A stretch of DNA of 64,000 nt. It comes from a bacterium. GTDB taxonomy: Bacteria; Zhuqueibacterota; Zhuqueibacteria; Residuimicrobiales; Krinioviventaceae. The DNA lies in contig JAKQIY010000065.1 in assembly GCA_029561455.1 (NCBI GenBank), positions 149,501 to 213,500 on the forward strand, read 5' to 3'. Shown in pieces: positions 1 to 64,000 of the stretch. The position numbers and the translations under genes were made by a program. The notes beneath the pieces are model-generated. The model was given only the letters and a program-made list of their open reading frames with translations, was not told the origin of the DNA and made no database searches. The first letter of the stretch is position 1. Each line of letters begins with the position of its first letter.

Positions 1-1
1 A

Positions 2-499
2 ATCTCGGTATTCAAAGAACGTTTGGCCGGGCCGCTCGGTTCTATTGGCGACCAGTATTTCTGGAACGGATTAAAACCTCTCACATCCGGCATCGGTGTT
101 ACCCTTGGCATACTGACCGGCTGGCTGGCTATTCCGGTTTTCTTTCTGGTATACAATATTCCGCATATCTATATCCGTTTTAAAGGCTTATGGCTCGGCT
201 ATAAAAAAGGATTTGACATTATTTCCGATCTCTCCCTGCGTAAGTTCTCCCATGTTTTTCAAACGATTTCCGCTTTAGGGGTATTGGTTGCAGGATTATG
301 TGTCAGTGTGGCGGCTAAATGGAATTGGCAGCAAAGTGATGAGCATTTGGCCATTTTTCTGATCACTGTTGTGGTTACGTTGCTCTCTCTGCATCGGCAA
401 AAAAATGTTACCTTTGCCCTGGTTCTGTCATTATTACTGGGCATAGCTTTTGTGATACTTAAAAATTTGATTCACTCGACAGAAAATATCCCGCTCTAA
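2..499 (+). CDS. PTS mannose/fructose/sorbose family EIID component, 3' part
   Basis: The reading frame is open from the first bases of the window, so the gene starts upstream and only about the last 165 residues are present. The segment beginning LAGPLGSIGDQYFWN matches the conserved GPLAGIGD-type motif of EIID membrane subunits, followed by hydrophobic segments separated by short basic loops. EIID and EIIC together form the membrane channel of mannose-class phosphotransferase systems, which import and phosphorylate hexoses or amino sugars. The HPr and enzyme I genes follow directly, which supports the call. The TTG at 23 is an internal codon, not the real start. The EIIA, EIIB and EIIC genes are expected to the left. 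Confidence 0.88.
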   Translation: MSVFKERLAGPLGSIGDQYFWNGLKPLTSGIGVTLGILTGWLAIPVFFLVYNIPHIYIRFKGLWLGYKKGFDIISDLSLRKFSHVFQTISALGVLVAGLCVSVAAKWNWQQSDEHLAIFLITVVVTLLSLHRQKNVTFALVLSLLLGIAFVILKNLIHSTENIPL

Positions 500-532
500 T
501 GGTTCGAAAATGCTACGAAATCAGAGAAAACT

Positions 533-802
533 ATGATAATAAAAAAATACACTGTCCAAAATAAGCTTGGTATCCATGCGCGTCCGGCAGGTTTGCTGGT
601 AAAGACATCATCACGATATAAATCATCTGTTTATATTGCTAATGAAGGGAACGAAGTTAATGCCAAAAGTATTATGGGAGTTCTGATGCTGGGCGCAGCC
701 TATGGTAGTGAAATACACATACGAGTTGAAGGAGAGGATGAAAACCAGGCTATTGTTGCACTGGAAGAATTAATTATGGTAAGAAAATTTGATGAAGAAT
801 AA
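533..802 (+). CDS. ptsH: Phosphocarrier protein HPr
   Basis: An 89-residue protein of normal HPr length. The phosphorylation site GIHARPAG places the active histidine at residue 15, and the regulatory serine lies at residue 46 in KSIMGVL. HPr carries phosphate from enzyme I to the EIIA/EIIB domains of sugar permeases. The intact Ser46 region means regulation by an HPr kinase/phosphorylase is possible, although no such gene is in the window. It sits 33 bp after the EIID gene and 32 bp before ptsI, so the three are probably co-transcribed. Confidence 0.95.
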   Translation: MIIKKYTVQNKLGIHARPAGLLVKTSSRYKSSVYIANEGNEVNAKSIMGVLMLGAAYGSEIHIRVEGEDENQAIVALEELIMVRKFDEE

Positions 803-834
803 TTTTGTTCTGTTCAACATAGCGGAATAATAAC

Positions 835-2613
835 ATGACCGATGAATTAGCACCCAAACTGGAACAACAATTTGAGGGCGTTGCCGCATCACCAGGTATT
901 GCTATGGGTCCGGTGTTTTTTATTGGCGCTGATGTTGTAACAGTTGAAAAAAAGACTTTAACACCCCAGGATGTTGATCAGGAAGTGGTTAAATTCGCCC
1001 ATGCCCTGGAGAGCGCTAAAAGTGATCTGCAACAGCTTGTTGAAAAAACCAGCCTCTCCATCGGTATTGACAGCGCTAAAATATTTGAAATACACCAGCT
1101 CTTACTTGAAGATGTAATGATTGTCGATGAAACGGTTCGCCGTATTCGCGAAGAACACATGAATGCGGATCAGGCTTTTCTTGAAGTGATGGAACATTTT
1201 GAAGTCTCTATGGAGTCTATCGAGGGAGAATATTTAAAAGCCCGCGCCGCCGATATCAGGGATGTAAAACGCCGTGTCATTCGAAAAATTCAGGGAGATG
1301 TTCGTCCCAACCTGAAAAAATTAAAAGATCCGGCGATAATCTTTGCCAAGGAATTGACCCCTTCGGATACTGTCAACCTGGAACGCAATAAAGTACTTGG
1401 ATTTGCTATGGATTTCGGCGGGCGTACCTCGCATGCTGCCATTATGGCGCGTTCCATCAAAGTCCCTTCAGTGGTTGGTCTTAAAAAAACCGGCAACCTG
1501 CTACATACCGGCGATTTTGTGATCCTGGATGGTAATTCCGGGATACTTATCATCAATCCAAATCCGGAAACTATTACCCAGTATAAAAAACGCTTTTCCG
1601 ATTTCAGAAACATACAACGGAAACTGGAACATTTAAAGAATCTGCCCACCAGAACACTCGATGGCAAAAATATCGAATTATCAGCCAATATCGAATTCCC
1701 AGAAGAAGCAAAATCCGTTCGTGAATATGGTGGTTTCGGAGTTGGTTTATTCCGCACCGAATACCTGTATTTAACCAAGGATGAATTACCCTCCGAAGAG
1801 ATGCAATTTAAAGAATATGTGCGAATTCTCCAGGCGTTGGGCGATCAACCGGCTATTATCCGTACTTTTGACCTGGGCGGCGACAAAGTGCCTCATACAA
1901 TAACCCTGCCACCGGAAGCCAACCCCTTCCTGGGCGCCCGCGGTATTCGCCTCTATCGTGATGGCGGTGCAGATTTATTTAAAACCCAATTGCGTGCCAT
2001 AGTACGCGCCAGTGTTCATGGCAAAGTTAGAATCATGTTCCCAATGATCTCGTGCGTTACCGAAATTCGCTATTGCCAGTCTATGCTTAATGAGGTTAAA
2101 CAGGAACTGCTGCAGGAAGGAATTGCTTTCTCTGATAACATTCCGGTTGGTGCAATGATTGAAGTTCCTTCCGCTGCAATGGTAGCAGATATGATTGCCA
2201 GGGAATGCGATTTTCTCAGTATCGGCACCAATGACCTGGTTCAATACACCCTGGCGGTGGACAGGGGTAATGAACATATTGCATACTTGTATCGCCCCTA
2301 TAACCCCGCAGTTTTGCGTTTGATCAAGAACACCATCGATAAAGGTCATAAAAATGGCGTTTGGGTTGGCATCTGCGGTGAAATGGCCAGCGACCCATTG
2401 ATGACAATGATATTCATTGGTATGGGTATGGACGAATTCAGCGTCAGTCCGGTTTCATTGCTGATAATGAAAGAAATTATTCGGCGAGTCGAGTGTAATG
2501 AGTGTATTATGCTAGCGGATCAGATAACCGGATTCAGCACCCCCGGCGAAATTGAAGGATTTTTACGGGAATTGATGAAAACCAGGTTCCAGGATCTATC
2601 CCTGCTCTTTTAA
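835..2613 (+). CDS. ptsI: PTS enzyme I (phosphoenolpyruvate-protein phosphotransferase)
   Basis: A 592-residue cytoplasmic enzyme that transfers phosphate from PEP to HPr. The N-terminal phosphohistidine motif GGRTSHAAIMAR places the active histidine at about residue 200. The C-terminal PEP-binding barrel shows GLFRTEYLY, the metal-binding region FDLGGDK, GTNDLVQYTLAVDR, and GICGEM with the catalytic cysteine near residue 514. Length and domain order match standard enzyme I. It follows ptsH and, with the EIID fragment, forms the general and permease parts of one mannose-type PTS cluster. The next gene, metK, starts 98 bp later. Confidence 0.96.
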   Translation: MTDELAPKLEQQFEGVAASPGIAMGPVFFIGADVVTVEKKTLTPQDVDQEVVKFAHALESAKSDLQQLVEKTSLSIGIDSAKIFEIHQLLLEDVMIVDETVRRIREEHMNADQAFLEVMEHFEVSMESIEGEYLKARAADIRDVKRRVIRKIQGDVRPNLKKLKDPAIIFAKELTPSDTVNLERNKVLGFAMDFGGRTSHAAIMARSIKVPSVVGLKKTGNLLHTGDFVILDGNSGILIINPNPETITQYKKRFSDFRNIQRKLEHLKNLPTRTLDGKNIELSANIEFPEEAKSVREYGGFGVGLFRTEYLYLTKDELPSEEMQFKEYVRILQALGDQPAIIRTFDLGGDKVPHTITLPPEANPFLGARGIRLYRDGGADLFKTQLRAIVRASVHGKVRIMFPMISCVTEIRYCQSMLNEVKQELLQEGIAFSDNIPVGAMIEVPSAAMVADMIARECDFLSIGTNDLVQYTLAVDRGNEHIAYLYRPYNPAVLRLIKNTIDKGHKNGVWVGICGEMASDPLMTMIFIGMGMDEFSVSPVSLLIMKEIIRRVECNECIMLADQITGFSTPGEIEGFLRELMKTRFQDLSLLF

Positions 2614-2711
2614 TAAAAATATCTGAACAAAAAACAAGGAATAAAGTATATACTAGTAATATTATTCAGTAATATAATTAACTAAATGCTAATACAAAGG
2701 AGATGTTTTAA

Positions 2712-3848
2712 ATGACTCAAATGTTATTCACTTCCGAATCAGTAACCGAAGGACATCCGGATAAAGTAGCGGATCAGATTTCAGATGCCGTTTTAGATGC
2801 TGTTTTTAAAGATGACCCCAAAGGCCGCGTCGCCTGCGAAACTTTTGTAACCACCGGTTTGGCGCTGGTTGGCGGTGAAATTACCACCTCTACTTATGTT
2901 GATATTCCCAAAGTTGTTCGTGATACCATAAAAGAAATTGGTTATACCGATGCCGCATTTGGATTCGACTATTTGACCTGTGCAGTTATTACAACCATAG
3001 ATCAGCAATCAGCCGATATTGCAATGGGCGTGGATCGCGATGGCGCCGGCGATCAGGGAATGATGTTCGGTTTTGCCTGTAATGAAACCCCGGAATTGAT
3101 GCCCCTACCGATCATGCTGGCTCATCAACTCACTCAACAACTTGCCAAGGTCAGAAAACAAGGCGCTATACCTTATCTGCGCCCTGACGGCAAGTCCCAG
3201 GTTTCGGTAAAATATGTGGATGGCAAACCGCAATCAATCGACACAGTGGTCATTTCAACCCAGCACAATCCGGAAGCTACCAATAAACAAATACGTGAAG
3301 ATATGATCGAGCAGGTTATATTACCGGTACTACCGCAAGAATTACTGGCCGGCCATACACCGACCTATCACATCAATCCCACAGGCCGTTTCGTTATTGG
3401 CGGACCTCATGGCGATACCGGTTTAACCGGCCGCAAGATCATTGTCGATACGTACGGCGGCTATGCGCGGCATGGCGGCGGCGCTTTTTCCGGTAAAGAT
3501 CCCTCCAAAGTGGATCGTTCCGCATCCTATATGGCGCGCTATATAGCTAAAAATATTGTAGCCGCCGGCCTGGCAACAAAATGTGAAATCCAGGTTGCCT
3601 ATGCTATCGGTGTTGCCGAACCGGTCTCGGTTTTGGTTGATACCTTTGGCACCGGAACCATGCCGGATAACCAAATAGAAAAACTGGTGCGCAAGCATTT
3701 CGACCTGACCCCCAAAGGTATCATTAAAACTCTGGACCTGCGGAAACCGGTTTATAAAAAGACTGCCAGCTATGGCCATTTTGGTCGCGAAAACCAGGGC
3801 TTTTCCTGGGAAAAAACCGATAAAGTCAAAGACTTGTTAAAAGGATAA
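2712..3848 (+). CDS. metK: S-adenosylmethionine synthetase
   Basis: A 378-residue cytoplasmic enzyme that makes S-adenosylmethionine from methionine and ATP. The N-terminus carries the hallmark [20 protein letters not shown]. The central [20 protein letters not shown] segment and the [16 protein letters not shown] loop, which binds ATP and metal, are intact. An AAAGGAG ribosome-binding site lies 8 bp before the ATG. The 98-bp leader is AT-rich, and I see no SAM riboswitch-like structure in it. The gene is 23 bp from ahcY, so synthesis and recycling of the methyl donor are encoded together. Confidence 0.97.
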
Positions 3849-3853
3849 TTTAA

Positions 3854-5661
<1,808 letters not shown>

Positions 5662-5862
5662 GTATTTTTGATCTCGCAAATTATAGTTTTAAGCATGATC
5701 TTGATGCGGAACTCTTAAAATACGATACAATTAAATTGATAAGTATTTTCCATTTGCATAGACAGTCGCCTGTTTACATTTATTATACAACTGGATAATA
5801 AAAAAAAAGGCGTACATATTTCCTTCCCCAAGACTGTTTTGTATTTAATCTGATATTGTTGT

Positions 5863-5898
5863 AAAAAGCCCGGCTATTACAAATAACCGGGCTTTTTT
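5863..5898. terminator. Bidirectional intrinsic terminator
   Basis: Inverted repeat AAAGCCCGG / CCGGGCTTT with extra A-T pairing, an A-rich 5' side and a T-rich 3' side. It lies between converging genes (the lipoprotein on + and the esterase on -) and can end transcription from both. Confidence 0.85.
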
Positions 5899-5941
5899 AT
5901 TCAAAATCAACTTTATCCTATAATTCAAAAAACTTAAAGTA

Positions 5942-7588
5942 CTATTTCAACAGCAACATTTTACGGGCTTGTTCTTTACCGTTAATAGTAATCCGGTAAT
6001 AATATACCCCGGATTCGAGTCCGGAGGCGTTAAATATCTGCTCATGGTTTCCGGCGGCCTGGGTGCTGTTTATCAGGATGGCAACCTGTTGACCAAGGAC
6101 ATTAATAACATCTATCTTAACCTGCGCCGCTTTTTCCAGCGCATAACTGATAGTCGTCGCCGGGTTGAACGGATTCGGATAATTTTGCGCTAGGGCAAAA
6201 GTCTCAATAGTCTTTTCATTGGAATTACTGATTGCCAGCGGCACGGATTTGTTCTGCGCAAATACCCAGGGGAAAAGCTGCGGCAGGTCAAACGATTCCG
6301 CCCACATCACATGGTCTTTGCCCTTCCATTCCGTATACAGTAAAGACGCACCATGCGCAATAGCGGCATTCAGTTCATCATCGCTCATGCCGTCGCAGTC
6401 GCCATATTGACAATGAGTAAAAACTGCCGTGCGCCCGGCCCGCTCCAGGGCGGTTACCATATCGCGCGAACCGGCCGGCGGTACCGTGGTATCCTTTTCA
6501 CCATGAAATGCCCACACCGGTATATGCTTGATTTGACTTGCAAAAGTAGAATCCCCGCCGCCACTCATGGGAATTGCTGCGGCAAACCGGTGCGGATAAC
6601 GGCTAATCATATCCCAGGTGCCATAGCCCCCCATTGAAAGACCGGTTATGTATATTTTATTTGTATCAATAGGAAATTCACGGATCAGGCTGTCCAGCAG
6701 ATCATTTACCGTTTCCACTTCATTACTGATGGGGGTTTCGGCAATACTATAATGACCGATACTCCAGTCGCAATCCACCCATTTATTGTCGGCAGGGCAT
6801 TGCGGTGCGACAACAAAACAGGGATAGTTTTTCTGGTTGGCGCTGTCGGCCCAGGAAGTTGCCATACGATGCACTTGAATATGAATTTCGTTGTCAGTGC
6901 CGCGTTCCCCGGCGCCATGCAGGGCCAGCACTAACGGGTATTTATTTTCAGGATTGTAAAAATCGGGCTGGCATAACCGGTATGGCAAAGTGGTTTCTCC
7001 AAAAGTGTGCTGCCGTTTTGCAAACTTTTCCACTTCGGTAAAATAATCCGGATCATCAACATTGGTCACATACACAGAATCCAGGTAAACCTTAACATTG
7101 TCTTTGCCACCAACCAGGAAACGTAACCGGTTAGCAGCGTCTTCCTGTGTCGATTTGAAAACAAATGGCCCAAACATACGTGGAGTAGTATCTACGGCTA
7201 GGACTGGACTGGACCAGAAAACCGTCATATCGCCAGTATATTTTTGATAATAGACCTGAATGTTATGCGGCGTATCCGCTCTGGCCATAAAAGAGAGTGT
7301 ATAAATTCTGCCTCGCTGCAAGCCTAATGACTGGTATACCTGCACCTGCCAGTTTTCAGCTCCACCGGCAGTTACACTGACTTGAAGTGAATTGGGGCCT
7401 GACAATAATGTGTCCGGGGATACTGCAATTGCGGCAGTTGTACCGGTTTCTTTTTGCAGCTTCCACGATTTTGTGCCATCGTCAAATTGCGGATTTTTTA
7501 TTATATTTTGTGCTTCCTGCGCAACAGCCAGGGTTGTACCAATAAACAAGATAACTGTAAAAAATTTTACCCAAAAAGTACTATTCAT
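5942..7588 (-). CDS. Secreted esterase/phospholipase-like hydrolase with type IX sorting domain
   Basis: A 548-residue exported protein. Residues 1-24 form a signal peptide. Residues about 28-175 look like a beta-sandwich carbohydrate-binding domain of the CBM4/9 (CenC) kind (NPQFDDGTKSW start). Residues about 190-440 form an alpha/beta hydrolase with LALHGAGERG and a nucleophile elbow GLSMGGYG (Ser about 318); AFHGEKDTTVP and KGKDHVMW probably hold the Asp and His. The last 80 residues are a Por sorting domain starting at NYPNPFNPATT. Similar proteins are annotated as phospholipase/carboxylesterase or feruloyl-esterase-like PHB depolymerase-type enzymes; the substrate cannot be read from sequence. 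A polysaccharide-linked ester is plausible given the CBM-like domain. Confidence 0.82.
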   Translation of the reverse strand: MNSTFWVKFFTVILFIGTTLAVAQEAQNIIKNPQFDDGTKSWKLQKETGTTAAIAVSPDTLLSGPNSLQVSVTAGGAENWQVQVYQSLGLQRGRIYTLSFMARADTPHNIQVYYQKYTGDMTVFWSSPVLAVDTTPRMFGPFVFKSTQEDAANRLRFLVGGKDNVKVYLDSVYVTNVDDPDYFTEVEKFAKRQHTFGETTLPYRLCQPDFYNPENKYPLVLALHGAGERGTDNEIHIQVHRMATSWADSANQKNYPCFVVAPQCPADNKWVDCDWSIGHYSIAETPISNEVETVNDLLDSLIREFPIDTNKIYITGLSMGGYGTWDMISRYPHRFAAAIPMSGGGDSTFASQIKHIPVWAFHGEKDTTVPPAGSRDMVTALERAGRTAVFTHCQYGDCDGMSDDELNAAIAHGASLLYTEWKGKDHVMWAESFDLPQLFPWVFAQNKSVPLAISNSNEKTIETFALAQNYPNPFNPATTISYALEKAAQVKIDVINVLGQQVAILINSTQAAGNHEQIFNASGLESGVYYYRITINGKEQARKMLLLK

Positions 7589-7907
7589 AGCTTCCTCCGC
7601 ATTATAATGTTAAAAATGAAAACTGTTTATATCAGCAGTAACCGGTTGTTAACAGAGAACCAGATGACAGAATTACTACATACTAAATCTTTTTACAGTA
7701 AAAATTTTTAAAATATTTACATTAACTTATGTAATTATATTGACTATTCAAATAATTTTTATATCTTTATAATGTTAACAATTCCATTTATTAATTCCAG
7801 GCTTTTTTACAACAAAATAAATACTTTAGTAGAGTATTTATTTAAAAAAATGTTTATATTTGACCAGGAAATCCTGTATTAAACCTTTTTTAAATAATTA
7901 TTTGATC
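7589..7907. other. AT-rich divergent intergenic region
   Basis: About 320 bp between the leftward esterase and the rightward lipoprotein gene, so it must hold two divergent promoters. A GGAGGA ribosome-binding site for the esterase lies just before its ATG. I see no convincing -35/-10 pair, strong hairpin or repeat. The TTG at 7860 gives a longer frame for the next gene but has no signal sequence after it and was not chosen. Confidence 0.5.
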
Positions 7908-8894
7908 ATGAAGAATCTTGTCACACAATCAGCTGCATGGATTTTGTTTTTCATATTACCGGTACTCGGTTTATTGTATTGTGAGGCGCCGCGCAATAAT
8001 CCCCTCGATCCCGGCAATCCAAGAACTTCTGTTGCCAGGATTAAGGGCCGGGTGCTTTCCGCCCAGGTGCCGACCAATCCCGTTCATCGTGCTGTGGTAT
8101 ATTGGGATATAGACCAGGTCTATACATATACAAATGCTAATGGTGATTTTGTTTTGAATAATATAACTCCGCAAAACGGAACCTTGCGTTTTGAAAAAAC
8201 AGGCTTTATCACAGAGACATTTAAAATTACCTGGGGTGGTGCGTCCAACTCCAAAACTGTTTCTGTGAACCTCAATGCTGCCCCCCAGTTAGACAGCCTG
8301 GAAATTTATACGGTCGTTAAAAATCGGCAGGGCGATATTGTCCCACAAACCGAACTTGTGATCAGAGCGCTGGTCAGCGATCCGGATAATGATATTGATA
8401 CTGTGTATATTAAAAATGACAATTTAAAAATATCCCAGGTTCTTAAATATAATCCAGGCGACAGGTATTACCAGGAAAAATTCACCTATAATGATTTCCC
8501 ATCTTTGCAAAAAATAATCGGCCACAAATTTGATATTTTTGTTAAAGACAGATCATCTCATACTATTCCGGTAGGAAGCGACAAGGCGGTACGGATCATT
8601 ACCGATAACTTTTCACTTGTTTATCCCGCAAGCTACCAGACTGTTTCTCCCCAGTTGGAATTAAAATGGAACAAGTTTGATCCGGGTTACAATTTTACCT
8701 GGGCGGTTGAAATTTATGTAGACGATATACCTGCTACAGTTGTCTGGAATAAAAACAACCTGGCCGCTACCGATACCAGTTGCATAGTAGATGCTCTTTT
8801 AGGCGATAATGACTACTTTTGGATGGTGTGGTGCATAGATGAATTTCAAAACCGAGCACGCTCCAAGCCCGTCTCTTTCACAATAAAGGAATAG
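7908..8894 (+). CDS. Lipoprotein with carboxypeptidase-regulatory-like and FN3-like domains
   Basis: About 328 residues. The ATG at 7908 gives a signal sequence ending in LLYC, a good lipobox, followed by NNPLDPGNP, a motif often found after the lipid anchor in FCB lipoproteins. Residues about 35-100 resemble a carboxypeptidase regulatory-like fold (IKGRVLS ... TNANGDFVLNNI). The C-terminal third looks like an FN3 domain (LELKWNKF ... YFWMVWCIDE). It is probably an envelope protein that binds or scaffolds something; no catalytic motif is seen. The stop is 8 bp before the sigma-54 activator gene, so it starts the signalling cluster that follows. Confidence 0.7.
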   Translation: MKNLVTQSAAWILFFILPVLGLLYCEAPRNNPLDPGNPRTSVARIKGRVLSAQVPTNPVHRAVVYWDIDQVYTYTNANGDFVLNNITPQNGTLRFEKTGFITETFKITWGGASNSKTVSVNLNAAPQLDSLEIYTVVKNRQGDIVPQTELVIRALVSDPDNDIDTVYIKNDNLKISQVLKYNPGDRYYQEKFTYNDFPSLQKIIGHKFDIFVKDRSSHTIPVGSDKAVRIITDNFSLVYPASYQTVSPQLELKWNKFDPGYNFTWAVEIYVDDIPATVVWNKNNLAATDTSCIVDALLGDNDYFWMVWCIDEFQNRARSKPVSFTIKE

Positions 8895-8902
8895 ATGATC
8901 TT

Positions 8903-10390
8903 ATGCAGGAACAGGAATATATTCAAACACTTGGCGGTATGCAAAAAGAGCAATGGGATGCCCTTTTCCAGATCAGCCAGATGTTCAATGATGTTAAAGT
9001 ACAGGAGAACCTTGTATCTGAAGTTCTGGACCTGGTCGTTCAGGTGCTCAAAGCGGAGCGCGCCCTGTTTACCAGGCTGGAACCCGGTACCGATAATTTT
9101 AATATTATTGCGGCTCGTAATACGGAACACCAGGATATCAATGACCTCTCGGCGTTTTCTTCCGGTATATTAAAAAAAGTAATTGAAAGCGGTCAGTCAT
9201 GCCTGTATCATGATGTACAAACCGACCCGGCGGTATCACAGTTCACCAGTGTGCAGATCCATAAAATCAAATCGGTTATTGGGGTGCCGATATTTGTGGA
9301 TGGCAAAATATGGGGAGTGATCCTGGCGGACAGCCAAACAAATCGCAAAAACTTTACCGAGGAAAGTCTGGAATTTTTAAAATTTTTTTCCAACCTTGTA
9401 TCACTTGCTTTGGATAAAGTTATTAAAATAGAATCGCTGCAGGAAGAAAACCTGCTGCTAAAGAATAAAGTCCAAAACACAGATGTAATACCGGATATGG
9501 TAGGAACCAGTCGGGAAATGCGCAAAGCCGCTAACCTCATCCATCGGGTAGCAGCTACAGACGCCACAGTTTTATTACTTGGCGAGAGCGGCACCGGCAA
9601 GGACATGGCGGCCAGAGCGATACATCTTCTCAGCCAGCGTAAAGATAAAGCCTTTATTGCCCAGTTCTGCGGCTCAATACCTGATACACTATTGGAAAGC
9701 GAATTATTTGGCTATAAAAAAGGGGCTTTTTCCGGCGCCAATACGGACAAAAAGGGGTTGTTTGAGGTAGCTTCCGGTGGCACATTCTTCCTGGATGAAA
9801 TTGGCGATATTGCCCTTTCTACACAGGCAAAACTCTTGCGCGTCATTCAAAACCAGGAAATCATACGTCTCGGCGATACCCAGGTGAAAAAAGTAGATGT
9901 CCGCATTATTACAGCAACCAATAAAGACCTGAAACAACTGGTGGATAAGGGCAAATTCCGGCAGGATTTGTTCTACCGTTTGAACGTTTTTCCCATAACG
10001 CTGCCACCGCTACGTGACCGCCGCTCAGACATTGCATTGCTCACCCGGCATCTTATCGAAAAATATGCGGATAAACCAATTCAAATTCCTGTTAAAACCA
10101 TGCAAAAACTGGAAACCTATTCATGGCCCGGCAATGTCCGGCAGTTGGAAAATATTTTACAGCGGGCCCTCATCATGTGCGATTCCAACGTGCTGTTGCC
10201 CGATCATATTATCTTTGAAGATGAAAATCAGTTGACAGAATTTGGCGGTAATTTAAAAGATTTTGAAACGGTATTGTTACAAAAACGCCTGGCTGAATAT
10301 AATAATAACCGCACCCAGGCGGCTAAATCACTGGGAGTATCAGTCCGCTGGGTGCAAATGAAACTCAGAGAAATTGAAGAAAACAATTAA
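8903..10390 (+). CDS. Sigma-54-dependent transcriptional activator with N-terminal GAF domain
   Basis: A 495-residue enhancer-binding protein. Residues about 20-165 form a GAF sensory domain with no receiver domain, so it is probably not a classical response regulator. Residues about 195-430 are the AAA+ sigma-54 interaction domain: Walker A GESGTGKD (from residue 227), ELFGYKKGAFSGA (residues 274-279 are the sigma-54 contact loop, with Ser in place of the usual Thr of GAFTGA), GGTFFLDEIGD and the arginine-finger region. The C-terminus has a Fis-type helix-turn-helix (NRTQAAKSLGVSVRWVQMKL). It is followed after 18 bp by a Ser/Thr kinase. Sigma-54-like promoters before the kelch gene (12009) and the VWA operon (14370) are candidate targets. 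Confidence 0.93.
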   Translation: MQEQEYIQTLGGMQKEQWDALFQISQMFNDVKVQENLVSEVLDLVVQVLKAERALFTRLEPGTDNFNIIAARNTEHQDINDLSAFSSGILKKVIESGQSCLYHDVQTDPAVSQFTSVQIHKIKSVIGVPIFVDGKIWGVILADSQTNRKNFTEESLEFLKFFSNLVSLALDKVIKIESLQEENLLLKNKVQNTDVIPDMVGTSREMRKAANLIHRVAATDATVLLLGESGTGKDMAARAIHLLSQRKDKAFIAQFCGSIPDTLLESELFGYKKGAFSGANTDKKGLFEVASGGTFFLDEIGDIALSTQAKLLRVIQNQEIIRLGDTQVKKVDVRIITATNKDLKQLVDKGKFRQDLFYRLNVFPITLPPLRDRRSDIALLTRHLIEKYADKPIQIPVKTMQKLETYSWPGNVRQLENILQRALIMCDSNVLLPDHIIFEDENQLTEFGGNLKDFETVLLQKRLAEYNNNRTQAAKSLGVSVRWVQMKLREIEENN

Positions 10391-10408
10391 CTTTTATATA
10401 CAATCAGT

Positions 10409-12004
10409 ATGATCGAACAACAGGAAAAAATTCTCTTTGACAAATTTGAAATCCTGCAATGTATTAAAAAGGATTTAACTTCCTGTGTTTATATTGCCAA
10501 CCATATCTATCTCGGCAAAAAAATATTTTTAAAAACCCTGGCCAAAGATAAAATCTCCGACGAAGCAATTTTACATCGTTTTCAACGCGAAGCCAGATCG
10601 CTGGCGGCAATCAATCATCCCAACATCATCCAGGTATATGATTTCGGCAATTTTAAAGATTATTTTTACATCTCGTTTGAGTATTTTCCCAGTAGTGACT
10701 TGCGCTCGATCATCCTTGAAAAGAAAATTTCCGTCCAGGACAAGTTAGCTATTTTCAGCCAAATTGTTCAGGGGCTTGCAGAAGCGCATCAGCATAACAT
10801 CATTCACCGTGATATTAAACCGGAAAATATACTGGTCAATGCACAACACCAGGTTAAGATCGCCGATTTTGGCCTGGCGCTGATCAAGGATGATATTAAC
10901 CAAACCCGCCAGGACTCGATTGTCGGCACACCCGGATACATGTCGCCTGAACAGATCATGGGAGACGATCTTACACCTGCTTCGGATCTATTTTCGCTGG
11001 GCATTGCAGGGTATGAGTTGTTCACCGGTAATAATCCCTTTCTTGGTAAAGATGCCGGCGCCACGATCAACAATATTCTGGCTTGTGATGTTGTCACTTC
11101 ACTAGATGCTGAAACCGGCATTCCCGCTCAGGTCAGAGATATTTTCAAGCTGCTTTTACATAAAAACAAATCGAAAAGACCGGTATCGGCTCAGGACCTT
11201 TTACCCCGCTTTAATATAGGAGACAATCACACCACGGCTGTGCCGGCCAAAGCTTCAGTTCAGCGTAAAAGCGGTAAATACTATTTCGCTTTCATCTTGC
11301 CGGTTCTGCTGCTTTTTGTAATAATAATTGTTTTTACCCAGACCAAAGACATTAACAAACATGATGATCAAACTGTAATCATTCAAGATAGTACCCGAAC
11401 ATCGGCAGATTCTCAAAGAACCATAACCGTTGCTGATTATAATAACACCATTGAAAACGATAATAAACTTACTGCCGGCTTGAAAACTAAAAGTCCTGTC
11501 CCGGAACCCGCTCCAGGTTCTATGCCTAACAATAACCAGTTATTGCCAGATTTGCCGGGAAAACTGTTTATCCAATGTTTACCCTGGGCTGATGTGTTTA
11601 TTGATGATGAAAAAATTGAAACTACCCCGGTTGATGAACATATCAACATAGAAGCAGGTTTTCATGAACTGGTTTTGCAACACCCGGATTATCCCCCCGT
11701 ATCCAGGAAATTAACCGTAAAACCGGGCGAAGTAATAACCGTATCGGTCAACCTGGACACGCTGGTAGGCTACCTGCTATGTCGTGTTTATCCCTGGGGG
11801 AATGTTTATGTCGATAATAATTTCATCGGACAAACGCCATTGCAACGCCCGGTTTGTCTTTTGACCGGCAGACATGTACTTACCCTGAAAAATGATAATT
11901 TTGGAAAATTTGATGATTATATCACTATAGCTAAAATGGAAACCCTGAAATATAAATTTAATTTTGAGCGCCTGATAAAGCCCGATGATTCTGTAAAACC
12001 ATAA
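10409..12004 (+). CDS. Serine/threonine protein kinase with transmembrane helix and two PEGA domains
   Basis: A 531-residue Hanks-type kinase. The catalytic lysine is about K42 (IFLKTL), the catalytic loop is HRDIKPEN (Asp about 135), and DFG and GTPGYMSPEQ are intact. The glycine-rich loop is degenerate: where GxGxxG is expected the sequence reads CIKKDLTSCVY, so nucleotide binding may be atypical. A single membrane helix at about residues 289-309 separates the cytoplasmic kinase from an exported C-terminal part with two PEGA domains (both with a PW-x-V-[FY]-[IV]-D motif). PEGA domains often bind cell-surface components, so this is a transmembrane sensor kinase. It lies between the GAF-type sigma-54 activator and secreted proteins, and may phosphorylate that activator. 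Confidence 0.92.
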   Translation: MIEQQEKILFDKFEILQCIKKDLTSCVYIANHIYLGKKIFLKTLAKDKISDEAILHRFQREARSLAAINHPNIIQVYDFGNFKDYFYISFEYFPSSDLRSIILEKKISVQDKLAIFSQIVQGLAEAHQHNIIHRDIKPENILVNAQHQVKIADFGLALIKDDINQTRQDSIVGTPGYMSPEQIMGDDLTPASDLFSLGIAGYELFTGNNPFLGKDAGATINNILACDVVTSLDAETGIPAQVRDIFKLLLHKNKSKRPVSAQDLLPRFNIGDNHTTAVPAKASVQRKSGKYYFAFILPVLLLFVIIIVFTQTKDINKHDDQTVIIQDSTRTSADSQRTITVADYNNTIENDNKLTAGLKTKSPVPEPAPGSMPNNNQLLPDLPGKLFIQCLPWADVFIDDEKIETTPVDEHINIEAGFHELVLQHPDYPPVSRKLTVKPGEVITVSVNLDTLVGYLLCRVYPWGNVYVDNNFIGQTPLQRPVCLLTGRHVLTLKNDNFGKFDDYITIAKMETLKYKFNFERLIKPDDSVKP

Positions 12005-12008
12005 AAAA

Positions 12009-12023
12009 CGGTACGGTTTTTGC
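12009..12023 (+). promoter_or_regulatory. Candidate sigma-54 (-24/-12) promoter
   Basis: CGGTACG-N4-TTGC: the GG and GC doublets are separated by exactly 10 bp, as sigma-54 requires, and TTGC is a perfect -12 element. The -24 element differs from TGGCACG at two positions. It starts 5 bp after the kinase stop and about 36 bp before the kelch-protein start codon. Confidence 0.5.
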
Positions 12024-12058
12024 GCTTAAAATGTGTAGATTAACAAACGGAATGACTT

Positions 12059-13369
12059 GTGAAAAATAAACAAATAAAAATAGCGGTTTTCTTCTTGTTG
12101 ACTTGTCTGAATACAGTTTACGCTAAAGCCCGTGAATGGGAAGTGTTGGAAGTCGGTATGCCCTTCCCGGTTTATAATGGGGAAAGTATCCTTTATAATT
12201 CCCGTATTTACATACTTGGCGGCTATAATCCGGCAACCAAAATGCCGACCGATACAATCCAGGTGTTTGATCCTGTGAGCAAAACCTGGGAATATGCAGG
12301 GAAAATGAGTTCCAAACGGGCCGGGTTTGTTGCCGATTTGTACAATAACTCATTTATAATCTATGGCGGAACAACCGGCGATACGAGTAAAATTGAGGGA
12401 ATTGAAATATGGGACTCGGTCGGAACCCCTGATATTATTGGACTTTCCGACACAACCAACAGAATCAATTCTACCGGCGGTATTTACAATGATTGTATGT
12501 ACATTTTTGGCGGTTACACCGGTATAACTCTAAACGACAGCGCCGCTCCCTACATTCTGGAATTTAGCATACCAGAATCAAGAATATCATACACTTATGA
12601 CAACACTGTATATGACGGTCAATTGCTCTACCAGGAACTTTCTGCGCTCTATGATGATAGTTACTATTTATTCGGCGGCGTGTTTTTCGGAGTCTCCAAA
12701 AAAATCAATTACTTTAATATAACCAACAAGATATATGAACGAATTCGGCCGGATCTGTTTGAAGCTCGCGCTGGTGGTAAGGCGATTACTGCTCAAAATA
12801 ATGAAATTTTCATTATCGGTGGTTTCAACGAAGCGCAAAATGCTCTGGCTACAACGGAAATTTTTACAATCATTGAAAAAGGGCAGCAATATCAAATATC
12901 TCCAGGCCCGGCGTTAAATTACGCCCGTAAACAATTTATGGCGGAATTGTTTGATGATTATATCTATGTTTTTGGCGGCCTGGATGAAAACGACAAGATC
13001 GTCCCCTACATCGAAAGGTTGCCGGTTATCGAAAGCAGCACTCCGGTGAACAATGAAAAAGATGAGTGCTCTTCAAAGAAACAAGGAGTCTCAAATCATT
13101 ATTTATTATCAAATTATCCAAATCCATTCAATGCTGCAACGACTATATCAATCCATCTTGAGGATGAGAGTTTGCTAAACCTCGATATATATTCTGTTCA
13201 GGGCCGTAAAATAAAGACACTGGTAAATAACATGTTACCCCCGGGGAATTATCAATTCCATTGGGATGGAACTGATGAAAAGAATAATCCGGTAGCCAGC
13301 AATTTGTATTTTTGCAAATTAACCACCCGTGATAATACTGAATTCATTAAAATGTTGCTGATTAAATGA
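12059..13369 (+). CDS. Secreted kelch-repeat protein with type IX sorting domain
   Basis: A 436-residue protein starting at GTG with a signal peptide (cleavage near residue 22-24). Residues about 30-330 contain kelch-type repeats, seen as recurring IYILGGYN, FIIYGG, MYIFGGY, YYLFGG, IFIIGGFN and IYVFGGLD strands spaced about 50 residues apart, consistent with a beta-propeller. The C-terminal 85 residues are a Por sorting domain starting at NYPNPFNAATT. It is probably a surface-exposed binding protein. The stop codon overlaps the start of the following DUF5683 gene (ATGA), so the two are translationally coupled. Confidence 0.87.
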   Translation: MKNKQIKIAVFFLLTCLNTVYAKAREWEVLEVGMPFPVYNGESILYNSRIYILGGYNPATKMPTDTIQVFDPVSKTWEYAGKMSSKRAGFVADLYNNSFIIYGGTTGDTSKIEGIEIWDSVGTPDIIGLSDTTNRINSTGGIYNDCMYIFGGYTGITLNDSAAPYILEFSIPESRISYTYDNTVYDGQLLYQELSALYDDSYYLFGGVFFGVSKKINYFNITNKIYERIRPDLFEARAGGKAITAQNNEIFIIGGFNEAQNALATTEIFTIIEKGQQYQISPGPALNYARKQFMAELFDDYIYVFGGLDENDKIVPYIERLPVIESSTPVNNEKDECSSKKQGVSNHYLLSNYPNPFNAATTISIHLEDESLLNLDIYSVQGRKIKTLVNNMLPPGNYQFHWDGTDEKNNPVASNLYFCKLTTRDNTEFIKMLLIK

Positions 13370-14187
13370 TTATAAAACAAAAACTTGCAGTGTTTTTTTC
13401 TATTTTCCTTTTCTTCTCCGCATGTGCGTTTGGGCAATATGGGGAAGTGGAAATAGATATTATGGAACAGCATTTCAGGAATTTTGAATACGATCAGGTT
13501 ATTGCAATTGCCGACCAGGTGCTGCTCAATAAAGACCGTCTTGCCCGGGAACAGCTTGTTACCATACATAAATTGCGGGCATTATCGAATTACTCCTTGC
13601 TGCAAATGGATGTTGCCCTGCAAGACTTTATTGAAATCCTGAAAATCGACCCGGATTTTAATCTGGACCCGGTAACAACCTCACCCAAAATTGTCACTTT
13701 TTTCAATGAAATCAAGACCGGTTTGCAAAGCTACGAATCGTCCAGGCAAACCATTGAAATTAAAAGAGATACTGTACGCATAACATCCGACAACACCATG
13801 TTATTAAGAAACATGGTCGCCCGCTCCTTGGTCATTCCCGGCTGGGGCCATTTGTACCTGCGTAAAACCGAAAAAGGCGTGGTGTTGTTTTCACTGGGCG
13901 TTGCTTCCATGCTGGGGTCGGCTTATTATGTGTATGATTGCTACTATTCGCAAAAAGCCTATTTAAATGCCAACAATCCGGACCAGATTGCGAAAAAATA
14001 TGCAGCCTTTAACAGCGCTTATAAAAATCGCAACCTGTTCCTGACTGCCTATGCGCTTCTTTGGGTGTATAGTCAAACCGATGTCCTGTTCTCACAAAGT
14101 AAAAAGCTTAATTATAAAATTATTTTCTCCGTTACGCCGTCCGGGGAATCATCAACACCGTCTATTTGTTGTTCCTTTCACTTTTAA
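13366..14187 (+). CDS. Exported TPR-like protein with DUF5683 domain
   Basis: A 273-residue protein with a signal peptide (SACAFGQ). Residues about 30-115 form a helical, TPR-like region (FRNFEYDQVIAIADQVL ... ALQDFIEILKIDP). The C-terminal part, from ARSLVIPGWGHLYLRKTEKGVVLF onward, matches DUF5683, a small membrane domain with several hydrophobic segments. Such proteins are widespread in the FCB group, and their role is unknown. The start overlaps the kelch stop codon. It could help assemble or anchor the kelch cargo in the envelope, but that is inference from position only. Confidence 0.8.
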   Translation: MIIKQKLAVFFSIFLFFSACAFGQYGEVEIDIMEQHFRNFEYDQVIAIADQVLLNKDRLAREQLVTIHKLRALSNYSLLQMDVALQDFIEILKIDPDFNLDPVTTSPKIVTFFNEIKTGLQSYESSRQTIEIKRDTVRITSDNTMLLRNMVARSLVIPGWGHLYLRKTEKGVVLFSLGVASMLGSAYYVYDCYYSQKAYLNANNPDQIAKKYAAFNSAYKNRNLFLTAYALLWVYSQTDVLFSQSKKLNYKIIFSVTPSGESSTPSICCSFHF

Positions 14188-14213
14188 TATTGAACTACGC
14201 AAAAAAATCACAG

Positions 14214-14238
14214 GTACGAAAAATTTGCGTACTTTTTT
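14214..14238 (+). terminator. Intrinsic terminator after the DUF5683 gene
   Basis: Stem GTACG / CGTAC extended by AAA/TTT pairing with one bulged base, followed by six T residues. It ends the cluster 7908-14187 before the VWA operon. Confidence 0.6.
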
Positions 14239-14369
14239 AAGGGGTAATTCATATAAAAAACCCCTGCAAAAAAAATATATTGGGCAATAAAAACTCTATA
14301 CTGAATAAAAATAATAATTAAAGCACTTTTCCCTTTAATAAAATTAAAAAATTTTTTTTACGTTTCTAG

Positions 14370-14385
14370 TGGCATCATTATTGAT
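14370..14385 (+). promoter_or_regulatory. Candidate sigma-54-like promoter of the VWA operon
   Basis: TGGCAT-N5-TTGAT, with the -24 GG and the -12 doublet spaced by 10 bp. The -24 element matches TGGCAC except at the last base; the -12 GC is replaced by GA, which weakens the call. It lies about 54 bp before the VWA start codon. Downstream, AAACCC and GGGTTT (14386-14416) could form a leader hairpin. Confidence 0.35.
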
Positions 14386-14438
14386 AAACCCCGGTTGTAC
14401 TCGATCATCAGGGTTTTTCTAATCGTTTTGGAGGGATC

Positions 14439-16796
14439 ATGAAAATTTTGTTTACAGTTCTACTAGTCATTCTGGTTATTTTCAATTCAACATCCCAGGC
14501 ATTTGATAAAAGTGATTACGATATTACCGAATCTCAGGGCTTGTTAAAAACTACCACAACAGCGATTTCAAATTACGGCAGCCACCTGGCAACAACTGCC
14601 AAGTTGGAATACAGTCTCATCACCGGCGGCTATTTCACTATTGGTACACTCTCCGGTTCATCCACTTCCACTCTGGATGATAACTGCGGTATCTCCTTTG
14701 GCCATCCCTACGCCATGACCTCTTATCCCCTGCTGGGCATCGACGGCGCCTGGGAGAAATTCGATATCCTTCACTCCCCGCTTGGCGATCTGTCTCCGCA
14801 AAAAAACCAGGATACCCTGCGCGTGCGCTTTACTCACAATGCCGTTCTGGTCGATTTCCTGATCGCTCCCGCCCAGTCCGGAGCCGCTCTGCAACTGGCG
14901 CTCACCATGAAAAATACCGACACCCAAAATCACTCCTGCGGCGGCGCCATTGTGTTCGACCCGGCGCTGGGCCGTAATGGCGACGGCGCCTTGTTTGTCA
15001 ATGAGCAACCCCTCGCTGTCGAATCGGTTCTGTCCGGCGCCGGCCTCAATTCTTCGCTAGCTGTATATGAACGGAACTCGCTTGCCAAAGGGATGGGCGT
15101 TTCCCTCTCCCTGCCCGACCAGCCCAGTCGCCTCATTGCCGCCAACTGGCCCGATATTTTGAACAACCCATCACATCAACATACAATCACACAAGCAAAA
15201 CATCTCTACGACCTGGTTCTGAAACTGGTCTGGGATGAAATCACTATGACACCGGGGCAGACAAGGTCTCTCTCTGCAACCATCGCCCTTGCAGAAGCGG
15301 ATTTTTCCGCCCCGGTCTTTTTACGTTCGAATTTACCCAACGCGCTTACTCTCAGCAATAATGTGCTGTTCCCCAAAGACCTCACCGGCACACTCCAGTG
15401 TATCAACACCGCTCATAATAATTATAATAACGCCCGGCTGTTGTTTGACAGTCCCTATGAAGTATATGCCGAAGCGGAATTTGTTGATCTTACCATTCCC
15501 GCCGCCGGGCTCTCTACGCCGCTTGAACTGCACAGCCGCGAAATTTATGAAGAAAAAATTGTCAAATTCTGCATTATCTGTACCCATAACGGCGCCGTGC
15601 TGGATAGTCTTTCCCGGTATATCTATATTCCCGCCACCCCGGTTTCCGATACCGGACTGCTGGTTACTATCGATTCTCTGGATATTACCAACTATCCAAA
15701 CGTCAACATCATCTTTAGCAGCGAAATCGAAGAAACCGGCCAAAAGCTGTTAAACCTGCGCCGGGAGAATGTATTACTATATCAAAACATGACTCCCATA
15801 TCCAGGTTTACCTTTGCCAAAGATACCACCGGGGGAGTTAGCGCCGCCGATATTATTTTTGTACTGGATGTAACCGGAAGTATGGGAAATATCATCAATG
15901 CCGTTAAAAATAATATCATAGAATTTGCCGATAGCCTGTCGCAAAGGAATGTCGATTATCGTCTGGCTATGGTTACTTTTCTTGACATAATTGAAAATGC
16001 TTATCCGTTTACCAGCAATGTTAATGATTTTAAGAACCTGGTTGCCCAGCAGAACGCGCATGGCGGCGGCGACGCACCGGAAAATTCGTTAGACGCCCTG
16101 CTGAGAGCTTCGCAATATGATTTCAGAGTAAACGCCAAAAAGATCATTATTTGGCTCACGGATGTTAATTATCATATTGCCGATAATGTAACGTCGCAAA
16201 CCATTCAGCAGGTGGTCAACGCTTTATTAGAAAAAGAGTTGCTGGTTCATGCCATCGGGCCGGAATCGTATAAACAGCAGTACTATGATCCCTTTACCAT
16301 GGCTACCGGCGGTAATTATTATAACATCTATGGTAATTTCCGTGATATTCTGTTAGATATATCCCGTATAAAAACCCAGGATCGCTACCTGGTTTCATAT
16401 AAAAGAGACCAATATAATACATTACCCGAAAATCAGGTTATGGTTAAAGTCCGTTATGCAGGACTGGGTGGGGAAGCTTCGATTATCTATTATCTTCTTG
16501 ACATTATGTCTCCAGGTAAATCCCTGGTTTGTTATCCTAATCCCTTCAACCCGGAAGTCAAGATCACAATTAATAATCAAATGAATGGAAAAGGCCAGGT
16601 ATCAATTTATAACCTGCTGGGGCAGAGGATAAAGAATTTTGAATTGCACAACAATAGGCCACAGCAAATTCTCTGGAACGCCCGCGATGAACAGGGCTTG
16701 GCGGTCAGTAGTGGATTATATATTGTGCAATTGGAATTGCATAATAAAAACGGCCAGGTGGTTCGCGAATCACAAAAAATTATGTTTCTGAAATAA
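14439..16796 (+). CDS. Secreted VWA-domain protein with type IX sorting domain (paralogue 1)
   Basis: A 785-residue exported protein. Residues 1-21 form a signal peptide. Residues 45-413 form a large beta-rich domain I do not recognise, nearly identical to the same part of the next gene. A von Willebrand factor A domain spans about residues 470-655, with the metal-binding MIDAS motif DVTGSMG. The last 80 residues are a Por sorting domain (CYPNPFNPEV). VWA domains bind ligands through a divalent metal, so it is probably a cell-surface or secreted binding or assembly protein. GGAGG lies 4-5 bp before the ATG. It is followed by its paralogue after about 20 bp and heads a four-gene operon of VWA-type cargo. 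Confidence 0.87.
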   Translation: MKILFTVLLVILVIFNSTSQAFDKSDYDITESQGLLKTTTTAISNYGSHLATTAKLEYSLITGGYFTIGTLSGSSTSTLDDNCGISFGHPYAMTSYPLLGIDGAWEKFDILHSPLGDLSPQKNQDTLRVRFTHNAVLVDFLIAPAQSGAALQLALTMKNTDTQNHSCGGAIVFDPALGRNGDGALFVNEQPLAVESVLSGAGLNSSLAVYERNSLAKGMGVSLSLPDQPSRLIAANWPDILNNPSHQHTITQAKHLYDLVLKLVWDEITMTPGQTRSLSATIALAEADFSAPVFLRSNLPNALTLSNNVLFPKDLTGTLQCINTAHNNYNNARLLFDSPYEVYAEAEFVDLTIPAAGLSTPLELHSREIYEEKIVKFCIICTHNGAVLDSLSRYIYIPATPVSDTGLLVTIDSLDITNYPNVNIIFSSEIEETGQKLLNLRRENVLLYQNMTPISRFTFAKDTTGGVSAADIIFVLDVTGSMGNIINAVKNNIIEFADSLSQRNVDYRLAMVTFLDIIENAYPFTSNVNDFKNLVAQQNAHGGGDAPENSLDALLRASQYDFRVNAKKIIIWLTDVNYHIADNVTSQTIQQVVNALLEKELLVHAIGPESYKQQYYDPFTMATGGNYYNIYGNFRDILLDISRIKTQDRYLVSYKRDQYNTLPENQVMVKVRYAGLGGEASIIYYLLDIMSPGKSLVCYPNPFNPEVKITINNQMNGKGQVSIYNLLGQRIKNFELHNNRPQQILWNARDEQGLAVSSGLYIVQLELHNKNGQVVRESQKIMFLK
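14571..15677 (+). repeat. Long direct repeat, copy 1
   Basis: A 1107-bp block inside VWA paralogue 1 that aligns without gaps to 16949-18055 at a constant offset of 2378 bp. The two translations differ at about 12 of 369 residues by hand count. Sequence on either side is clearly less similar. Confidence 0.9.
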
Positions 16797-16816
16797 TTAT
16801 GACGGGAGGAATGACA

Positions 16817-19150
16817 ATGAAACGAATCGCTTGGATTGCTCTAGCTTTAATTCTTTATTTTCACCCGGTATTAGCGTTGGACAAAGACGACTTTGATCTC
16901 CAGGAACAACAAGGATTATTAAAATCCGTTACAACATCTTCAATTGCCAATTACGGCAGCCACCTGGCAACAACCGAAAAGTTGGAATACAGTCTCATCA
17001 CCGGCGGCTATTTCACTATTGGTACGCTCTCAGGTTCATCCACCTCCACTCTGGATGACAACTGCGGTATCTCCTTTGGTCATCCCTACGCCATGACCTC
17101 TTATCCCCTGCTGGGCATCGACGGCGCCTGGGAGAAATTCGATATTCTTCACTCCCCGCTCGGCGATCTGTCTCCCCAGAAAAACCAGGATACCCTGCGC
17201 GTGCGCTTTACTCACAATGCCGTTCTGGTCGATTTCCTGATCGCTCCCGCCCAGTCCGGAGCCGCTCTGCAACTGGCACTCACCATGAAAAATACCGACA
17301 CCCAAAATCACTCCTGCGGCGGCGCCATTGTGTTCGACCCGGCGCTGGGCCGCAATGGCGACGGTGCCTTGTTTGTCAATGAGCAACCCCTCGCCGTCGA
17401 ATCGGTTCTGTCCGGCGCTGGCCTCAATTCTTCGCTAGCTGTATATGAACGGAACTCGCTTGCCAAAGGGATGGGCGTTTCCCTCTCCCTGCCCGACAAG
17501 CCCAGCCGACTCATTGCCGCCAACTGGCCCGATATTTTGAACAACTCTACACCTCAACATACTATCACACAAGCAAAGCATCTCTACGACCTGGTTCTGA
17601 AACTGGTCTGGGATGAAATCACTATGACACCGGGGCAGACAAGGTCTCTCTCCGCAACCATCGCCCTTGCAGAAGCGGATTTTTCCGCCCCGGTCTTTTT
17701 ACGCTGGAATTTGCCTACTGCTCTGACGCTCAGCAATAATGTGCTGTTCCCCAAAGACCTGACCGGCGCGCTCCAGTGCATCAACACCACTCATAACAAC
17801 TATAATAATGCCCGACTGTTGTTTGACAGTCCCTATGAAGTATATACCGATGCGGAATTTGTTGATCTTACCATTCCCGCCGCCGGGCTTTATACGCCGC
17901 TTGAACTGCACAGCCGCGAAATTTATGAAGAAAAAATTGTCAAATTCTGCATTATCTGTACCCATAACGGTGCCGTGCTGGATAGTCTTTCCCGGTATAT
18001 CTATATTCCCGCTACCCCGGTTTCCGATACCGGACTGCTGGTTACTATCGATTCTTTGATCACCTCTTCTTACCCGGATGTTAATATTATCTTTAGTGGG
18101 GAGGTGGAGGAAACCGGCCAAAAACTTTTAAACCTGCGTAAGGAAAATATTTTTCTATATGAAAACAATAGCAGAATTTTAAGCTATGACCTGGAAAAAT
18201 TCCAGGGAGGGGGCTCAGCATTAGCAGATATAGTATTTGTTCTTGATGTAAGTGGCAGTATGGGAGATGAAATTAACCAGGTTCGTAATTATCTGGGTGA
18301 ATTTGCCGATAGTCTTGTTGCCCGGGATTTTGATTATCAAATTGGAGTAGTGACGTTCAGTACTACAATTGATCTGGTAATAGATATGACTAAAGATATT
18401 AACTTTATTAAAACCAAACTCAGTCAAATAAACTTATGGGGTGGTGTTGAAGATTCACCTGCCGCTTTATATCGCGCCACCCAATTATCACTTCGACCGG
18501 GTAGTAAACGAAATATAATATGGGTAACAGACGAAGAATACCCGGAAACAAGTTATACTAAAACACAAATAGTTAACAGAATGTTGGAAATGGATTTTAG
18601 AGTACATGGAGTCGGACCCTTGTATTTACAGACAACCTGGTTCAATCCCATTGTATTACCTACTGGTGGTAATTTTTATGACATAACCGGGAATTTCAGA
18701 GATATACTTTTGGATGTCAGTCGTATGAAAGTTCAGGATAAATACAGCTTAACCTACAAAAGTCCTGGTAATATTGGCGCCAATACAATTCGGCTACAAA
18801 TTCATTATGCCGGTTTAGGTGGTGAAACGACAACAAGTTATTCTGTACCAACTTTTAGCCGAATTGCAAATGCCTTGGTTTGTTACCCCAACCCCTTTAA
18901 TCCTGAGGTTAAGATTAATATTAACGCGTCGCAAGAAAGTGTTGGCCAAGTGGGTATATATAACCTGTTGGGGCAAAAAATTAGACAATATGAATTATAT
19001 AAAAATTCTCCGCGCCAAATAATCTGGAATGCCAGCGATGAACAGGGTTTACCGGTTAGCAGCGGAGTGTATATTGTTCTGTTGGAATTACATGATAAAG
19101 ATGGTAATAAAGTCAGTCGTGAATCACAAAAAATATTATACTTAAAGTAA
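16817..19150 (+). CDS. Secreted VWA-domain protein with type IX sorting domain (paralogue 2)
   Basis: About 777 residues, with the same architecture as the preceding gene: signal peptide, unknown domain (residues 45-413), VWA domain with intact MIDAS DVSGSMG, and a Por sorting domain (CYPNPFNPEV). I choose the ATG at 16817 because GGGAGGA lies 6 bp upstream; the ATGs at 16799 and 16811 lie before or touch that site. The N-terminal domain is about 97% identical to paralogue 1, while the VWA domain has diverged strongly. The two may therefore share a partner through the N-domain and bind different ligands through the VWA domain. Confidence 0.87.
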   Translation: MKRIAWIALALILYFHPVLALDKDDFDLQEQQGLLKSVTTSSIANYGSHLATTEKLEYSLITGGYFTIGTLSGSSTSTLDDNCGISFGHPYAMTSYPLLGIDGAWEKFDILHSPLGDLSPQKNQDTLRVRFTHNAVLVDFLIAPAQSGAALQLALTMKNTDTQNHSCGGAIVFDPALGRNGDGALFVNEQPLAVESVLSGAGLNSSLAVYERNSLAKGMGVSLSLPDKPSRLIAANWPDILNNSTPQHTITQAKHLYDLVLKLVWDEITMTPGQTRSLSATIALAEADFSAPVFLRWNLPTALTLSNNVLFPKDLTGALQCINTTHNNYNNARLLFDSPYEVYTDAEFVDLTIPAAGLYTPLELHSREIYEEKIVKFCIICTHNGAVLDSLSRYIYIPATPVSDTGLLVTIDSLITSSYPDVNIIFSGEVEETGQKLLNLRKENIFLYENNSRILSYDLEKFQGGGSALADIVFVLDVSGSMGDEINQVRNYLGEFADSLVARDFDYQIGVVTFSTTIDLVIDMTKDINFIKTKLSQINLWGGVEDSPAALYRATQLSLRPGSKRNIIWVTDEEYPETSYTKTQIVNRMLEMDFRVHGVGPLYLQTTWFNPIVLPTGGNFYDITGNFRDILLDVSRMKVQDKYSLTYKSPGNIGANTIRLQIHYAGLGGETTTSYSVPTFSRIANALVCYPNPFNPEVKININASQESVGQVGIYNLLGQKIRQYELYKNSPRQIIWNASDEQGLPVSSGVYIVLLELHDKDGNKVSRESQKILYLK
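16949..18055 (+). repeat. Long direct repeat, copy 2
   Basis: The second copy of the 1107-bp block, inside VWA paralogue 2. It starts at the same codon position (residue 45) as copy 1 and ends at the same codon (residue 413). Confidence 0.9.
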
Positions 19151-19168
19151 CGGACGGGAGGAATTACA

Positions 19169-21205
19169 ATGAAACGAATCAGCCTGACAATAATTGCTCT
19201 TTTAATAACCGTAATGCCGGTTTTAGCCGATGGCTTGTTAATTCCAGCCAAACCAGGTTATCCGCAGGATTTTATCCAAAACCGTCTGACCAGGGTAACA
19301 GTGGATATTTATGGAATGCTGGCCGTTACCACTGTTTACCAGGAATTCTTTTGTGAAAGTACTGATACTATTGCCGCCGTCTATTCTTTTCCCCTGCCGC
19401 CCGATGCCCGGGCTACGGAATTTCTATACTGGAGCAATAATAAAATTTATAAAGCGGTTCTCAAAGTACGCGAACAGGCCACCAATCCCGGCACCGGCGA
19501 AGGCGGTATCATTGCGCTGGTGAATGAATATATCGGCAGGAACGGTATTAAAATATCCCTGCAAAAGGTTGCTCCGCAAACCGTGCAAAAAGTGCAGTTG
19601 ACCTACATCAGCAATTGTGATTATTTCGCCGGTGAAACCAATTATACTTTTCCCCTTAATACCGGTGATTTTATAAAATTTCCGCTCGATCATGTCCAGT
19701 TTACCTTCCATGTACACAGCCAGGCAGCTATTACCGGTTATAGCTGCACATCCCACCAGGGATTGCGCGCTATTTCCGCCGATAATAATAACCTGAATCT
19801 GGAACTGATCATGGCTAAACAATACCTCGACCGCGATCTGGTGTTTTCCTACCAATGCAATCAAGATGTGACCGGCGTGGACTTTTATTCGGTAGCCAAC
19901 GACAGTGTAGACGGGCATTTTGTGCTGTACGTTAAACCGCAAACCGAGATCACGGCCGAAAATGTGCTGCCGAAACGCATCCTTTTCCTGGTCAATAATT
20001 CCAGCCAGATGTTTGGCTATAAACTCGACCAGACCATTAAAGCTATTAAAACCATGCTGGATAAGCTGAATACCGGGGATGTTTTTAATATTATTCTGTA
20101 TAGCAGTTATTATTACTCCTGGAATACAGCGCCGGTCGCCGCTAATGCGACCAATATCGATAATGCCAAATCTTATCTGAATTCCATCTCTTCAAGTTCC
20201 GGTTCGTATTATGCGGATCAGGCATTAAAATCGGCGTTAACCCAGTGCGCGGATAACAATTACAATAATATGATCCTGGTATTTACCGATGGCCGTTCGG
20301 CTATTGACCCGCGTGAGATCGAATCGCTCAACACCCATAAAGCCGGTATTTTCCCGGTAGGCATAGGCGATAATGTGGATCGCGCCCGGCTGGAAATGAC
20401 CGCCGCTCTTAATTACGGTTTTGTTACCTACCTCGATGCCGAAAGTAACATTTACACTGGCATGGAAAGGCTGATGAACAAGATCAGCAAACCGATCCTT
20501 CAGGATGTGGTTTTTGAATTTGGCCGGGTAACTCCCCACGATCTGCTGCCGGGGAAAATTCCCGCTACTTTTGCCGGTAGCAGCTTTTACATGACCGGAC
20601 GGTACCAGACTACCGGTTCCTCAGCCTTTTCAATGGCGGGAACCTCGCCATCCGGCGCCCGCGCTTTTGATTTTAACCTCGACTTTAGCGCTGTAACCAA
20701 TACCCATAAATTCGCCGAAGCAATATGGGCCAAAGAAAAGATCGATGCCCTGGAATGGGAAATTGAAATCTATGGCGAAACCCCGTCCCTTAAAAATGAA
20801 TTGATCGCTATCAGCCTGGCTTATAATATTCGCTGCCGTTACACGGCTTATATTGCAGATTACGAGCATGAATTAACCGATATCGAAGAGCAGCTTGCCG
20901 AAACGCTGGCAACGCCGGCTTCATACCTCATCGGCAACTATCCCAATCCGTTCAATCCAATCACAACCATCCGTTTTGTATTGCAACCGGATGATCATAG
21001 TCGTACTGTGAAACTGTTAAAAATATACAATATGTTGGGACAACTTGTCTGGGTCATTGATATCAGCTATATGGAACCGGGTATGCATGAAATTAAATTT
21101 AACGGCGTGGATTTGCACGGCAACCCGCTGCCGTCAGGTTTGTATTTTGTCTGTTTGCAGGTTGGCAGCGAGTTCAGTACTCTGCGCATGAGCCTTTTAA
21201 AATAG
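19169..21205 (+). CDS. Secreted VIT-VWA protein with degenerate metal site and type IX sorting domain
   Basis: A 678-residue exported protein. After the signal peptide comes a VIT (vault/inter-alpha-trypsin) domain, residues about 30-170 (YGMLAVTTVYQEFF ... YSFPLPPDARATEFLYW), then a VWA domain at about 265-445. Where the MIDAS motif DxSxS is expected the sequence reads VNNSSQM: the key Asp is Asn and the last Ser is Gln, so metal-dependent binding is probably lost. A Por sorting domain (NYPNPFNPITT) ends the protein. GGGAGGA precedes the ATG, and the gene is 18 bp after paralogue 2, in the same operon. Confidence 0.87.
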   Translation: MKRISLTIIALLITVMPVLADGLLIPAKPGYPQDFIQNRLTRVTVDIYGMLAVTTVYQEFFCESTDTIAAVYSFPLPPDARATEFLYWSNNKIYKAVLKVREQATNPGTGEGGIIALVNEYIGRNGIKISLQKVAPQTVQKVQLTYISNCDYFAGETNYTFPLNTGDFIKFPLDHVQFTFHVHSQAAITGYSCTSHQGLRAISADNNNLNLELIMAKQYLDRDLVFSYQCNQDVTGVDFYSVANDSVDGHFVLYVKPQTEITAENVLPKRILFLVNNSSQMFGYKLDQTIKAIKTMLDKLNTGDVFNIILYSSYYYSWNTAPVAANATNIDNAKSYLNSISSSSGSYYADQALKSALTQCADNNYNNMILVFTDGRSAIDPREIESLNTHKAGIFPVGIGDNVDRARLEMTAALNYGFVTYLDAESNIYTGMERLMNKISKPILQDVVFEFGRVTPHDLLPGKIPATFAGSSFYMTGRYQTTGSSAFSMAGTSPSGARAFDFNLDFSAVTNTHKFAEAIWAKEKIDALEWEIEIYGETPSLKNELIAISLAYNIRCRYTAYIADYEHELTDIEEQLAETLATPASYLIGNYPNPFNPITTIRFVLQPDDHSRTVKLLKIYNMLGQLVWVIDISYMEPGMHEIKFNGVDLHGNPLPSGLYFVCLQVGSEFSTLRMSLLK

Positions 21206-21237
21206 TCTGTTCACAATGTAAATAAAGGAAACGAACC

Positions 21238-23334
21238 ATGAAAAAATTTACCCTGACTCTTTTTGCTGTCATACTGTTCATCCTGGCAGCGCAACACTCC
21301 GTTTTCGCCATTGGCGCCTTGTTTACCAGGCCGATCGGCAGCAACAGTCACTATGATAAAGTATGGATCAAGACCGTAGACGCCCGCGTGGAAATTGACG
21401 GCCAGATATCCGTTACCTATGTGGATCAAACTTTTTATAATGAACTGAACCAGACCGTAGAAGCGATATGGATATTCCCCCTGCCGGAAGGCGCGGTGGT
21501 CTCGGAATTATTTTACTGGTTCAACGGCAAACGCTATGCCGGCGAGATCAAAGAGCGCCAGGAAGCGCAACAGGCCTATAATGATAAAATCCGCGTCAAC
21601 CTGGACCCGGCGCTGCTGGAATATCTTGGCGATAACCTCTACCGGTTGAGCATTGCCCCGATTTTTGGCAGAACCGACGTCCGTACCGAGATCACCTATG
21701 TGGAAATGCTCCCGTATGAATTCGGCAATATTGACTATACCTTTTTACTGAACGCCGTTGAAATATCGCCCAAACCGCTCAACCGCGTTTCTGTGGACGG
21801 TAAAATTTCTTCCACCAAACCGCTAAAATTTTATGAATCGCCTTCGCACGAAAACACTACGGCATTTCAGTTCAACAGGATCAATGACAACGAATGCAGT
21901 TTTATATTTGGCGATGAAAACTTTACTCCGGACAAAGATTTAAATATCCAGTTCGAGACCGTACGCAAGGATGTGGAAGTCAATGTTCTGCGCTACACGC
22001 CCGCCCCGGCCGATTCCATCGGTTCCGATTCCTATTACGCCGTATGGATCACCCCGCCGGACAGTATTACCGATGACGAAACGATTTCCAAAAAAATTGT
22101 CTTTACCGCCGATGTCTCTTCCAGTATGGAAGGCGAGCGCATCCTGCAGCTTAAAGAAGCGTTAATGGCCTTCCTGGATAACCTGCAGGGCAATGATATG
22201 TTCAATATTTTAACTTTTGGTACTTCAGTACAAAAATTTAAACCAGACCTGGTGCAGGCCACCGCCGAAAACCTTGCCCTGGCCCGCGCTTTTGTTATCG
22301 ATATTGGCGCCCTGGGTTTGACCAACATTGATAAAGCATTGGAAGAGACCTTAAAACAATCCTTCTCCGCCGGCTATGCCAACATGGTTGTTTTTCTGGC
22401 CGATGGTGAGCCGACCTGGGGGGAAACCTTTGTCCCTACAATACTGCAAAATGTAAAAACCCGGAACACTCAAAATGTCCGCATCTTTACATTCGGGATA
22501 GGCGATGAGGTGAATGAACAATTATTAACGCAAATGGCTGTGGAAAACGGCGGGTATGCTGAATTCATTGAACAAGACGACGACATTGCCGAGATCATCG
22601 GCCTGCATTTTCAGCGCATTTCCAAACCGGTGCTGACCGATCTCGAAATCCAGATCGACGGTCTGGTTACTTCCGATAAATTCCCGCGCCCCCTGCAAGA
22701 CCTGTTCTGGGGCAACCAGGTGATGCAACTGGGTATTTATAAAAACCAGGGGACTTTTCCAGTCTATCTCATCGGTTCGGTGAATGATAAAAAATTAAGT
22801 TTTCGCGCCGATGTTACATTCAGCAATACCGTGGGCGGGCACCGTTTTGTGCCCCGGTTGTGGGCTAATGCCAAAATCAATTACCTGCTCGACCAGATTG
22901 CCATGTATGGCAAACTCAAAGAGCTGGTTGACCAGGTGATTGAACTGTCGTTAAAATACCAGATACTCACTCCCTATACCGCATTTTACTCTGACCCGAC
23001 GGCCATTGATTGTAAAGAAATTCAGAATACAGAAATTCCGGAGACGTTTACCCTGGAGCAGAATTACCCCAATCCGTTCAACCCGGCAACCAAAATCAGC
23101 TTTACCTTGCCGCACAGCGGAAGTATCGTCATAAAGATTTATGACGTCACCGGCCGGCTGGTAAAAATGATCACCGATTCCCACTTTGCAGCCGGAACCC
23201 ATACCTGTATATGGGATGGTACGGATATGAACGGCAGCCTGGTCGCCGCCGGGTTGTATATCTACCAGGTTGAATACACTAATAATTTTGGTAAAACCTT
23301 TACACAGAGTAAAAAGATGAGTTTGATAAAATAA
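21238..23334 (+). CDS. Secreted VIT-VWA protein with intact metal site and type IX sorting domain
   Basis: A 698-residue exported protein with a signal peptide, a VIT domain at about residues 30-180 (VDQTFYNELNQTVEAIWIFPLPEGA), a VWA domain at about 280-460 with an intact MIDAS motif ADVSSSM, and a Por sorting domain (NYPNPFNPATK). The partner gene just upstream has the same domains but a broken MIDAS, so the two may form a pair of which only one binds metal. It ends the operon; a 10-bp stem-loop follows the stop codon. Confidence 0.9.
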   Translation: MKKFTLTLFAVILFILAAQHSVFAIGALFTRPIGSNSHYDKVWIKTVDARVEIDGQISVTYVDQTFYNELNQTVEAIWIFPLPEGAVVSELFYWFNGKRYAGEIKERQEAQQAYNDKIRVNLDPALLEYLGDNLYRLSIAPIFGRTDVRTEITYVEMLPYEFGNIDYTFLLNAVEISPKPLNRVSVDGKISSTKPLKFYESPSHENTTAFQFNRINDNECSFIFGDENFTPDKDLNIQFETVRKDVEVNVLRYTPAPADSIGSDSYYAVWITPPDSITDDETISKKIVFTADVSSSMEGERILQLKEALMAFLDNLQGNDMFNILTFGTSVQKFKPDLVQATAENLALARAFVIDIGALGLTNIDKALEETLKQSFSAGYANMVVFLADGEPTWGETFVPTILQNVKTRNTQNVRIFTFGIGDEVNEQLLTQMAVENGGYAEFIEQDDDIAEIIGLHFQRISKPVLTDLEIQIDGLVTSDKFPRPLQDLFWGNQVMQLGIYKNQGTFPVYLIGSVNDKKLSFRADVTFSNTVGGHRFVPRLWANAKINYLLDQIAMYGKLKELVDQVIELSLKYQILTPYTAFYSDPTAIDCKEIQNTEIPETFTLEQNYPNPFNPATKISFTLPHSGSIVIKIYDVTGRLVKMITDSHFAAGTHTCIWDGTDMNGSLVAAGLYIYQVEYTNNFGKTFTQSKKMSLIK

Positions 23335-23349
23335 TTAAATATGTAATTG

Positions 23350-23386
23350 GCGGGAAACGGATAGTGGGGCTCTGTGCGTTTCCCGC
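23350..23386 (+). terminator. Stem-loop after the VWA/VIT operon
   Basis: Perfect 10-bp inverted repeat GCGGGAAACG / CGTTTCCCGC with a 17-base loop, 15 bp after the stop codon. There is no T run, so it could be a factor-assisted terminator or an mRNA 3'-end stabiliser. Confidence 0.5.
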
Positions 23387-23442
23387 GGGGATTGGCAATT
23401 ATTATGATAACTATCTTTTATACTTTGTTCAAAATTCTCTCT

Positions 23443-23459
23443 GTCCCAAACTCCGGTTT
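23443..23459 (+). repeat. REP-like repeat, left copy
   Basis: Exact 17-bp match to 24158-24174 (core CCAAAC-TCCG-GTTT, a small hairpin). The two copies flank the DUF4160/DUF2442 gene pair. The surrounding 320-bp gap (23335-23655) holds only this and the stem-loop at 23350. Confidence 0.6.
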
Positions 23460-23655
23460 AGAGCGAAACCTGGAACGATAACTCTGTTATCGAACATTAT
23501 ACAAACCAGGCTGAAATAGAGTTTCTGGAGCCCGTTCCCATCTAAAATAGAGTTGGGATGGGAGGAAAAAAGTTGTAACTATATATTGATTCTATTCTTG
23601 CTTTTCATAAAATAAATATGTAATATCTTTAAATGTTCAATAAAAAAGGATTAAT

Positions 23656-23901
23656 ATGCCAAAAGTATTTGTTTGGCAAGGCTATAGATTTCATTTCTTT
23701 TCCAATGAAGGTGATCCTTTAGAATCGATACACATTCACATTCAAAAAGATAATAAACGTGCAAAATTTTGGCTTGATCCTTATATTACCCTGGCTTATA
23801 ACTATGGCTATTCCGGTAAAGAATTGAATCAATTCCATAAATTAATTGAAGAGAATGAAGAATTAATCAGGAGTAAATGGGATGAGTATTTTAACCATTG
23901 A
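23656..23901 (+). CDS. DUF4160 family small protein
   Basis: An 81-residue protein with features of the DUF4160 family: GYRFHFFSNEG near the N-terminus, then HIHIQKDNKRAKFWLDP. AAGGA precedes the ATG. Its last 20 bp overlap the DUF2442 gene, a common arrangement for these two families, which are often listed as a putative toxin-antitoxin pair. No nuclease or kinase motif is visible; the biochemical role is unknown. Confidence 0.85.
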   Translation: MPKVFVWQGYRFHFFSNEGDPLESIHIHIQKDNKRAKFWLDPYITLAYNYGYSGKELNQFHKLIEENEELIRSKWDEYFNH

Positions 23902-24136
23902 AGCTTCGGCAATCAAAATATGGTTTGATCAATATAATATGTGGGTGAATTTGTCCGATGGCAGGCAACTTTCTGTGCCCCTTGAATTTTTTCCGCGCTT
24001 ACTTAAAGCCAAACCGGAGCAGCGGGAAAACTATGTTTTAAGCGGCAATGGTACTGGAATCCATTGGGATGAATTAGATGAAGATATAAGTGTTCCGTCA
24101 TTACTATTGGGAAAAGGTGATTTAACTCGTTTTTGA
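23882..24136 (+). CDS. DUF2442 family small protein
   Basis: An 84-residue protein with the DUF2442 pattern: a short beta-rich N-terminus (WVNLSDGRQLSVPLEFFPRLL), then IHWDELDEDISVPSLL. It overlaps the DUF4160 gene by 20 bp, indicating translational coupling. In such pairs DUF2442 proteins are thought to act as antitoxin or DNA-binding partners; this is association rather than proof. Confidence 0.85.
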   Translation: MSILTIEASAIKIWFDQYNMWVNLSDGRQLSVPLEFFPRLLKAKPEQRENYVLSGNGTGIHWDELDEDISVPSLLLGKGDLTRF

Positions 24137-24157
24137 GGGTATTATTATTTTCCATCC

Positions 24158-24174
24158 GTCCCAAACTCCGGTTT
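24158..24174 (+). repeat. REP-like repeat, right copy
   Basis: Second exact copy of the 17-bp repeat. Here the extended core CCAAAC-TCCG-GTTTGG forms a full 6-bp hairpin, enclosed by CCATCC / GGATGG. Confidence 0.6.
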
Positions 24175-24249
24175 GGATGGGAAAAACCCCAAAATACCCC
24201 TCCTGCCATTTTTTATAAACCTCAAACCCGCCCTGGCCCCATTTATAAA

Positions 24250-24345
24250 TCGTAATTCGTAATTCGACATTCGTAATTCCTTTTCTTCTCACCTCCAATG
24301 GCTGACGGCTGACAACAGAAAGCTGATAACTGATAGCTGCTTAAA
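24250..24345 (+). repeat. Short tandem-like repeats (ATTCGTA and CTGATAG families)
   Basis: Reiterated CGTAATT/ATTCG units (24250-24280) followed by degenerate 7-bp units of the CTGACGG/CTGACAA/CTGATAG kind (24299-24345). Both families recur at 31084-31218. No coding capacity is supported here. Confidence 0.6.
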
Positions 24346-24563
24346 TGATGGGGTATCTGTATTGTCATTATTTTCCTGTTCTATGATCCAATACGGCAAG
24401 TTTAAATCCGGCAAATTGCCGAAAAGACCCCATCCTACTGGCTGATAGCTGACAACTGATAGCTGCTTAAATGATGGGGTATCTGTATTGTCATTATTTT
24501 CCTATTCTGTGAAACAATGCGGCAAGTTTAAATCCGGCAAATTACCGAAAAACACCATCCTAC
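24328..24563 (+). repeat. Two tandem copies of a 126-bp-period repeat
   Basis: The segment 24328-24438 recurs at 24454-24563 with only about ten differences. Each copy runs from AACTGATAGCTGCTTAAATG to CCATCCTAC, and CTGATAG-type units fill the spacer. It lies between the DUF2442 gene and the MerR promoter. Confidence 0.85.
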
Positions 24564-24611
24564 AACTGAAAGCTGACAACTGAAAGCTGACAGCTTTTTA
24601 AAAAATTTTCC

Positions 24612-24640
24612 TTGACTATAAACAAATTATTCATTATAAT
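24612..24640 (+). promoter_or_regulatory. Sigma-70-type promoter of the merR operon
   Basis: TTGACT, 17-bp spacer, TATAAT: near-perfect housekeeping elements. The start site is predicted near 24647, about 50 bp before the ATG. Confidence 0.85.
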
Positions 24641-24675
24641 AATGCACGTTCACTTACGATTAGATTATAACACAA

Positions 24676-24695
24676 AGTATACGTAAAGGTACACT
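24676..24695 (+). promoter_or_regulatory. Imperfect dyad abutting the MerR start codon
   Basis: AGTATAC-N6-GTACACT, a 7-bp inverted repeat with one mismatch that ends on the base before the ATG and covers the ribosome-binding region. It is a possible autoregulatory operator or translational control site. Confidence 0.4.
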
Positions 24696-25430
24696 ATGAA
24701 TCAAATAGCATACGTACTGGATGAGTTCCTGCAAAAAACCGGGATCGATAAATCCACTCTCGAATTGTGGGAAAAACTAAAACTGCTCAAACCCGTCGGT
24801 TTTACGGAAGACAAAATCCCCTTCTATTCCCATGCCACCCTCGAACAGGTTGCGCACATTAAAAAGCTGGTCGAATTGGGCTATGGGCCGGAGGAAATAC
24901 AAAAAATCATCCGCAAAATCGGCCTGCCGCACAAAAGCGAAGAAGCCAAAAAAGATAAAAGTACCAATTTTTTAACTGTTGGCACCCTGGCGGAAAAAGT
25001 GCAGGTTAGCCCGCGCACCATCAAGCACTGGGAAGACAAGGGCATTATCGACGCCGATATGCGCAGCGAAGGCGGCTTTCGCATGTACTCCGAGCATTAT
25101 ATCTATCTCTGCCAACTCATTCAGGACCTGCAACTTTTTGGCTACAGTCTCGATGAAATCAAAACCATTTCGGATTATTTCCGGGATTTCATCAAACTCC
25201 AGTCCAACATCGAATCCGCATCCGCTGAAGAGACTGCGCAAAAGCTGCAAGCCATGTCCCATGAAATTGCCCTGTTATTGGAAAAAACCAATCAGTTAAA
25301 AGCGGGCATTCAACGCTGGGAAGACCTGTTGAAAAAAAAGAAAAAAGAACTGACTGCCCTGAAATCACAGAACCAGAAGAGATTCTCCGGTAAGGAAGGA
25401 AAGAACCATGAAAAAGATGATCTTCATTGA
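24696..25430 (+). CDS. MerR family regulator with two MerR-type DNA-binding domains
   Basis: A 244-residue protein with two winged-helix MerR units in tandem: residues about 5-70 (LEQVAHIKKLVELGYGPEEI) and about 90-160 (VGTLAEKVQVSPRTIKHWEDKG, then EGGFRMYSEH). The second is the more canonical. A long C-terminal coiled coil (about 165-230) would mediate dimerisation, and the tail is rich in Lys. No metal-binding cysteine pair is visible. Its last 23 bp overlap the radical SAM gene, so the regulator and enzyme are coupled and probably autoregulated. Confidence 0.85.
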   Translation: MNQIAYVLDEFLQKTGIDKSTLELWEKLKLLKPVGFTEDKIPFYSHATLEQVAHIKKLVELGYGPEEIQKIIRKIGLPHKSEEAKKDKSTNFLTVGTLAEKVQVSPRTIKHWEDKGIIDADMRSEGGFRMYSEHYIYLCQLIQDLQLFGYSLDEIKTISDYFRDFIKLQSNIESASAEETAQKLQAMSHEIALLLEKTNQLKAGIQRWEDLLKKKKKELTALKSQNQKRFSGKEGKNHEKDDLH

Positions 25431-26862
25431 ACCCAAATCACCCAATTTCCATATATTCAGCCAATTTCAAATCCCCCGCCTGGGCTGCTTTATTCTCGGC
25501 ACAATCATGAAAAAACGCGGCTGGCAGGTGGAAATAATCATCGAAGAGATGCAAAAAATAAACTATAATAAATTGCAGCAAGCAGATATTGTCAGTATTT
25601 CCACGATAACCCCGACCGCCCCACGCGCGTATGCCATTGCCGATAAAGTACGTTCTATGGGTGTGCCTGTCATCATGGGCGGCCCGCATGTGACTTTCTT
25701 AACCGAAGAAGCGTTACAGCACGCGGATTTTGTCATTCGCGGCGAAGGCGAAGCGGCCTTAACCGCTTTTATCGACGCCTGGGAAGGCGATAAAAATTAT
25801 TCTGCTGTACCCAATCTCTCCTGGATACAGAATGGACAGGTCATCCACAATCCCCAGGCTTGTCATTTAAAAGACCTCGATTCCCTGCCCTTTCCTGATT
25901 TCAGTTTGAGTCCGACAAAACCCAAACGCATCGCCGGGCGGCGTATTATTCCCATTCAAACCTCGCGCGGCTGCCCGTTCGACTGCTCGTTTTGTTCTGT
26001 GACCGGTATGTTTGGCAAAAAATATCGGCATCGTTCAACAGAAAACATAATTAATGAATTGCGGCAATACAACGACCGTAAGAATTTTTTATTTTTTTAT
26101 GACGACAACTTTACCGCCAATCCGGCGCTTGCCAAAGAGTTGCTGCATGCCATGATTCGGGAAAAATTTAAATTCCAGTGGTCCACCCAGGTGCGCGTCG
26201 ATATTGCCAAAGACCTGGAATTGATGAAACTTATGAAAGAGGCCGGCTGTCACACTCTGTTTATCGGCTTTGAGTCGGTCAATCCCGCTAGTCTCAAAGA
26301 GATGAAGAAAAAACAATCTGTTGAAGATATCAGCCGGGCAATTAAAATCATTCAGAATCACCGTATTCACATTCACGGCATGTTCGTATACGGGTTCGAT
26401 ACCGACGACCGGCAGACCGTCAAGGAAACCGTGCGTTTTGCCAAAAAAGCGCGCCTCACTTCCACCCAGTTCCTGATTCTAACCCCCCTGCCGGGCTCGG
26501 ATCTGTACAATACCCTGAAAGCAGAAAACCGGATTGAATTCGACGACTGGTCCCTGTACGATACCCACCATGTCGTTTACACACCCAAAAACTTTACCCT
26601 GGCGGAATTGCAAAAAGCGCAAATATACAGTCACAAATCATTTTACTCCATACCGGAGATCATCAAGAAAATCGCCCGTTTTAAATGGGTAGATATGAGT
26701 CTGGCGCATTACGCCCGGAATCTTAACATCATCTGGCAAAAGAAAAACCGCACATTTATGCAAGCGCTGGATTTATTATCCTGTAAAAGCAAAGCAATCC
26801 TCTCTATTAAATACCGGGAAAAAGTAACCCTGGATGATGAGCAGGTTGCACTACATTCATGA
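25408..26862 (+). CDS. B12-binding radical SAM protein
   Basis: A 484-residue protein. The N-terminal ~140 residues resemble a cobalamin-binding Rossmann domain (VSISTITPTAPRAYAIADKVR, VIMGGPHVTF, VIRGEGEAAL). The radical SAM cluster motif CPFDCSFC is at C189, C193 and C196, followed by the usual barrel elements (FLFFYDDNF, GFESVNP, MFVYGFDTDD, LTPLPGSDLY). This resembles the large group of uncharacterised B12-dependent radical SAM enzymes that act in lipid, hopanoid or pigment modification. The neighbours are a MerR regulator and a hemolysin III membrane protein, which hints at membrane or stress physiology; the substrate is unknown. Confidence 0.9.
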   Translation: MKKMIFIEPKSPNFHIFSQFQIPRLGCFILGTIMKKRGWQVEIIIEEMQKINYNKLQQADIVSISTITPTAPRAYAIADKVRSMGVPVIMGGPHVTFLTEEALQHADFVIRGEGEAALTAFIDAWEGDKNYSAVPNLSWIQNGQVIHNPQACHLKDLDSLPFPDFSLSPTKPKRIAGRRIIPIQTSRGCPFDCSFCSVTGMFGKKYRHRSTENIINELRQYNDRKNFLFFYDDNFTANPALAKELLHAMIREKFKFQWSTQVRVDIAKDLELMKLMKEAGCHTLFIGFESVNPASLKEMKKKQSVEDISRAIKIIQNHRIHIHGMFVYGFDTDDRQTVKETVRFAKKARLTSTQFLILTPLPGSDLYNTLKAENRIEFDDWSLYDTHHVVYTPKNFTLAELQKAQIYSHKSFYSIPEIIKKIARFKWVDMSLAHYARNLNIIWQKKNRTFMQALDLLSCKSKAILSIKYREKVTLDDEQVALHS

Positions 26863-26874
26863 AAGGAAATAGAA

Positions 26875-27525
26875 ATGGCTAAACCACTGCGAGAACCGAT
26901 TATCGGCATAACCCATTGTGTTGGAACCGCCCTGGCAATTGCCGGGCTGACCTTAATGGTTGTAAAAGCCGGCCTGCACGGCAGCGCCTGGCATGTAGTA
27001 TCATATAGTATCTTTGGCGCCGGACTAGTATTATTATACACATTCAGTACCCTGTACCACTGGCTCAATTTAAGCGAAAAAGGCATGAAATTTTTCCGTA
27101 CTATGGATCATATCATGATCTTTGTACTGATTGCCGCAACGTATACACCTATTTGCCTGGTGGCTCTGCGCGGCGGCTGGGGCTGGACCCTGTTCGGGTT
27201 GGTGTGGGGATTGGCAATTCTGGGCATGCTCATGTCTATCTTTTGGCTGCATGCGCCGCGTTGGTTTTCGACTACAATTTATATCCTGCTGGGCTGGCTG
27301 GTCATCATTGGCCTGGCGCCGCTGGTACGCGCTTTGCCTCTGAGCGGTTTATTGTGGCTGGCTTTGGGAGGTCTGCTCTACACCATTGGCGGAATAATCT
27401 ATGGTTATAAAAAACCGGATCCCTGGCCGGTAAAATTCGGTTTTCATGGAATTTTCCACATCTTTGTCATTTTAGGCAGTTTTGCACACTTTGTCGTTAT
27501 GTATTTTTATGTGATAAACCTCTAA
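26875..27525 (+). CDS. Hemolysin III / PAQR family membrane protein
   Basis: A 216-residue integral membrane protein with about seven hydrophobic segments. Family hallmarks are EPIIGITHCVGTALAIAG at the start, YTFSTLYHW, MDHIMIFVLIAATYTPICLVAL, and the C-terminal FGFHGIFHIFVILGSFAHF with its conserved histidines. Members are called hemolysin III, or TrhA in E. coli, and are linked to membrane energetics and lipid homeostasis rather than proven haemolysis. The gene starts 12 bp after the radical SAM gene, and a strong terminator follows. Confidence 0.9.
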   Translation: MAKPLREPIIGITHCVGTALAIAGLTLMVVKAGLHGSAWHVVSYSIFGAGLVLLYTFSTLYHWLNLSEKGMKFFRTMDHIMIFVLIAATYTPICLVALRGGWGWTLFGLVWGLAILGMLMSIFWLHAPRWFSTTIYILLGWLVIIGLAPLVRALPLSGLLWLALGGLLYTIGGIIYGYKKPDPWPVKFGFHGIFHIFVILGSFAHFVVMYFYVINL

Positions 27526-27555
27526 TTCCGCTCAACAAAACCCCTGATAATCAAA

Positions 27556-27590
27556 AAGCCCGGTGCGAATGTTGTACCGGGCTTATTTTT
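27556..27590. terminator. Bidirectional intrinsic terminator
   Basis: Stem AAGCCCGGT / ACCGGGCTT followed by ATTTTT, with A residues on the left side. It separates the converging hemolysin III and chemoreceptor genes. Confidence 0.85.
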
Positions 27591-27602
27591 CCTGTCACTT
27601 TA

Positions 27603-29990
27603 TTAATGCCTGCCATTTTTTGCGTCAAGATTGAACTTGGCCAGTAATTCTTTTTCTCCTTTGGCCATATTTAAAAACATATTGGAAAGAAGTGTTACAT
27701 GCTCCAGTTGCGCACTCATAGTTTGCGTCGAGGCGGAAACCTCTTCCACGCCGGCGGCGTTGCGTTGACTGATATCGGCGACCTGTTCCATTGCATTACC
27801 AACCTGATTGGAAAGGTTCTGCATATCTGCGCTGGCGACTGTAATATCGTGGATACGATCCTGATCCTGAAGCACAGATTGTTTGATCTTTTCAAAAGTT
27901 TTCTTGACTTCATCGGTAAGCCCGGAAATATTATCAAATTTTTGCAGATCATCATCCATCAATTTATTCACTTTATTTATTTCGGATAATATCGTCTGCA
28001 CCACTTTTTCCACATCTTTGGTGGCATTAGCGGTATTATTGGCCAGGTTGCGGATTTCATTGGCCACAACCATAAAACCTTTACCATACTCGCCGGCGCG
28101 CGCCGCTTCGATTGAGGCGTTCAGCGACAACAGGTTCACCTGGAAGGCTATATCATTGATCATTTTTAAAATGCCATTGATCTTACTGGAATGTTTTTCC
28201 AATTCTTCCACGATACGCCAGGTTTCACCAAATGATGAGCGAATGACATCGATACTGCTCAGAGTATTTTCCAGAATCTGCGAGCCGGAATGAATTGCTC
28301 TAGTCGTATCTTCTACCGCATCAGCGCTGTCTCTGGCTTTTTCCGTCACTGTATCGATATTCTGCAATAATGAGATCAGGGTATTCCGGGTCAGGTTAAC
28401 CTGGTCGTTCTGCTGCATGGTATCTTGCGCCATTTCAAACATAGATGAACTGATCTCCTTGGTTGCAACATTAACTTCTTCGGCGCTGCTGCTTAAACTC
28501 TTGCTTGATTGAAGTAAATTATTGGACTGATCATAAATTGTTTTGACAAGACTACGCAGACTGGTTGGTTCGCTGTTGGCGGTAATAACCGGAATTCCGT
28601 TTTGCACCGCACGGTTGATATATGGCACCAGGTTGCGATCTACAGATACCAGCGCCAGACCGTTGTATCGTTTGCTGATAACCTCTTCAACCGCCGGGCC
28701 ATAAACAGCGGCGCTGAAATCTTTTTTAGTGCGTGTTCCCTCTGGAACAATCCAATCCACTATTACATTCTTATTTCGTAAGACAGAGGCGGCATCGAGC
28801 ACCCCTTTTTTTACCGGCGCCCAGAAAGCGGAATCCTCACGACCCAGCACCGCTATCTTTATCTGGCGATCCGGTGTTTTTTGCACCGGTTTCGCCAAAT
28901 GTTCCAGGCTTTCACGGGACTGGATCATGCCGACGCCTTCACGCCAGAATTGTTCATAATTTTCTTTATTAACTACATCCATTCTGGTCAGCAAGCGCGG
29001 GGAAACCGGATGCCAGTTATCGACAATGGTATTGTAAAGATGAATGACCGGATCATACCCCTGGGCATAAGGATCTTGTCCCAATGTGCCGGAAATTACA
29101 CCCTTTTTAATATTGACCATTGTGTCATTGGTCAAATCATGACCGACAATTTTTATCATTCCGGCTTTACCCGCATCACTAACCGCCTGTGCAACTCCGC
29201 CAGGTGTGGCGCCCTCGGTTACATAAATACCGACCAGGTCCGGGTGTTTTTTTATACCTTCAGAAATCAGTGTATATGCCAAACCGGTATCTTCATGATT
29301 TTCCAGAACATCGACAATCTGCATGGAACTGTGCTTTTCAGCAAGATAACTCATAAATCCCTTACGCCGCAATTCCAATCCTGATGAGGTAAAAGAGCCG
29401 GTTGTAACTAAAATTTTTCCCTTGCCGCCCAAAAGTCCATCAAGCACTTCGCCGGCTTTACGCCCTTCCAGGAACGAATCGGCGCCCACATAACATAACC
29501 GCAGGCAATGAATATCGGTCAGTTTGTTGAACTCATCAGCAGCATTATGCAGACTGTTGATTATAATATTCAGCGCATCAATGGCGGGATTCAATTCCTC
29601 ATATTGCGAACGCGGCAGCGGTGTTGACTTTATATCCAGGTGTACCGATAAATTACCTTGCGCCAGTTCGGCCATGGCGGTTGTAAATTCCTGGCTGTCA
29701 TGACTGACTGTGGCACTGTCGAACCGGATAATCCGGTTACGCAATTCTTCCTGATATCCTTTACCTAGTAGAGCAAAAAAGATCAACAGACAAGTCATTA
29801 CAAAAAACCCACTGACCAACAGCAGGCCGGGTAACAGACGGGAAGACCCATCAACAACATCTGTTGCAGAGGGTGAGGAGAATACCAAAACGATCCCCGT
29901 CAATGCAAGGCATACGGCCAGGATCACCAATCCATATATTGCAGCTAAATTTTTCTCATTCCGTGCAAATGAAAGCAGTTTTCGTAACAT
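27603..29990 (-). CDS. Methyl-accepting chemotaxis protein with internal, apparently permuted periplasmic-binding-protein-like domain
   Basis: A 795-residue chemoreceptor. Two membrane helices (about 16-37 and 52-75) are separated by only about 14 residues, so there is almost no periplasmic domain. A HAMP-like segment follows (about 76-140). Residues about 160-350 match the C-terminal lobe of LacI/ribose-binding-type proteins ([15 protein letters not shown], then GHDLTND, ending at [12 protein letters not shown]). Residues about 375-478 match the N-terminal lobe ([14 protein letters not shown] ... [11 protein letters not shown]). The lobes are thus in reversed order and placed on the cytoplasmic side. 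Residues about 485-790 are the signalling domain with tip [20 protein letters not shown]. It probably senses a cytoplasmic sugar-like ligand. Confidence 0.9.
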
Positions 29991-30627
29991 AATGAGTTCC
30001 TTTTATTTATAAAACATGCTCCTTTTTTCATACAGAAAAGATACCAACATAATAAAAAACAGATATTGCTAATATAATTGAAAAAATTGTCAGGTTATTA
30101 ATAATACCTGCTTGAACATTACGCGGCTACACTTAAATAATTGATCGACAAAAATTAAAATAAACAGATTCCATAATGGATAATAAAGGAAGAGGTATAA
30201 TAGTAATAAATGATCTAGATAGATATAGGCAATAAATCATATCCGGGTATCCAGGTACTAACATAATAATGAAAAATAACTTGTATTCATTTGTCATGGC
30301 CAATTTAAATGATTAAATGACCGTACAAAATTGACGTTGCAAATTTTACACCAGCAACAATAAAAAACAAAGGGATACGATGTGCCAAAAAGTTACTGTT
30401 TCGTTTAAATATCTTCAATAAAACGGAATAATTTACGCGAATGCTGCCTATAAAAAATTATTGCGTACAATCAACCCTCAGGGTGTTGCCCTCGCTTCCC
30501 GGCATTGGGACATAATTTCCCTGGTTGCCCTGTTACAGTGAAAAAAACGTTCGAGGCATTGTAAAATGATTTCTAATTGTCAGCTCTCAGGTACAGAGTG
30601 GATTTTCAGACCAACTCTTTAAAACAT
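29991..30627. other. AT-rich gene-free region
   Basis: Left half of a 1.2-kb gap. It must hold the promoter of the chemoreceptor gene (AAGGA lies 7 bp before its ATG). I see no convincing gene. Short open frames here and to the right have no ribosome-binding site or family features. Confidence 0.5.
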
Positions 30628-31005
30628 CGGGAACGCCCGTGGGTTAGGTATGTAGTACCGGCTTTCACCGACTGTATAAAACAGCCCAAGGCCGGACTAT
30701 TAACGAAATGCAATTCCGCCACTAACGTGGCTTTTTATGTGGGTAAGGTAGTGCTATAAACATTTCACCCCTAACGGGGTTTAGATTTGATCGCGCCGGT
30801 TATTCAGCAGGTGCTTATGATTATACCGGACATTCATCTGGGTAACTCTGTCAGGTTTCAGATCCCGCCGGGGTTATACCCCGGTGCGTATAATTATGTG
30901 AGGGCTACGCTCTCACAGGTGCAAATTTCATATAGAATAACAGGAAGGAAACAGGGGCACAGCCCCTGTTTTTTGCCCGACCCAGGGCACAACCCCGGGT
31001 CGGGC
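30628..31005. repeat. Array of short palindromic hairpins
   Basis: Seven short inverted repeats in about 380 bp, most with 3-4-base loops: 30628-30639 (CGGG/CCCG), 30718-30731 (GCCAC-TAAC-GTGGC), 30767-30780 (ACCCC-TAAC-GGGGT), 30868-30884 (CCGGGGT-TAT-ACCCCGG), 30898-30916 (GTGAGGGC-TAC-GCTCTCAC, one G-T pair), 30951-30969 (ACAGGGGC-ACA-GCCCCTGT, then a T run), and 30975-31005 (GCCCGACCC / GGGTCGGGC). The sixth could also act as a terminator. Different stems with similar loops suggest REP-like elements. Confidence 0.75.
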
Positions 31006-31083
31006 TATGTATGTAATACCCGCGTTAGCCGGTTACACAAAGACCGCCAAAAGGCAAGTCTTTAAGTAAATATCAGTTATCCT

Positions 31084-31218
31084 GCCCGGCGACTGACGAC
31101 TGACGACTGACGGCTGACAACTGATAGTTAATAGCTGAAAGCTTTCGTCTCACGTTTGACGTTTCACATCTTACGTTTCACATCTCACATTCCACTTTCC
31201 ATTCGTCATTCGTAATTG
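31084..31218 (+). repeat. Heptamer-like tandem repeats
   Basis: GACTGAC/CTGACGA units repeated, then CTGACAACTGATAG, then TTTCACATC/TTACG units, then ATTCGTCATTCGTAATT. These are the same word families as at 24250-24345, on the same strand. No gene is supported. Confidence 0.65.
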
Positions 31219-31225
31219 ACCAAAA

Positions 31226-32590
31226 TCACGCTTCAACAATGCCTAGCGGCTCTCTCGTTTTCCAGGCGCCGCGTGTGAAATCCGGAATGTCTACCGTTTT
31301 ACTGCGGTTGGCAACGGATTTTTCGCTTAATGGCGTTACCACGCTCCAGGCTGCTGCATCGTATACATCCATATCCGGAGCAATGCCTTGGCGCAGGCAT
31401 TTGATCAGCCGGTAATCCTCGATGAAATCCATGCCGCCATGTCCCGCGCCGCGCGATTGGTCGTTCAACTGCTTCCACAACGGATGCTCGTATTCATCAT
31501 ATTTGGCATACTCTTCCCACTCGTGGGCTGGACTCTTGCCTTCGATATGCACCCGATCCGGCCACTTTTCGGCAATTCCTCGCGTGCCCTGAATGACATT
31601 TTTGCGACTGTACGGCCGCGGCGATGAACAATCATGGTATAGCGTTATGCTGCGACCCATTTTGGTGCGGAGCAGGCTGACATTCACATCGCCCAGCGCA
31701 TACTTTTGTGTGGCATATTTACTGTCCTTGCCGAATTTTTCCGCGGCGTATAAATTCAGGCCCAATGATTTGGTACTCATGGACACCATATAATCAAACT
31801 GATCGCCGCGATTGATGTTCATACACTGCGCCGCCGGGCCCAGGCCGTGCGTGGGGTACAAGTTACCGTCCCGCTTAATGGAATGAGCCAGCCGCCACAC
31901 CGCTTCGCCTTTAGCTTCAAAATCAAACTTGACCTCGCGCAGGTCATGCAAATAGCCTACTTCGGCGTGGATGATCTCGCCCAACAGTCCCTTGCGCACC
32001 ATATTCAGCACCATCAATTCAACCTGGTCATAGCAGCAATTTTCCATCATCACACAATGCAGTTTGGTTTTTTCCGAGGTTTCCACAAGCTGCCAGCATT
32101 CATCAACAGTTAAAGCCGCCGCTACTTCAGTAGCTGCGTGTTTGCCCGCTTCCATGGCCGCAACGCAGACCGGCACGTGCCACTCCCACGGGGTAGCAGT
32201 ATACACCAGGTCCAGGTCATCGCGCTCGCACAAGCGTCTGAAATCCTCCGGGCCGCGACTGTAACCTTCCGGTTTGGGCTGCCCGGCTTCGACAGTCCAT
32301 TGCTGAATCCGCTCCACCCGTTCCGGAATAATATCGCACACTGCTTTCAACTCTACTCCGTCAATTTTCAGTAAATTGCGCACATGCGAAGAACCCATGC
32401 CGCCCACGCCTACATACCCGATGCGTACAGTCGATAACGGTTTGGCAGTAAAAAGCTGCGGCGCATCTTTAGGTACCGGTTTAGCCAGCGCCACACTGGT
32501 CAATGCTGCGGATAGCGGCGCCGCTGCGCCGATCTTTAAAAAATCCCGCCGGTTGAACCCCGCCGGTTTATTATCCATAATGTCAGACAT
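31226..32590 (-). CDS. GH109-like Gfo/Idh/MocA family protein with TAT signal
   Basis: A 454-residue exported protein. The twin-arginine signal FNRRDFLKIGAA lies at residues 12-24. The Rossmann motif IGYVGVGGMGSSHVRNLL follows, then the Gfo/Idh/MocA fold. The segment MMENCCYDQVELMVLNMVRKGLLGEIIHAE closely matches family GH109, NAD-dependent alpha-N-acetylgalactosaminidases. Such enzymes remove terminal alpha-GalNAc by a redox-assisted mechanism. AGGAGG is 6 bp before the ATG. It is the last gene of a leftward amino-sugar cluster, where released GalNAc could feed the sugar kinase encoded next to it. An ordinary oxidoreductase is the alternative. Confidence 0.82.
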   Translation of the reverse strand: MSDIMDNKPAGFNRRDFLKIGAAAPLSAALTSVALAKPVPKDAPQLFTAKPLSTVRIGYVGVGGMGSSHVRNLLKIDGVELKAVCDIIPERVERIQQWTVEAGQPKPEGYSRGPEDFRRLCERDDLDLVYTATPWEWHVPVCVAAMEAGKHAATEVAAALTVDECWQLVETSEKTKLHCVMMENCCYDQVELMVLNMVRKGLLGEIIHAEVGYLHDLREVKFDFEAKGEAVWRLAHSIKRDGNLYPTHGLGPAAQCMNINRGDQFDYMVSMSTKSLGLNLYAAEKFGKDSKYATQKYALGDVNVSLLRTKMGRSITLYHDCSSPRPYSRKNVIQGTRGIAEKWPDRVHIEGKSPAHEWEEYAKYDEYEHPLWKQLNDQSRGAGHGGMDFIEDYRLIKCLRQGIAPDMDVYDAAAWSVVTPLSEKSVANRSKTVDIPDFTRGAWKTREPLGIVEA

Positions 32591-32656
32591 AAGAGACCTC
32601 CTTTATTTTACATTACTATCTATTATCTTTACAAACAAGGTTGGGCAAGACCCTCC

Positions 32657-33745
32657 CTACACGCTATTATCATCTTCACAGGCGCCCCGCCCGATTTCAA
32701 CAATAAAGGCCTTGCCACCGGCGCGCTCGATGGACTCGGCGACCTGTTCGTACTTGTCCGGGGCATACGCAAACATACAGCCGCCGCCGCCGGAGCCATT
32801 AATTTTCGCGCCCAGCGCCCCGGCTTGAAGCGCCGCGTCGATCATCCCGTCTATTTTGGGCGTGGAAATCTGCGACCTTTCCCGTAATTCATCCTGGTGT
32901 CGGTTCAGCAATTCACCCAGTTTATGCGGATCAAATTTTTTACTCAATAATTCAGTTTTTGCCTGCTGCACTAAATCCCGGTTGATGACATTGGCGTACA
33001 ACACATCATATTGCGGCCCGGTCAACAGGTTGCGGTAATGATCGAGTTGCGCCAATGATATAGTATGAATCGTTATGGCAGGATCCTGTTGCTGCAATAA
33101 CGACAATGCCTGTAAAGCGCCCTCCTTTACCCTCTTTAAAATACCTTTGGTATCTTTGGGCTGGCGGGAATCGCCCAGCACAAACTTGCCCAGGTTAGCG
33201 GGGAGTTGCTGATAGGCATCGGGCGTGCTGAAATCGATATACAAGACCGAACCGAAACTACATGCAAAATGATCCATCATGCCGCCGGGTTCATTAAATT
33301 CCAGAACTTCAGCGCGGTGCGCCAGTTTGGCAATAACCAACGCGTCGTTGGCGCGGGCATCGCCGGCTGCCGTTAACAAAAATTTGATCCAGGCAACGAT
33401 CAACGCCGAAGAACTGGAGGTGCCGGAATTGATGGGAATGTTGCCCCGCACCGTACAGTCATAACCCTTCTCAATAGTCACACCCTCGCGCTGCAAGACA
33501 TTAATAACACTGCGAAAATAATCCCGTTCGCGTTCATAAATGACCGGTCGGTCTAAATTTATGATAATCTTATCACCAATATCCGGCAAATCCAGCGTTA
33601 ATACCCGGTCTCGCCGTATTACACCATAAATTGAAATTCGCAAATCAATGGCAGCAGTAATTACGGACAACCCTAGATAATCCTGGTGTTCGCCAAACAG
33701 GCAAATGCGGCCCGGCGCGGAAACGTGCAGCTTTTCACCGCTCAT
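32657..33745 (-). CDS. GHMP family sugar kinase (galactokinase-like)
   Basis: A 362-residue cytoplasmic kinase. The N-terminal substrate motif PGRICLFGEHQDYLG is of galactokinase type, the ATP-binding motif is IPINSGTSSSSALIVAW, and the C-terminal glycine motif is KINGSGGGGCMF. GHMP kinases with this signature phosphorylate galactose or N-acetylhexosamines at C1. The gene lies between the GH109-like gene and a sodium symporter, so GalNAc or a related hexosamine is a good guess, unproven. The start codon overlaps the stop of the small membrane protein gene (ATGA). Confidence 0.88.
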   Translation of the reverse strand: MSGEKLHVSAPGRICLFGEHQDYLGLSVITAAIDLRISIYGVIRRDRVLTLDLPDIGDKIIINLDRPVIYERERDYFRSVINVLQREGVTIEKGYDCTVRGNIPINSGTSSSSALIVAWIKFLLTAAGDARANDALVIAKLAHRAEVLEFNEPGGMMDHFACSFGSVLYIDFSTPDAYQQLPANLGKFVLGDSRQPKDTKGILKRVKEGALQALSLLQQQDPAITIHTISLAQLDHYRNLLTGPQYDVLYANVINRDLVQQAKTELLSKKFDPHKLGELLNRHQDELRERSQISTPKIDGMIDAALQAGALGAKINGSGGGGCMFAYAPDKYEQVAESIERAGGKAFIVEIGRGACEDDNSV

Positions 33746-33888
33746 GCGTTTGCCTGTTTTTGTTTATGCTTTCCTTCCTGCTGCCTTTCCTTTACCAGTT
33801 GTTTATATTCGCGAAAAGGGACAACTATCCATACCACGAGAATAATGAAACCCAGCAGCCAAATACTCCATGTTACCCAGTCAAACAT
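33742..33888 (-). CDS. Small membrane protein next to SSS symporter
   Basis: A 48-residue protein. It starts at 33888 with AGGAG just upstream and ends in a TGA that overlaps the sugar kinase ATG. One membrane helix (about residues 5-24, tryptophan-rich: WSIWLLGFIILVVWIVV) is followed by a very basic, glutamine-rich tail (KQLVKERQQEGKHKQKQ). The gap to the symporter gene is 19 bp. Small single-helix accessory proteins are known beside sodium:solute symporters, and this fits that pattern in size, topology and position. Translational coupling to both neighbours makes a chance frame unlikely. Confidence 0.8.
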   Translation of the reverse strand: MFDWVTWSIWLLGFIILVVWIVVPFREYKQLVKERQQEGKHKQKQANA

Positions 33889-33907
33889 AATTTCTCCTAG
33901 TTAAAAC

Positions 33908-35554
33908 TCAATCATAACGCAGGCGGATCAGTCCGCCGATAAAATAAATAACCATTCCGGTCACGGCCACATGCCCGGCGTACCCCGAACCCGTACTGCC
34001 CATTATAATACCCCCCAAAAACACTACCAGCCCACCAGCCACAACACCCAAAAGCACCTTCCCGGCGGTCGTCTGCGGCCAGATATGATATATGGAGCCG
34101 CTTTGTATTTCCTCATCGGAAATTGTGCGCATCTTCCAAATTTCCTGCAATTGCGCGCCCTGCACCGGTTTGGTCAGAAAACTGATTAATGGTGTGAACA
34201 GCAGGGTTGCTCCGGCTGAATAAAAGGTCGCTGTATTGAAATCATAACCCAACACAAACTTGGCAATACTTCCTGCCAGCGCCCCGGCCACGTACCCGGC
34301 AAAAGCGCCCTGCCAGTTGCAGCGTTTCCATAATAATCCATAAAAAATCGCAATCACAAATAACGGCATATCCAGAATGGCGATCACCGTCAAATATGCC
34401 TCTACCGCTCCTCCCAGTTTCGGTACCAGGTAGGAAAATGCCATCATAAATATACCGGTGATGACCGTAATTAAACGGGCTACCCGTAACACATCCTTAC
34501 CGGTGGCATTTTTATGAAAAATCCGTGTATACAGATCATTGGTAAACAATGTGGCGACTGAATTGAGGTTAGCGCTGATAGTGGACATTTGCGCCGCCAG
34601 CAGACCGCAAAACACAAATCCCAGCACAATATTGGGCACATAGGTCACCAGCACCATCGGTATCGCGGAATCGGCGTTTGCCAAACCGGGGAATAAAATG
34701 GAAGCCGCCAGTCCCGGCAAATTCCACAGCAAAGCAAACGGTGTGGTAATGATCCCGGCCAGTACCAGGCCTTTGGCGACGGTGCGGGTATTGGCGCCGC
34801 CGAACGCCCGCTGCAGCAGACCCTGGTCGACGCACGCCCACTCTATACCCAGTATCCAGATAGCGAGGATAAATTTCCAGTTATAAGTACCGGTTTGCGA
34901 CACCAGTTGTAAATGGTTTTCGGCAATTTTTTCTACCAGTCCCGGCCACCAGCCAACCGCCGCCATGACCAGCGGCAACACAATGAGCGAACTCGCCAGC
35001 ATGAATACGAACTGCAGGGTGTCGGTAAGCGCCACCGACCACATACCACCGAGCATAGTATAGATGATGGTAATAACGCTGAATACGATCACCCACAGGG
35101 TAAAAGAGTGTAGGCCGGTCAGCGTTTGTGCAGCGACAACTGCCGTATAGAGCACCACGCCCAGCCAGAACGCAAGGCGAAAAATCCACAAAAAGCCGAC
35201 AAAATAGCGCACCAGTGAGTTATAACGCATTTCCAAAAATTCCGGGATGGTGCGGATTTGCAGCCGGCGTAATATCGGAATAACAAACAAACCGGAAAAC
35301 ACCAGCGCCATGTTGCCGGTCCAGGTTTGCCAGATGATCGAAATGCCGGATTTATAAGCAACCCCGGCCTGGCCGACAAAGCTGTACAGGTTGACATTGG
35401 TCGCTGCTATTGTAGCTGCCAGAATGAACGGCGTCAATTGCCGCCCGGCCACGAAAAAATCATCGGGGGTGCCCACCCAGCGGTAGAAAACCGATCCGGC
35501 CCAAAACAGGAACGCCATGAACACAAAGACAATGACATAATCTATTAATATCAA
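33908..35554 (-). CDS. Sodium:solute symporter (SSS family)
   Basis: About 548 residues with some 13-14 membrane segments. Family signatures are DDFFVAGRQLTPFILAATIAATNVNLYSFVGQAG near the N-terminus and the conserved GLLAAQMSTISANLNSVATLFTNDLYTR region. The start is taken as TTG at 35554, just after GGGAGAG and 11 bp beyond the upstream stop. A longer frame to 35662 would overlap the upstream gene and lacks such a site. SSS proteins import sugars, sialic acid or other solutes with Na+. The context of amino-sugar enzymes suggests an N-acetylated sugar as substrate. Confidence 0.9.
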   Translation of the reverse strand: MILIDYVIVFVFMAFLFWAGSVFYRWVGTPDDFFVAGRQLTPFILAATIAATNVNLYSFVGQAGVAYKSGISIIWQTWTGNMALVFSGLFVIPILRRLQIRTIPEFLEMRYNSLVRYFVGFLWIFRLAFWLGVVLYTAVVAAQTLTGLHSFTLWVIVFSVITIIYTMLGGMWSVALTDTLQFVFMLASSLIVLPLVMAAVGWWPGLVEKIAENHLQLVSQTGTYNWKFILAIWILGIEWACVDQGLLQRAFGGANTRTVAKGLVLAGIITTPFALLWNLPGLAASILFPGLANADSAIPMVLVTYVPNIVLGFVFCGLLAAQMSTISANLNSVATLFTNDLYTRIFHKNATGKDVLRVARLITVITGIFMMAFSYLVPKLGGAVEAYLTVIAILDMPLFVIAIFYGLLWKRCNWQGAFAGYVAGALAGSIAKFVLGYDFNTATFYSAGATLLFTPLISFLTKPVQGAQLQEIWKMRTISDEEIQSGSIYHIWPQTTAGKVLLGVVAGGLVVFLGGIIMGSTGSGYAGHVAVTGMVIYFIGGLIRLRYD

Positions 35555-35564
35555 TTTGCTCTCC

Positions 35565-36683
35565 CTATATTTTGATGAAAATCTGTTTCTTGTATAACCA
35601 GTAACACAAATACCATTCCAGGGCCAATACCGCCAGGGCATTGAGCGCCAGCGCCGGTTCACCGGTCAAACCGATAGCGCCCAGCGCACCCAAAGTGAAA
35701 ATACCGACAAAATCGTTTACCCACTGTCCGCCCACAGTATTGCTGAAAATATAAATGAAAATCGGGTTCATGCCGACGATTATTACAAACAGCGTTCCCC
35801 AATGCCAGCCTTTTATATCGATCAGCCAATATGAAAACGCCAGAGTAACCAGGCACCAGCCGCCGGAGGTGATAACAAACGAACTGGTGCATATACGTTT
35901 GATGATCGGCGTTAATCCGGTCCAGTCCATAGTATAACCGATGATGAGCCCAAGTAATCCGACACCAGCCAGTATAAATGCCTTGTGCAAATCCTTGCGC
36001 CGGCTCATTAACAACTTGCCTGCCACAACGCCCCAAATGGTATGCGCAGCCGTGGGTATACAATTAACAGCCACCCAACCGCCGCTGTTGATCTTGCCCA
36101 TTAAAACCATATCCATCCACGAGCCGAAATTATGACCCTTGACAAACGCCATTTCATAACCCGGTACGGAAAAACTGCGATAAGTAATTTCGGTAAGCAG
36201 CAGCAACACAAAGGATAAAATCAACTGGTATTTAAGCGGCCATTTAAAGATCAGATAAGCTATCATAATAGTTACTGAAAGCTGCGATAATACATTCCAC
36301 AACTCCCACACCAGTCTGCGGTTGTAGCCGCAATGCAGCATAACACCCAGGGCCAGCAATAAAAGACAACGTTTAAGAATATGAAAAAAAGTGCTGGTCT
36401 GCGAAGCCCCACTTTTCCATCTTTTTTCCAGTGAAAAAGCCATTGCCACACCAACAATGAACATAAAGAAAGGCTGGATCAGATCCCAAAAACGCAGTCC
36501 GTTCCAGGGGTGATGGTGGAACTGCTCGACAATCTTCCAGCCCAATGTGCCGGGGGCCGCCCATTGCAATAAATGATCGTATAATTCAGTTCCCTCAGCC
36601 ACCAGTAAAAACATCACAAACCCGCGAAAAAAATCCAGCGACCGTAACCGGCCACTCCCCGTATTTGTTTGCAGACCAGGCAT
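35565..36683 (-). CDS. HGSNAT/NagX-like membrane acyltransferase (DUF5009)
   Basis: A 372-residue integral membrane protein with about ten hydrophobic segments. The N-terminal RLRSLDFFRGFVMFLLVAEG, then HHHPWNGLRFWDLIQPFFMFIVGVAMAFS, and later NCIPTAAHTIWGVVAGKLLM match the family that includes bacterial NagX and human heparan-alpha-glucosaminide N-acetyltransferase. These proteins are thought to move acetyl groups across the membrane to amino sugars. Its place among the epimerase, sugar kinase and symporter genes supports a role in amino-sugar handling. AAGGG lies 9 bp before the ATG. Confidence 0.85.
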   Translation of the reverse strand: MPGLQTNTGSGRLRSLDFFRGFVMFLLVAEGTELYDHLLQWAAPGTLGWKIVEQFHHHPWNGLRFWDLIQPFFMFIVGVAMAFSLEKRWKSGASQTSTFFHILKRCLLLLALGVMLHCGYNRRLVWELWNVLSQLSVTIMIAYLIFKWPLKYQLILSFVLLLLTEITYRSFSVPGYEMAFVKGHNFGSWMDMVLMGKINSGGWVAVNCIPTAAHTIWGVVAGKLLMSRRKDLHKAFILAGVGLLGLIIGYTMDWTGLTPIIKRICTSSFVITSGGWCLVTLAFSYWLIDIKGWHWGTLFVIIVGMNPIFIYIFSNTVGGQWVNDFVGIFTLGALGAIGLTGEPALALNALAVLALEWYLCYWLYKKQIFIKI

Positions 36684-36715
36684 AATGTAATACCCTTCAC
36701 GTGAATTGGGATAAT

Positions 36716-37477
36716 TTATTTTTTATCTACAAAATACAATGGATTTTTCTGTAATTCTTCATACGCCTTTTTCCACAATGCCGTCGCTTCAATGATATGC
36801 ACCGTCGCTTCCAGAACTTTGCCGGTTTTTAACTCATTGCCGGTCAAAATATTCGCCACCCGGTCATAACGCTGCTCCCAGCCGCGAAAATCATGCGGCA
36901 GGTAGGCTTTATCTACACGATTCCCGGAAGCATCGACCAGGGTATACCAGCAGCGAAAACCGAATAAATACTCCGGCTCCACCAGTTCCTCGATGGCGTG
37001 CATGGAAGTATTGGGTTTCAGTCCGCAGCCGAGCATAAGTATTTGTCCCTGTAAATCCCGTAATTGCCGAAAGGGGGAATTGGGGCCGCAGGGAGTTGAA
37101 TCGTTAATATGTTTTTCGAGGATTTTCTGCGCCTTTTTACCAACGCCGCAAATGGAATGAGTGGGATGCATGCTGCGAATTGTGTCGGAACGTTTGCGGA
37201 AATATTCCGGTATAGCGCCGATGCATACGGGGGCTTTGGTAATGTTAAAAACCGGATCATCGCGGTTTACCTTTTCATAGGATAACGCCGGCATCAGTAA
37301 AGTTCCATCCGGCCCCAGAGCTTCCAGCAAGCCACATATCACCGTTTCCGCGCCGCCGGGTACCTTGCCCAAAGATTTTAACGAGGAATGCACCAAAAGC
37401 ACACCGCCGCGCCGGACTCCGGCTTGCAGCAGTTCGTCGCTGATCTGTTTAATCACGCCTGCTTTGTAATTACTCAT
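36716..37477 (-). CDS. AAC(3)-family N-acetyltransferase
   Basis: About 253 residues. Family motifs are GVLLVHSSLKSLGKVPGG near the N-terminus, GTLLMPALSY, and the signature RSMHPTHSICGVGK followed by CGPNSPF and LGCGLKPNTSMHAIEE, matching antibiotic 3-N-acetyltransferases. GAGGAG precedes the ATG at 37477; a GTG at 37495 would overlap the upstream stop. Enclosed in an amino-sugar operon, it more probably acetylates an amino sugar with acetyl-CoA than an aminoglycoside drug. That function is inferred from context and should not be read as a resistance call. Confidence 0.85.
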   Translation of the reverse strand: MSNYKAGVIKQISDELLQAGVRRGGVLLVHSSLKSLGKVPGGAETVICGLLEALGPDGTLLMPALSYEKVNRDDPVFNITKAPVCIGAIPEYFRKRSDTIRSMHPTHSICGVGKKAQKILEKHINDSTPCGPNSPFRQLRDLQGQILMLGCGLKPNTSMHAIEELVEPEYLFGFRCWYTLVDASGNRVDKAYLPHDFRGWEQRYDRVANILTGNELKTGKVLEATVHIIEATALWKKAYEELQKNPLYFVDKK

Positions 37478-37484
37478 ACTCTCC

Positions 37485-38666
37485 TCATTTTTCACTCAAT
37501 TCAGTAAAACAGCGCCAGCATAACCATAACGCCCGCGGCACATGAAAACAACCCTTCCATTTTCCCCCTTTGAGAGGCAATAACACCTCGCCGCGCCGAT
37601 TCAAGTAACCCCACCATTCGCCATACTCCGGGTCAGGAAAATGACTCCAGGTATAATTATGCACTTTTTCATACCACTGCCAAAGATCCTGGTTGCCGGT
37701 GAGCGCATACCCCTTTACCAAAGCAACCAGCGTTTCCAGGTGCACCCACCACAGTTTCTGATCCCACTCCAATTGCTGCGGCGGATGCCCGTGCGCATCC
37801 AGGAAATAGAAAATGCCGCCATATTCACGGTCCCAGCCATATTCAAGGATTTGCAGCACGATCTGCGCAGCCTGCTGCGCCAGCGCCCGATCGTTTCTGC
37901 GTCTGGCAACATCCATCAGGAACCACATAGCTTCTATGCCGTGCCCGGGATTGATAAGTCTGCCTTCAAAGCTATCCGACAGCGAGCCGTCGTCTTGAAT
38001 ATTTTCGAACACCAGTTTATAGTCCGGTCGGTAGAACCGCTTTAAAATACGCTCACAACACAAATCAATAGCGCTATCAATCACAGCGACATTGAGTACA
38101 TGTTCCAGTTCCAAAGATAAATTGCACAAGATCATGGGCAGGGCAAAATTTTCCAGGGGCCTGGTTCCCGGTATGGTTTTATTATATTTGCCTTTGGGAT
38201 TAGTTTGGCGGTTAAGAATATTCCGCCAGGTCTGCACCGCAAGATCAGCGGCCTGGCTTTCTCCACTCGCCCTGGAATACTGCCCCAGCGCCATGGCGGC
38301 GAAACAATCGGAAAAAATATTATAGGGTTGAATGAGCGGTTTGCCCTCGCGGGTCAACGAAAAATACCAGTCCCCCTCCGGGCTGCGGCCATTTTCCAGT
38401 AAAAATTTTATCCCCAAAGCGGCCATATCCAGCCAGGCCTTTTTCTTCTCAACATCATTATAAAGCCGGGAAAACAGCCATATCTGCCGGGCTTGCAGCC
38501 AAACGAACTTGTCGGTATCGTAAACACGCCCTTGCCGATCCAGACAGGTCAAATACCCGCCATATTCACGATCCGGCGAATGGCGCTCCCAAAAAGGAAC
38601 CACATCGTTGAGCAGGGTATCCCGGTACAACCGGGCATAGTCCCGGAATTTTGCCTTCAGGTTCAA
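37485..38666 (-). CDS. N-acylglucosamine 2-epimerase family protein
   Basis: A 393-residue enzyme with the alpha/alpha-toroid pattern of AGE proteins: [26 protein letters not shown] near the start, [17 protein letters not shown], the conserved [16 protein letters not shown] with the catalytic-site histidine, [13 protein letters not shown], and [17 protein letters not shown]. Family members interconvert GlcNAc and ManNAc or epimerise other sugars. The start is unusual: TTG at 38666 directly touches an AGGAGG site, whereas an in-frame CTG at 38660 has ideal 6-bp spacing. The gene overlaps the DUF4434 stop by 4 bp. Confidence 0.9.
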
Positions 38667-39610
38667 CCTCCTGGTTGAATATGAAAATGCTCACAATAAC
38701 GCTGGTATAAATGTCCCGCCTGCAGGTAACAGGAATTGGGACTCATAAAATGCGAAAACTCAAAGGTAATGGCTTTTTCCAGGCCGGCTTGTTCGGCAGC
38801 CTGTAACTTTAATAATAATTTCTCCCATTTAATGGGTAAAAATTTAATGGGCATATCGCGGTCGAAAGATTCACAATTGGTCCAGCACCGCAGGTGATGT
38901 TTTTCCATCAGCATTTTGTTGACCTGCAGGTAATCGTACAATTCATTGTAATCAACATGGCCATCCTGAAAAGCGACAATATCTACAACACCGCGAATTC
39001 CATCAAGTATTTCGTTCCATTCTTTTTCATGCTGCGCCAGACCGACCGTAGATGTTTTACTTAATCCGGCTTCTGCCGAAGAAACATTTTTTATGCCGTC
39101 GATATAGGGCGAAATGAGCACCGGCAACCCGGTTGATATATCCTTGCAATGACGTCCCATGCTCGCATACACGTCGGTCATTTGCCCGGTCTTGCGGCTC
39201 ACTTCCTGGGAAAGATACCAACCTTTAAATGCCTTGCGATAGCCATACCGGGCCCACACTTCATCTATAACCTGTAGATTAATATCTACCTCTTTTTGAT
39301 ACTGTCCGGCACTCCAATACTGACCAGAGTCGTACAGTCCGAAATAAAAATCAATTCTATATTTTTCCGCCAGGCGCAAAAACAGATCAACTAGGTCCAG
39401 CGGTGGGTTAAAGCAGCCTTGTTTTGCCGACAATGTTTGCGAGGGAAAAGTCATCCAGCGCCGGTGCCCGCACCGGATCAGGATGACCGTATCGATGCCG
39501 GTTTTTTGCATTATCGCAAAATCACGCTCCCATTCCGCTTCTCCCCAATTCTGGTGGGGAATATCGTGGCTGATTTCGTCGAGAAATGTACCGGTAATTC
39601 TCATTGTCAA
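38663..39610 (-). CDS. DUF4434 (TIM-barrel, glycosidase-like) protein
   Basis: A 315-residue protein beginning [19 protein letters not shown], with [24 protein letters not shown] and later [11 protein letters not shown], typical of DUF4434 domains predicted to fold as glycosidase-like TIM barrels. A conserved acidic residue pair is possible in LSQE and FEFSHF, but I cannot assign catalysis. There is no signal peptide, so it should be cytoplasmic. Alternative starts at 39610 and 39604 are both ATG. It overlaps the epimerase gene by 4 bp and is the first of the tightly packed amino-sugar genes. Confidence 0.8.
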
Positions 39611-39654
39611 TATTATCCTCTTTACATGTACCGGAGTTAATATAATAAATATTT

Positions 39655-42297
39655 TTACAATGTGAACCAGTAATTAAACTTGACCATAAAAATATTTTGC
39701 GCTTCTAAATCGAACAACCTGCTAAAATTTTTATTCAGATCAATTACATTTTCATTACGGTAACCGGAGCGGTCATGGGTCCATACAAAGTAAAAAGTTG
39801 AACCGGGCTTGTATTCCCAGCGTACAACCAGGTTGGAGCGGAATTCCTGGAAATTAAAATCAGGCCGGCCAAAACCATAATCAACAATCCCATCCAGGTT
39901 CTCATCAATATGATAATAACTGCCGGCGTCATTGAGAGCGATCTCCTCTCCTTGCAGGGTGTGGAAACGCTCCTCATACTCATCCGCTGCCGGATTGGTA
40001 ATCCACTTAAGATGCGAATATTTCCCAGTTGATATATAAGGACTGCCATAGTATTGAATAGTAAAATCGGGGGTTATACAGATATCCGCCCTGAGAGTCA
40101 AACTAACTGTTTCCTGATCGATCCGCCCGAGTATATAACGGGGATTTGTGGTATATAAGGTTGTTCCGACATATTGCGTATCATCCAGGTTTTTACTGTA
40201 ACTGAGATCTGTGGAGAAATTCAGTTTTGACCCAACCCGCATGGATATGCCTCCGAATGGATTAAAATGGCTGGAAATCCCGTCGTCGGCTTTGACATAG
40301 ACAGTATGCAAACTAAAACTAAATGGTTTACGGTAATCGGAATGAATACCAACCATATATTCATTACTCCCTTGCAAGCGCATGGCCGGGCCGCCGCGCA
40401 ACATATAGTTATCGTAAACACCAAAATTTTTCTCCATACTGCCGTGTATCGACCAATTGCTCAAAAGAGTAAAGTTCGTCGATGCTTCAACATCCCGGCG
40501 GGTGACCATACCGCCGAAATCCCATTCGGTTCCCTGGTTAACTCCGATTGTATAGCTGAGGAAACGTTTATCCGGTGTGGTTACCTCATAACTTAAATCG
40601 GTATGCTGGGAAATATTATCGGCGCTGCGCATATAACCGACATCGTTAAAATCGAGTCCAGGTGAACGCCAACTCACTTCTTCCGAATAATGCCACCGGC
40701 CGTTGCCGGCTTTGCCGATAGAGAAACTGCCGCCGGTACCGGACAAACTGGTGCGAGTGGTATCCATATCGACATAATCGGCGTCCGGGCGTTGAAAATA
40801 ATGGCGTGAACTGGTTTGCAGTTCCCGGATTGCCCGTTCATCGCCATCGATCTGGCTATATATAGTTTTCATTTTAATAAAATAGGTTTTATTCTGCCAT
40901 TGATGCAGTAAATCCGCTCCCATTGTATAAGCATTTTTACTGAGAAAATTCAAATGCTCATCATTGATAAAACGATTGGTCGATGTTATAATGCCGCCGA
41001 TGGCTGTGTTGCCACCACGATAATCTTGAAGCATACGGGCAACAAAATAATTGCTAACCGGTTCCGAGGTCTTTTTTTCAATGCCGGATGGCGTCTGAAT
41101 TTCCGCATTTTCACGGGCAGTTATGCTCTGAATGACTCCGACCGATAATCCATTCTGGGTTTTACCGGATAACTTGACCGCATTCAAGATGGTGGTAACA
41201 TCCGGAATTTTAGCATATTCTTGTGTTCCCAAACCGGGGAAATAAGATGGCCGGTGTCCGATGCGGCGGGAATAGAACACCTGGTCTTCACCCAACTCAA
41301 AATCAAAAATGTTTTTCCCTTCCAGGAAAAACGGCCGTTTTTCATCATAAAACGTTTCGTATGCTGTTAAATTTAAGGTGGATGGATCGGCTTCCACCTG
41401 GCCAAAATCGGGATTAAACGTAAAGTCCATAGTAAAATTGCTGGTAACGCCAACTTTGCCGTCCAAACCAAAATTATAATCCGTATCGCTGCCATCGGCA
41501 TAGGGATTACCGGCAATTTCCGGGTAAAATTTCTGTCGGCCCATACCATAAGGCAATAACTCGATACGGCGGACATTTTTTAAATTTTTTATACCATGCA
41601 ATTCCCCATAATGATCCACCCAGCTTGGCGCTTCATTAGAAAATACGTTCCATTGATTTTCTTCATTATACCGTTGAATCCAGCGCCAGACATGCATTCC
41701 CCAAACATGTTCTTCCCGTTCCGGGAATCGGATCTGGCTGAGGGGAATTTTCATTTCCGCCACCCAGGCAGAGTCTTCAACACCTGTCTTTCCATACCAA
41801 ACCGGGTCCCAGTTAAAGTGAGAATTACTATCTGTATTAATTATATCGATTTTGACCCCGGCAGAAGTAATATTAAATTCAAAGGCAGTGCGTAAGTCAT
41901 GATAGCTATCAAACCCAACGCCGACGACATCACCGCGAAACATATCACGCCGTCCTCCCAGGATCATCATATTTTCAGGTTCATCATAACAGCGAAATGC
42001 CGCATAAATATATTGATCATCATATAAAATTTTAAATTCGGTTTCGCGCGATGCTTTACCAAAATTATAAGGTATAAACTGTTCAAACTTGCCGGCCCAT
42101 TCGCCTTCATTCTGCCAGCAACTCTCATCGAGATGCCCGTCAATTACCGGCGGCTCTGCCTGTATACGTTGAGTATTATAAATCCTTTTCGGCCGCTCTG
42201 CTCTATTTTTTAACGAATCTGTTTGCGCTAGCAATCCCTGCTGAATAATTAAAACCAGTACAATAAATATACCCTTGCCTGCTCCTGCCCATTTCAT
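39655..42297 (-). CDS. CBM9-like / DUF5916 outer-membrane protein
   Basis: An 880-residue exported protein with a signal peptide ending near residue 25 (GLLAQ). Residues about 45-235 resemble a carbohydrate-binding family 9-like domain (PPVIDGHLDESCWQ, FKILYDDQYIYAAFRCYD). The rest matches DUF5916, with MDFTFNPDFGQVEADPS, EKRPFFLEGKNIF and FYSRRIG, followed by many alternating strands and an ending in an aromatic residue pattern (KFNYWFTL) typical of beta-barrels. It is probably an outer-membrane protein that binds or passes glycans. It is 44 bp upstream of the DUF4434 gene, so probably in the same operon. Confidence 0.83.
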   Translation of the reverse strand: MKWAGAGKGIFIVLVLIIQQGLLAQTDSLKNRAERPKRIYNTQRIQAEPPVIDGHLDESCWQNEGEWAGKFEQFIPYNFGKASRETEFKILYDDQYIYAAFRCYDEPENMMILGGRRDMFRGDVVGVGFDSYHDLRTAFEFNITSAGVKIDIINTDSNSHFNWDPVWYGKTGVEDSAWVAEMKIPLSQIRFPEREEHVWGMHVWRWIQRYNEENQWNVFSNEAPSWVDHYGELHGIKNLKNVRRIELLPYGMGRQKFYPEIAGNPYADGSDTDYNFGLDGKVGVTSNFTMDFTFNPDFGQVEADPSTLNLTAYETFYDEKRPFFLEGKNIFDFELGEDQVFYSRRIGHRPSYFPGLGTQEYAKIPDVTTILNAVKLSGKTQNGLSVGVIQSITARENAEIQTPSGIEKKTSEPVSNYFVARMLQDYRGGNTAIGGIITSTNRFINDEHLNFLSKNAYTMGADLLHQWQNKTYFIKMKTIYSQIDGDERAIRELQTSSRHYFQRPDADYVDMDTTRTSLSGTGGSFSIGKAGNGRWHYSEEVSWRSPGLDFNDVGYMRSADNISQHTDLSYEVTTPDKRFLSYTIGVNQGTEWDFGGMVTRRDVEASTNFTLLSNWSIHGSMEKNFGVYDNYMLRGGPAMRLQGSNEYMVGIHSDYRKPFSFSLHTVYVKADDGISSHFNPFGGISMRVGSKLNFSTDLSYSKNLDDTQYVGTTLYTTNPRYILGRIDQETVSLTLRADICITPDFTIQYYGSPYISTGKYSHLKWITNPAADEYEERFHTLQGEEIALNDAGSYYHIDENLDGIVDYGFGRPDFNFQEFRSNLVVRWEYKPGSTFYFVWTHDRSGYRNENVIDLNKNFSRLFDLEAQNIFMVKFNYWFTL

Positions 42298-42492
42298 TAT
42301 TCATACATCCTTTGTTGGTTAATTTGAATATCCCGTTTGTCGGCATGAATTATTCACTATTAATGAAACACTTTATTTGCAGGATTGCAAGTAAAAAAAT
42401 GTAAAGTTCAAAGGTTTAGCTGCCTGTCGGTTTAAAAGTTACCACATATTATAACAATCACTTGACTGCTGATACTTTTGCTCATTCTTGAT

Positions 42493-43929
42493 TCATTTCA
42501 ATGGCCACAATTCATGCGGTGAACGGGCCTGCGTCATGATCTCCCGGCAACGGGCTGTAATTTCCGGAAAATGTTCGGCAATATTGTCCTGTTCGCCCGT
42601 ATCGGCGTCAAGGTCATATAATTCAAGCGGTTCATCCGGTGCATGACGTACTGCTTTCCAATGCCCCAATCGCACCGCTTGTGACGTAGCAGGATTTTCG
42701 TGGAATTCCCAGTACAAATAATCATGCCGGCGTTGACTTTTGCCGGTCAATTCCGGCAGCAGAGATATTCCGTCCAAATCCTGCGGAACAGGCGCACCGG
42801 CCAATTCGCAGGCGGTTGGCAGCAAGTCCCAAAATGCGCAAGGCAAGTCGGATACGCCGCCGGGGTTGATATGACCGGGCCAGCGCACAATGAATGGTAC
42901 ACGAATACCGCCTTCATAGAGATCACGTTTGCCGCCGCGTAACGGCCCATTGCTGTCAAAAAATTCCGGATCGGCCCCGCCTTCGTGATGCGGGCCGTTA
43001 TCGCTGGAAAACATGACCAGGGTATTATCATCGATCCCCAATTCCTGCAACAGGGCAAATAACCTGCCGATATCTCGATCCATCCTGGAGTTCATTGCAG
43101 CAAAAGCGGCGCGCGGCGTTTCCTGCGAGGCATACCCTCCCATACCACCGCCGCCATTGTTGATATAGGGAGTTTCCGGGAACAGTCCTTCATATTCATG
43201 CAGAGAATCTTCCGGGACCAACAACTCGGCATGAGGAATTGTTACCGCCAGGTACATAAAAAACGGCTGCTGACTGTTGCGTTTAACAAACTCTAATGCT
43301 TCATTAATAATGAGATCATGCGCATACTGGCCCCGCTTGCCGCCCCGGTTACCTTCCAACTGCACCTGTTCGCCATTTTTCCACAGGTATTCCGGGTAAT
43401 AAAAGTGTGCATGTCCCTGGTTCAGATATCCGAACCATTCATCAAAACCTTTTTTACCGGGCTCGCCGGTTGTTGTCATAACCCCCAGTCCCCATTTACC
43501 AAATAAACCGGTGCGATAACCATGGTTTTGTAATATCTCGGCAACAGTAACATCCTGAGGGCGCAATTCCAGACAGGCGCCAAAGCCATGCGGGCCGGTC
43601 TCGTAATTACCGCGCACTCGCGCGTGACCGGTATGCAGACCCGTCATCAGCGAACAGCGTGATGGGGCGCAAACGGTACTTCCGGAATAATGATCGGTAA
43701 AACGCAATCCCTCTTGAGCCATCTTGTCCAGGTGCGGGGTTCTGAAAAGTTTTTGACCATAACAACCCAAATCGCCATATCCCAGATCATCGGCTAAAAT
43801 ATAAATAATATTCGGCTTGCGGGCTGTTCTCTTATCATTACACGATAAAAACGTAACTGCCGGTCCTGTTACAGCCATGCCACCAAATATCGCTTTTGCA
43901 GCGTAGTTTAAAAATTCCCGGCGTTGCAT
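42493..43929 (-). CDS. Sulfatase (arylsulfatase family) with TAT-like signal
   Basis: About 478 residues. The signature VCAPSRCSLMTG contains the cysteine (about residue 87) that is matured to formylglycine, and the N-terminal metal-binding NIIYILADDLGYGDLGCYG and GKWGLG are intact. The N-terminus MQRREFLNYAAKA is a twin-arginine-type signal, and LSC may also be a lipobox. The ATG at 43929, preceded by AAGG, is preferred over GTG at 43947. It removes sulfate esters from glycans outside the cytoplasm. A sulfatase-maturing enzyme is not identified here. It lies next to a six-hairpin glycosidase gene, suggesting a sulfated polysaccharide. Confidence 0.93.
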   Translation of the reverse strand: MQRREFLNYAAKAIFGGMAVTGPAVTFLSCNDKRTARKPNIIYILADDLGYGDLGCYGQKLFRTPHLDKMAQEGLRFTDHYSGSTVCAPSRCSLMTGLHTGHARVRGNYETGPHGFGACLELRPQDVTVAEILQNHGYRTGLFGKWGLGVMTTTGEPGKKGFDEWFGYLNQGHAHFYYPEYLWKNGEQVQLEGNRGGKRGQYAHDLIINEALEFVKRNSQQPFFMYLAVTIPHAELLVPEDSLHEYEGLFPETPYINNGGGGMGGYASQETPRAAFAAMNSRMDRDIGRLFALLQELGIDDNTLVMFSSDNGPHHEGGADPEFFDSNGPLRGGKRDLYEGGIRVPFIVRWPGHINPGGVSDLPCAFWDLLPTACELAGAPVPQDLDGISLLPELTGKSQRRHDYLYWEFHENPATSQAVRLGHWKAVRHAPDEPLELYDLDADTGEQDNIAEHFPEITARCREIMTQARSPHELWPLK

Positions 43930-43953
43930 TGTCGACCTTTCTGTCACTTTATA

Positions 43954-46329
43954 TTAATTCCCGGCCAGGGTGTATACAAAGAAACGGCCTTGTACATCCG
44001 CTGTTAACAGGGTTTTGCCGGTATCGTTAATTACTCCGGTTGTTACCGGAATGTTTTCATTATTATCATTTACTATCCAAACCCGCTCTGCCCGGTTAAA
44101 ATTGTCAAATACCATTTGCACCGGCACGGGACTGTTAAATTCGTATATAAAACCGTTTGCGGTTACTTGACAATCTTGCAATTCGGCAGTGGAAGAATAC
44201 AAACGAAAACCGCCAAAATCCTGACCACGAGTAATTTTCAGATCGTTCCTGCCGGAGTGCAGCATATTTTGTGGTACTTGTAATGTCCCGGCCACTGCTT
44301 TGCCGTTCAGTGTATATCCGGCAACTATATCTCCCTGGCCTGTGGCGCTGACATTGATGCGGGCTTGCCGGTAACAAAAATTATTAAGCGCCTCGGCCTG
44401 GTCACAGACGCGCACGGCCAGGCCGCACGGCAAACTCTGCAGCAACAGCGCAGCAGTTGAATAATAAAGGCTGCCGGCGGAAAACGGTAACGCCCGCCAG
44501 CTTTCAACATCACCATAATATTCGGTTAATGCGCCGGCCATGGGGAATTTTTTCGTGGTCAGCAGCGCTTCTTTTATTTCATCTCTTAACATATTTTCAT
44601 AATCCGTACCGTTCATGCCGTACTCCTTGAGATAGCGGGACAAGGTATTCCAGGGGCAATAGCCATAGTTACGGATCGTTGGCCATACTTTTTTTACCAT
44701 TTCCGCACCGGCCAGTTGTGCATCAGGCAAAGGATAAAACGGCCCCAGCGATACCGCCCAGGCATATTCCCAGTAATCTGCATGTTCAAAATCCACCCAC
44801 TGCTCGCTTCCGTCCGCGTATTCCAGGTAATCGGCGTATAAGAATCCCTTATTGCTAATAAATTTACTGCGTAAAATAGTTTGTATTTCACGGGCGCGGG
44901 CAAGATAAGCCGAACTGCGGCCATTATCCAAATCCGGCCGCTGCGCCAGCAAGCTGGCTGCCATCATCAATACATTATACATATTAACGTTATGATACAA
45001 ACTAAAAGCGCGTTTAATGTCCTTGCCCTGTACCTGGTGGCCGATCCGCTCATGATCCATTTTCCCATTGACAGTATCGTAGCCATAGTAAGGATTCCCG
45101 GCCAGGGTCGTCTCGCCGCGGGTATCGCTGCCGGACAGTTTTTTCTTCTCATCCCAGGTCTTCTCCAGGTTATAATCGAGCGCTTGCAAAACCAGGGGAA
45201 ATTCCCGGCCATACAGCAAGGCATCGCTGCCGGTGGTTTGAAAATGAGTATACAAAGTAAGCATGGCATAGTACATACCGTCATCCTCAGCCTTGGTCCA
45301 ACGGGTGCCGACCATTTGCAGGTACTGCGGAATTTTCTCCCCCCGGCCATTTTCGATCCATGAGGGTTTATTCAACAGAAAAGGCGCCCACAATTGCAGA
45401 AAATCCGGATTCCCGGCGCGGGCCATTAACGATGTAGACATGGCGCCGTCGCGCACCCAGATCAAATGATAGATCCGGTTTAGCGCGCCAAAACAGGCGC
45501 CGCCTTCATCGATACCGGAGTAGACAATGCGCCGGTTCAAGTCCATTACCCGTTGAAAATCCTGATTATTGTATTGTATATGCCCTTTAGCCAGAACCGG
45601 GGCCAAAATGGCTTCATTGCGATCTGTTAATGCGGTCAGGCTCAGGCCGGCGAGAGTATGGATTACCCGGTCGACCTGGTACATATTTTCTTCGCCGCCG
45701 ACCAACACTATTTCATTTTCAAAGATCTGTATCACCGCCCGTCCGTCCTGCAGAATGCGGAAACGGTTCTCTTCCAGTCCGGTGAAATGGATAAATGATA
45801 CGATCTCTTCGCCGCGCTCGCTGAATTTTTCTGTCAACAGTCCATTGACAATCTCAAAACGGGTATGTGGTCGTACACTGATCAACAAGGGGCAGCGAGC
45901 CGCCAGGGCAAAGACATTCTCATCGGCGATATTAACAACCGTAATCGTATTCCGGGCCTGGGAGGCCGCCTCGCTTTCAATTGTGGTAACGAAAGGATCA
46001 TAAGCAAATTTCTTTATATAACCGGTGCGAATATCGGGCAGGGTGAATTCCGGGAATAACAAAGTATAGTTGTCGCGGTTGGAAAAATTGCGCGCCCGGA
46101 ATTCCTTGCGTCGGTAAGCATTCGGTTTGTAGACAAATTCCAGTTCGGTTTTGTTCTCATAAAACAGCAAACTCACCCGGTTGCCGCAGCGATTTTGCAG
46201 AATAATATTATGCTCACCCGGCTCGATTACCGGATCGCGATAGTAATCCGTCATAGTTTGTGCGGGTAGATCGGTCATTAGCGCTATGAATAATCCGATC
46301 CCGGCAAGAATTGATAAACATTTTCTCAT
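43954..46329 (-). CDS. Secreted six-hairpin glycosidase-like protein
   Basis: A 791-residue exported protein with a signal peptide ending near residue 24 (LPAQ). Residues about 1-270 are beta-rich. Residues about 275-650 have the helical pattern of alpha/alpha-toroid glycosidases: RIYHLIWVRDGAMSTSLMARAG, WTKAEDDGMYYAMLTLYTHF, and WVDFEHADYWEYAWAVSLGPFYPL. The C-terminus is again beta-rich. Acidic residues in VRDGA and AEDDG are candidate catalytic groups, but I cannot assign a CAZy family; a GH15-like or rhamnosidase-like fold is possible. It sits between a sulfatase and a rhamnose-isomerase locus, so a depolymerising role is likely. Confidence 0.7.
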   Translation of the reverse strand: MRKCLSILAGIGLFIALMTDLPAQTMTDYYRDPVIEPGEHNIILQNRCGNRVSLLFYENKTELEFVYKPNAYRRKEFRARNFSNRDNYTLLFPEFTLPDIRTGYIKKFAYDPFVTTIESEAASQARNTITVVNIADENVFALAARCPLLISVRPHTRFEIVNGLLTEKFSERGEEIVSFIHFTGLEENRFRILQDGRAVIQIFENEIVLVGGEENMYQVDRVIHTLAGLSLTALTDRNEAILAPVLAKGHIQYNNQDFQRVMDLNRRIVYSGIDEGGACFGALNRIYHLIWVRDGAMSTSLMARAGNPDFLQLWAPFLLNKPSWIENGRGEKIPQYLQMVGTRWTKAEDDGMYYAMLTLYTHFQTTGSDALLYGREFPLVLQALDYNLEKTWDEKKKLSGSDTRGETTLAGNPYYGYDTVNGKMDHERIGHQVQGKDIKRAFSLYHNVNMYNVLMMAASLLAQRPDLDNGRSSAYLARAREIQTILRSKFISNKGFLYADYLEYADGSEQWVDFEHADYWEYAWAVSLGPFYPLPDAQLAGAEMVKKVWPTIRNYGYCPWNTLSRYLKEYGMNGTDYENMLRDEIKEALLTTKKFPMAGALTEYYGDVESWRALPFSAGSLYYSTAALLLQSLPCGLAVRVCDQAEALNNFCYRQARINVSATGQGDIVAGYTLNGKAVAGTLQVPQNMLHSGRNDLKITRGQDFGGFRLYSSTAELQDCQVTANGFIYEFNSPVPVQMVFDNFNRAERVWIVNDNNENIPVTTGVINDTGKTLLTADVQGRFFVYTLAGN

Positions 46330-46450
46330 TATTATCTCTTTGCTATCAAGTGATTAAACCGGGTTACCCGGCGCAGCCGGGAATTAATTAATAACTCTTT
46401 ACTTCCCCTTACAATGCATTCACTCATGGAACAATTATATTACAGATTAT

Positions 46451-46523
46451 AAAAATGGCCTCTCCGCTGTAAGCACCCGCGCAGGGTGCAATCCTTAAGA
46501 TTAACAGTCAAAGAGGCCATTTT
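46451..46523. repeat. Nested inverted repeat
   Basis: Outer arms AAAATGGCCTCT and AGAGGCCATTTT (12 bp, perfect) enclose a second hairpin GCACCC-N5-GGGTGC, with possible CTGT/ACAG pairing between. It lies in the 285-bp gap before the glycosidase gene. It could terminate the leftward transcript of the small membrane protein, be a small RNA, or be a miniature mobile element. Confidence 0.65.
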
Positions 46524-46614
46524 ATCTACTCTACCACACACTTTACGACCAACTCTACAATTCAACTCCGGGATTCATTAACCGGGGGTTAAATTCCATG
46601 AAGCAATTATTTTA

Positions 46615-46812
46615 TCAAGCCTGTTCTTTCTTATTCCCTTTAATCAGCCAGAAAGGTGAAAAGACAAACCAGACAACAGTAGCAATATTGGTCCACATAA
46701 TATAGGTCTCTTTACTTTGCACCCCCCTGAAAACCAGGATTGAATAACCAATGATCACAACCAGGCAAATTATCGAAATCCATGGCGCTATTTTTCTAAT
46801 TATATTAATCAT
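46615..46812 (-). CDS. Small two-helix membrane protein next to NCS1-like permease
   Basis: A 65-residue protein with two predicted membrane helices (about residues 9-29 and 38-58) and a basic tail (KGNKKEQA). GGAGG lies before the ATG, and the gene follows the permease by 15 bp. I do not recognise a family. Size, topology and tight linkage suggest an accessory subunit of the permease, similar in concept to the 48-residue protein beside the SSS symporter. Confidence 0.7.
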   Translation of the reverse strand: MINIIRKIAPWISIICLVVIIGYSILVFRGVQSKETYIMWTNIATVVWFVFSPFWLIKGNKKEQA

Positions 46813-46827
46813 ATATGCCTCCTTATT

Positions 46828-48207
46828 TCAGGCTTTAGCCGGTTGTTTACGGGCGCTGAAATAACTCAGCGAAATATAGAGAACTAGGGCAATAAAATAA
46901 CCCGGCAGCCATTTAAAGAACATGTGAATAGGCAGTAGGAAAACAATAACCAGCGTGCCGATCCAGGTGATAAGCGAAGGCCAGTTAATAAACATCTTGA
47001 ATTTTTCAGCCCGGTATTGCACCAATCCCAATTTGGGGAACAGCCAGTGTTCGGCAAAAACCACAGCGCCGACCGGCATCAATAGTAAACCATATAAAGC
47101 AACAAAATCCAGCAGACGCATAAACACCACCGGGAAACAGGCAACAATAGTAGTAACTACACCGGCTATCAGTGTGATCCGCCAGCGCGACCAGTTTGGC
47201 GTCACCACCTGTAACGCCAGTCCCGCACGGTACATGGTGGGATTCGAGGTCGTCCAACCGGCTATCACAACCGCAACCGCTCCGGCAAAACCCGCAGCCG
47301 TAAAAGCCATAGCGCCGGGATTCATTTCCCGCGCTACCGCGGCCACCATAATTCCTGAACATACCCACGCCAGAAAATGACCCGGGAACATGCCAAATGC
47401 ACTATAGAAACCATATTTCCAGTTTTTGGCAAACCGCAACACCGCCATATCCGAGAGGCCTACATGCATAGCCAGGTTGGCGAACCAGGCAAAAAAGGCA
47501 ATATGCCAAAAAGTGTATTTTTCCTGCCCGGCAGTAGGAACACCATTCCATATTTTCGTTTGCGCTATATGCCAGAAATCACTCAGACTGTTAATTTGAC
47601 CGAGGCTGGGTAATAATGCCAAAGCGCCGGCAATAAAAATTGCAAACAGCCAGGGTGAACAGACCGAAGAGAATTTACTCACCTTGTCAAAGCCGAGAAT
47701 GGCAAACATGGTCACAACACCCCCTACAATCAGGGTAATAACCACCCAACTGATGCTATTTGGCAAAACATCGGTCAAAGCCGGAGTTGGGGTTTTAAAT
47801 GCCAGCCCTATGGCCGTCGATGATACGGAGATCATGGCGCCGGCCAGCACACAATAAAGAAAAGCATTGGCAATATTATAAATAAAGGTAACTCCTGGTC
47901 CGCAAATTTTCCGTAAATACCAGTACAAAGTTAACCGGGTACGCACCGCTATAGGCGCAACCAAAAACGCCCAGGATAATACTGCCAGCAGGTTTCCTAC
48001 CAGCAACCCTAAAAACAGATCAAGCGCCGCTACACCATGAATAACAAACATCGGGCCGATAACAAACTCTGTGGCTGCCACATGTTCACCGGCAAACAAA
48101 CCAATAAATTTTCCCGGGCCATGCAATTTATCTTCGGTTACCGGCTCACGATCAAATTCAAATAACGCATCCAGACGACTGGTAAGGGAGGTTTTCGATT
48201 GTGCCAT
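46828..48207 (-). CDS. NCS1-like (purine-cytosine permease type) transporter
   Basis: A 459-residue membrane protein with about 12 helices. The N-terminal part (FIGLFAGEHVAATEFVIGPMFV, then LGLLVGNLLAVLSWAFLVAPIAVRTRLTLYWYLRKICG) and the GWTTSNPTMYRAGLAL segment resemble NCS1 permeases of the cytosine permease group. The family usually carries nucleobases, but here it lies between a small membrane protein and a rhamnose-type isomerase, with a LacI regulator upstream. A sugar or sugar derivative is therefore a plausible substrate, though unproven. Confidence 0.75.
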   Translation of the reverse strand: MAQSKTSLTSRLDALFEFDREPVTEDKLHGPGKFIGLFAGEHVAATEFVIGPMFVIHGVAALDLFLGLLVGNLLAVLSWAFLVAPIAVRTRLTLYWYLRKICGPGVTFIYNIANAFLYCVLAGAMISVSSTAIGLAFKTPTPALTDVLPNSISWVVITLIVGGVVTMFAILGFDKVSKFSSVCSPWLFAIFIAGALALLPSLGQINSLSDFWHIAQTKIWNGVPTAGQEKYTFWHIAFFAWFANLAMHVGLSDMAVLRFAKNWKYGFYSAFGMFPGHFLAWVCSGIMVAAVAREMNPGAMAFTAAGFAGAVAVVIAGWTTSNPTMYRAGLALQVVTPNWSRWRITLIAGVVTTIVACFPVVFMRLLDFVALYGLLLMPVGAVVFAEHWLFPKLGLVQYRAEKFKMFINWPSLITWIGTLVIVFLLPIHMFFKWLPGYFIALVLYISLSYFSARKQPAKA

Positions 48208-48258
48208 GCTCTGCTCTCTTGTTTAATTGTATTATTGCCAGAATTAATTTCAGACAGG

Positions 48259-49485
48259 CTATTTACTTCTTTCCATTTCAATTTTCTGCTGATAACCGCT
48301 TTGTATAAAAGCAGCAAATGGGTCTACTGGTAAATTCTTTTCTTGCCGGGCAACGGCAATAATCGGGCGCACATCGGCATTCAGCAACGCGCTGTTAAAA
48401 TAACGGTTGGCCAAAATAATTTCATCACTATTTTGTAACTGCTGCAATACCTGCCGGTCGAGCAGGGATGCCCGCGCCAGGGAAATCTGCAATGAATCTA
48501 TCGAATGCATTATTGCATGAATTCGGTTCTCCCGGGCGCTGCATTGATCTATCATATAGGCCCAGTTCTTTTTAGCGTTGCTATTGAACAACACATCCCC
48601 GCTGACCAGTTCATAGAATATGCGCGCCATTTCTCCACTGGGCTCCACCGAGTGATCGTCATCGGCGGCATAACGGGTATTAAAATGAAAACCGCACCTT
48701 ATACCACTGCCAATCAGCCTGGCCACAATCTGTTCGACGTTGGTGCCATGAGGATGATGACCAAGATCGACCAGCACGCCAAAATTTTCGCCCAGTTGTT
48801 GAGCCAGCATAAATGCGCTGCCCCAGTCCGATACTACTGTACTGTAGGTGCCGGGTTCAAACAATTTATATTCGATAAGAACATTTACTTTTTTATCTAT
48901 CCGGTTCTTAATCTCCGTCAATGCGGCCCTGGTCTTTTCCTGGGCGCTACGCAGTTCGATCTGACCGGGATATAAAGAGCCATCCGGTATCCATATCGTT
49001 ACCAGGTCGCTGCCTATTTCACGGGCAATAACGCCGCTCAGGACAGTTTGCTCAATATACCGTTTTTGGGTTTTGTCATCCGGTGACGACAGACTGCCGC
49101 GCTGCGAACCTCTCATGAAATAGGTTGGACTAATCGAACCCACGATCAGCCCTCTTGCTTTTGCTTCTTTATTGACATGCTGTGCAATTTCAATATCGGA
49201 ATCCATGCCGTCACGTGAGAAATCCCACAGCATATGCATAGCTACAGTATCGGAGGCTCCCATTAATTTGTGCACTATCGCGGCATCATCCAATTTTTCT
49301 TCAATTGTACGCGCCCCGGCCGGCGGCATATAATCGCCAAAACGTCCGCCGCCAAAATTTCCAAAAATCCAGCTGGGGATTTCTATTTTAAATTTTTTTA
49401 TATTTTCTAGTGCTTTTTTAACATACCCGGTTCCGAATTCCAGCTCCAGTTGTTGTATTCCCAGGTCGATTTGCTTTTCAGTCAT
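48259..49485 (-). CDS. rhaI: L-rhamnose isomerase, RhaI type
   Basis: A 408-residue cytoplasmic TIM-barrel isomerase of the sugar isomerase/xylose isomerase-like fold. The stretch IEIPSWIFGNFGGGRFGDY and the metal-binding residues in VLIEYKLFEPGTYSTVVSDWG, DLGHHPHGTNVEQI and GFHFNTRYAADDDHSVEPSG match the RhaI group, distinct from E. coli RhaA. It converts L-rhamnose to L-rhamnulose; some members act on several aldoses. A permease, a LacI regulator, a glycosidase and a sulfatase surround it. No rhamnulokinase or aldolase is in the window. Confidence 0.85.
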   Translation of the reverse strand: MTEKQIDLGIQQLELEFGTGYVKKALENIKKFKIEIPSWIFGNFGGGRFGDYMPPAGARTIEEKLDDAAIVHKLMGASDTVAMHMLWDFSRDGMDSDIEIAQHVNKEAKARGLIVGSISPTYFMRGSQRGSLSSPDDKTQKRYIEQTVLSGVIAREIGSDLVTIWIPDGSLYPGQIELRSAQEKTRAALTEIKNRIDKKVNVLIEYKLFEPGTYSTVVSDWGSAFMLAQQLGENFGVLVDLGHHPHGTNVEQIVARLIGSGIRCGFHFNTRYAADDDHSVEPSGEMARIFYELVSGDVLFNSNAKKNWAYMIDQCSARENRIHAIMHSIDSLQISLARASLLDRQVLQQLQNSDEIILANRYFNSALLNADVRPIIAVARQEKNLPVDPFAAFIQSGYQQKIEMERSK

Positions 49486-49512
49486 GGATATCCCTTTATA
49501 ATGATATTATTG

Positions 49513-50589
49513 TTAAAAATCTACCGTATCTCTGGTCTCGATATCACGCATGTCGGTAATGATACGGCTTTTTAAACCTATTTCATGATAGATCAGTTTT
49601 GCTCTGATAACTTTATGTAAAGGTTGTTGAATTAATTCGGGCTTTTCAATTAAATCAACAACCAAATCCACCGCGGTACCGCCAATTTTATAAGGGAACT
49701 GGTACACGGTTAAAAACGGCACTCCAAGTCTGGCAACTATATCGTTATCGCCAAACTCGGTAATTTCAATATCATTTGGTATTGACAGACCCGCATTTAA
49801 AATTGCCCGCCCGGCGCCGTAAGCTACCAAACCGCCTACGCACATCACCGCATCCACAGGAATGCGGGAGTCGAGCACCTTTTGCATTTTATTGTTAGCA
49901 TCTATCTCATCGATCTCACAGGCTACTACCCGTTGCGGCTCGAATTCGATGCCAAAATTCTCCAGGGCTTTACGGTACCCCCGGTAACGCCCGCGCGCCA
50001 CAGAAAGAGTATCAGTTGGACCCAGAAATAAAATATTCCTTCTCCCCTTGCCAACCAGGTTCTCAATTACGCGGTAAGCAGAATTTTCATCGTCAATAGT
50101 TACTGAATGGAAATTCAAATCATCCAGCGATCGGTCGTAAGAAACAAAGGGAATGCCCCGGTCGCTGATGGATTTCATAAATTCATAGTTTTGCGTGCCC
50201 GGTACCGCATTGATTAATATACCTTCAACAGCAAGCGAGGTTAAAAACTCTAAATTTCTTCGCTCATTTTCAAAATTCTCGTCATTGACCATGATGATGG
50301 CTTCATAGCCACGGCGACGAGCCTGTTCATAAATTCCACGGGTTACCTCGGAAAAGAAAGAAATACGCAGGTTGGGTACAATAACACCCAGGAGGTAACT
50401 TTTACTACTCACCAGACTGCGGGCCATCAGGTTGGGTCGATAACCCAATTGCTCTGCCAGTTCTTTTACTTTGGCTTGCGTTTCCTTGGAAATATCATTA
50501 CTGTTACGCAACGCTTTCGATATTGTTGCCGGAGTCATTCCCATTATTTTGGCAATATGCTTCAAGGTTACTTTTTTATTTGCCGTCAT
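49513..50589 (-). CDS. LacI family transcriptional regulator
   Basis: A 358-residue repressor. The N-terminal helix-turn-helix TLKHIAKIMGMTPATISKALRNSNDIS and hinge helix RPNLMARSLVSSKS precede a periplasmic-binding-protein-like effector domain (GVIVPNLRISFFSEVTRGIYEQARRRGYEAII). It is the first gene of the leftward isomerase/permease group, 27 bp before the isomerase, so it probably controls that operon. AACGTT-centred sites in the upstream gap are likely operators. Confidence 0.92.
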   Translation of the reverse strand: MTANKKVTLKHIAKIMGMTPATISKALRNSNDISKETQAKVKELAEQLGYRPNLMARSLVSSKSYLLGVIVPNLRISFFSEVTRGIYEQARRRGYEAIIMVNDENFENERRNLEFLTSLAVEGILINAVPGTQNYEFMKSISDRGIPFVSYDRSLDDLNFHSVTIDDENSAYRVIENLVGKGRRNILFLGPTDTLSVARGRYRGYRKALENFGIEFEPQRVVACEIDEIDANNKMQKVLDSRIPVDAVMCVGGLVAYGAGRAILNAGLSIPNDIEITEFGDNDIVARLGVPFLTVYQFPYKIGGTAVDLVVDLIEKPELIQQPLHKVIRAKLIYHEIGLKSRIITDMRDIETRDTVDF

Positions 50590-50700
50590 TATACTTTTAT
50601 CCTGTCACCTTTTGATCTAGTGATAAATATATCAAAATTGGAATTAAAAATTTCTATTATAGCTTGTCTTTGTAAACTTTATTTATACCAGTTTAAATGA

Positions 50701-50825
50701 AACAAACGTTCTAGTATGAATATAGTTTTACTGGAAATCTTTCCTGCTTCTACTAAAGCAACACAGGCAGAATACAATAAATTTTACAGGGAAAATCTTG
50801 TAAAACATTTTACTTAAACGTTTGC
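50701..50825. promoter_or_regulatory. Candidate LacI-type operators between divergent genes
   Basis: Two CG-centred sites: AACAAACGTTCTAG (50701-50714) and TTAAACGTTTGC (50814-50825). They lie in the 440-bp gap between the LacI gene and the OPT transporter gene. LacI-family operators usually have such a central CG palindrome. Confidence 0.5.
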
Positions 50826-50953
50826 GATAATCAACATAACTAAATTATCATTTTTAGTCAAGTCTTTTTTTACAAATTTTAAAATTTTTTAACTGTAAAC
50901 TGGGTTTTATGAAACGACTTTTAACACAACTTTATTCTTTTTAAATTTTCTGC

Positions 50954-50982
50954 TTGCATAAACGTATGCTATTCTTTATCTT
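50954..50982 (+). promoter_or_regulatory. Promoter of the OPT transporter with overlapping palindrome
   Basis: TTGCAT, 17-bp spacer, TATCTT. The palindrome GCATA-AACG-TATGC (50956-50969) overlaps the -35 element, suggesting repression by a LacI-type protein. Confidence 0.5.
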
Positions 50983-51028
50983 TTTACAATCAGAATATCC
51001 AGGTTTTTAATCCAGCTAAGGAGTAACT

Positions 51029-53020
51029 ATGGAACCTTCCAAAACATCTTTGCCGGAAAATGCATACCGCCCCCTGAACAAGGGGGAAATGTATCAACCG
51101 GTTGTACCCGACAATAAACCCCTGCGTGAAATTTCCGCCTATTCCCTTATTTCCGGCTTGTTTTATGCCGCCCTGTTTTCGATGGCAGCCGCATACCTGG
51201 GGCTCAAGATCGGCCAGGTGTTCGAAGCAGCCATACCAATTGCCATTCTTGCGGTAGGCGCTTCTTCCTTTATTCGACGCAAAAACGCGTTGTCGGAAAA
51301 TGTTATGATCCAATCCATCGGTTCCGCTTCCGGTGTGATAGTAGCCGGTGCTATTTTTACGCTGCCCGCCATTTACATACTGGGATTAGATGCCAAATTC
51401 TTCCAGATATTCTTTGCCTCCCTGTTCGGCGGTTTTCTTGGTATTCTGTTCCTTATCCCCTTCCGAAAATATTTTGTTCAGGATATGCATGGTCAGTTCC
51501 CCTTTCCCGAAGCCACTGCCACTACCGAAATTCTGGTAGCAGGTGAAGCCGGCGGCGATCAGGCCAAAGTGTTACTCAAAGCCATGGCCATCGGCGGCAT
51601 TTATGATTTTATCATCGGCACTTTTTCCTGGTGGAGCGAGGTTTTTGCCAGCCGCGCTGTTCCTTTTATGGCCGGGCTGGCAGACAAGCTCAAGATCGTC
51701 TTCCGACTCAATGTCGGCGCTGCGGTTATGGGATTAGGGTATATCATCGGTCTGCGCTATGCGGCGATTATTGCCGCCGGTTCGTTTGTCTCCTGGTTCG
51801 TCTTTGTTCCTGTGGTCTACTTTTTTGGACAACATCTGTCGATAACCGTTGGTAGTACCGCCACCGATTTAATCGCCACTATGAGCGCCGAACAGATCTT
51901 TAGCACGTATGTCCGTCATATCGGTATTGGCGGCATCGCCTGCGCCGGAATTATTGGTATTCTCAAATCTTCAAAGATCATCGGCGGCGCCATGAAGCTG
52001 GCCTGGCACGAAATTACCGGCGGTAAACTGGCTTCGAAATCGAATGGCGCCCGCATGAACCGTGATATACCGATGGGCCTGGTCGGTTTGTTGATTGCAC
52101 TGACAGCACTTTGTATCTTTTTGTTTTTCAATTTTGGCGTGGTCGATAAACTCAGCCATGCTGTTATCGGCTTGCTGATCGTGCTGGTTATTGCCTTTTT
52201 ATTCACAACTGTCGCCGCCCGCGCAATTGCGATTGTCGGCACCAACCCGGTTTCAGGAATGACGTTGATGACCCTGATCCTTTCCTCGGTCATTCTGGTT
52301 AAAATCGGTTTATCGGGCACGGCCGGAATGCTCTCCGCCCTCATTATCGGCGGCGTGGTTTGCACAGCCCTGTCCATGTCCGGCGCTTTTATTACCGATT
52401 TAAAGATCGGTTACTGGTTGGGCACCACCCCAATTACCCAGCAGAGATACAAATTCCTCGGCACCCTGGTCGCTGCAGCCTCGGTGGGTTTTGTCATTAT
52501 GATGCTGAATGAAACCTACGGCTTTGTCGGCGACGACGCCCTGGTGGCCCCGCAAGCCAATGCCATGGCCGCGGTTATTAAACCGCTCATGTCCAATCAA
52601 CCCGCACCGTGGACGCTCTATATTGTCGGCGCCTTATTCGCCCTCACCCTGGAAATGATCGGCGTGCCGCCGCTGGCTTTTGCGCTTGGCATGTACATTC
52701 CCCTGGAATTAAACACCCCCATTCTGGCCGGCGGTATTATTGCCCACCTGGTCTCTAAAAGTTCAAAAGATACTGTTGTAGCCAATAAACGCCGGGAACG
52801 CGGCACCCTCATTGCTTCCGGCTTTATAGCTGGTGGCGCCATTATGGGCGTATTTTCCGCTTTCCTTAAATATGTCGGTTTTGACAAGATTTCCTGGATC
52901 GAACCAATCATCACTAAAGAATGGGCCGAAAGCAACGGCGGTCAAATACTGGCGTTGGGATTATTCCTCATTATTTGCGGTTATATTTATTGGGACGCGA
53001 AAAAAGCTGAAAAAGAATAG
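51029..53020 (+). CDS. OPT family oligopeptide transporter
   Basis: A 663-residue membrane protein with about 15 helices. Family features are LISGLFYAALFSMAAAYLGLKIGQVFEAAIPIAIL near the N-terminus, GQFPFPEATATTEILVAGEAGG, and the C-terminal GVPPLAFALGMYIPLELNTPILAGG. OPT proteins of this bacterial type move oligopeptides or metal-chelate compounds with protons. AAGGAG precedes the ATG. It stands alone between two LacI genes, ends in a strong terminator and may be controlled by either regulator. Confidence 0.93.
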   Translation: MEPSKTSLPENAYRPLNKGEMYQPVVPDNKPLREISAYSLISGLFYAALFSMAAAYLGLKIGQVFEAAIPIAILAVGASSFIRRKNALSENVMIQSIGSASGVIVAGAIFTLPAIYILGLDAKFFQIFFASLFGGFLGILFLIPFRKYFVQDMHGQFPFPEATATTEILVAGEAGGDQAKVLLKAMAIGGIYDFIIGTFSWWSEVFASRAVPFMAGLADKLKIVFRLNVGAAVMGLGYIIGLRYAAIIAAGSFVSWFVFVPVVYFFGQHLSITVGSTATDLIATMSAEQIFSTYVRHIGIGGIACAGIIGILKSSKIIGGAMKLAWHEITGGKLASKSNGARMNRDIPMGLVGLLIALTALCIFLFFNFGVVDKLSHAVIGLLIVLVIAFLFTTVAARAIAIVGTNPVSGMTLMTLILSSVILVKIGLSGTAGMLSALIIGGVVCTALSMSGAFITDLKIGYWLGTTPITQQRYKFLGTLVAAASVGFVIMMLNETYGFVGDDALVAPQANAMAAVIKPLMSNQPAPWTLYIVGALFALTLEMIGVPPLAFALGMYIPLELNTPILAGGIIAHLVSKSSKDTVVANKRRERGTLIASGFIAGGAIMGVFSAFLKYVGFDKISWIEPIITKEWAESNGGQILALGLFLIICGYIYWDAKKAEKE

Positions 53021-53088
53021 TAAAACATTCACCTATTTTGCACCATTCACATAATGGCTAAATTAATAATTATAAATGCTTTAACTAT

Positions 53089-53120
53089 AAAGCCGGGTAA
53101 ATACCCGGCTTTTTGTTTTT
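53089..53120 (+). terminator. Intrinsic terminator after OPT gene
   Basis: Perfect 10-bp stem AAAGCCGGGT-AAAT-ACCCGGCTTT followed by TTGTTTTT. Confidence 0.92.
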
Positions 53121-53149
53121 TTAAATACCCGCAAATAAAATTTTAGTAC

Positions 53150-53178
53150 TTGACTTTTCCAAAAAAAATTCATAAAAT
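53150..53178 (+). promoter_or_regulatory. Promoter of the second LacI regulator
   Basis: TTGACT, 17-bp spacer, TAAAAT. The predicted start near 53185 falls inside the palindrome described next. Confidence 0.75.
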
Positions 53179-53181
53179 TGA

Positions 53182-53211
53182 ATTGTTAACGTTAGTGTTA
53201 ACGTTAACAAT
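53182..53211 (+). promoter_or_regulatory. Autoregulatory operator (13-bp perfect dyad)
   Basis: ATTGTTAACGTTA-GTGT-TAACGTTAACAAT: a perfect 13-bp inverted repeat. Each arm itself contains a TTAACGTTA palindrome with a central CG, so it can be read as two adjacent LacI-type operators. It covers the predicted transcription start and lies 38 bp before the LacI start codon. Confidence 0.8.
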
Positions 53212-53249
53212 AGGTTCATTAATTACCTGACCTCAACCACAGGAGTTTT

Positions 53250-54248
53250 ATGCCAGTTACCCAAAAAGATATTGCCCGTAAGCTTAACCTTTCCATAATG
53301 ACCATTTCCAGGGCGCTTAAAGGGCACCCGGATATTAACATTGAAACCCGTAAATTAGTTGAAAAAACTGCCCGGGAAATGAACTACTCTGTAAATTTGG
53401 TTGCACGAAGTTTGGTCCAGAAGCGCACGAATACTATTGGGGTTGTTGTGCCGGATATATCGGAACCTTTTTATGCTGAAATCGTACGCGGTGTTGAATC
53501 AGTGCTCCGCCGCTACCATTATAATATTCTGCTTGCAGATTCAGACAATGATGATAATCTGGAGCTTGAAGCGCTAAGGACCCTTTTAGAAAAAAGAGTG
53601 GATGGTTTGATTTTCTGCGCTACCGAAAAATCTTCCGAATATATCCATATACTTGAAAACATATCCATACCCTATGTGCTGATCAATAACAATCCTGTAG
53701 GATTGGAGTGTGATTCAATTTATATAGATCGTGGTTTAGGCGCCAGGAATGCACTATTACATTTGATCTCCAGTGGATTTGAAAAACTCTTTTATTTTTA
53801 TTCTTTTCAACACATGGAACAGTCGCGCAAGAGCATTCAAGGATGTTTTGAAGCATTAAAAGAAGCAAACGCCCCGCGGGAAATGTTACAATTGTTATTT
53901 TGTGAAACCCATGAACTGGAAACCTATTACAAAATGGCTTTGGATAATATTCACTATCAGAATCAAAGGATCGGCCTTTTTGTGTGGGATGATGAAATGG
54001 CAATTGGGGTTTACCGGGCGGTTGTAGAAAAAGGTTTGGCTATTCCTGATCAGGTAGGAATAATCGGATTCGATGACATAAAAATTTCCAGTTATCTTCC
54101 TAAAGCATTGACCACAATTCATTATCCGAAAACCGAAATGGGGCAAAAAAGCGCAGAACGAGTTATTCAACGTTTAACTTCAGAAGAACCACTCGCAATA
54201 AAAAACATCATGCTCGATTTACAATTAATAAAACGGGAAACTACCTGA
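53250..54248 (+). CDS. LacI family transcriptional regulator
   Basis: A 332-residue repressor with N-terminal helix-turn-helix TQKDIARKLNLSIMTISRALKGHPDIN, hinge helix VNLVARSLVQKRTNT, and a sugar-binding-type effector domain (IGVVVPDISEPFYAEIVRGVESVLRRYHYNILL; GIIGFDDIKISSYLPKALTTI). The promoter and an overlapping perfect dyad just upstream indicate autorepression. Its other targets are not evident; the genes that follow are decayed or unrelated, so it may be an orphan of a lost sugar operon. Confidence 0.93.
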   Translation: MPVTQKDIARKLNLSIMTISRALKGHPDINIETRKLVEKTAREMNYSVNLVARSLVQKRTNTIGVVVPDISEPFYAEIVRGVESVLRRYHYNILLADSDNDDNLELEALRTLLEKRVDGLIFCATEKSSEYIHILENISIPYVLINNNPVGLECDSIYIDRGLGARNALLHLISSGFEKLFYFYSFQHMEQSRKSIQGCFEALKEANAPREMLQLLFCETHELETYYKMALDNIHYQNQRIGLFVWDDEMAIGVYRAVVEKGLAIPDQVGIIGFDDIKISSYLPKALTTIHYPKTEMGQKSAERVIQRLTSEEPLAIKNIMLDLQLIKRETT

Positions 54249-54361
54249 CATCAAAAGCAAAAGGATGAAAAAAAATTATAACCCTTATAAATTTTAACAC
54301 AACTATGGTCATGTCACAATACAATTCAAATAACCTCTCTGATGTTAATTTATTCTCCTGA

Positions 54362-54709
54362 TCGCAAGGGAAAAAATGTGCGGTCTGCTTTTCTTTTGAT
54401 GATGCCCGAATTTCGGAAAAAGACAAGGAACTTTCGTTACTGGACACATATTATATCAGGGCAACTTTTAACTCCTCTCCGGAACGCATTTTAGATCTCA
54501 TTGATGGCTGGAAACTGGCTGTAAATTATAGACATAAAATTGGCAACTAAACAATGAACCATCCATGTACAGTTAATTATGCCTTTTCGCGCGGAAACGC
54601 TCTGGGAAATTATACTCTTGAAGCCATTACCGCCGAGATTGAGCAGACCAGCAAGTTCATCCCTTTAAAACTGGCGGAGTACGCCTTTAAGCTTTGCCTA
54701 TCATTGTAG
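54362..54709 (+). pseudogene. Polysaccharide deacetylase remnant with in-frame stop
   Basis: One frame reads CAVCFSFDDARISEKD, then YYIRATFNSSPERILDLIDGW and YRHKIGN, then a TAA stop at 54548-54550, then continues TMNHPCTVNYAFSRGN to a TAG at 54709. This matches NodB-type polysaccharide deacetylases: the FDD metal motif, then the expected IGN-H-TMNH block, in which the first His codon is now the stop. The N-terminus and the C-terminal half of the catalytic domain are missing, and there is no start codon with a ribosome-binding site. It is a truncated, inactivated gene copy. Confidence 0.8.
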
Positions 54710-54710
54710 A

Positions 54711-54926
54711 AAAAAATTAGTCGGTCGTGGAAATATTATCAAATGTTTTGTGCCGCTTGTGGTGGATCGGTTCCTCGCCGGCCGGGGTTGGCTTGATATA
54801 GAAGAATTGCAACAGGGTTATCCTGTATGGAAACGGGTTGGCTTTTGGTTCTTTGTGTTGGTATTATGTTTTACAACTATTCATGTTATTTTTTGGTTAT
54901 TGAAAAAAAATATTACAGGAGAAAAA
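54711..54926 (+). pseudogene. Remnant of a membrane-protein C-terminus
   Basis: In frame with, and running directly into, the aminotransferase gene is an open stretch that reads VDRFLAGRGWLDIEELQQGY, then a strongly hydrophobic helix (VGFWFFVLVLCFTTIHVIFWLL). It looks like the tail of a transporter-type protein, not part of an aminotransferase, and no ribosome-binding site or start codon supports translation on its own. With the broken deacetylase just before it, it marks a decayed or recombined segment. The family is not recognised. Confidence 0.45.
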
Positions 54927-56117
54927 ATGCCGGGACCAGGATATGAGTTAGTTGGTCAGGAAGAATTAAAGCAGGTTACAGATGTTGTCAAATCCGGACA
55001 TCTGTTTCGTTATGGGAAACAGGACGATCCCAATTTTCAAGCCAAGGTATTTACTTTTGAAAGGGAATTAGCAAAAAGATGTAATGTTAATCATTCCGTG
55101 GCGGTAACTTCCGGCAGCGCGGCGCTCATTGTTGCTCTAATGGCAATTGGCTTAAACCCGGGTGATGAAGTGATTGTGCCGGCCTACACGTTTGTTGCCA
55201 CATATAGTGCGATCATCTTTTGCGGAGGGATTCCGGTATTAACTGAAATCGATGCAAGCTTGAACATCGACCCCAATGAAATTGAAAAGCATATTGGGCC
55301 TAAAACCAGGGTCATCATGCCGGTACACATGCTTGGCAATGCCTGTGATATGGATTCGATAATGCATATTGCTAAAAAGCATAACCTGATAGTAATCGAA
55401 GATGCCTGCCAGGCCAATGGCGGATCGTATCGCGGCAGAGCATTGGGCACAATAGGTGCTTTGGGCGCTTTTTCCCTTAATATTTTTAAAACGATCACAG
55501 CCGGTGATGGCGGGGCGGTTATTACAGATGATGACGACCTCTACATCCGCGCCTTTTCCTTTCACGACCAGGGGCATCTCCCAAACCGGACCGGGGTTGA
55601 AGTTGGCGCGCGCAGTATTTTAGGATTGAACTTTCGCATGAATGAAGTGACCGGCGCCCTTGGCCTGGCCCAGCTGCGGAAACTGGATTCGATTATTGAA
55701 ACACTACGTATTAAAAAAGCAAAATTTAAATCACAAATTTCAGGGCTTCCCGGAATATCATTTCGTACTTTAAATGACCCGGAAGGCGATTGTGCCACCT
55801 TGTGTACGATAATATTTGATGATCCGCAAAAAGCAGAGCTGATTGCCAGCAAACTGAAGACCAATACGCTGGATAAAAGCGGCTGGCATGTTTACGCCAA
55901 TATGGAACATATGAACAAATGGCTTCAAGAGCACAATTTACCTTATGGAAAGGGAGCATACCCTAAAACGGATGATATTCTTAGTCGCGCGTTGAATCTG
56001 AGTGTTGGCGTTGTGGATGGTGGCCTGGGTGCATCTTTTGGTATCAATATACACAGTACGGATGAGGAAATTGAAAAAACCGGGGAACTAGTTCGAAAAA
56101 CTTGTCATGCTGTATAA
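54927..56117 (+). CDS. DegT/DnrJ/EryC1/StrS family aminotransferase
   Basis: About 396 residues. I start at the ATG at 54927, preceded by AGGAG, because the longer frame begins with an unrelated membrane-helix stretch. The PLP-dependent fold is clear: SVAVTSGSAALIVALMAIGLNPGDEVIVPAYTF, VIEDACQANGGSYRGRALGTIG, and FSLNIFKTITAGDGGAVIT with the PLP lysine near residue 188. Such enzymes transfer amino groups to sugar nucleotides or act in secondary metabolism. It is isolated from nucleotide-sugar genes here, so its substrate is unknown. It follows two decayed genes. Confidence 0.88.
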   Translation: MPGPGYELVGQEELKQVTDVVKSGHLFRYGKQDDPNFQAKVFTFERELAKRCNVNHSVAVTSGSAALIVALMAIGLNPGDEVIVPAYTFVATYSAIIFCGGIPVLTEIDASLNIDPNEIEKHIGPKTRVIMPVHMLGNACDMDSIMHIAKKHNLIVIEDACQANGGSYRGRALGTIGALGAFSLNIFKTITAGDGGAVITDDDDLYIRAFSFHDQGHLPNRTGVEVGARSILGLNFRMNEVTGALGLAQLRKLDSIIETLRIKKAKFKSQISGLPGISFRTLNDPEGDCATLCTIIFDDPQKAELIASKLKTNTLDKSGWHVYANMEHMNKWLQEHNLPYGKGAYPKTDDILSRALNLSVGVVDGGLGASFGINIHSTDEEIEKTGELVRKTCHAV

Positions 56118-56134
56118 ATAAAAACTGAAAAAGC

Positions 56135-56175
56135 AAGAGGCCGGCAAAAGGGAAGTAAAGCCGACCTCTTTTATC
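56135..56175. terminator. Bidirectional terminator
   Basis: Stem AAGAGGCCGGC / GCCGACCTCTT with one mismatch, A residues before it and TTATCTTTC after. It lies between converging genes. Confidence 0.75.
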
Positions 56176-56195
56176 TTTCTCTACCGGAGAAAAGT

Positions 56196-56600
56196 TCAGG
56201 ATAATAACTCTTTCTTTTCCATCAAATAGATTGCCCCTTTAATTACTGTCTTAACCGTTTGCCGCTGCTCCTGATCAAGTTGATTTTTCAGTGCATTTAA
56301 TGCCGCATCATCGCCAATTTTTGATAACGCTACCACCGCAACAATACGCGCTTCGTATTGCGTCTCATGCTGCACCATATCGATCAGCCGGTCCTGAATA
56401 AAATCACATCCCTGCTCAGCCAGTTTTAATGCCGCCATTGTACGTATTTCGACATTAGCATGATCGAGACGGCTTAATAGTTTGTGATTGAATACCTTGC
56501 CGTCGGCATGGTATGCCTGGTAGCCGGGATTGGCATATAGTGATGTTGAAAATAATGTAATTATTCCCACTACCAGCAAACTTTTTAAAAAACGAGTCAT
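56196..56600 (-). CDS. Exported HEAT-repeat protein
   Basis: About 134 residues. GGAGGA lies 5 bp before the ATG at 56600, which gives a good signal peptide (VVGIITLFSTSLYA). The mature part has about two to three HEAT-like helical repeats (ANVEIRTMAALKLAEQGCD, YEARIVAVVALSKIGDDAALNALKNQL). A periplasmic scaffold or binding role is likely; no enzymatic motif is seen. Confidence 0.75.
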   Translation of the reverse strand: MTRFLKSLLVVGIITLFSTSLYANPGYQAYHADGKVFNHKLLSRLDHANVEIRTMAALKLAEQGCDFIQDRLIDMVQHETQYEARIVAVVALSKIGDDAALNALKNQLDQEQRQTVKTVIKGAIYLMEKKELLS

Positions 56601-56790
56601 AACATCCTCCACACACATTATATTTATTTGCTATGTTCATACGCAACCCCTGTGCCACAGGATAACCCGTAAAGCGCATAATGTCGACTCGGCATAATTT
56701 GATATTATTCAGATATTTACAGAAAAATTTAAACTATCCCTTGATCGGTTGATTTGTGTTTTAATCCATTAACTGGTACGCTTCCCCCAC

Positions 56791-56811
56791 CCTGGTACGA
56801 AACGTACCAGG
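56791..56811. promoter_or_regulatory. Palindrome in the GH2 upstream region
   Basis: CCTGGTACG-AAA-CGTACCAGG, extended by CCACC/GGTGG with one bulge. A third CTGGTACG word lies at 56773. It could be a repressor site or an RNA hairpin. Length and symmetry are too high for chance in this AT-rich gap. Confidence 0.55.
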
Positions 56812-56880
56812 TGGTTGTTCCCAAAGCGAGTCGAATCGGATAATAATGTCAATACCTAAGAATGGATGGACATAAAAAAA

Positions 56881-56916
56881 ACTTGTAATAGCGTTTAATT
56901 AGTGTATATTACAAGT
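56881..56916. repeat. Spaced 10-bp inverted repeat
   Basis: ACTTGTAATA and TATTACAAGT separated by 16 bp, just before a small open frame. It may be a two-site operator in the GH2 upstream region. Confidence 0.5.
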
Positions 56917-56943
56917 AGTTTTACTACCTTGAGGAATTATATT

Positions 56944-57027
56944 ATGGATGTTCTGTGTATAAGAACAGATAAAACAAGAAGAAAAGCAATGAAAATCCTC
57001 GCAGCAAGCGGCGAGGTATTTAAGTAA
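56944..57027 (+). CDS. Possible 27-residue leader peptide
   Basis: An ATG with GAGG about 10 bp upstream opens a frame of 27 codons (begins MDVLCIRTDKTRRK, ends GEVFK) that stops 73 bp before the GH2 start codon. It is rich in Lys and Arg (8 of 27) and contains a CTCGC/GCGAG hairpin. It could be a leader peptide or a chance frame; there is no family evidence. Confidence 0.3.
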   Translation: MDVLCIRTDKTRRKAMKILAASGEVFK

Positions 57028-57050
57028 CATAATTTTATAACCGTAGCAAA

Positions 57051-57071
57051 CTTCGGGGACTTGACCCGAAG
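57051..57071 (+). promoter_or_regulatory. Leader hairpin before the GH2 gene
   Basis: Stem CTTCGGG / CCCGAAG, 7 bp with a 7-base loop, 29 bp before the start codon. No T run follows, so it is more probably a leader structure than a terminator. Confidence 0.5.
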
Positions 57072-57100
57072 AGATTAAACATTTTACAATAAGGAATAGC

Positions 57101-59893
57101 ATGAAAAAAATCTACCTGTTTATAGTGTTTGCTGCTTTTTTATCCTGTACCACCCAGGTAGAAAAAAGCAGAGAAATTATTGACCTCCAGGGCCAATGGC
57201 AGTTTGCTATAGATACCGATAAAGCTGGCAATGCGCAAAACTGGTTTCTGAAAGATCTTCAGGACACTATCATCTTGCCGGGAACTATGGATGAAAATGC
57301 CAAAGGCTTCCTGAACAAAGATACCACCACCATGCACCTTAACCGGGTATATAAATACGAAGGCCCGGCCTGGTACCGCAAAAAAGTGGTTATTCCGGCC
57401 GGTTTTAAGGACAAGCATATTCAGCTAGTCCTGGAACGGAGCAAACCCTCAAAAGTATGGGTGGATAGTACTTTTGTGGGTTCTTCCAAATTACTCCAGT
57501 CGGCGCAGCAGTTCGATGTATCGGCATACCTCACTCCCGGCGAGCACTCGATTACCATTTTGGTTAACAATGATCTGCGGCTCACTCCTTACGGCAACGT
57601 CCATATTTATTCCGATGATACGCAAACCAACTGGAACGGCATCCTCGGCAACCTCTACCTGGAAGCAAGCGACAAAACATATATAACTAACCTGCAGGTC
57701 TATCCCGATATCGATGCCCAAAAGATTACCGTTAAACTGGGAATCGACAATCAACTAGACCTGGATAGCGTCGCTATCAACCTGTTTGTTGAAAAAACCG
57801 TAAACGACAAAACCAGGCGCTTGAAAACAGTCACTTTCAAATCGATATGCCAACCGGAAATCGACTTGGAGTACGAATTAGGGGCAGAATGCAGTTTATG
57901 GGATGAATATGACCAGCCTCTTTACCATTTAACCGCTGAAATTTCCCATGGCGCTATTAAAGATTCACAAACGGTTCCCTTTGCTATGCGTAAATTTACA
58001 GTCAAAGGAACGCAATTTACTATTAACGGTCGTACCACATTTCTGCGCGGCAAGCACGACGCCGCCGTATTTCCATTAACCGGCCATCCACCTATGGATG
58101 TGGAAGGCTGGCAGCGGGTTTACAAAATTGCCAAATCCTATGGAATAAATCACTACCGCTTCCATTCTTATTGTCCCCCGGAAGCCGCTTTTACCGCTGC
58201 AGACCGGGAAGGTATTTACCTGCAAGCGGAATTGCCCTTCTGGGGCGGATTGGATGCGGATTCCACAGCAGCTATGCTGTTGGATGAAGGCTTGGCTATG
58301 CTTAAAGCCTATGCCAATCACCCCTCATTTGTCATGTTTTCGCACGGCAACGAAATTTGGAGTGGTCACGACCGGGTTGAAAAAAACATTCTGGCTCTGA
58401 AAGAATATGACAACCGTCCGCTTTACACTATGGGTTCCAACAACAATAGCGGTTATGTTGCGCCGCGGCCATGTTCCGATTTCTTTGTCGCCGCCCGCAC
58501 GCCCTACGACCATGATTCTACCCTGACGCACACCCGGCTCACCCAGGCATTTGTCGATGCCCGCGACGGCGGTATTCTCAACACCCAAACGCCTTCAACG
58601 CAAGTAAAATATACTTATGCCGTATCACATACCAATATACCCGTAATTGGTCATGAAATTGCCCAGTACCAGATATATCCGGATTACAATGAAATCAATA
58701 AATACACCGGTGTATTGCGTGCCTGGAATTTGGAGGTATTTCGTCACCGGCTGCAAAAGGCCGGTATGCTCGATCAGAACATGAACTTTCATAAAGCGTC
58801 CGGCGCCTGGTCCGCTCTCTGTTATAAAGCGGAAATGGAAGCGGCAATCCGTACCAAAGGCTTTGCCGGTTTCCAGTTGCTCGATCTGCAAGATTTCCCC
58901 GGCCAGGGCACCGCGCTGGTCGGTATTCTGGATGCCTTTATGGATAGCAAAAATGTCATTTCCCCCCAGGAATGGCGGCAATCGTGTAACGATGTAGTTC
59001 TTTTGCTCGAATTCCCCAAATATTGCTGGACCAATGACGAACATTTTATTGCCCAAGCTGTGGTGGCTAATTACTCCAATCAAGCGTTAAATAAAGGACT
59101 GGCCTGGGAAATTAAAGACCAAAAAGGCAATGCCGTTCAAAACGGCGCTCTTCCGGCTATAGCCATTGCAACCGGTGAACTGACCCTGGCCGGCGAAATC
59201 AATATCGACCTGGCATCCGTCAAACAAGCTGCCAAGCTCACCATAAGCATCTCTATACCGGGTACACCTTACTCGAATTCTTACCCGCTTTGGGTGTATC
59301 CGCCGGCGGCGCCGGTTGCAAAACCGCAAGATATACTTGTTGCCGACAAGCTGAATGATTCAGTACTGCATACACTACAGACCGGCGGCAAGGTTTTACT
59401 GTTCCCGGCGACTGCTGATGTGCAGGATAACAGCTTGCCCGGACTTTTCCCACCGGATTTCTGGAATTACGGCATGTTCAAGGGAATCAGCGAATGGGCA
59501 AAAAAACCGGTATCCCCCGGTACCCTCGGTTTGTTGACCGATCCGGCGCATCCGCTGTTCAATGCTTTTCCAACGGATTTTCACACCAACTGGCAATGGT
59601 TCTCCATTATCAAAGCCGGTAATTGCCTGATACTCGACCATACCCCGGCAGAATACAGACCGGTGGTGCAGGTCATCGACAACCTGGAACGCAACCACAA
59701 ACTGGGTCTGATTTTTGAATTTAAAGTGGGTGACGGCAAGTTACTTGTTTGTATGTCGCCATTGGAAAAGCTCATGGATAAACCGGAAGCCGTACAGCTT
59801 TACCGTTCAATTTTGAATTATATGAGTTCAGCAGAGTTTGATCCTGCTTATAACATAACCCATGAGGAGTTGAAAAATCTTATTTCCAATTAA
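57101..59893 (+). CDS. Glycoside hydrolase family 2 lipoprotein
   Basis: A 930-residue protein with a lipobox signal (AAFLSC). The N-terminal sugar-binding jelly roll (LQGQWQFAI ... WYRKKVVIP ... RSKPSKVWVDSTFVGSS) and an immunoglobulin-like domain precede the catalytic barrel, from about residue 300. The acid/base glutamate is in SHGNEIW (about E418), and the nucleophile is probably the Glu in IGHEIAQY (about E519). Beta-galactosidase, glucuronidase or related exo-activities are typical; specificity cannot be read. The C-terminal 200 residues look like a glutamine-amidotransferase-type accessory domain. The leader holds hairpins and a possible leader peptide. Confidence 0.88.
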   Translation: MKKIYLFIVFAAFLSCTTQVEKSREIIDLQGQWQFAIDTDKAGNAQNWFLKDLQDTIILPGTMDENAKGFLNKDTTTMHLNRVYKYEGPAWYRKKVVIPAGFKDKHIQLVLERSKPSKVWVDSTFVGSSKLLQSAQQFDVSAYLTPGEHSITILVNNDLRLTPYGNVHIYSDDTQTNWNGILGNLYLEASDKTYITNLQVYPDIDAQKITVKLGIDNQLDLDSVAINLFVEKTVNDKTRRLKTVTFKSICQPEIDLEYELGAECSLWDEYDQPLYHLTAEISHGAIKDSQTVPFAMRKFTVKGTQFTINGRTTFLRGKHDAAVFPLTGHPPMDVEGWQRVYKIAKSYGINHYRFHSYCPPEAAFTAADREGIYLQAELPFWGGLDADSTAAMLLDEGLAMLKAYANHPSFVMFSHGNEIWSGHDRVEKNILALKEYDNRPLYTMGSNNNSGYVAPRPCSDFFVAARTPYDHDSTLTHTRLTQAFVDARDGGILNTQTPSTQVKYTYAVSHTNIPVIGHEIAQYQIYPDYNEINKYTGVLRAWNLEVFRHRLQKAGMLDQNMNFHKASGAWSALCYKAEMEAAIRTKGFAGFQLLDLQDFPGQGTALVGILDAFMDSKNVISPQEWRQSCNDVVLLLEFPKYCWTNDEHFIAQAVVANYSNQALNKGLAWEIKDQKGNAVQNGALPAIAIATGELTLAGEINIDLASVKQAAKLTISISIPGTPYSNSYPLWVYPPAAPVAKPQDILVADKLNDSVLHTLQTGGKVLLFPATADVQDNSLPGLFPPDFWNYGMFKGISEWAKKPVSPGTLGLLTDPAHPLFNAFPTDFHTNWQWFSIIKAGNCLILDHTPAEYRPVVQVIDNLERNHKLGLIFEFKVGDGKLLVCMSPLEKLMDKPEAVQLYRSILNYMSSAEFDPAYNITHEELKNLISN

Positions 59894-60222
59894 TTATATC
59901 CACCTGTTGATTTAAAATAATTCTATAAATTTTAATCGGATCAAGTCTTATACAGGCTTGGTCCGAATTCAATTTACGCACATGAAAACTCTTGTTGTAT
60001 ATTTTAATAAAAAAGTTTAATTTCATTTTACCACTGGATGATTCTATTACACGGGCTGCGATTAGTATACTATTTTCTTTAAAATTTATTTTTTACACGT
60101 AACAATAATTAAACAAACATATCAAATCGTTTAGAATTCTAATTTTCTGAAAACAAATAATAATTCATATTTGTTATCTGTTTTTATAAACTTGAAAAAA
60201 TTCAAAACAAGAGGAGGAACAA
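59894..60222. other. AT-rich gap with weak terminator
   Basis: 330 bp without a gene. The stem TCGGATCAAG / CTTGGTCCGA at 59936-59966 (one G-T pair), followed by AATTCAATTT, may end the GH2 transcript. The rest is very AT-rich. AGAGGAGG before 60223 is the ribosome-binding site of the next gene. Confidence 0.5.
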
Positions 60223-60741
60223 ATGAAACGCAGTGTCCTGTTAATCGGTATTATCGTTATGGTATGCCTTGGATGTAATCAAAATGAACAGCAAGCGTTT
60301 AAGGAGCAGCAAGTTTTAGCCGAACAGGGTAACTATTGGGCTAAATATGAACTGTGGCAAGCGTACAGCAAGGGTAAATATCAAGTTACCAAAGATCAAA
60401 ACAAAGCGGATGAATTGCTTGCTGATTTAGTACAAGACGTTTACCTGGTCAGCTTTGAACCGGCCGGCGATTTTAATCCGCAAACACCGGAAGAATTATT
60501 GGAAAATTTTAATGATGCTTCGCCCTTGCGGTCGGCTAAAGAATCAATAGGCGGGGCAAGTTTCTTTAGAACTAAAGTAATCGACAACCAACTTGTCGGT
60601 TCATTTTTAACGGACGACACCACCGCTTTAAAAAATGATATTATGAATAATCCGCTTTTGCATTTTCTTTCGATTGAAAAAATGACCCCGGAATTATTTG
60701 TCGAATATGAAAACAGCATTCAGGAGACGATCAACAAATAA
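60223..60741 (+). CDS. Small lipoprotein with one Sel1-like repeat
   Basis: A 172-residue protein with signal and lipobox (VCLGC). Residues about 30-70 fit one Sel1-like repeat (AEQGNYWAKYELWQAYSKGKYQVTKDQNKADELLADLV). The rest has no family I recognise. A strong AGAGGAGG site precedes the ATG. It is probably an envelope adaptor; nothing nearby shows its partner. Confidence 0.75.
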   Translation: MKRSVLLIGIIVMVCLGCNQNEQQAFKEQQVLAEQGNYWAKYELWQAYSKGKYQVTKDQNKADELLADLVQDVYLVSFEPAGDFNPQTPEELLENFNDASPLRSAKESIGGASFFRTKVIDNQLVGSFLTDDTTALKNDIMNNPLLHFLSIEKMTPELFVEYENSIQETINK

Positions 60742-60903
60742 AACTTTAATGTAACCATTTTATAAAGTCTTACACCATTGCCGGAGGTACAATTTGCATA
60801 AGTGAACCTGTTGTATCGTATGCCTTTTGTCCAAGTATTTTATGAGAATACTTGACTCATTAAAAAACAGTTAATATCGGTCCTTTTAACAAGGAAATAA
60901 AAT

Positions 60904-62337
60904 ATGGTTCGCATCCGTCCGTTTGCATTTAAAACAATTTGTACCTCCTTTCTATTATTTTCATATTCTCTCGTATCCGCACAGAATTACGTTGCCACAC
61001 ATGATGCCCCGGAAATTGTTTTTACCAAAAGCAGCCAAACCCTGGGGAATACTATGACATTTGGTTTTGCAATTGCAGATGTTGATCTCGATGGCGATAA
61101 CGATATATTCATTGCCAATTACAGCGATGTTGATGCCAGCCGGTTATGGATAAATAACGGGCATGGCAATTTTACACTGCATAATCAATCTTTTAGCCCC
61201 GGGGCGCCGGCTGCACACGATGTAGATTTGGCGGACCTGAATGGCGATTTGTACCCGGATATTTTCTTGGCTAACCATAATGGGACGAGTCAAATTTATT
61301 TTAGCAACGGCAATGGAAGTTATATCTTGGGTTCTCAAACAATAGGCACAGTAAACGACCACCCGCAAACAATACAGTTAACTGATGTTGACGGTGATGG
61401 TGATATGGACGCATTCCTTGACAATACTGCTGCTGCAAATAGAATTTGGCTCAATGACGGGAGCGGTTTGTTTACTATGAGAAATATCGACTATGGCGGC
61501 AGCGATTCCAACAGACAATTTCTGGCCGATTTTAATAACGATTCCTTTCCCGATCTTTTTATTAGTATGAGAACAGGAGCATCGCAAATTTGGATGAACG
61601 ATGGCGCCGGTAACATGGCAAACAGCGATCAGGGATTGCCGGTCAGCGGCGATGCTATCGATTGTCAGGATATCGACGGAGATGGAGATAAGGATCTGGT
61701 TGTAGCTCATTATGCTGAAACCACTATTTTGCTAAACCAGAATAATACCGGGAATTTTTTAACAAGTTTTAATTTAGGCGAAGGCGCGATAAGATGCAAA
61801 TTGTTCGATGCTGATCTCGATGGCGACTATGATCTTGTCACAACTCATGTCGAAAACGGGAACAAATTGTGGCTGAATGATGGTATAGGTCTTTTTACTT
61901 TTTACAGTACGGTTTTCCCCGGCAAAACCGCATACAGTTTAGAATGCATGGATTTGGACGGGGATAATGATATTGATGTTGTTTTGGGACAAGAGCCGGA
62001 TACAGGCGGGAATTCCATATATTTTAATGAAACCATACAAACAGGGATTGGCGATAATAAGCCTTCGGCGCCGTTAAATTTTAACCTGCTTAATAATTAT
62101 CCTAATCCCTTCAATCCATTCACTAGTATTAATTATTCCATTCCCCAAAACGGCTTTGTATCCCTGATCGTTTATGATATAACCGGCCGGGAAATAACCC
62201 GGATAGTGAATAATAACATGCCTGCCGGCGCACATAAAGTAGAATTTGACGGCAGCAACCTGGCAAACGGAGTTTATGTTTATCAATTAATCTCAGGAAA
62301 AAAGAGTGAAACGAAAAAAATGCTCTTGTTAAAATAA
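60904..62337 (+). CDS. Secreted VCBS/FG-GAP repeat protein with type IX sorting domain
   Basis: A 477-residue exported protein with a signal peptide ending near residue 26 (VSAQN). Residues about 45-380 carry roughly seven FG-GAP/VCBS-type repeats, each with a calcium-binding DxDxDGDxD loop (DVDLDGDNDIF, DVDGDGDMDAF, DIDGDGDKDLV, DADLDGDYDLV, DLDGDNDIDVV) and a following WLNDG-like strand, consistent with a beta-propeller. The last 80 residues are a Por sorting domain (NYPNPFNPFTS). It is probably a surface adhesin or enzyme scaffold. A weak hairpin follows the stop codon (AAGGG/CCCTT, 62336-62351). Confidence 0.88.
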   Translation: MVRIRPFAFKTICTSFLLFSYSLVSAQNYVATHDAPEIVFTKSSQTLGNTMTFGFAIADVDLDGDNDIFIANYSDVDASRLWINNGHGNFTLHNQSFSPGAPAAHDVDLADLNGDLYPDIFLANHNGTSQIYFSNGNGSYILGSQTIGTVNDHPQTIQLTDVDGDGDMDAFLDNTAAANRIWLNDGSGLFTMRNIDYGGSDSNRQFLADFNNDSFPDLFISMRTGASQIWMNDGAGNMANSDQGLPVSGDAIDCQDIDGDGDKDLVVAHYAETTILLNQNNTGNFLTSFNLGEGAIRCKLFDADLDGDYDLVTTHVENGNKLWLNDGIGLFTFYSTVFPGKTAYSLECMDLDGDNDIDVVLGQEPDTGGNSIYFNETIQTGIGDNKPSAPLNFNLLNNYPNPFNPFTSINYSIPQNGFVSLIVYDITGREITRIVNNNMPAGAHKVEFDGSNLANGVYVYQLISGKKSETKKMLLLK

Positions 62338-62468
62338 GGGAAACTCCCCTTTTATTATCCTTCACCGATGTGTTCCCTCCCATCTTTCCGTTTGGATGAG
62401 TAATTACCTGTGAAACTCTTTCTCTTTATCAATCGAACAAGCAACCTGCCACGCATTTATATCTAGCC

Positions 62469-62496
62469 TGTCATATCGAGCGTAGTGAGGAATCTT
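62469..62496 (+). repeat. 28-bp dispersed repeat, left copy
   Basis: TGTCATATCGAGCGTAGTGA followed by GGAATCTT. It matches 63268-63295 at 24 of 28 positions. A similar word (GTCATTTCGAGCGTAGCGAG) is a common intergenic repeat in many bacteria. The two copies bracket the MntA/HepT pair. Confidence 0.7.
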
Positions 62497-62617
62497 AAAC
62501 CTTATTATAATTTCTATAGACTAGAAAAAGTATAAAATATATCTTGCATATTTCTATCAAATTTAATTACTTTACCCTGAAAGGAATGCCGATTATACTT
62601 TTTATAAAGTCTTAATT

Positions 62618-62911
62618 ATGGATGTAAAAAGTCTTTATACTGAAAAACTGGCAAAAATCTGCCGCGAGAATGATGTAGCCATGCTTGGCGTGTTTGGTTC
62701 CGTTGCCAGGGGTGAAGCCACACAGCAGAGCGACATTGACTTTTTGGTTAAATTTTCCAAACGCAAAAGTTTACTTGCCATGGTAAGACTGGAACGCCTC
62801 TTTTCCGAAACCCTGGGTTGTAAAGTCGATTTATTAACCGAAGCGGCTATCAGTCCCTACCTGCGGGAAAACATCCTCAACGATCTCCAGGTGATATATG
62901 ACGCGCGATGA
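62618..62911 (+). CDS. mntA: MntA-type nucleotidyltransferase antitoxin
   Basis: A 97-residue minimal nucleotidyltransferase. The motif GSVARGEATQQSDIDFLV contains the GSxARG loop and the two metal-binding Asp residues of the MNT fold. In MntA/HepT systems this protein adds AMP groups to the HEPN toxin and blocks it. The downstream HEPN gene overlaps by 14 bp. No strong ribosome-binding site is seen before the ATG. Confidence 0.9.
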   Translation: MDVKSLYTEKLAKICRENDVAMLGVFGSVARGEATQQSDIDFLVKFSKRKSLLAMVRLERLFSETLGCKVDLLTEAAISPYLRENILNDLQVIYDAR

Positions 62912-63239
62912 TGCGGTGTATCTCAGGCATATATTAGATGCAATAAAGAGAATTCTTGAGTACCTGCAGAACATCGACGAAACAGAATTTAAACGTAATT
63001 TTTTATTGCAAGATGGCGTTATCCGCCAGTTGGAGATAATTGGCGAAGCAGCCAAACAAATCTCACAACAAACCCGTAACATATATTCCAATATTCCCTG
63101 GAAAGACATGGCCGGTATGCGTGATAAACTTATTCACGATTACTTTGGTCTGGATTTAGACCAGGTATGGCTTACCACGCAAATTGATATCCCCCTCCTG
63201 CAAGAACAAATTCAACAAATAATTGCCTCGCTTGAATAG
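62898..63239 (+). CDS. hepT: HepT-type HEPN ribonuclease toxin
   Basis: A 113-residue helical protein of the HEPN/DUF86 family. The catalytic RX4HXY motif is intact (RDKLIHDY), with the family segment IRQLEIIGEAAKQIS upstream. In characterised pairs HEPN toxins cleave RNA, and the Tyr is the site adenylylated by the MNT partner. It overlaps mntA, so the pair is translationally coupled. Such modules can act in stress response or phage defence; a TIR-like gene lies nearby. Confidence 0.92.
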   Translation: MTRDDAVYLRHILDAIKRILEYLQNIDETEFKRNFLLQDGVIRQLEIIGEAAKQISQQTRNIYSNIPWKDMAGMRDKLIHDYFGLDLDQVWLTTQIDIPLLQEQIQQIIASLE

Positions 63240-63267
63240 AAATTTACTAACATTACCATAACACACA

Positions 63268-63295
63268 TGTCATTTCGAGCATAGCGAGAAATCTT
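63268..63295 (+). repeat. 28-bp dispersed repeat, right copy
   Basis: TGTCATTTCGAGCATAGCGA followed by GAAATCTT, 28 bp after the hepT stop codon. Direct-repeat partner of 62469-62496. Confidence 0.7.
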
Positions 63296-63320
63296 GCTCC
63301 AGGCGCCCTCCCTTCCAGTA

Positions 63321-63426
63321 AAAAGTGTGGTCCACCTTGAGTAAAATGCCGCTATCATGAGCGACTTCATGTCTTGGATGATTTTATGTTCATAAAAATT
63401 ATAGCGCTGAGGTGGCCTACACTTTT
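63321..63426. mobile_element. MITE-like element or insertion-sequence remnant
   Basis: AAAAGTGTGGTCCACCT at the left and AGGTGGCCTACACTTTT at the right are inverted repeats matching at 15 of 17 positions, with about 70 bp between. The interior has no transposase frame. It resembles the paired ends of an insertion sequence with the middle deleted. The rest of the gap to 63765 is AT-rich without a gene. Confidence 0.6.
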
Positions 63427-63765
63427 GCACAAATTTGGATTGTACCGAAGAAAATACAAAATAATTCTTGCATTTTTCCGTAAAATTTACTTACTTTATC
63501 GCCATTCGATATGGGATTATATTACACGGGTGAGGCGGGATTTCTTGTATATTATTTGTAACAAAACATTAGTGCTGATTTTGAGGTATTTTAGCTGTTT
63601 AAAAGTGATCATTATATAAGCAAACTGAAATTCTTTGATCGGTAAGAATAAAAAATTGTTGGAAGTATTAAAATTTTATAATAGAAGAATGAATTTGTTT
63701 TCTACAAGAAACAAAAGATTTTATACTATAGAAAACTATATTTGTTGGTTTAGAGGAGGAATGAT

Positions 63766-64000
63766 ATGACAACGAAAAAAAGAGTTTTCATAAGTTTCGA
63801 TATCGAACATGATGAAAAAGCCAAAGTAATGCTTGCTGGACAGGCTAAACTATCAGATAGCCCTTTCGATTTTAAAGATAACTCCATTAAAGAACCTTTG
63901 AGTGGAGATTGGAAGGAAAAAGTACGTAATCGTATGGACAATATTGATGTGGTAATAATTCTCTGTGGAACTCAAACACATACAGCAACTGGGGTGGCTG
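63766..64000 (+). CDS. TIR-like domain protein (ThsB/DUF1863 type), 5' part
   Basis: The gene is cut by the window end; 78 residues are visible. AGGAGGA lies 5 bp before the ATG at 63766. The sequence starts RVFISFDIEHDEKAKVMLAGQ, then SDSPFDFKDNSIKEP, WKEKVRNRM and DVVIILCGTQTHTATGVA, which matches the TIR-like domain found in Thoeris ThsB and related anti-phage proteins. These make a signalling nucleotide from NAD on phage infection. Whether a ThsA-type effector follows cannot be seen. It is near a MntA/HepT pair and a mobile-element remnant, so it is probably part of a defence region. Confidence 0.82.
   Translation, partial: MTTKKRVFISFDIEHDEKAKVMLAGQAKLSDSPFDFKDNSIKEPLSGDWKEKVRNRMDNIDVVIILCGTQTHTATGVA

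Follow-up and report, generated by a model that had tools for sequence, protein, structure and literature searches.

The window, a stretch of 64,000 nucleotides of bacterial DNA, carries a chemoreceptor gene whose product combines, in this order, a hairpin of transmembrane (TM) helices, a HAMP segment, a permuted type I PBP module and an MCP signalling domain. The coordinates of these features, together with the evidence used to place them, are given in Table 1.

Table 1 Features of the receptor gene (positions in the window; residues of the encoded protein).
Feature	Residues	Position	Strand	Evidence
Whole receptor gene	795 aa	27603..29990	(-)	ORF, Pfam, 16-member alignment
Predicted TM helix 1	18-36	29883..29939	(-)	Kyte-Doolittle peak 2.77; N-terminus positively charged
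Predicted TM helix 2	56-74	29769..29825	(-)	Kyte-Doolittle peak 2.69
Divergent HAMP	~76-146	29553..29765	(-)	PF00672 in 7/16 members, best E 7.3e-8
Gap-free entry junction, HAMP to C-lobe	146-168	29487..29555	(-)	No indel in the 15 members with this region; 50% mean pairwise identity
C-lobe (R208, H284, D285, Q305, Q310, N320, W326)	160-345	28956..29513	(-)	PF13407 profile 93-247; 2QVC 98-260; residue conservation
Linker, old C-terminus to old N-terminus	346-376	28863..28955	(-)	30-31 residues in every complete phylum member
N-lobe (F389, W390, N472, E474, P475)	377-475	28566..28862	(-)	PF13407 profile 7-95; 2QVC 3-92; conservation
Gap-free exit junction, N-lobe to MCP helix	466-495	28506..28595	(-)	No indel in 15 members; 54% mean pairwise identity
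MCP signalling domain; canonical hairpin tip 595-665	590-740	27771..28223	(-)	PF00015 E 1.9e-39

Membrane topology of the receptor

The original prediction described two close-set membrane helices with a loop of about 14 residues; both helices were recovered, whereas hydropathy gives a loop of about 19 residues. The TM hairpin recurs in nearly all full-length family members, with one TM helix detected in G012_C20 and G630. The Pfam HAMP profile did not reach E 0.1 in the window protein itself. PF00015, on the other side of the module, was matched in all 16 family members of the phylum, and the MCP tip is free of indels in the family alignment (59.5% mean pairwise identity).

A Kyte-Doolittle scan of the window protein revealed no hydrophobic segment after residue 75. 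MCP signalling domains act in the cytoplasm and no membrane helix separates this one from the PBP module; the module is therefore cytoplasmic, as had been proposed, lying after the TM hairpin on the MCP side of the membrane. By this layout, it is neither exported nor lipidated.

Lobe order, cut site and probable pocket of the binding-protein module

PF13407 matched the window protein twice in one frame but in swapped order: residues 162-315 correspond to profile positions 93-247, and residues ~384-479 to positions 7-95 (second match at G000:C84:178054-178341). A phmmer search against PDB aligned residues 164-325 with positions 98-260 of 2QVC, the T. maritima glucose-binding protein (E 3e-27), and residues 377-474 with positions 3-92 of the same chain (i-Evalue 1.1e-3). 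The N-lobe alone as query gave 4.7e-5 against 2QVC, and the family profile matched the whole chain at E 3e-47. Both lobes of one solved PBP are present in exchanged order, the C-lobe ahead of the N-lobe, which is the arrangement originally claimed.

A complete N-lobe was also sought ahead of residue 160, and none was found; that stretch consists of the TM helices and HAMP, so an N-lobe hidden there was rejected. Residues 377-478 fall in the PBP family of the C-lobe, not in another, and no Pfam match to an N-terminal DNA-binding HTH of the LacI family was obtained in the window protein. The canonical order, N-lobe then C-lobe, is absent from all 19 proteins of the family, each of which has it reversed. 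We rejected a chance match, since 15 homologues from the phylum (34-59% identity) are collinear with the window protein over the whole length, and three more from other phyla bring the collinear set to 19 proteins.

We located the cut by a rotation scan, in which L030, L031 and L082, ordinary PBPs of the window's genome and phylum, were each rotated in silico in 4-residue steps and scored with the family profile. The score of L030 rose from 104 bits unrotated to 136 bits with the cut at 'TFDSDAPN|SRRVCYVG', and that of L031 from 112 to 146 bits with the cut at 'PTLTFDSD|SPESQRIA', both matches then running end to end; L082, the third and more distant PBP, gave no rotation peak. For both L030 and L031, the best cut is the end of the N-lobe, just ahead of the C-lobe (the first hinge crossing), and the best rotated match covers the whole module and the whole PBP. 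Such full-length rotated matches indicate that no part of the PBP is missing or doubled and that the break lies at the hinge. The predicted circular permutation with a hinge cut was thereby borne out for two of the three PBPs, and the module was confirmed as a complete type I PBP, circularly permuted and cut at the first lobe-to-lobe crossing.

Residues of the putative pocket are conserved in both lobes. Across the 19 proteins, R208 is present in 19, Q305 in 18, and position 285 is D in 17 and E in 2; in the N-lobe, F389 and N472 are each retained in 17, and position 390 is W in 17 and F in 2. We take F389, W390, N472, R208, D285 and Q305 to be the counterparts of the ribose-binding-protein contacts F15, F16, D89, R141, D215 and Q235, an equivalence drawn by eye from the alignment with the T. 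maritima protein and from general knowledge of RbsB rather than from a structure. Further residues invariant in the 19 proteins are H284, Q310, G311, N320, W326, P328, P416 and N459. Near-invariance of the predicted sugar-contact positions in both lobes makes it likely that the two lobes form one functional pocket.

This conservation also bears on whether the module might be two fused PBP fragments, left by a tandem duplication and no longer forming a binding unit. Permutation by tandem duplication is generally understood to pass through such a state, but here the PBP is complete, without lost or repeated parts, and the pocket positions of both lobes are nearly invariant in 19 proteins from four phyla; we regard such a non-functional remnant as highly improbable and already largely refuted. 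Degenerate half-domains were rejected on the same grounds.

Two AlphaFold runs, with an alignment of the window protein and one homologue only, gave mean pLDDT values of 46.6 and 53.5. These low-confidence models carry secondary structure in the expected permuted beta/alpha order; only their C-lobe superposes on solved PBPs, and they leave the relative placement of the lobes undefined. We infer that the lobes pair within one chain to give a single closed fold. MCPs are established to function as dimers, and a 30-residue linker separates the lobes, so the C-lobe of one subunit might instead close on the N-lobe of the other, with interchain clefts linking dimer geometry to ligand; sequence fits chain-internal and swapped pairing equally. 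We consider such a domain swap improbable, because the linker is of 30-31 residues in every complete phylum member, which is probably enough to bridge the old ends in one chain, and because the known permuted PBP TpMglB-2 is monomeric (PMC4990184). The linker remains recognisably homologous in the G134, G630 and Leptolinea copies.

The junctions that join the module to HAMP and to the MCP helix are both gap-free, in contrast to the TM hairpin and the interior of the N-lobe, which vary in length in the family alignment. Rigid connections of this kind would fit mechanical coupling between module and rod.

Distribution, gene neighbourhoods and signalling output

The search for the same lobe order in other MCPs, suggested with the original prediction, returned 18 homologues sharing the order, the linker and the cut; 15 are from the same phylum (KSB1) and one is from each of three others. 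Within the window's phylum, 10 of 82 genomes carry the receptor, with 16 copies including that of the window. The G134 copy is the single one among 245 genomes of its phylum, another lies in the single-contig genome G630, and a third, annotated only as 'hypothetical protein', is carried by a Leptolinea sp. HRD-7 plasmid (Chloroflexota). Judged by these sequences, the receptor appears to recur in at least four phyla, if G630 is counted as outside the other three. The same arrangement in several phyla points to a real and apparently undescribed family of sensors, and the common order and linker in all members argue for a single permutation event. The G134 copy clusters with those of the window and G037 (SH-aLRT 100 in a quick tree, 97 on the module alone) despite its different phylum, which suggests horizontal transfer. 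No further family members were found in the viral contigs scanned.

The same phylum holds other MCP fusions of ~1,110-1,200 aa (L083:2611-6084(-), L084:3423-7016(-), L085:644-4105(+), L086:1150-4482(+) and L087:3602-7018(-)), in which a periplasmic two-component-regulator propeller and Y_Y_Y part, as in Bacteroides hybrid sensors, is fused to an MCP domain similar to that of the receptor family (Pfam on L083 and L084 only).

Genes near the window copy include those for an SSF sodium:solute symporter, a GHMP kinase bearing the galactokinase signature, an oxidoreductase resembling GH109 and a protein of the GlcNAc 2-epimerase type. The G037 copy adjoins GH97, the G134 copy adjoins GH94, SSF, MFS_2 and GH10, and other copies adjoin GH2, GH3 with sulfatases, or GH31 with GH13; several loci adjoin two-component genes instead of sugar genes. 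Sodium symporters bring free sugar into the cytoplasm. These glycan and sugar neighbourhoods are no more than a hint to the ligand, which is probably an imported sugar.

Two further observations concern gene content. G037 has its GH97 gene (L080:11236-13230(-)) between the receptor and the Gfo/Idh gene, whereas the counterpart in the window (29991-31225) is ~1.2 kb without a long gene. Two neighbouring genes at window positions 14439-19150 (785 and 783 aa) are, by eye, almost the same over the N-terminal half and diverge in the second half, and look like a recent tandem duplication.

The module might instead bind a sugar phosphate, a nucleoside, another metabolite or a protein partner. PF13407 also covers proteins that bind ligands other than sugars, among them the AI-2 proteins LsrB and LuxP (PMC12268683), the receptor family has invariant residues of its own (H284, Q310, N320, W326 and N459), and several loci are without sugar genes. 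However, its best relatives are monosaccharide binders, the core sugar-contact positions are retained, and many loci adjoin glycan genes; we therefore judge a non-sugar ligand unlikely, with perhaps one chance in a few.

CheW-domain proteins and CheR are present in 10 of the 11 host genomes. Flagellin was found only in G000 and G134, so that output elsewhere may be through pili or something else. The exception to the first pattern is G037, of the same genus as the window, in which no CheW, CheR, CheA dimerisation domain, flagellin or second MCP was detected; the receptor is the only MCP-domain protein of this draft genome (~95% complete). The CheA dimerisation domain was also missed in G015, where CheW-domain proteins are present, so its absence alone is not decisive. 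A CheA output cannot hold in G037 unless the assembly misses all of these partners; missing data, recent loss and another partner are all possible.

G037 lends support to a receptor with no chemotaxis output, in which the MCP domain would serve as a scaffold for another partner, for example in control of gene expression or pili. Its tip is still 90% identical to that of the window protein (lobes 62-70%), and flagellin is undetectable in 9 of the 11 hosts. Against this stand the presence of CheW and CheR in nearly every host, the conserved tip, which is what CheA/CheW binding would preserve, and the draft state of the G037 assembly; we find this reading rather unlikely.

We favour, with reasonable confidence, a membrane-anchored chemoreceptor that samples the cytoplasm through a hinge-permuted PBP with one cleft, whose sugar-driven closure is read by CheW/CheA. 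A type I PBP of the T. maritima glucose-binding-protein kind would have undergone one permutation that cut it where the chain first crosses between the lobes, and would have been placed between HAMP and the MCP coiled coil, such that the new module ends, neighbours in an ordinary PBP, would join both helices directly. The two lobes would make one cleft, which would close on binding a small ligand, most probably a mono- or disaccharide imported without phosphorylation. Closure would rearrange the two helices attached at the hinge and, through them, the MCP tip, whose state would be read by CheW/CheA where present. The computed parts of this explanation are the permuted order, cut site, completeness, pocket conservation, lack of a later TM helix, intact MCP tip and recurrence; to these it adds by deduction the closed fold in one chain, the sugar ligand, transmission from hinge to coil and the CheA output. 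More tentatively, and at somewhat short of an even chance, the hinge permutation may be the functional device of a distinct class of intracellular-sugar receptors, setting the module ends side by side so that closure moves the rod helices, perhaps kinase-free in G037.

Comparison with known systems

Receptors for sugar taxis normally sense on the outside of the cell, either through docked PBPs or by binding the sugar directly. If the proposed reading is true, a receptor with its own internal sugar-binding protein would report what was actually imported, and members of this family are probably sensors for imported sugars. HAMP-containing MCPs with cytoplasmic sensors likewise hold sensor and signalling domain on the same side of the membrane, and the known examples rely on PAS, globin or other folds. 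A search of open-access literature for an MCP with a permuted or cytoplasmic PBP found none (weak evidence of absence), the only related catalogue mention being one Peripla_BP_5 LBD cluster (PMC8547431).

The nearest solved relatives of both lobes are the T. maritima glucose-binding protein (2H3H/2QVC) and other CUT2 PBPs, which, unlike the module, have the normal lobe order and are exported. LacI-family regulators also sense sugars in the cytoplasm with a type I PBP fold, but they carry a DNA-binding helix-turn-helix and the normal lobe order, and the module is nearer to the CUT2 PBPs. BT1754-type hybrid two-component sensors (2X7X) similarly fuse a type I PBP into a membrane sugar sensor; in contrast to the receptor, theirs is periplasmic and unpermuted, with a histidine kinase output.

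The closest precedents for the permutation itself are two. TpMglB-2 (Tp0684) of Treponema pallidum, a 'Type Ic' permuted glucose-binding lipoprotein whose fold still closes on glucose (PMC4990184), is, like the module, a circularly permuted type I sugar PBP with a linker between the old termini. However, only its first three N-lobe strands are moved, with the cut inside the N-lobe, whereas the receptor module has the whole N-lobe moved and a hinge cut; moreover, TpMglB-2 is a lipoprotein exported to serve an ABC transporter and not, like the cytoplasmic module here, part of a receptor. The Rhodopirellula sugar-binding protein in PDB 5ER3 aligns with the module in a single stretch from C-lobe through linker to N-lobe, and so appears to be permuted as well, but it is free-standing and cut inside the C-lobe (C-lobe start at chain positions 277-332, rest at 31-125). 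Its permutation is apparent from the sequence; the listed molecule name does not say so.

The arrangement resembles biosensor engineering, where output domains are attached to a binding protein at its hinge, and the receptor offers a testable model for clam-shell closure driving a coiled-coil rod. A circularly permuted sugar-binding protein is in itself not new, given TpMglB-2 (PMC4990184) and PDB 5ER3; what is new here is that the cut falls at the hinge, that the module is cytoplasmic and that it is inserted between HAMP and the MCP domain.
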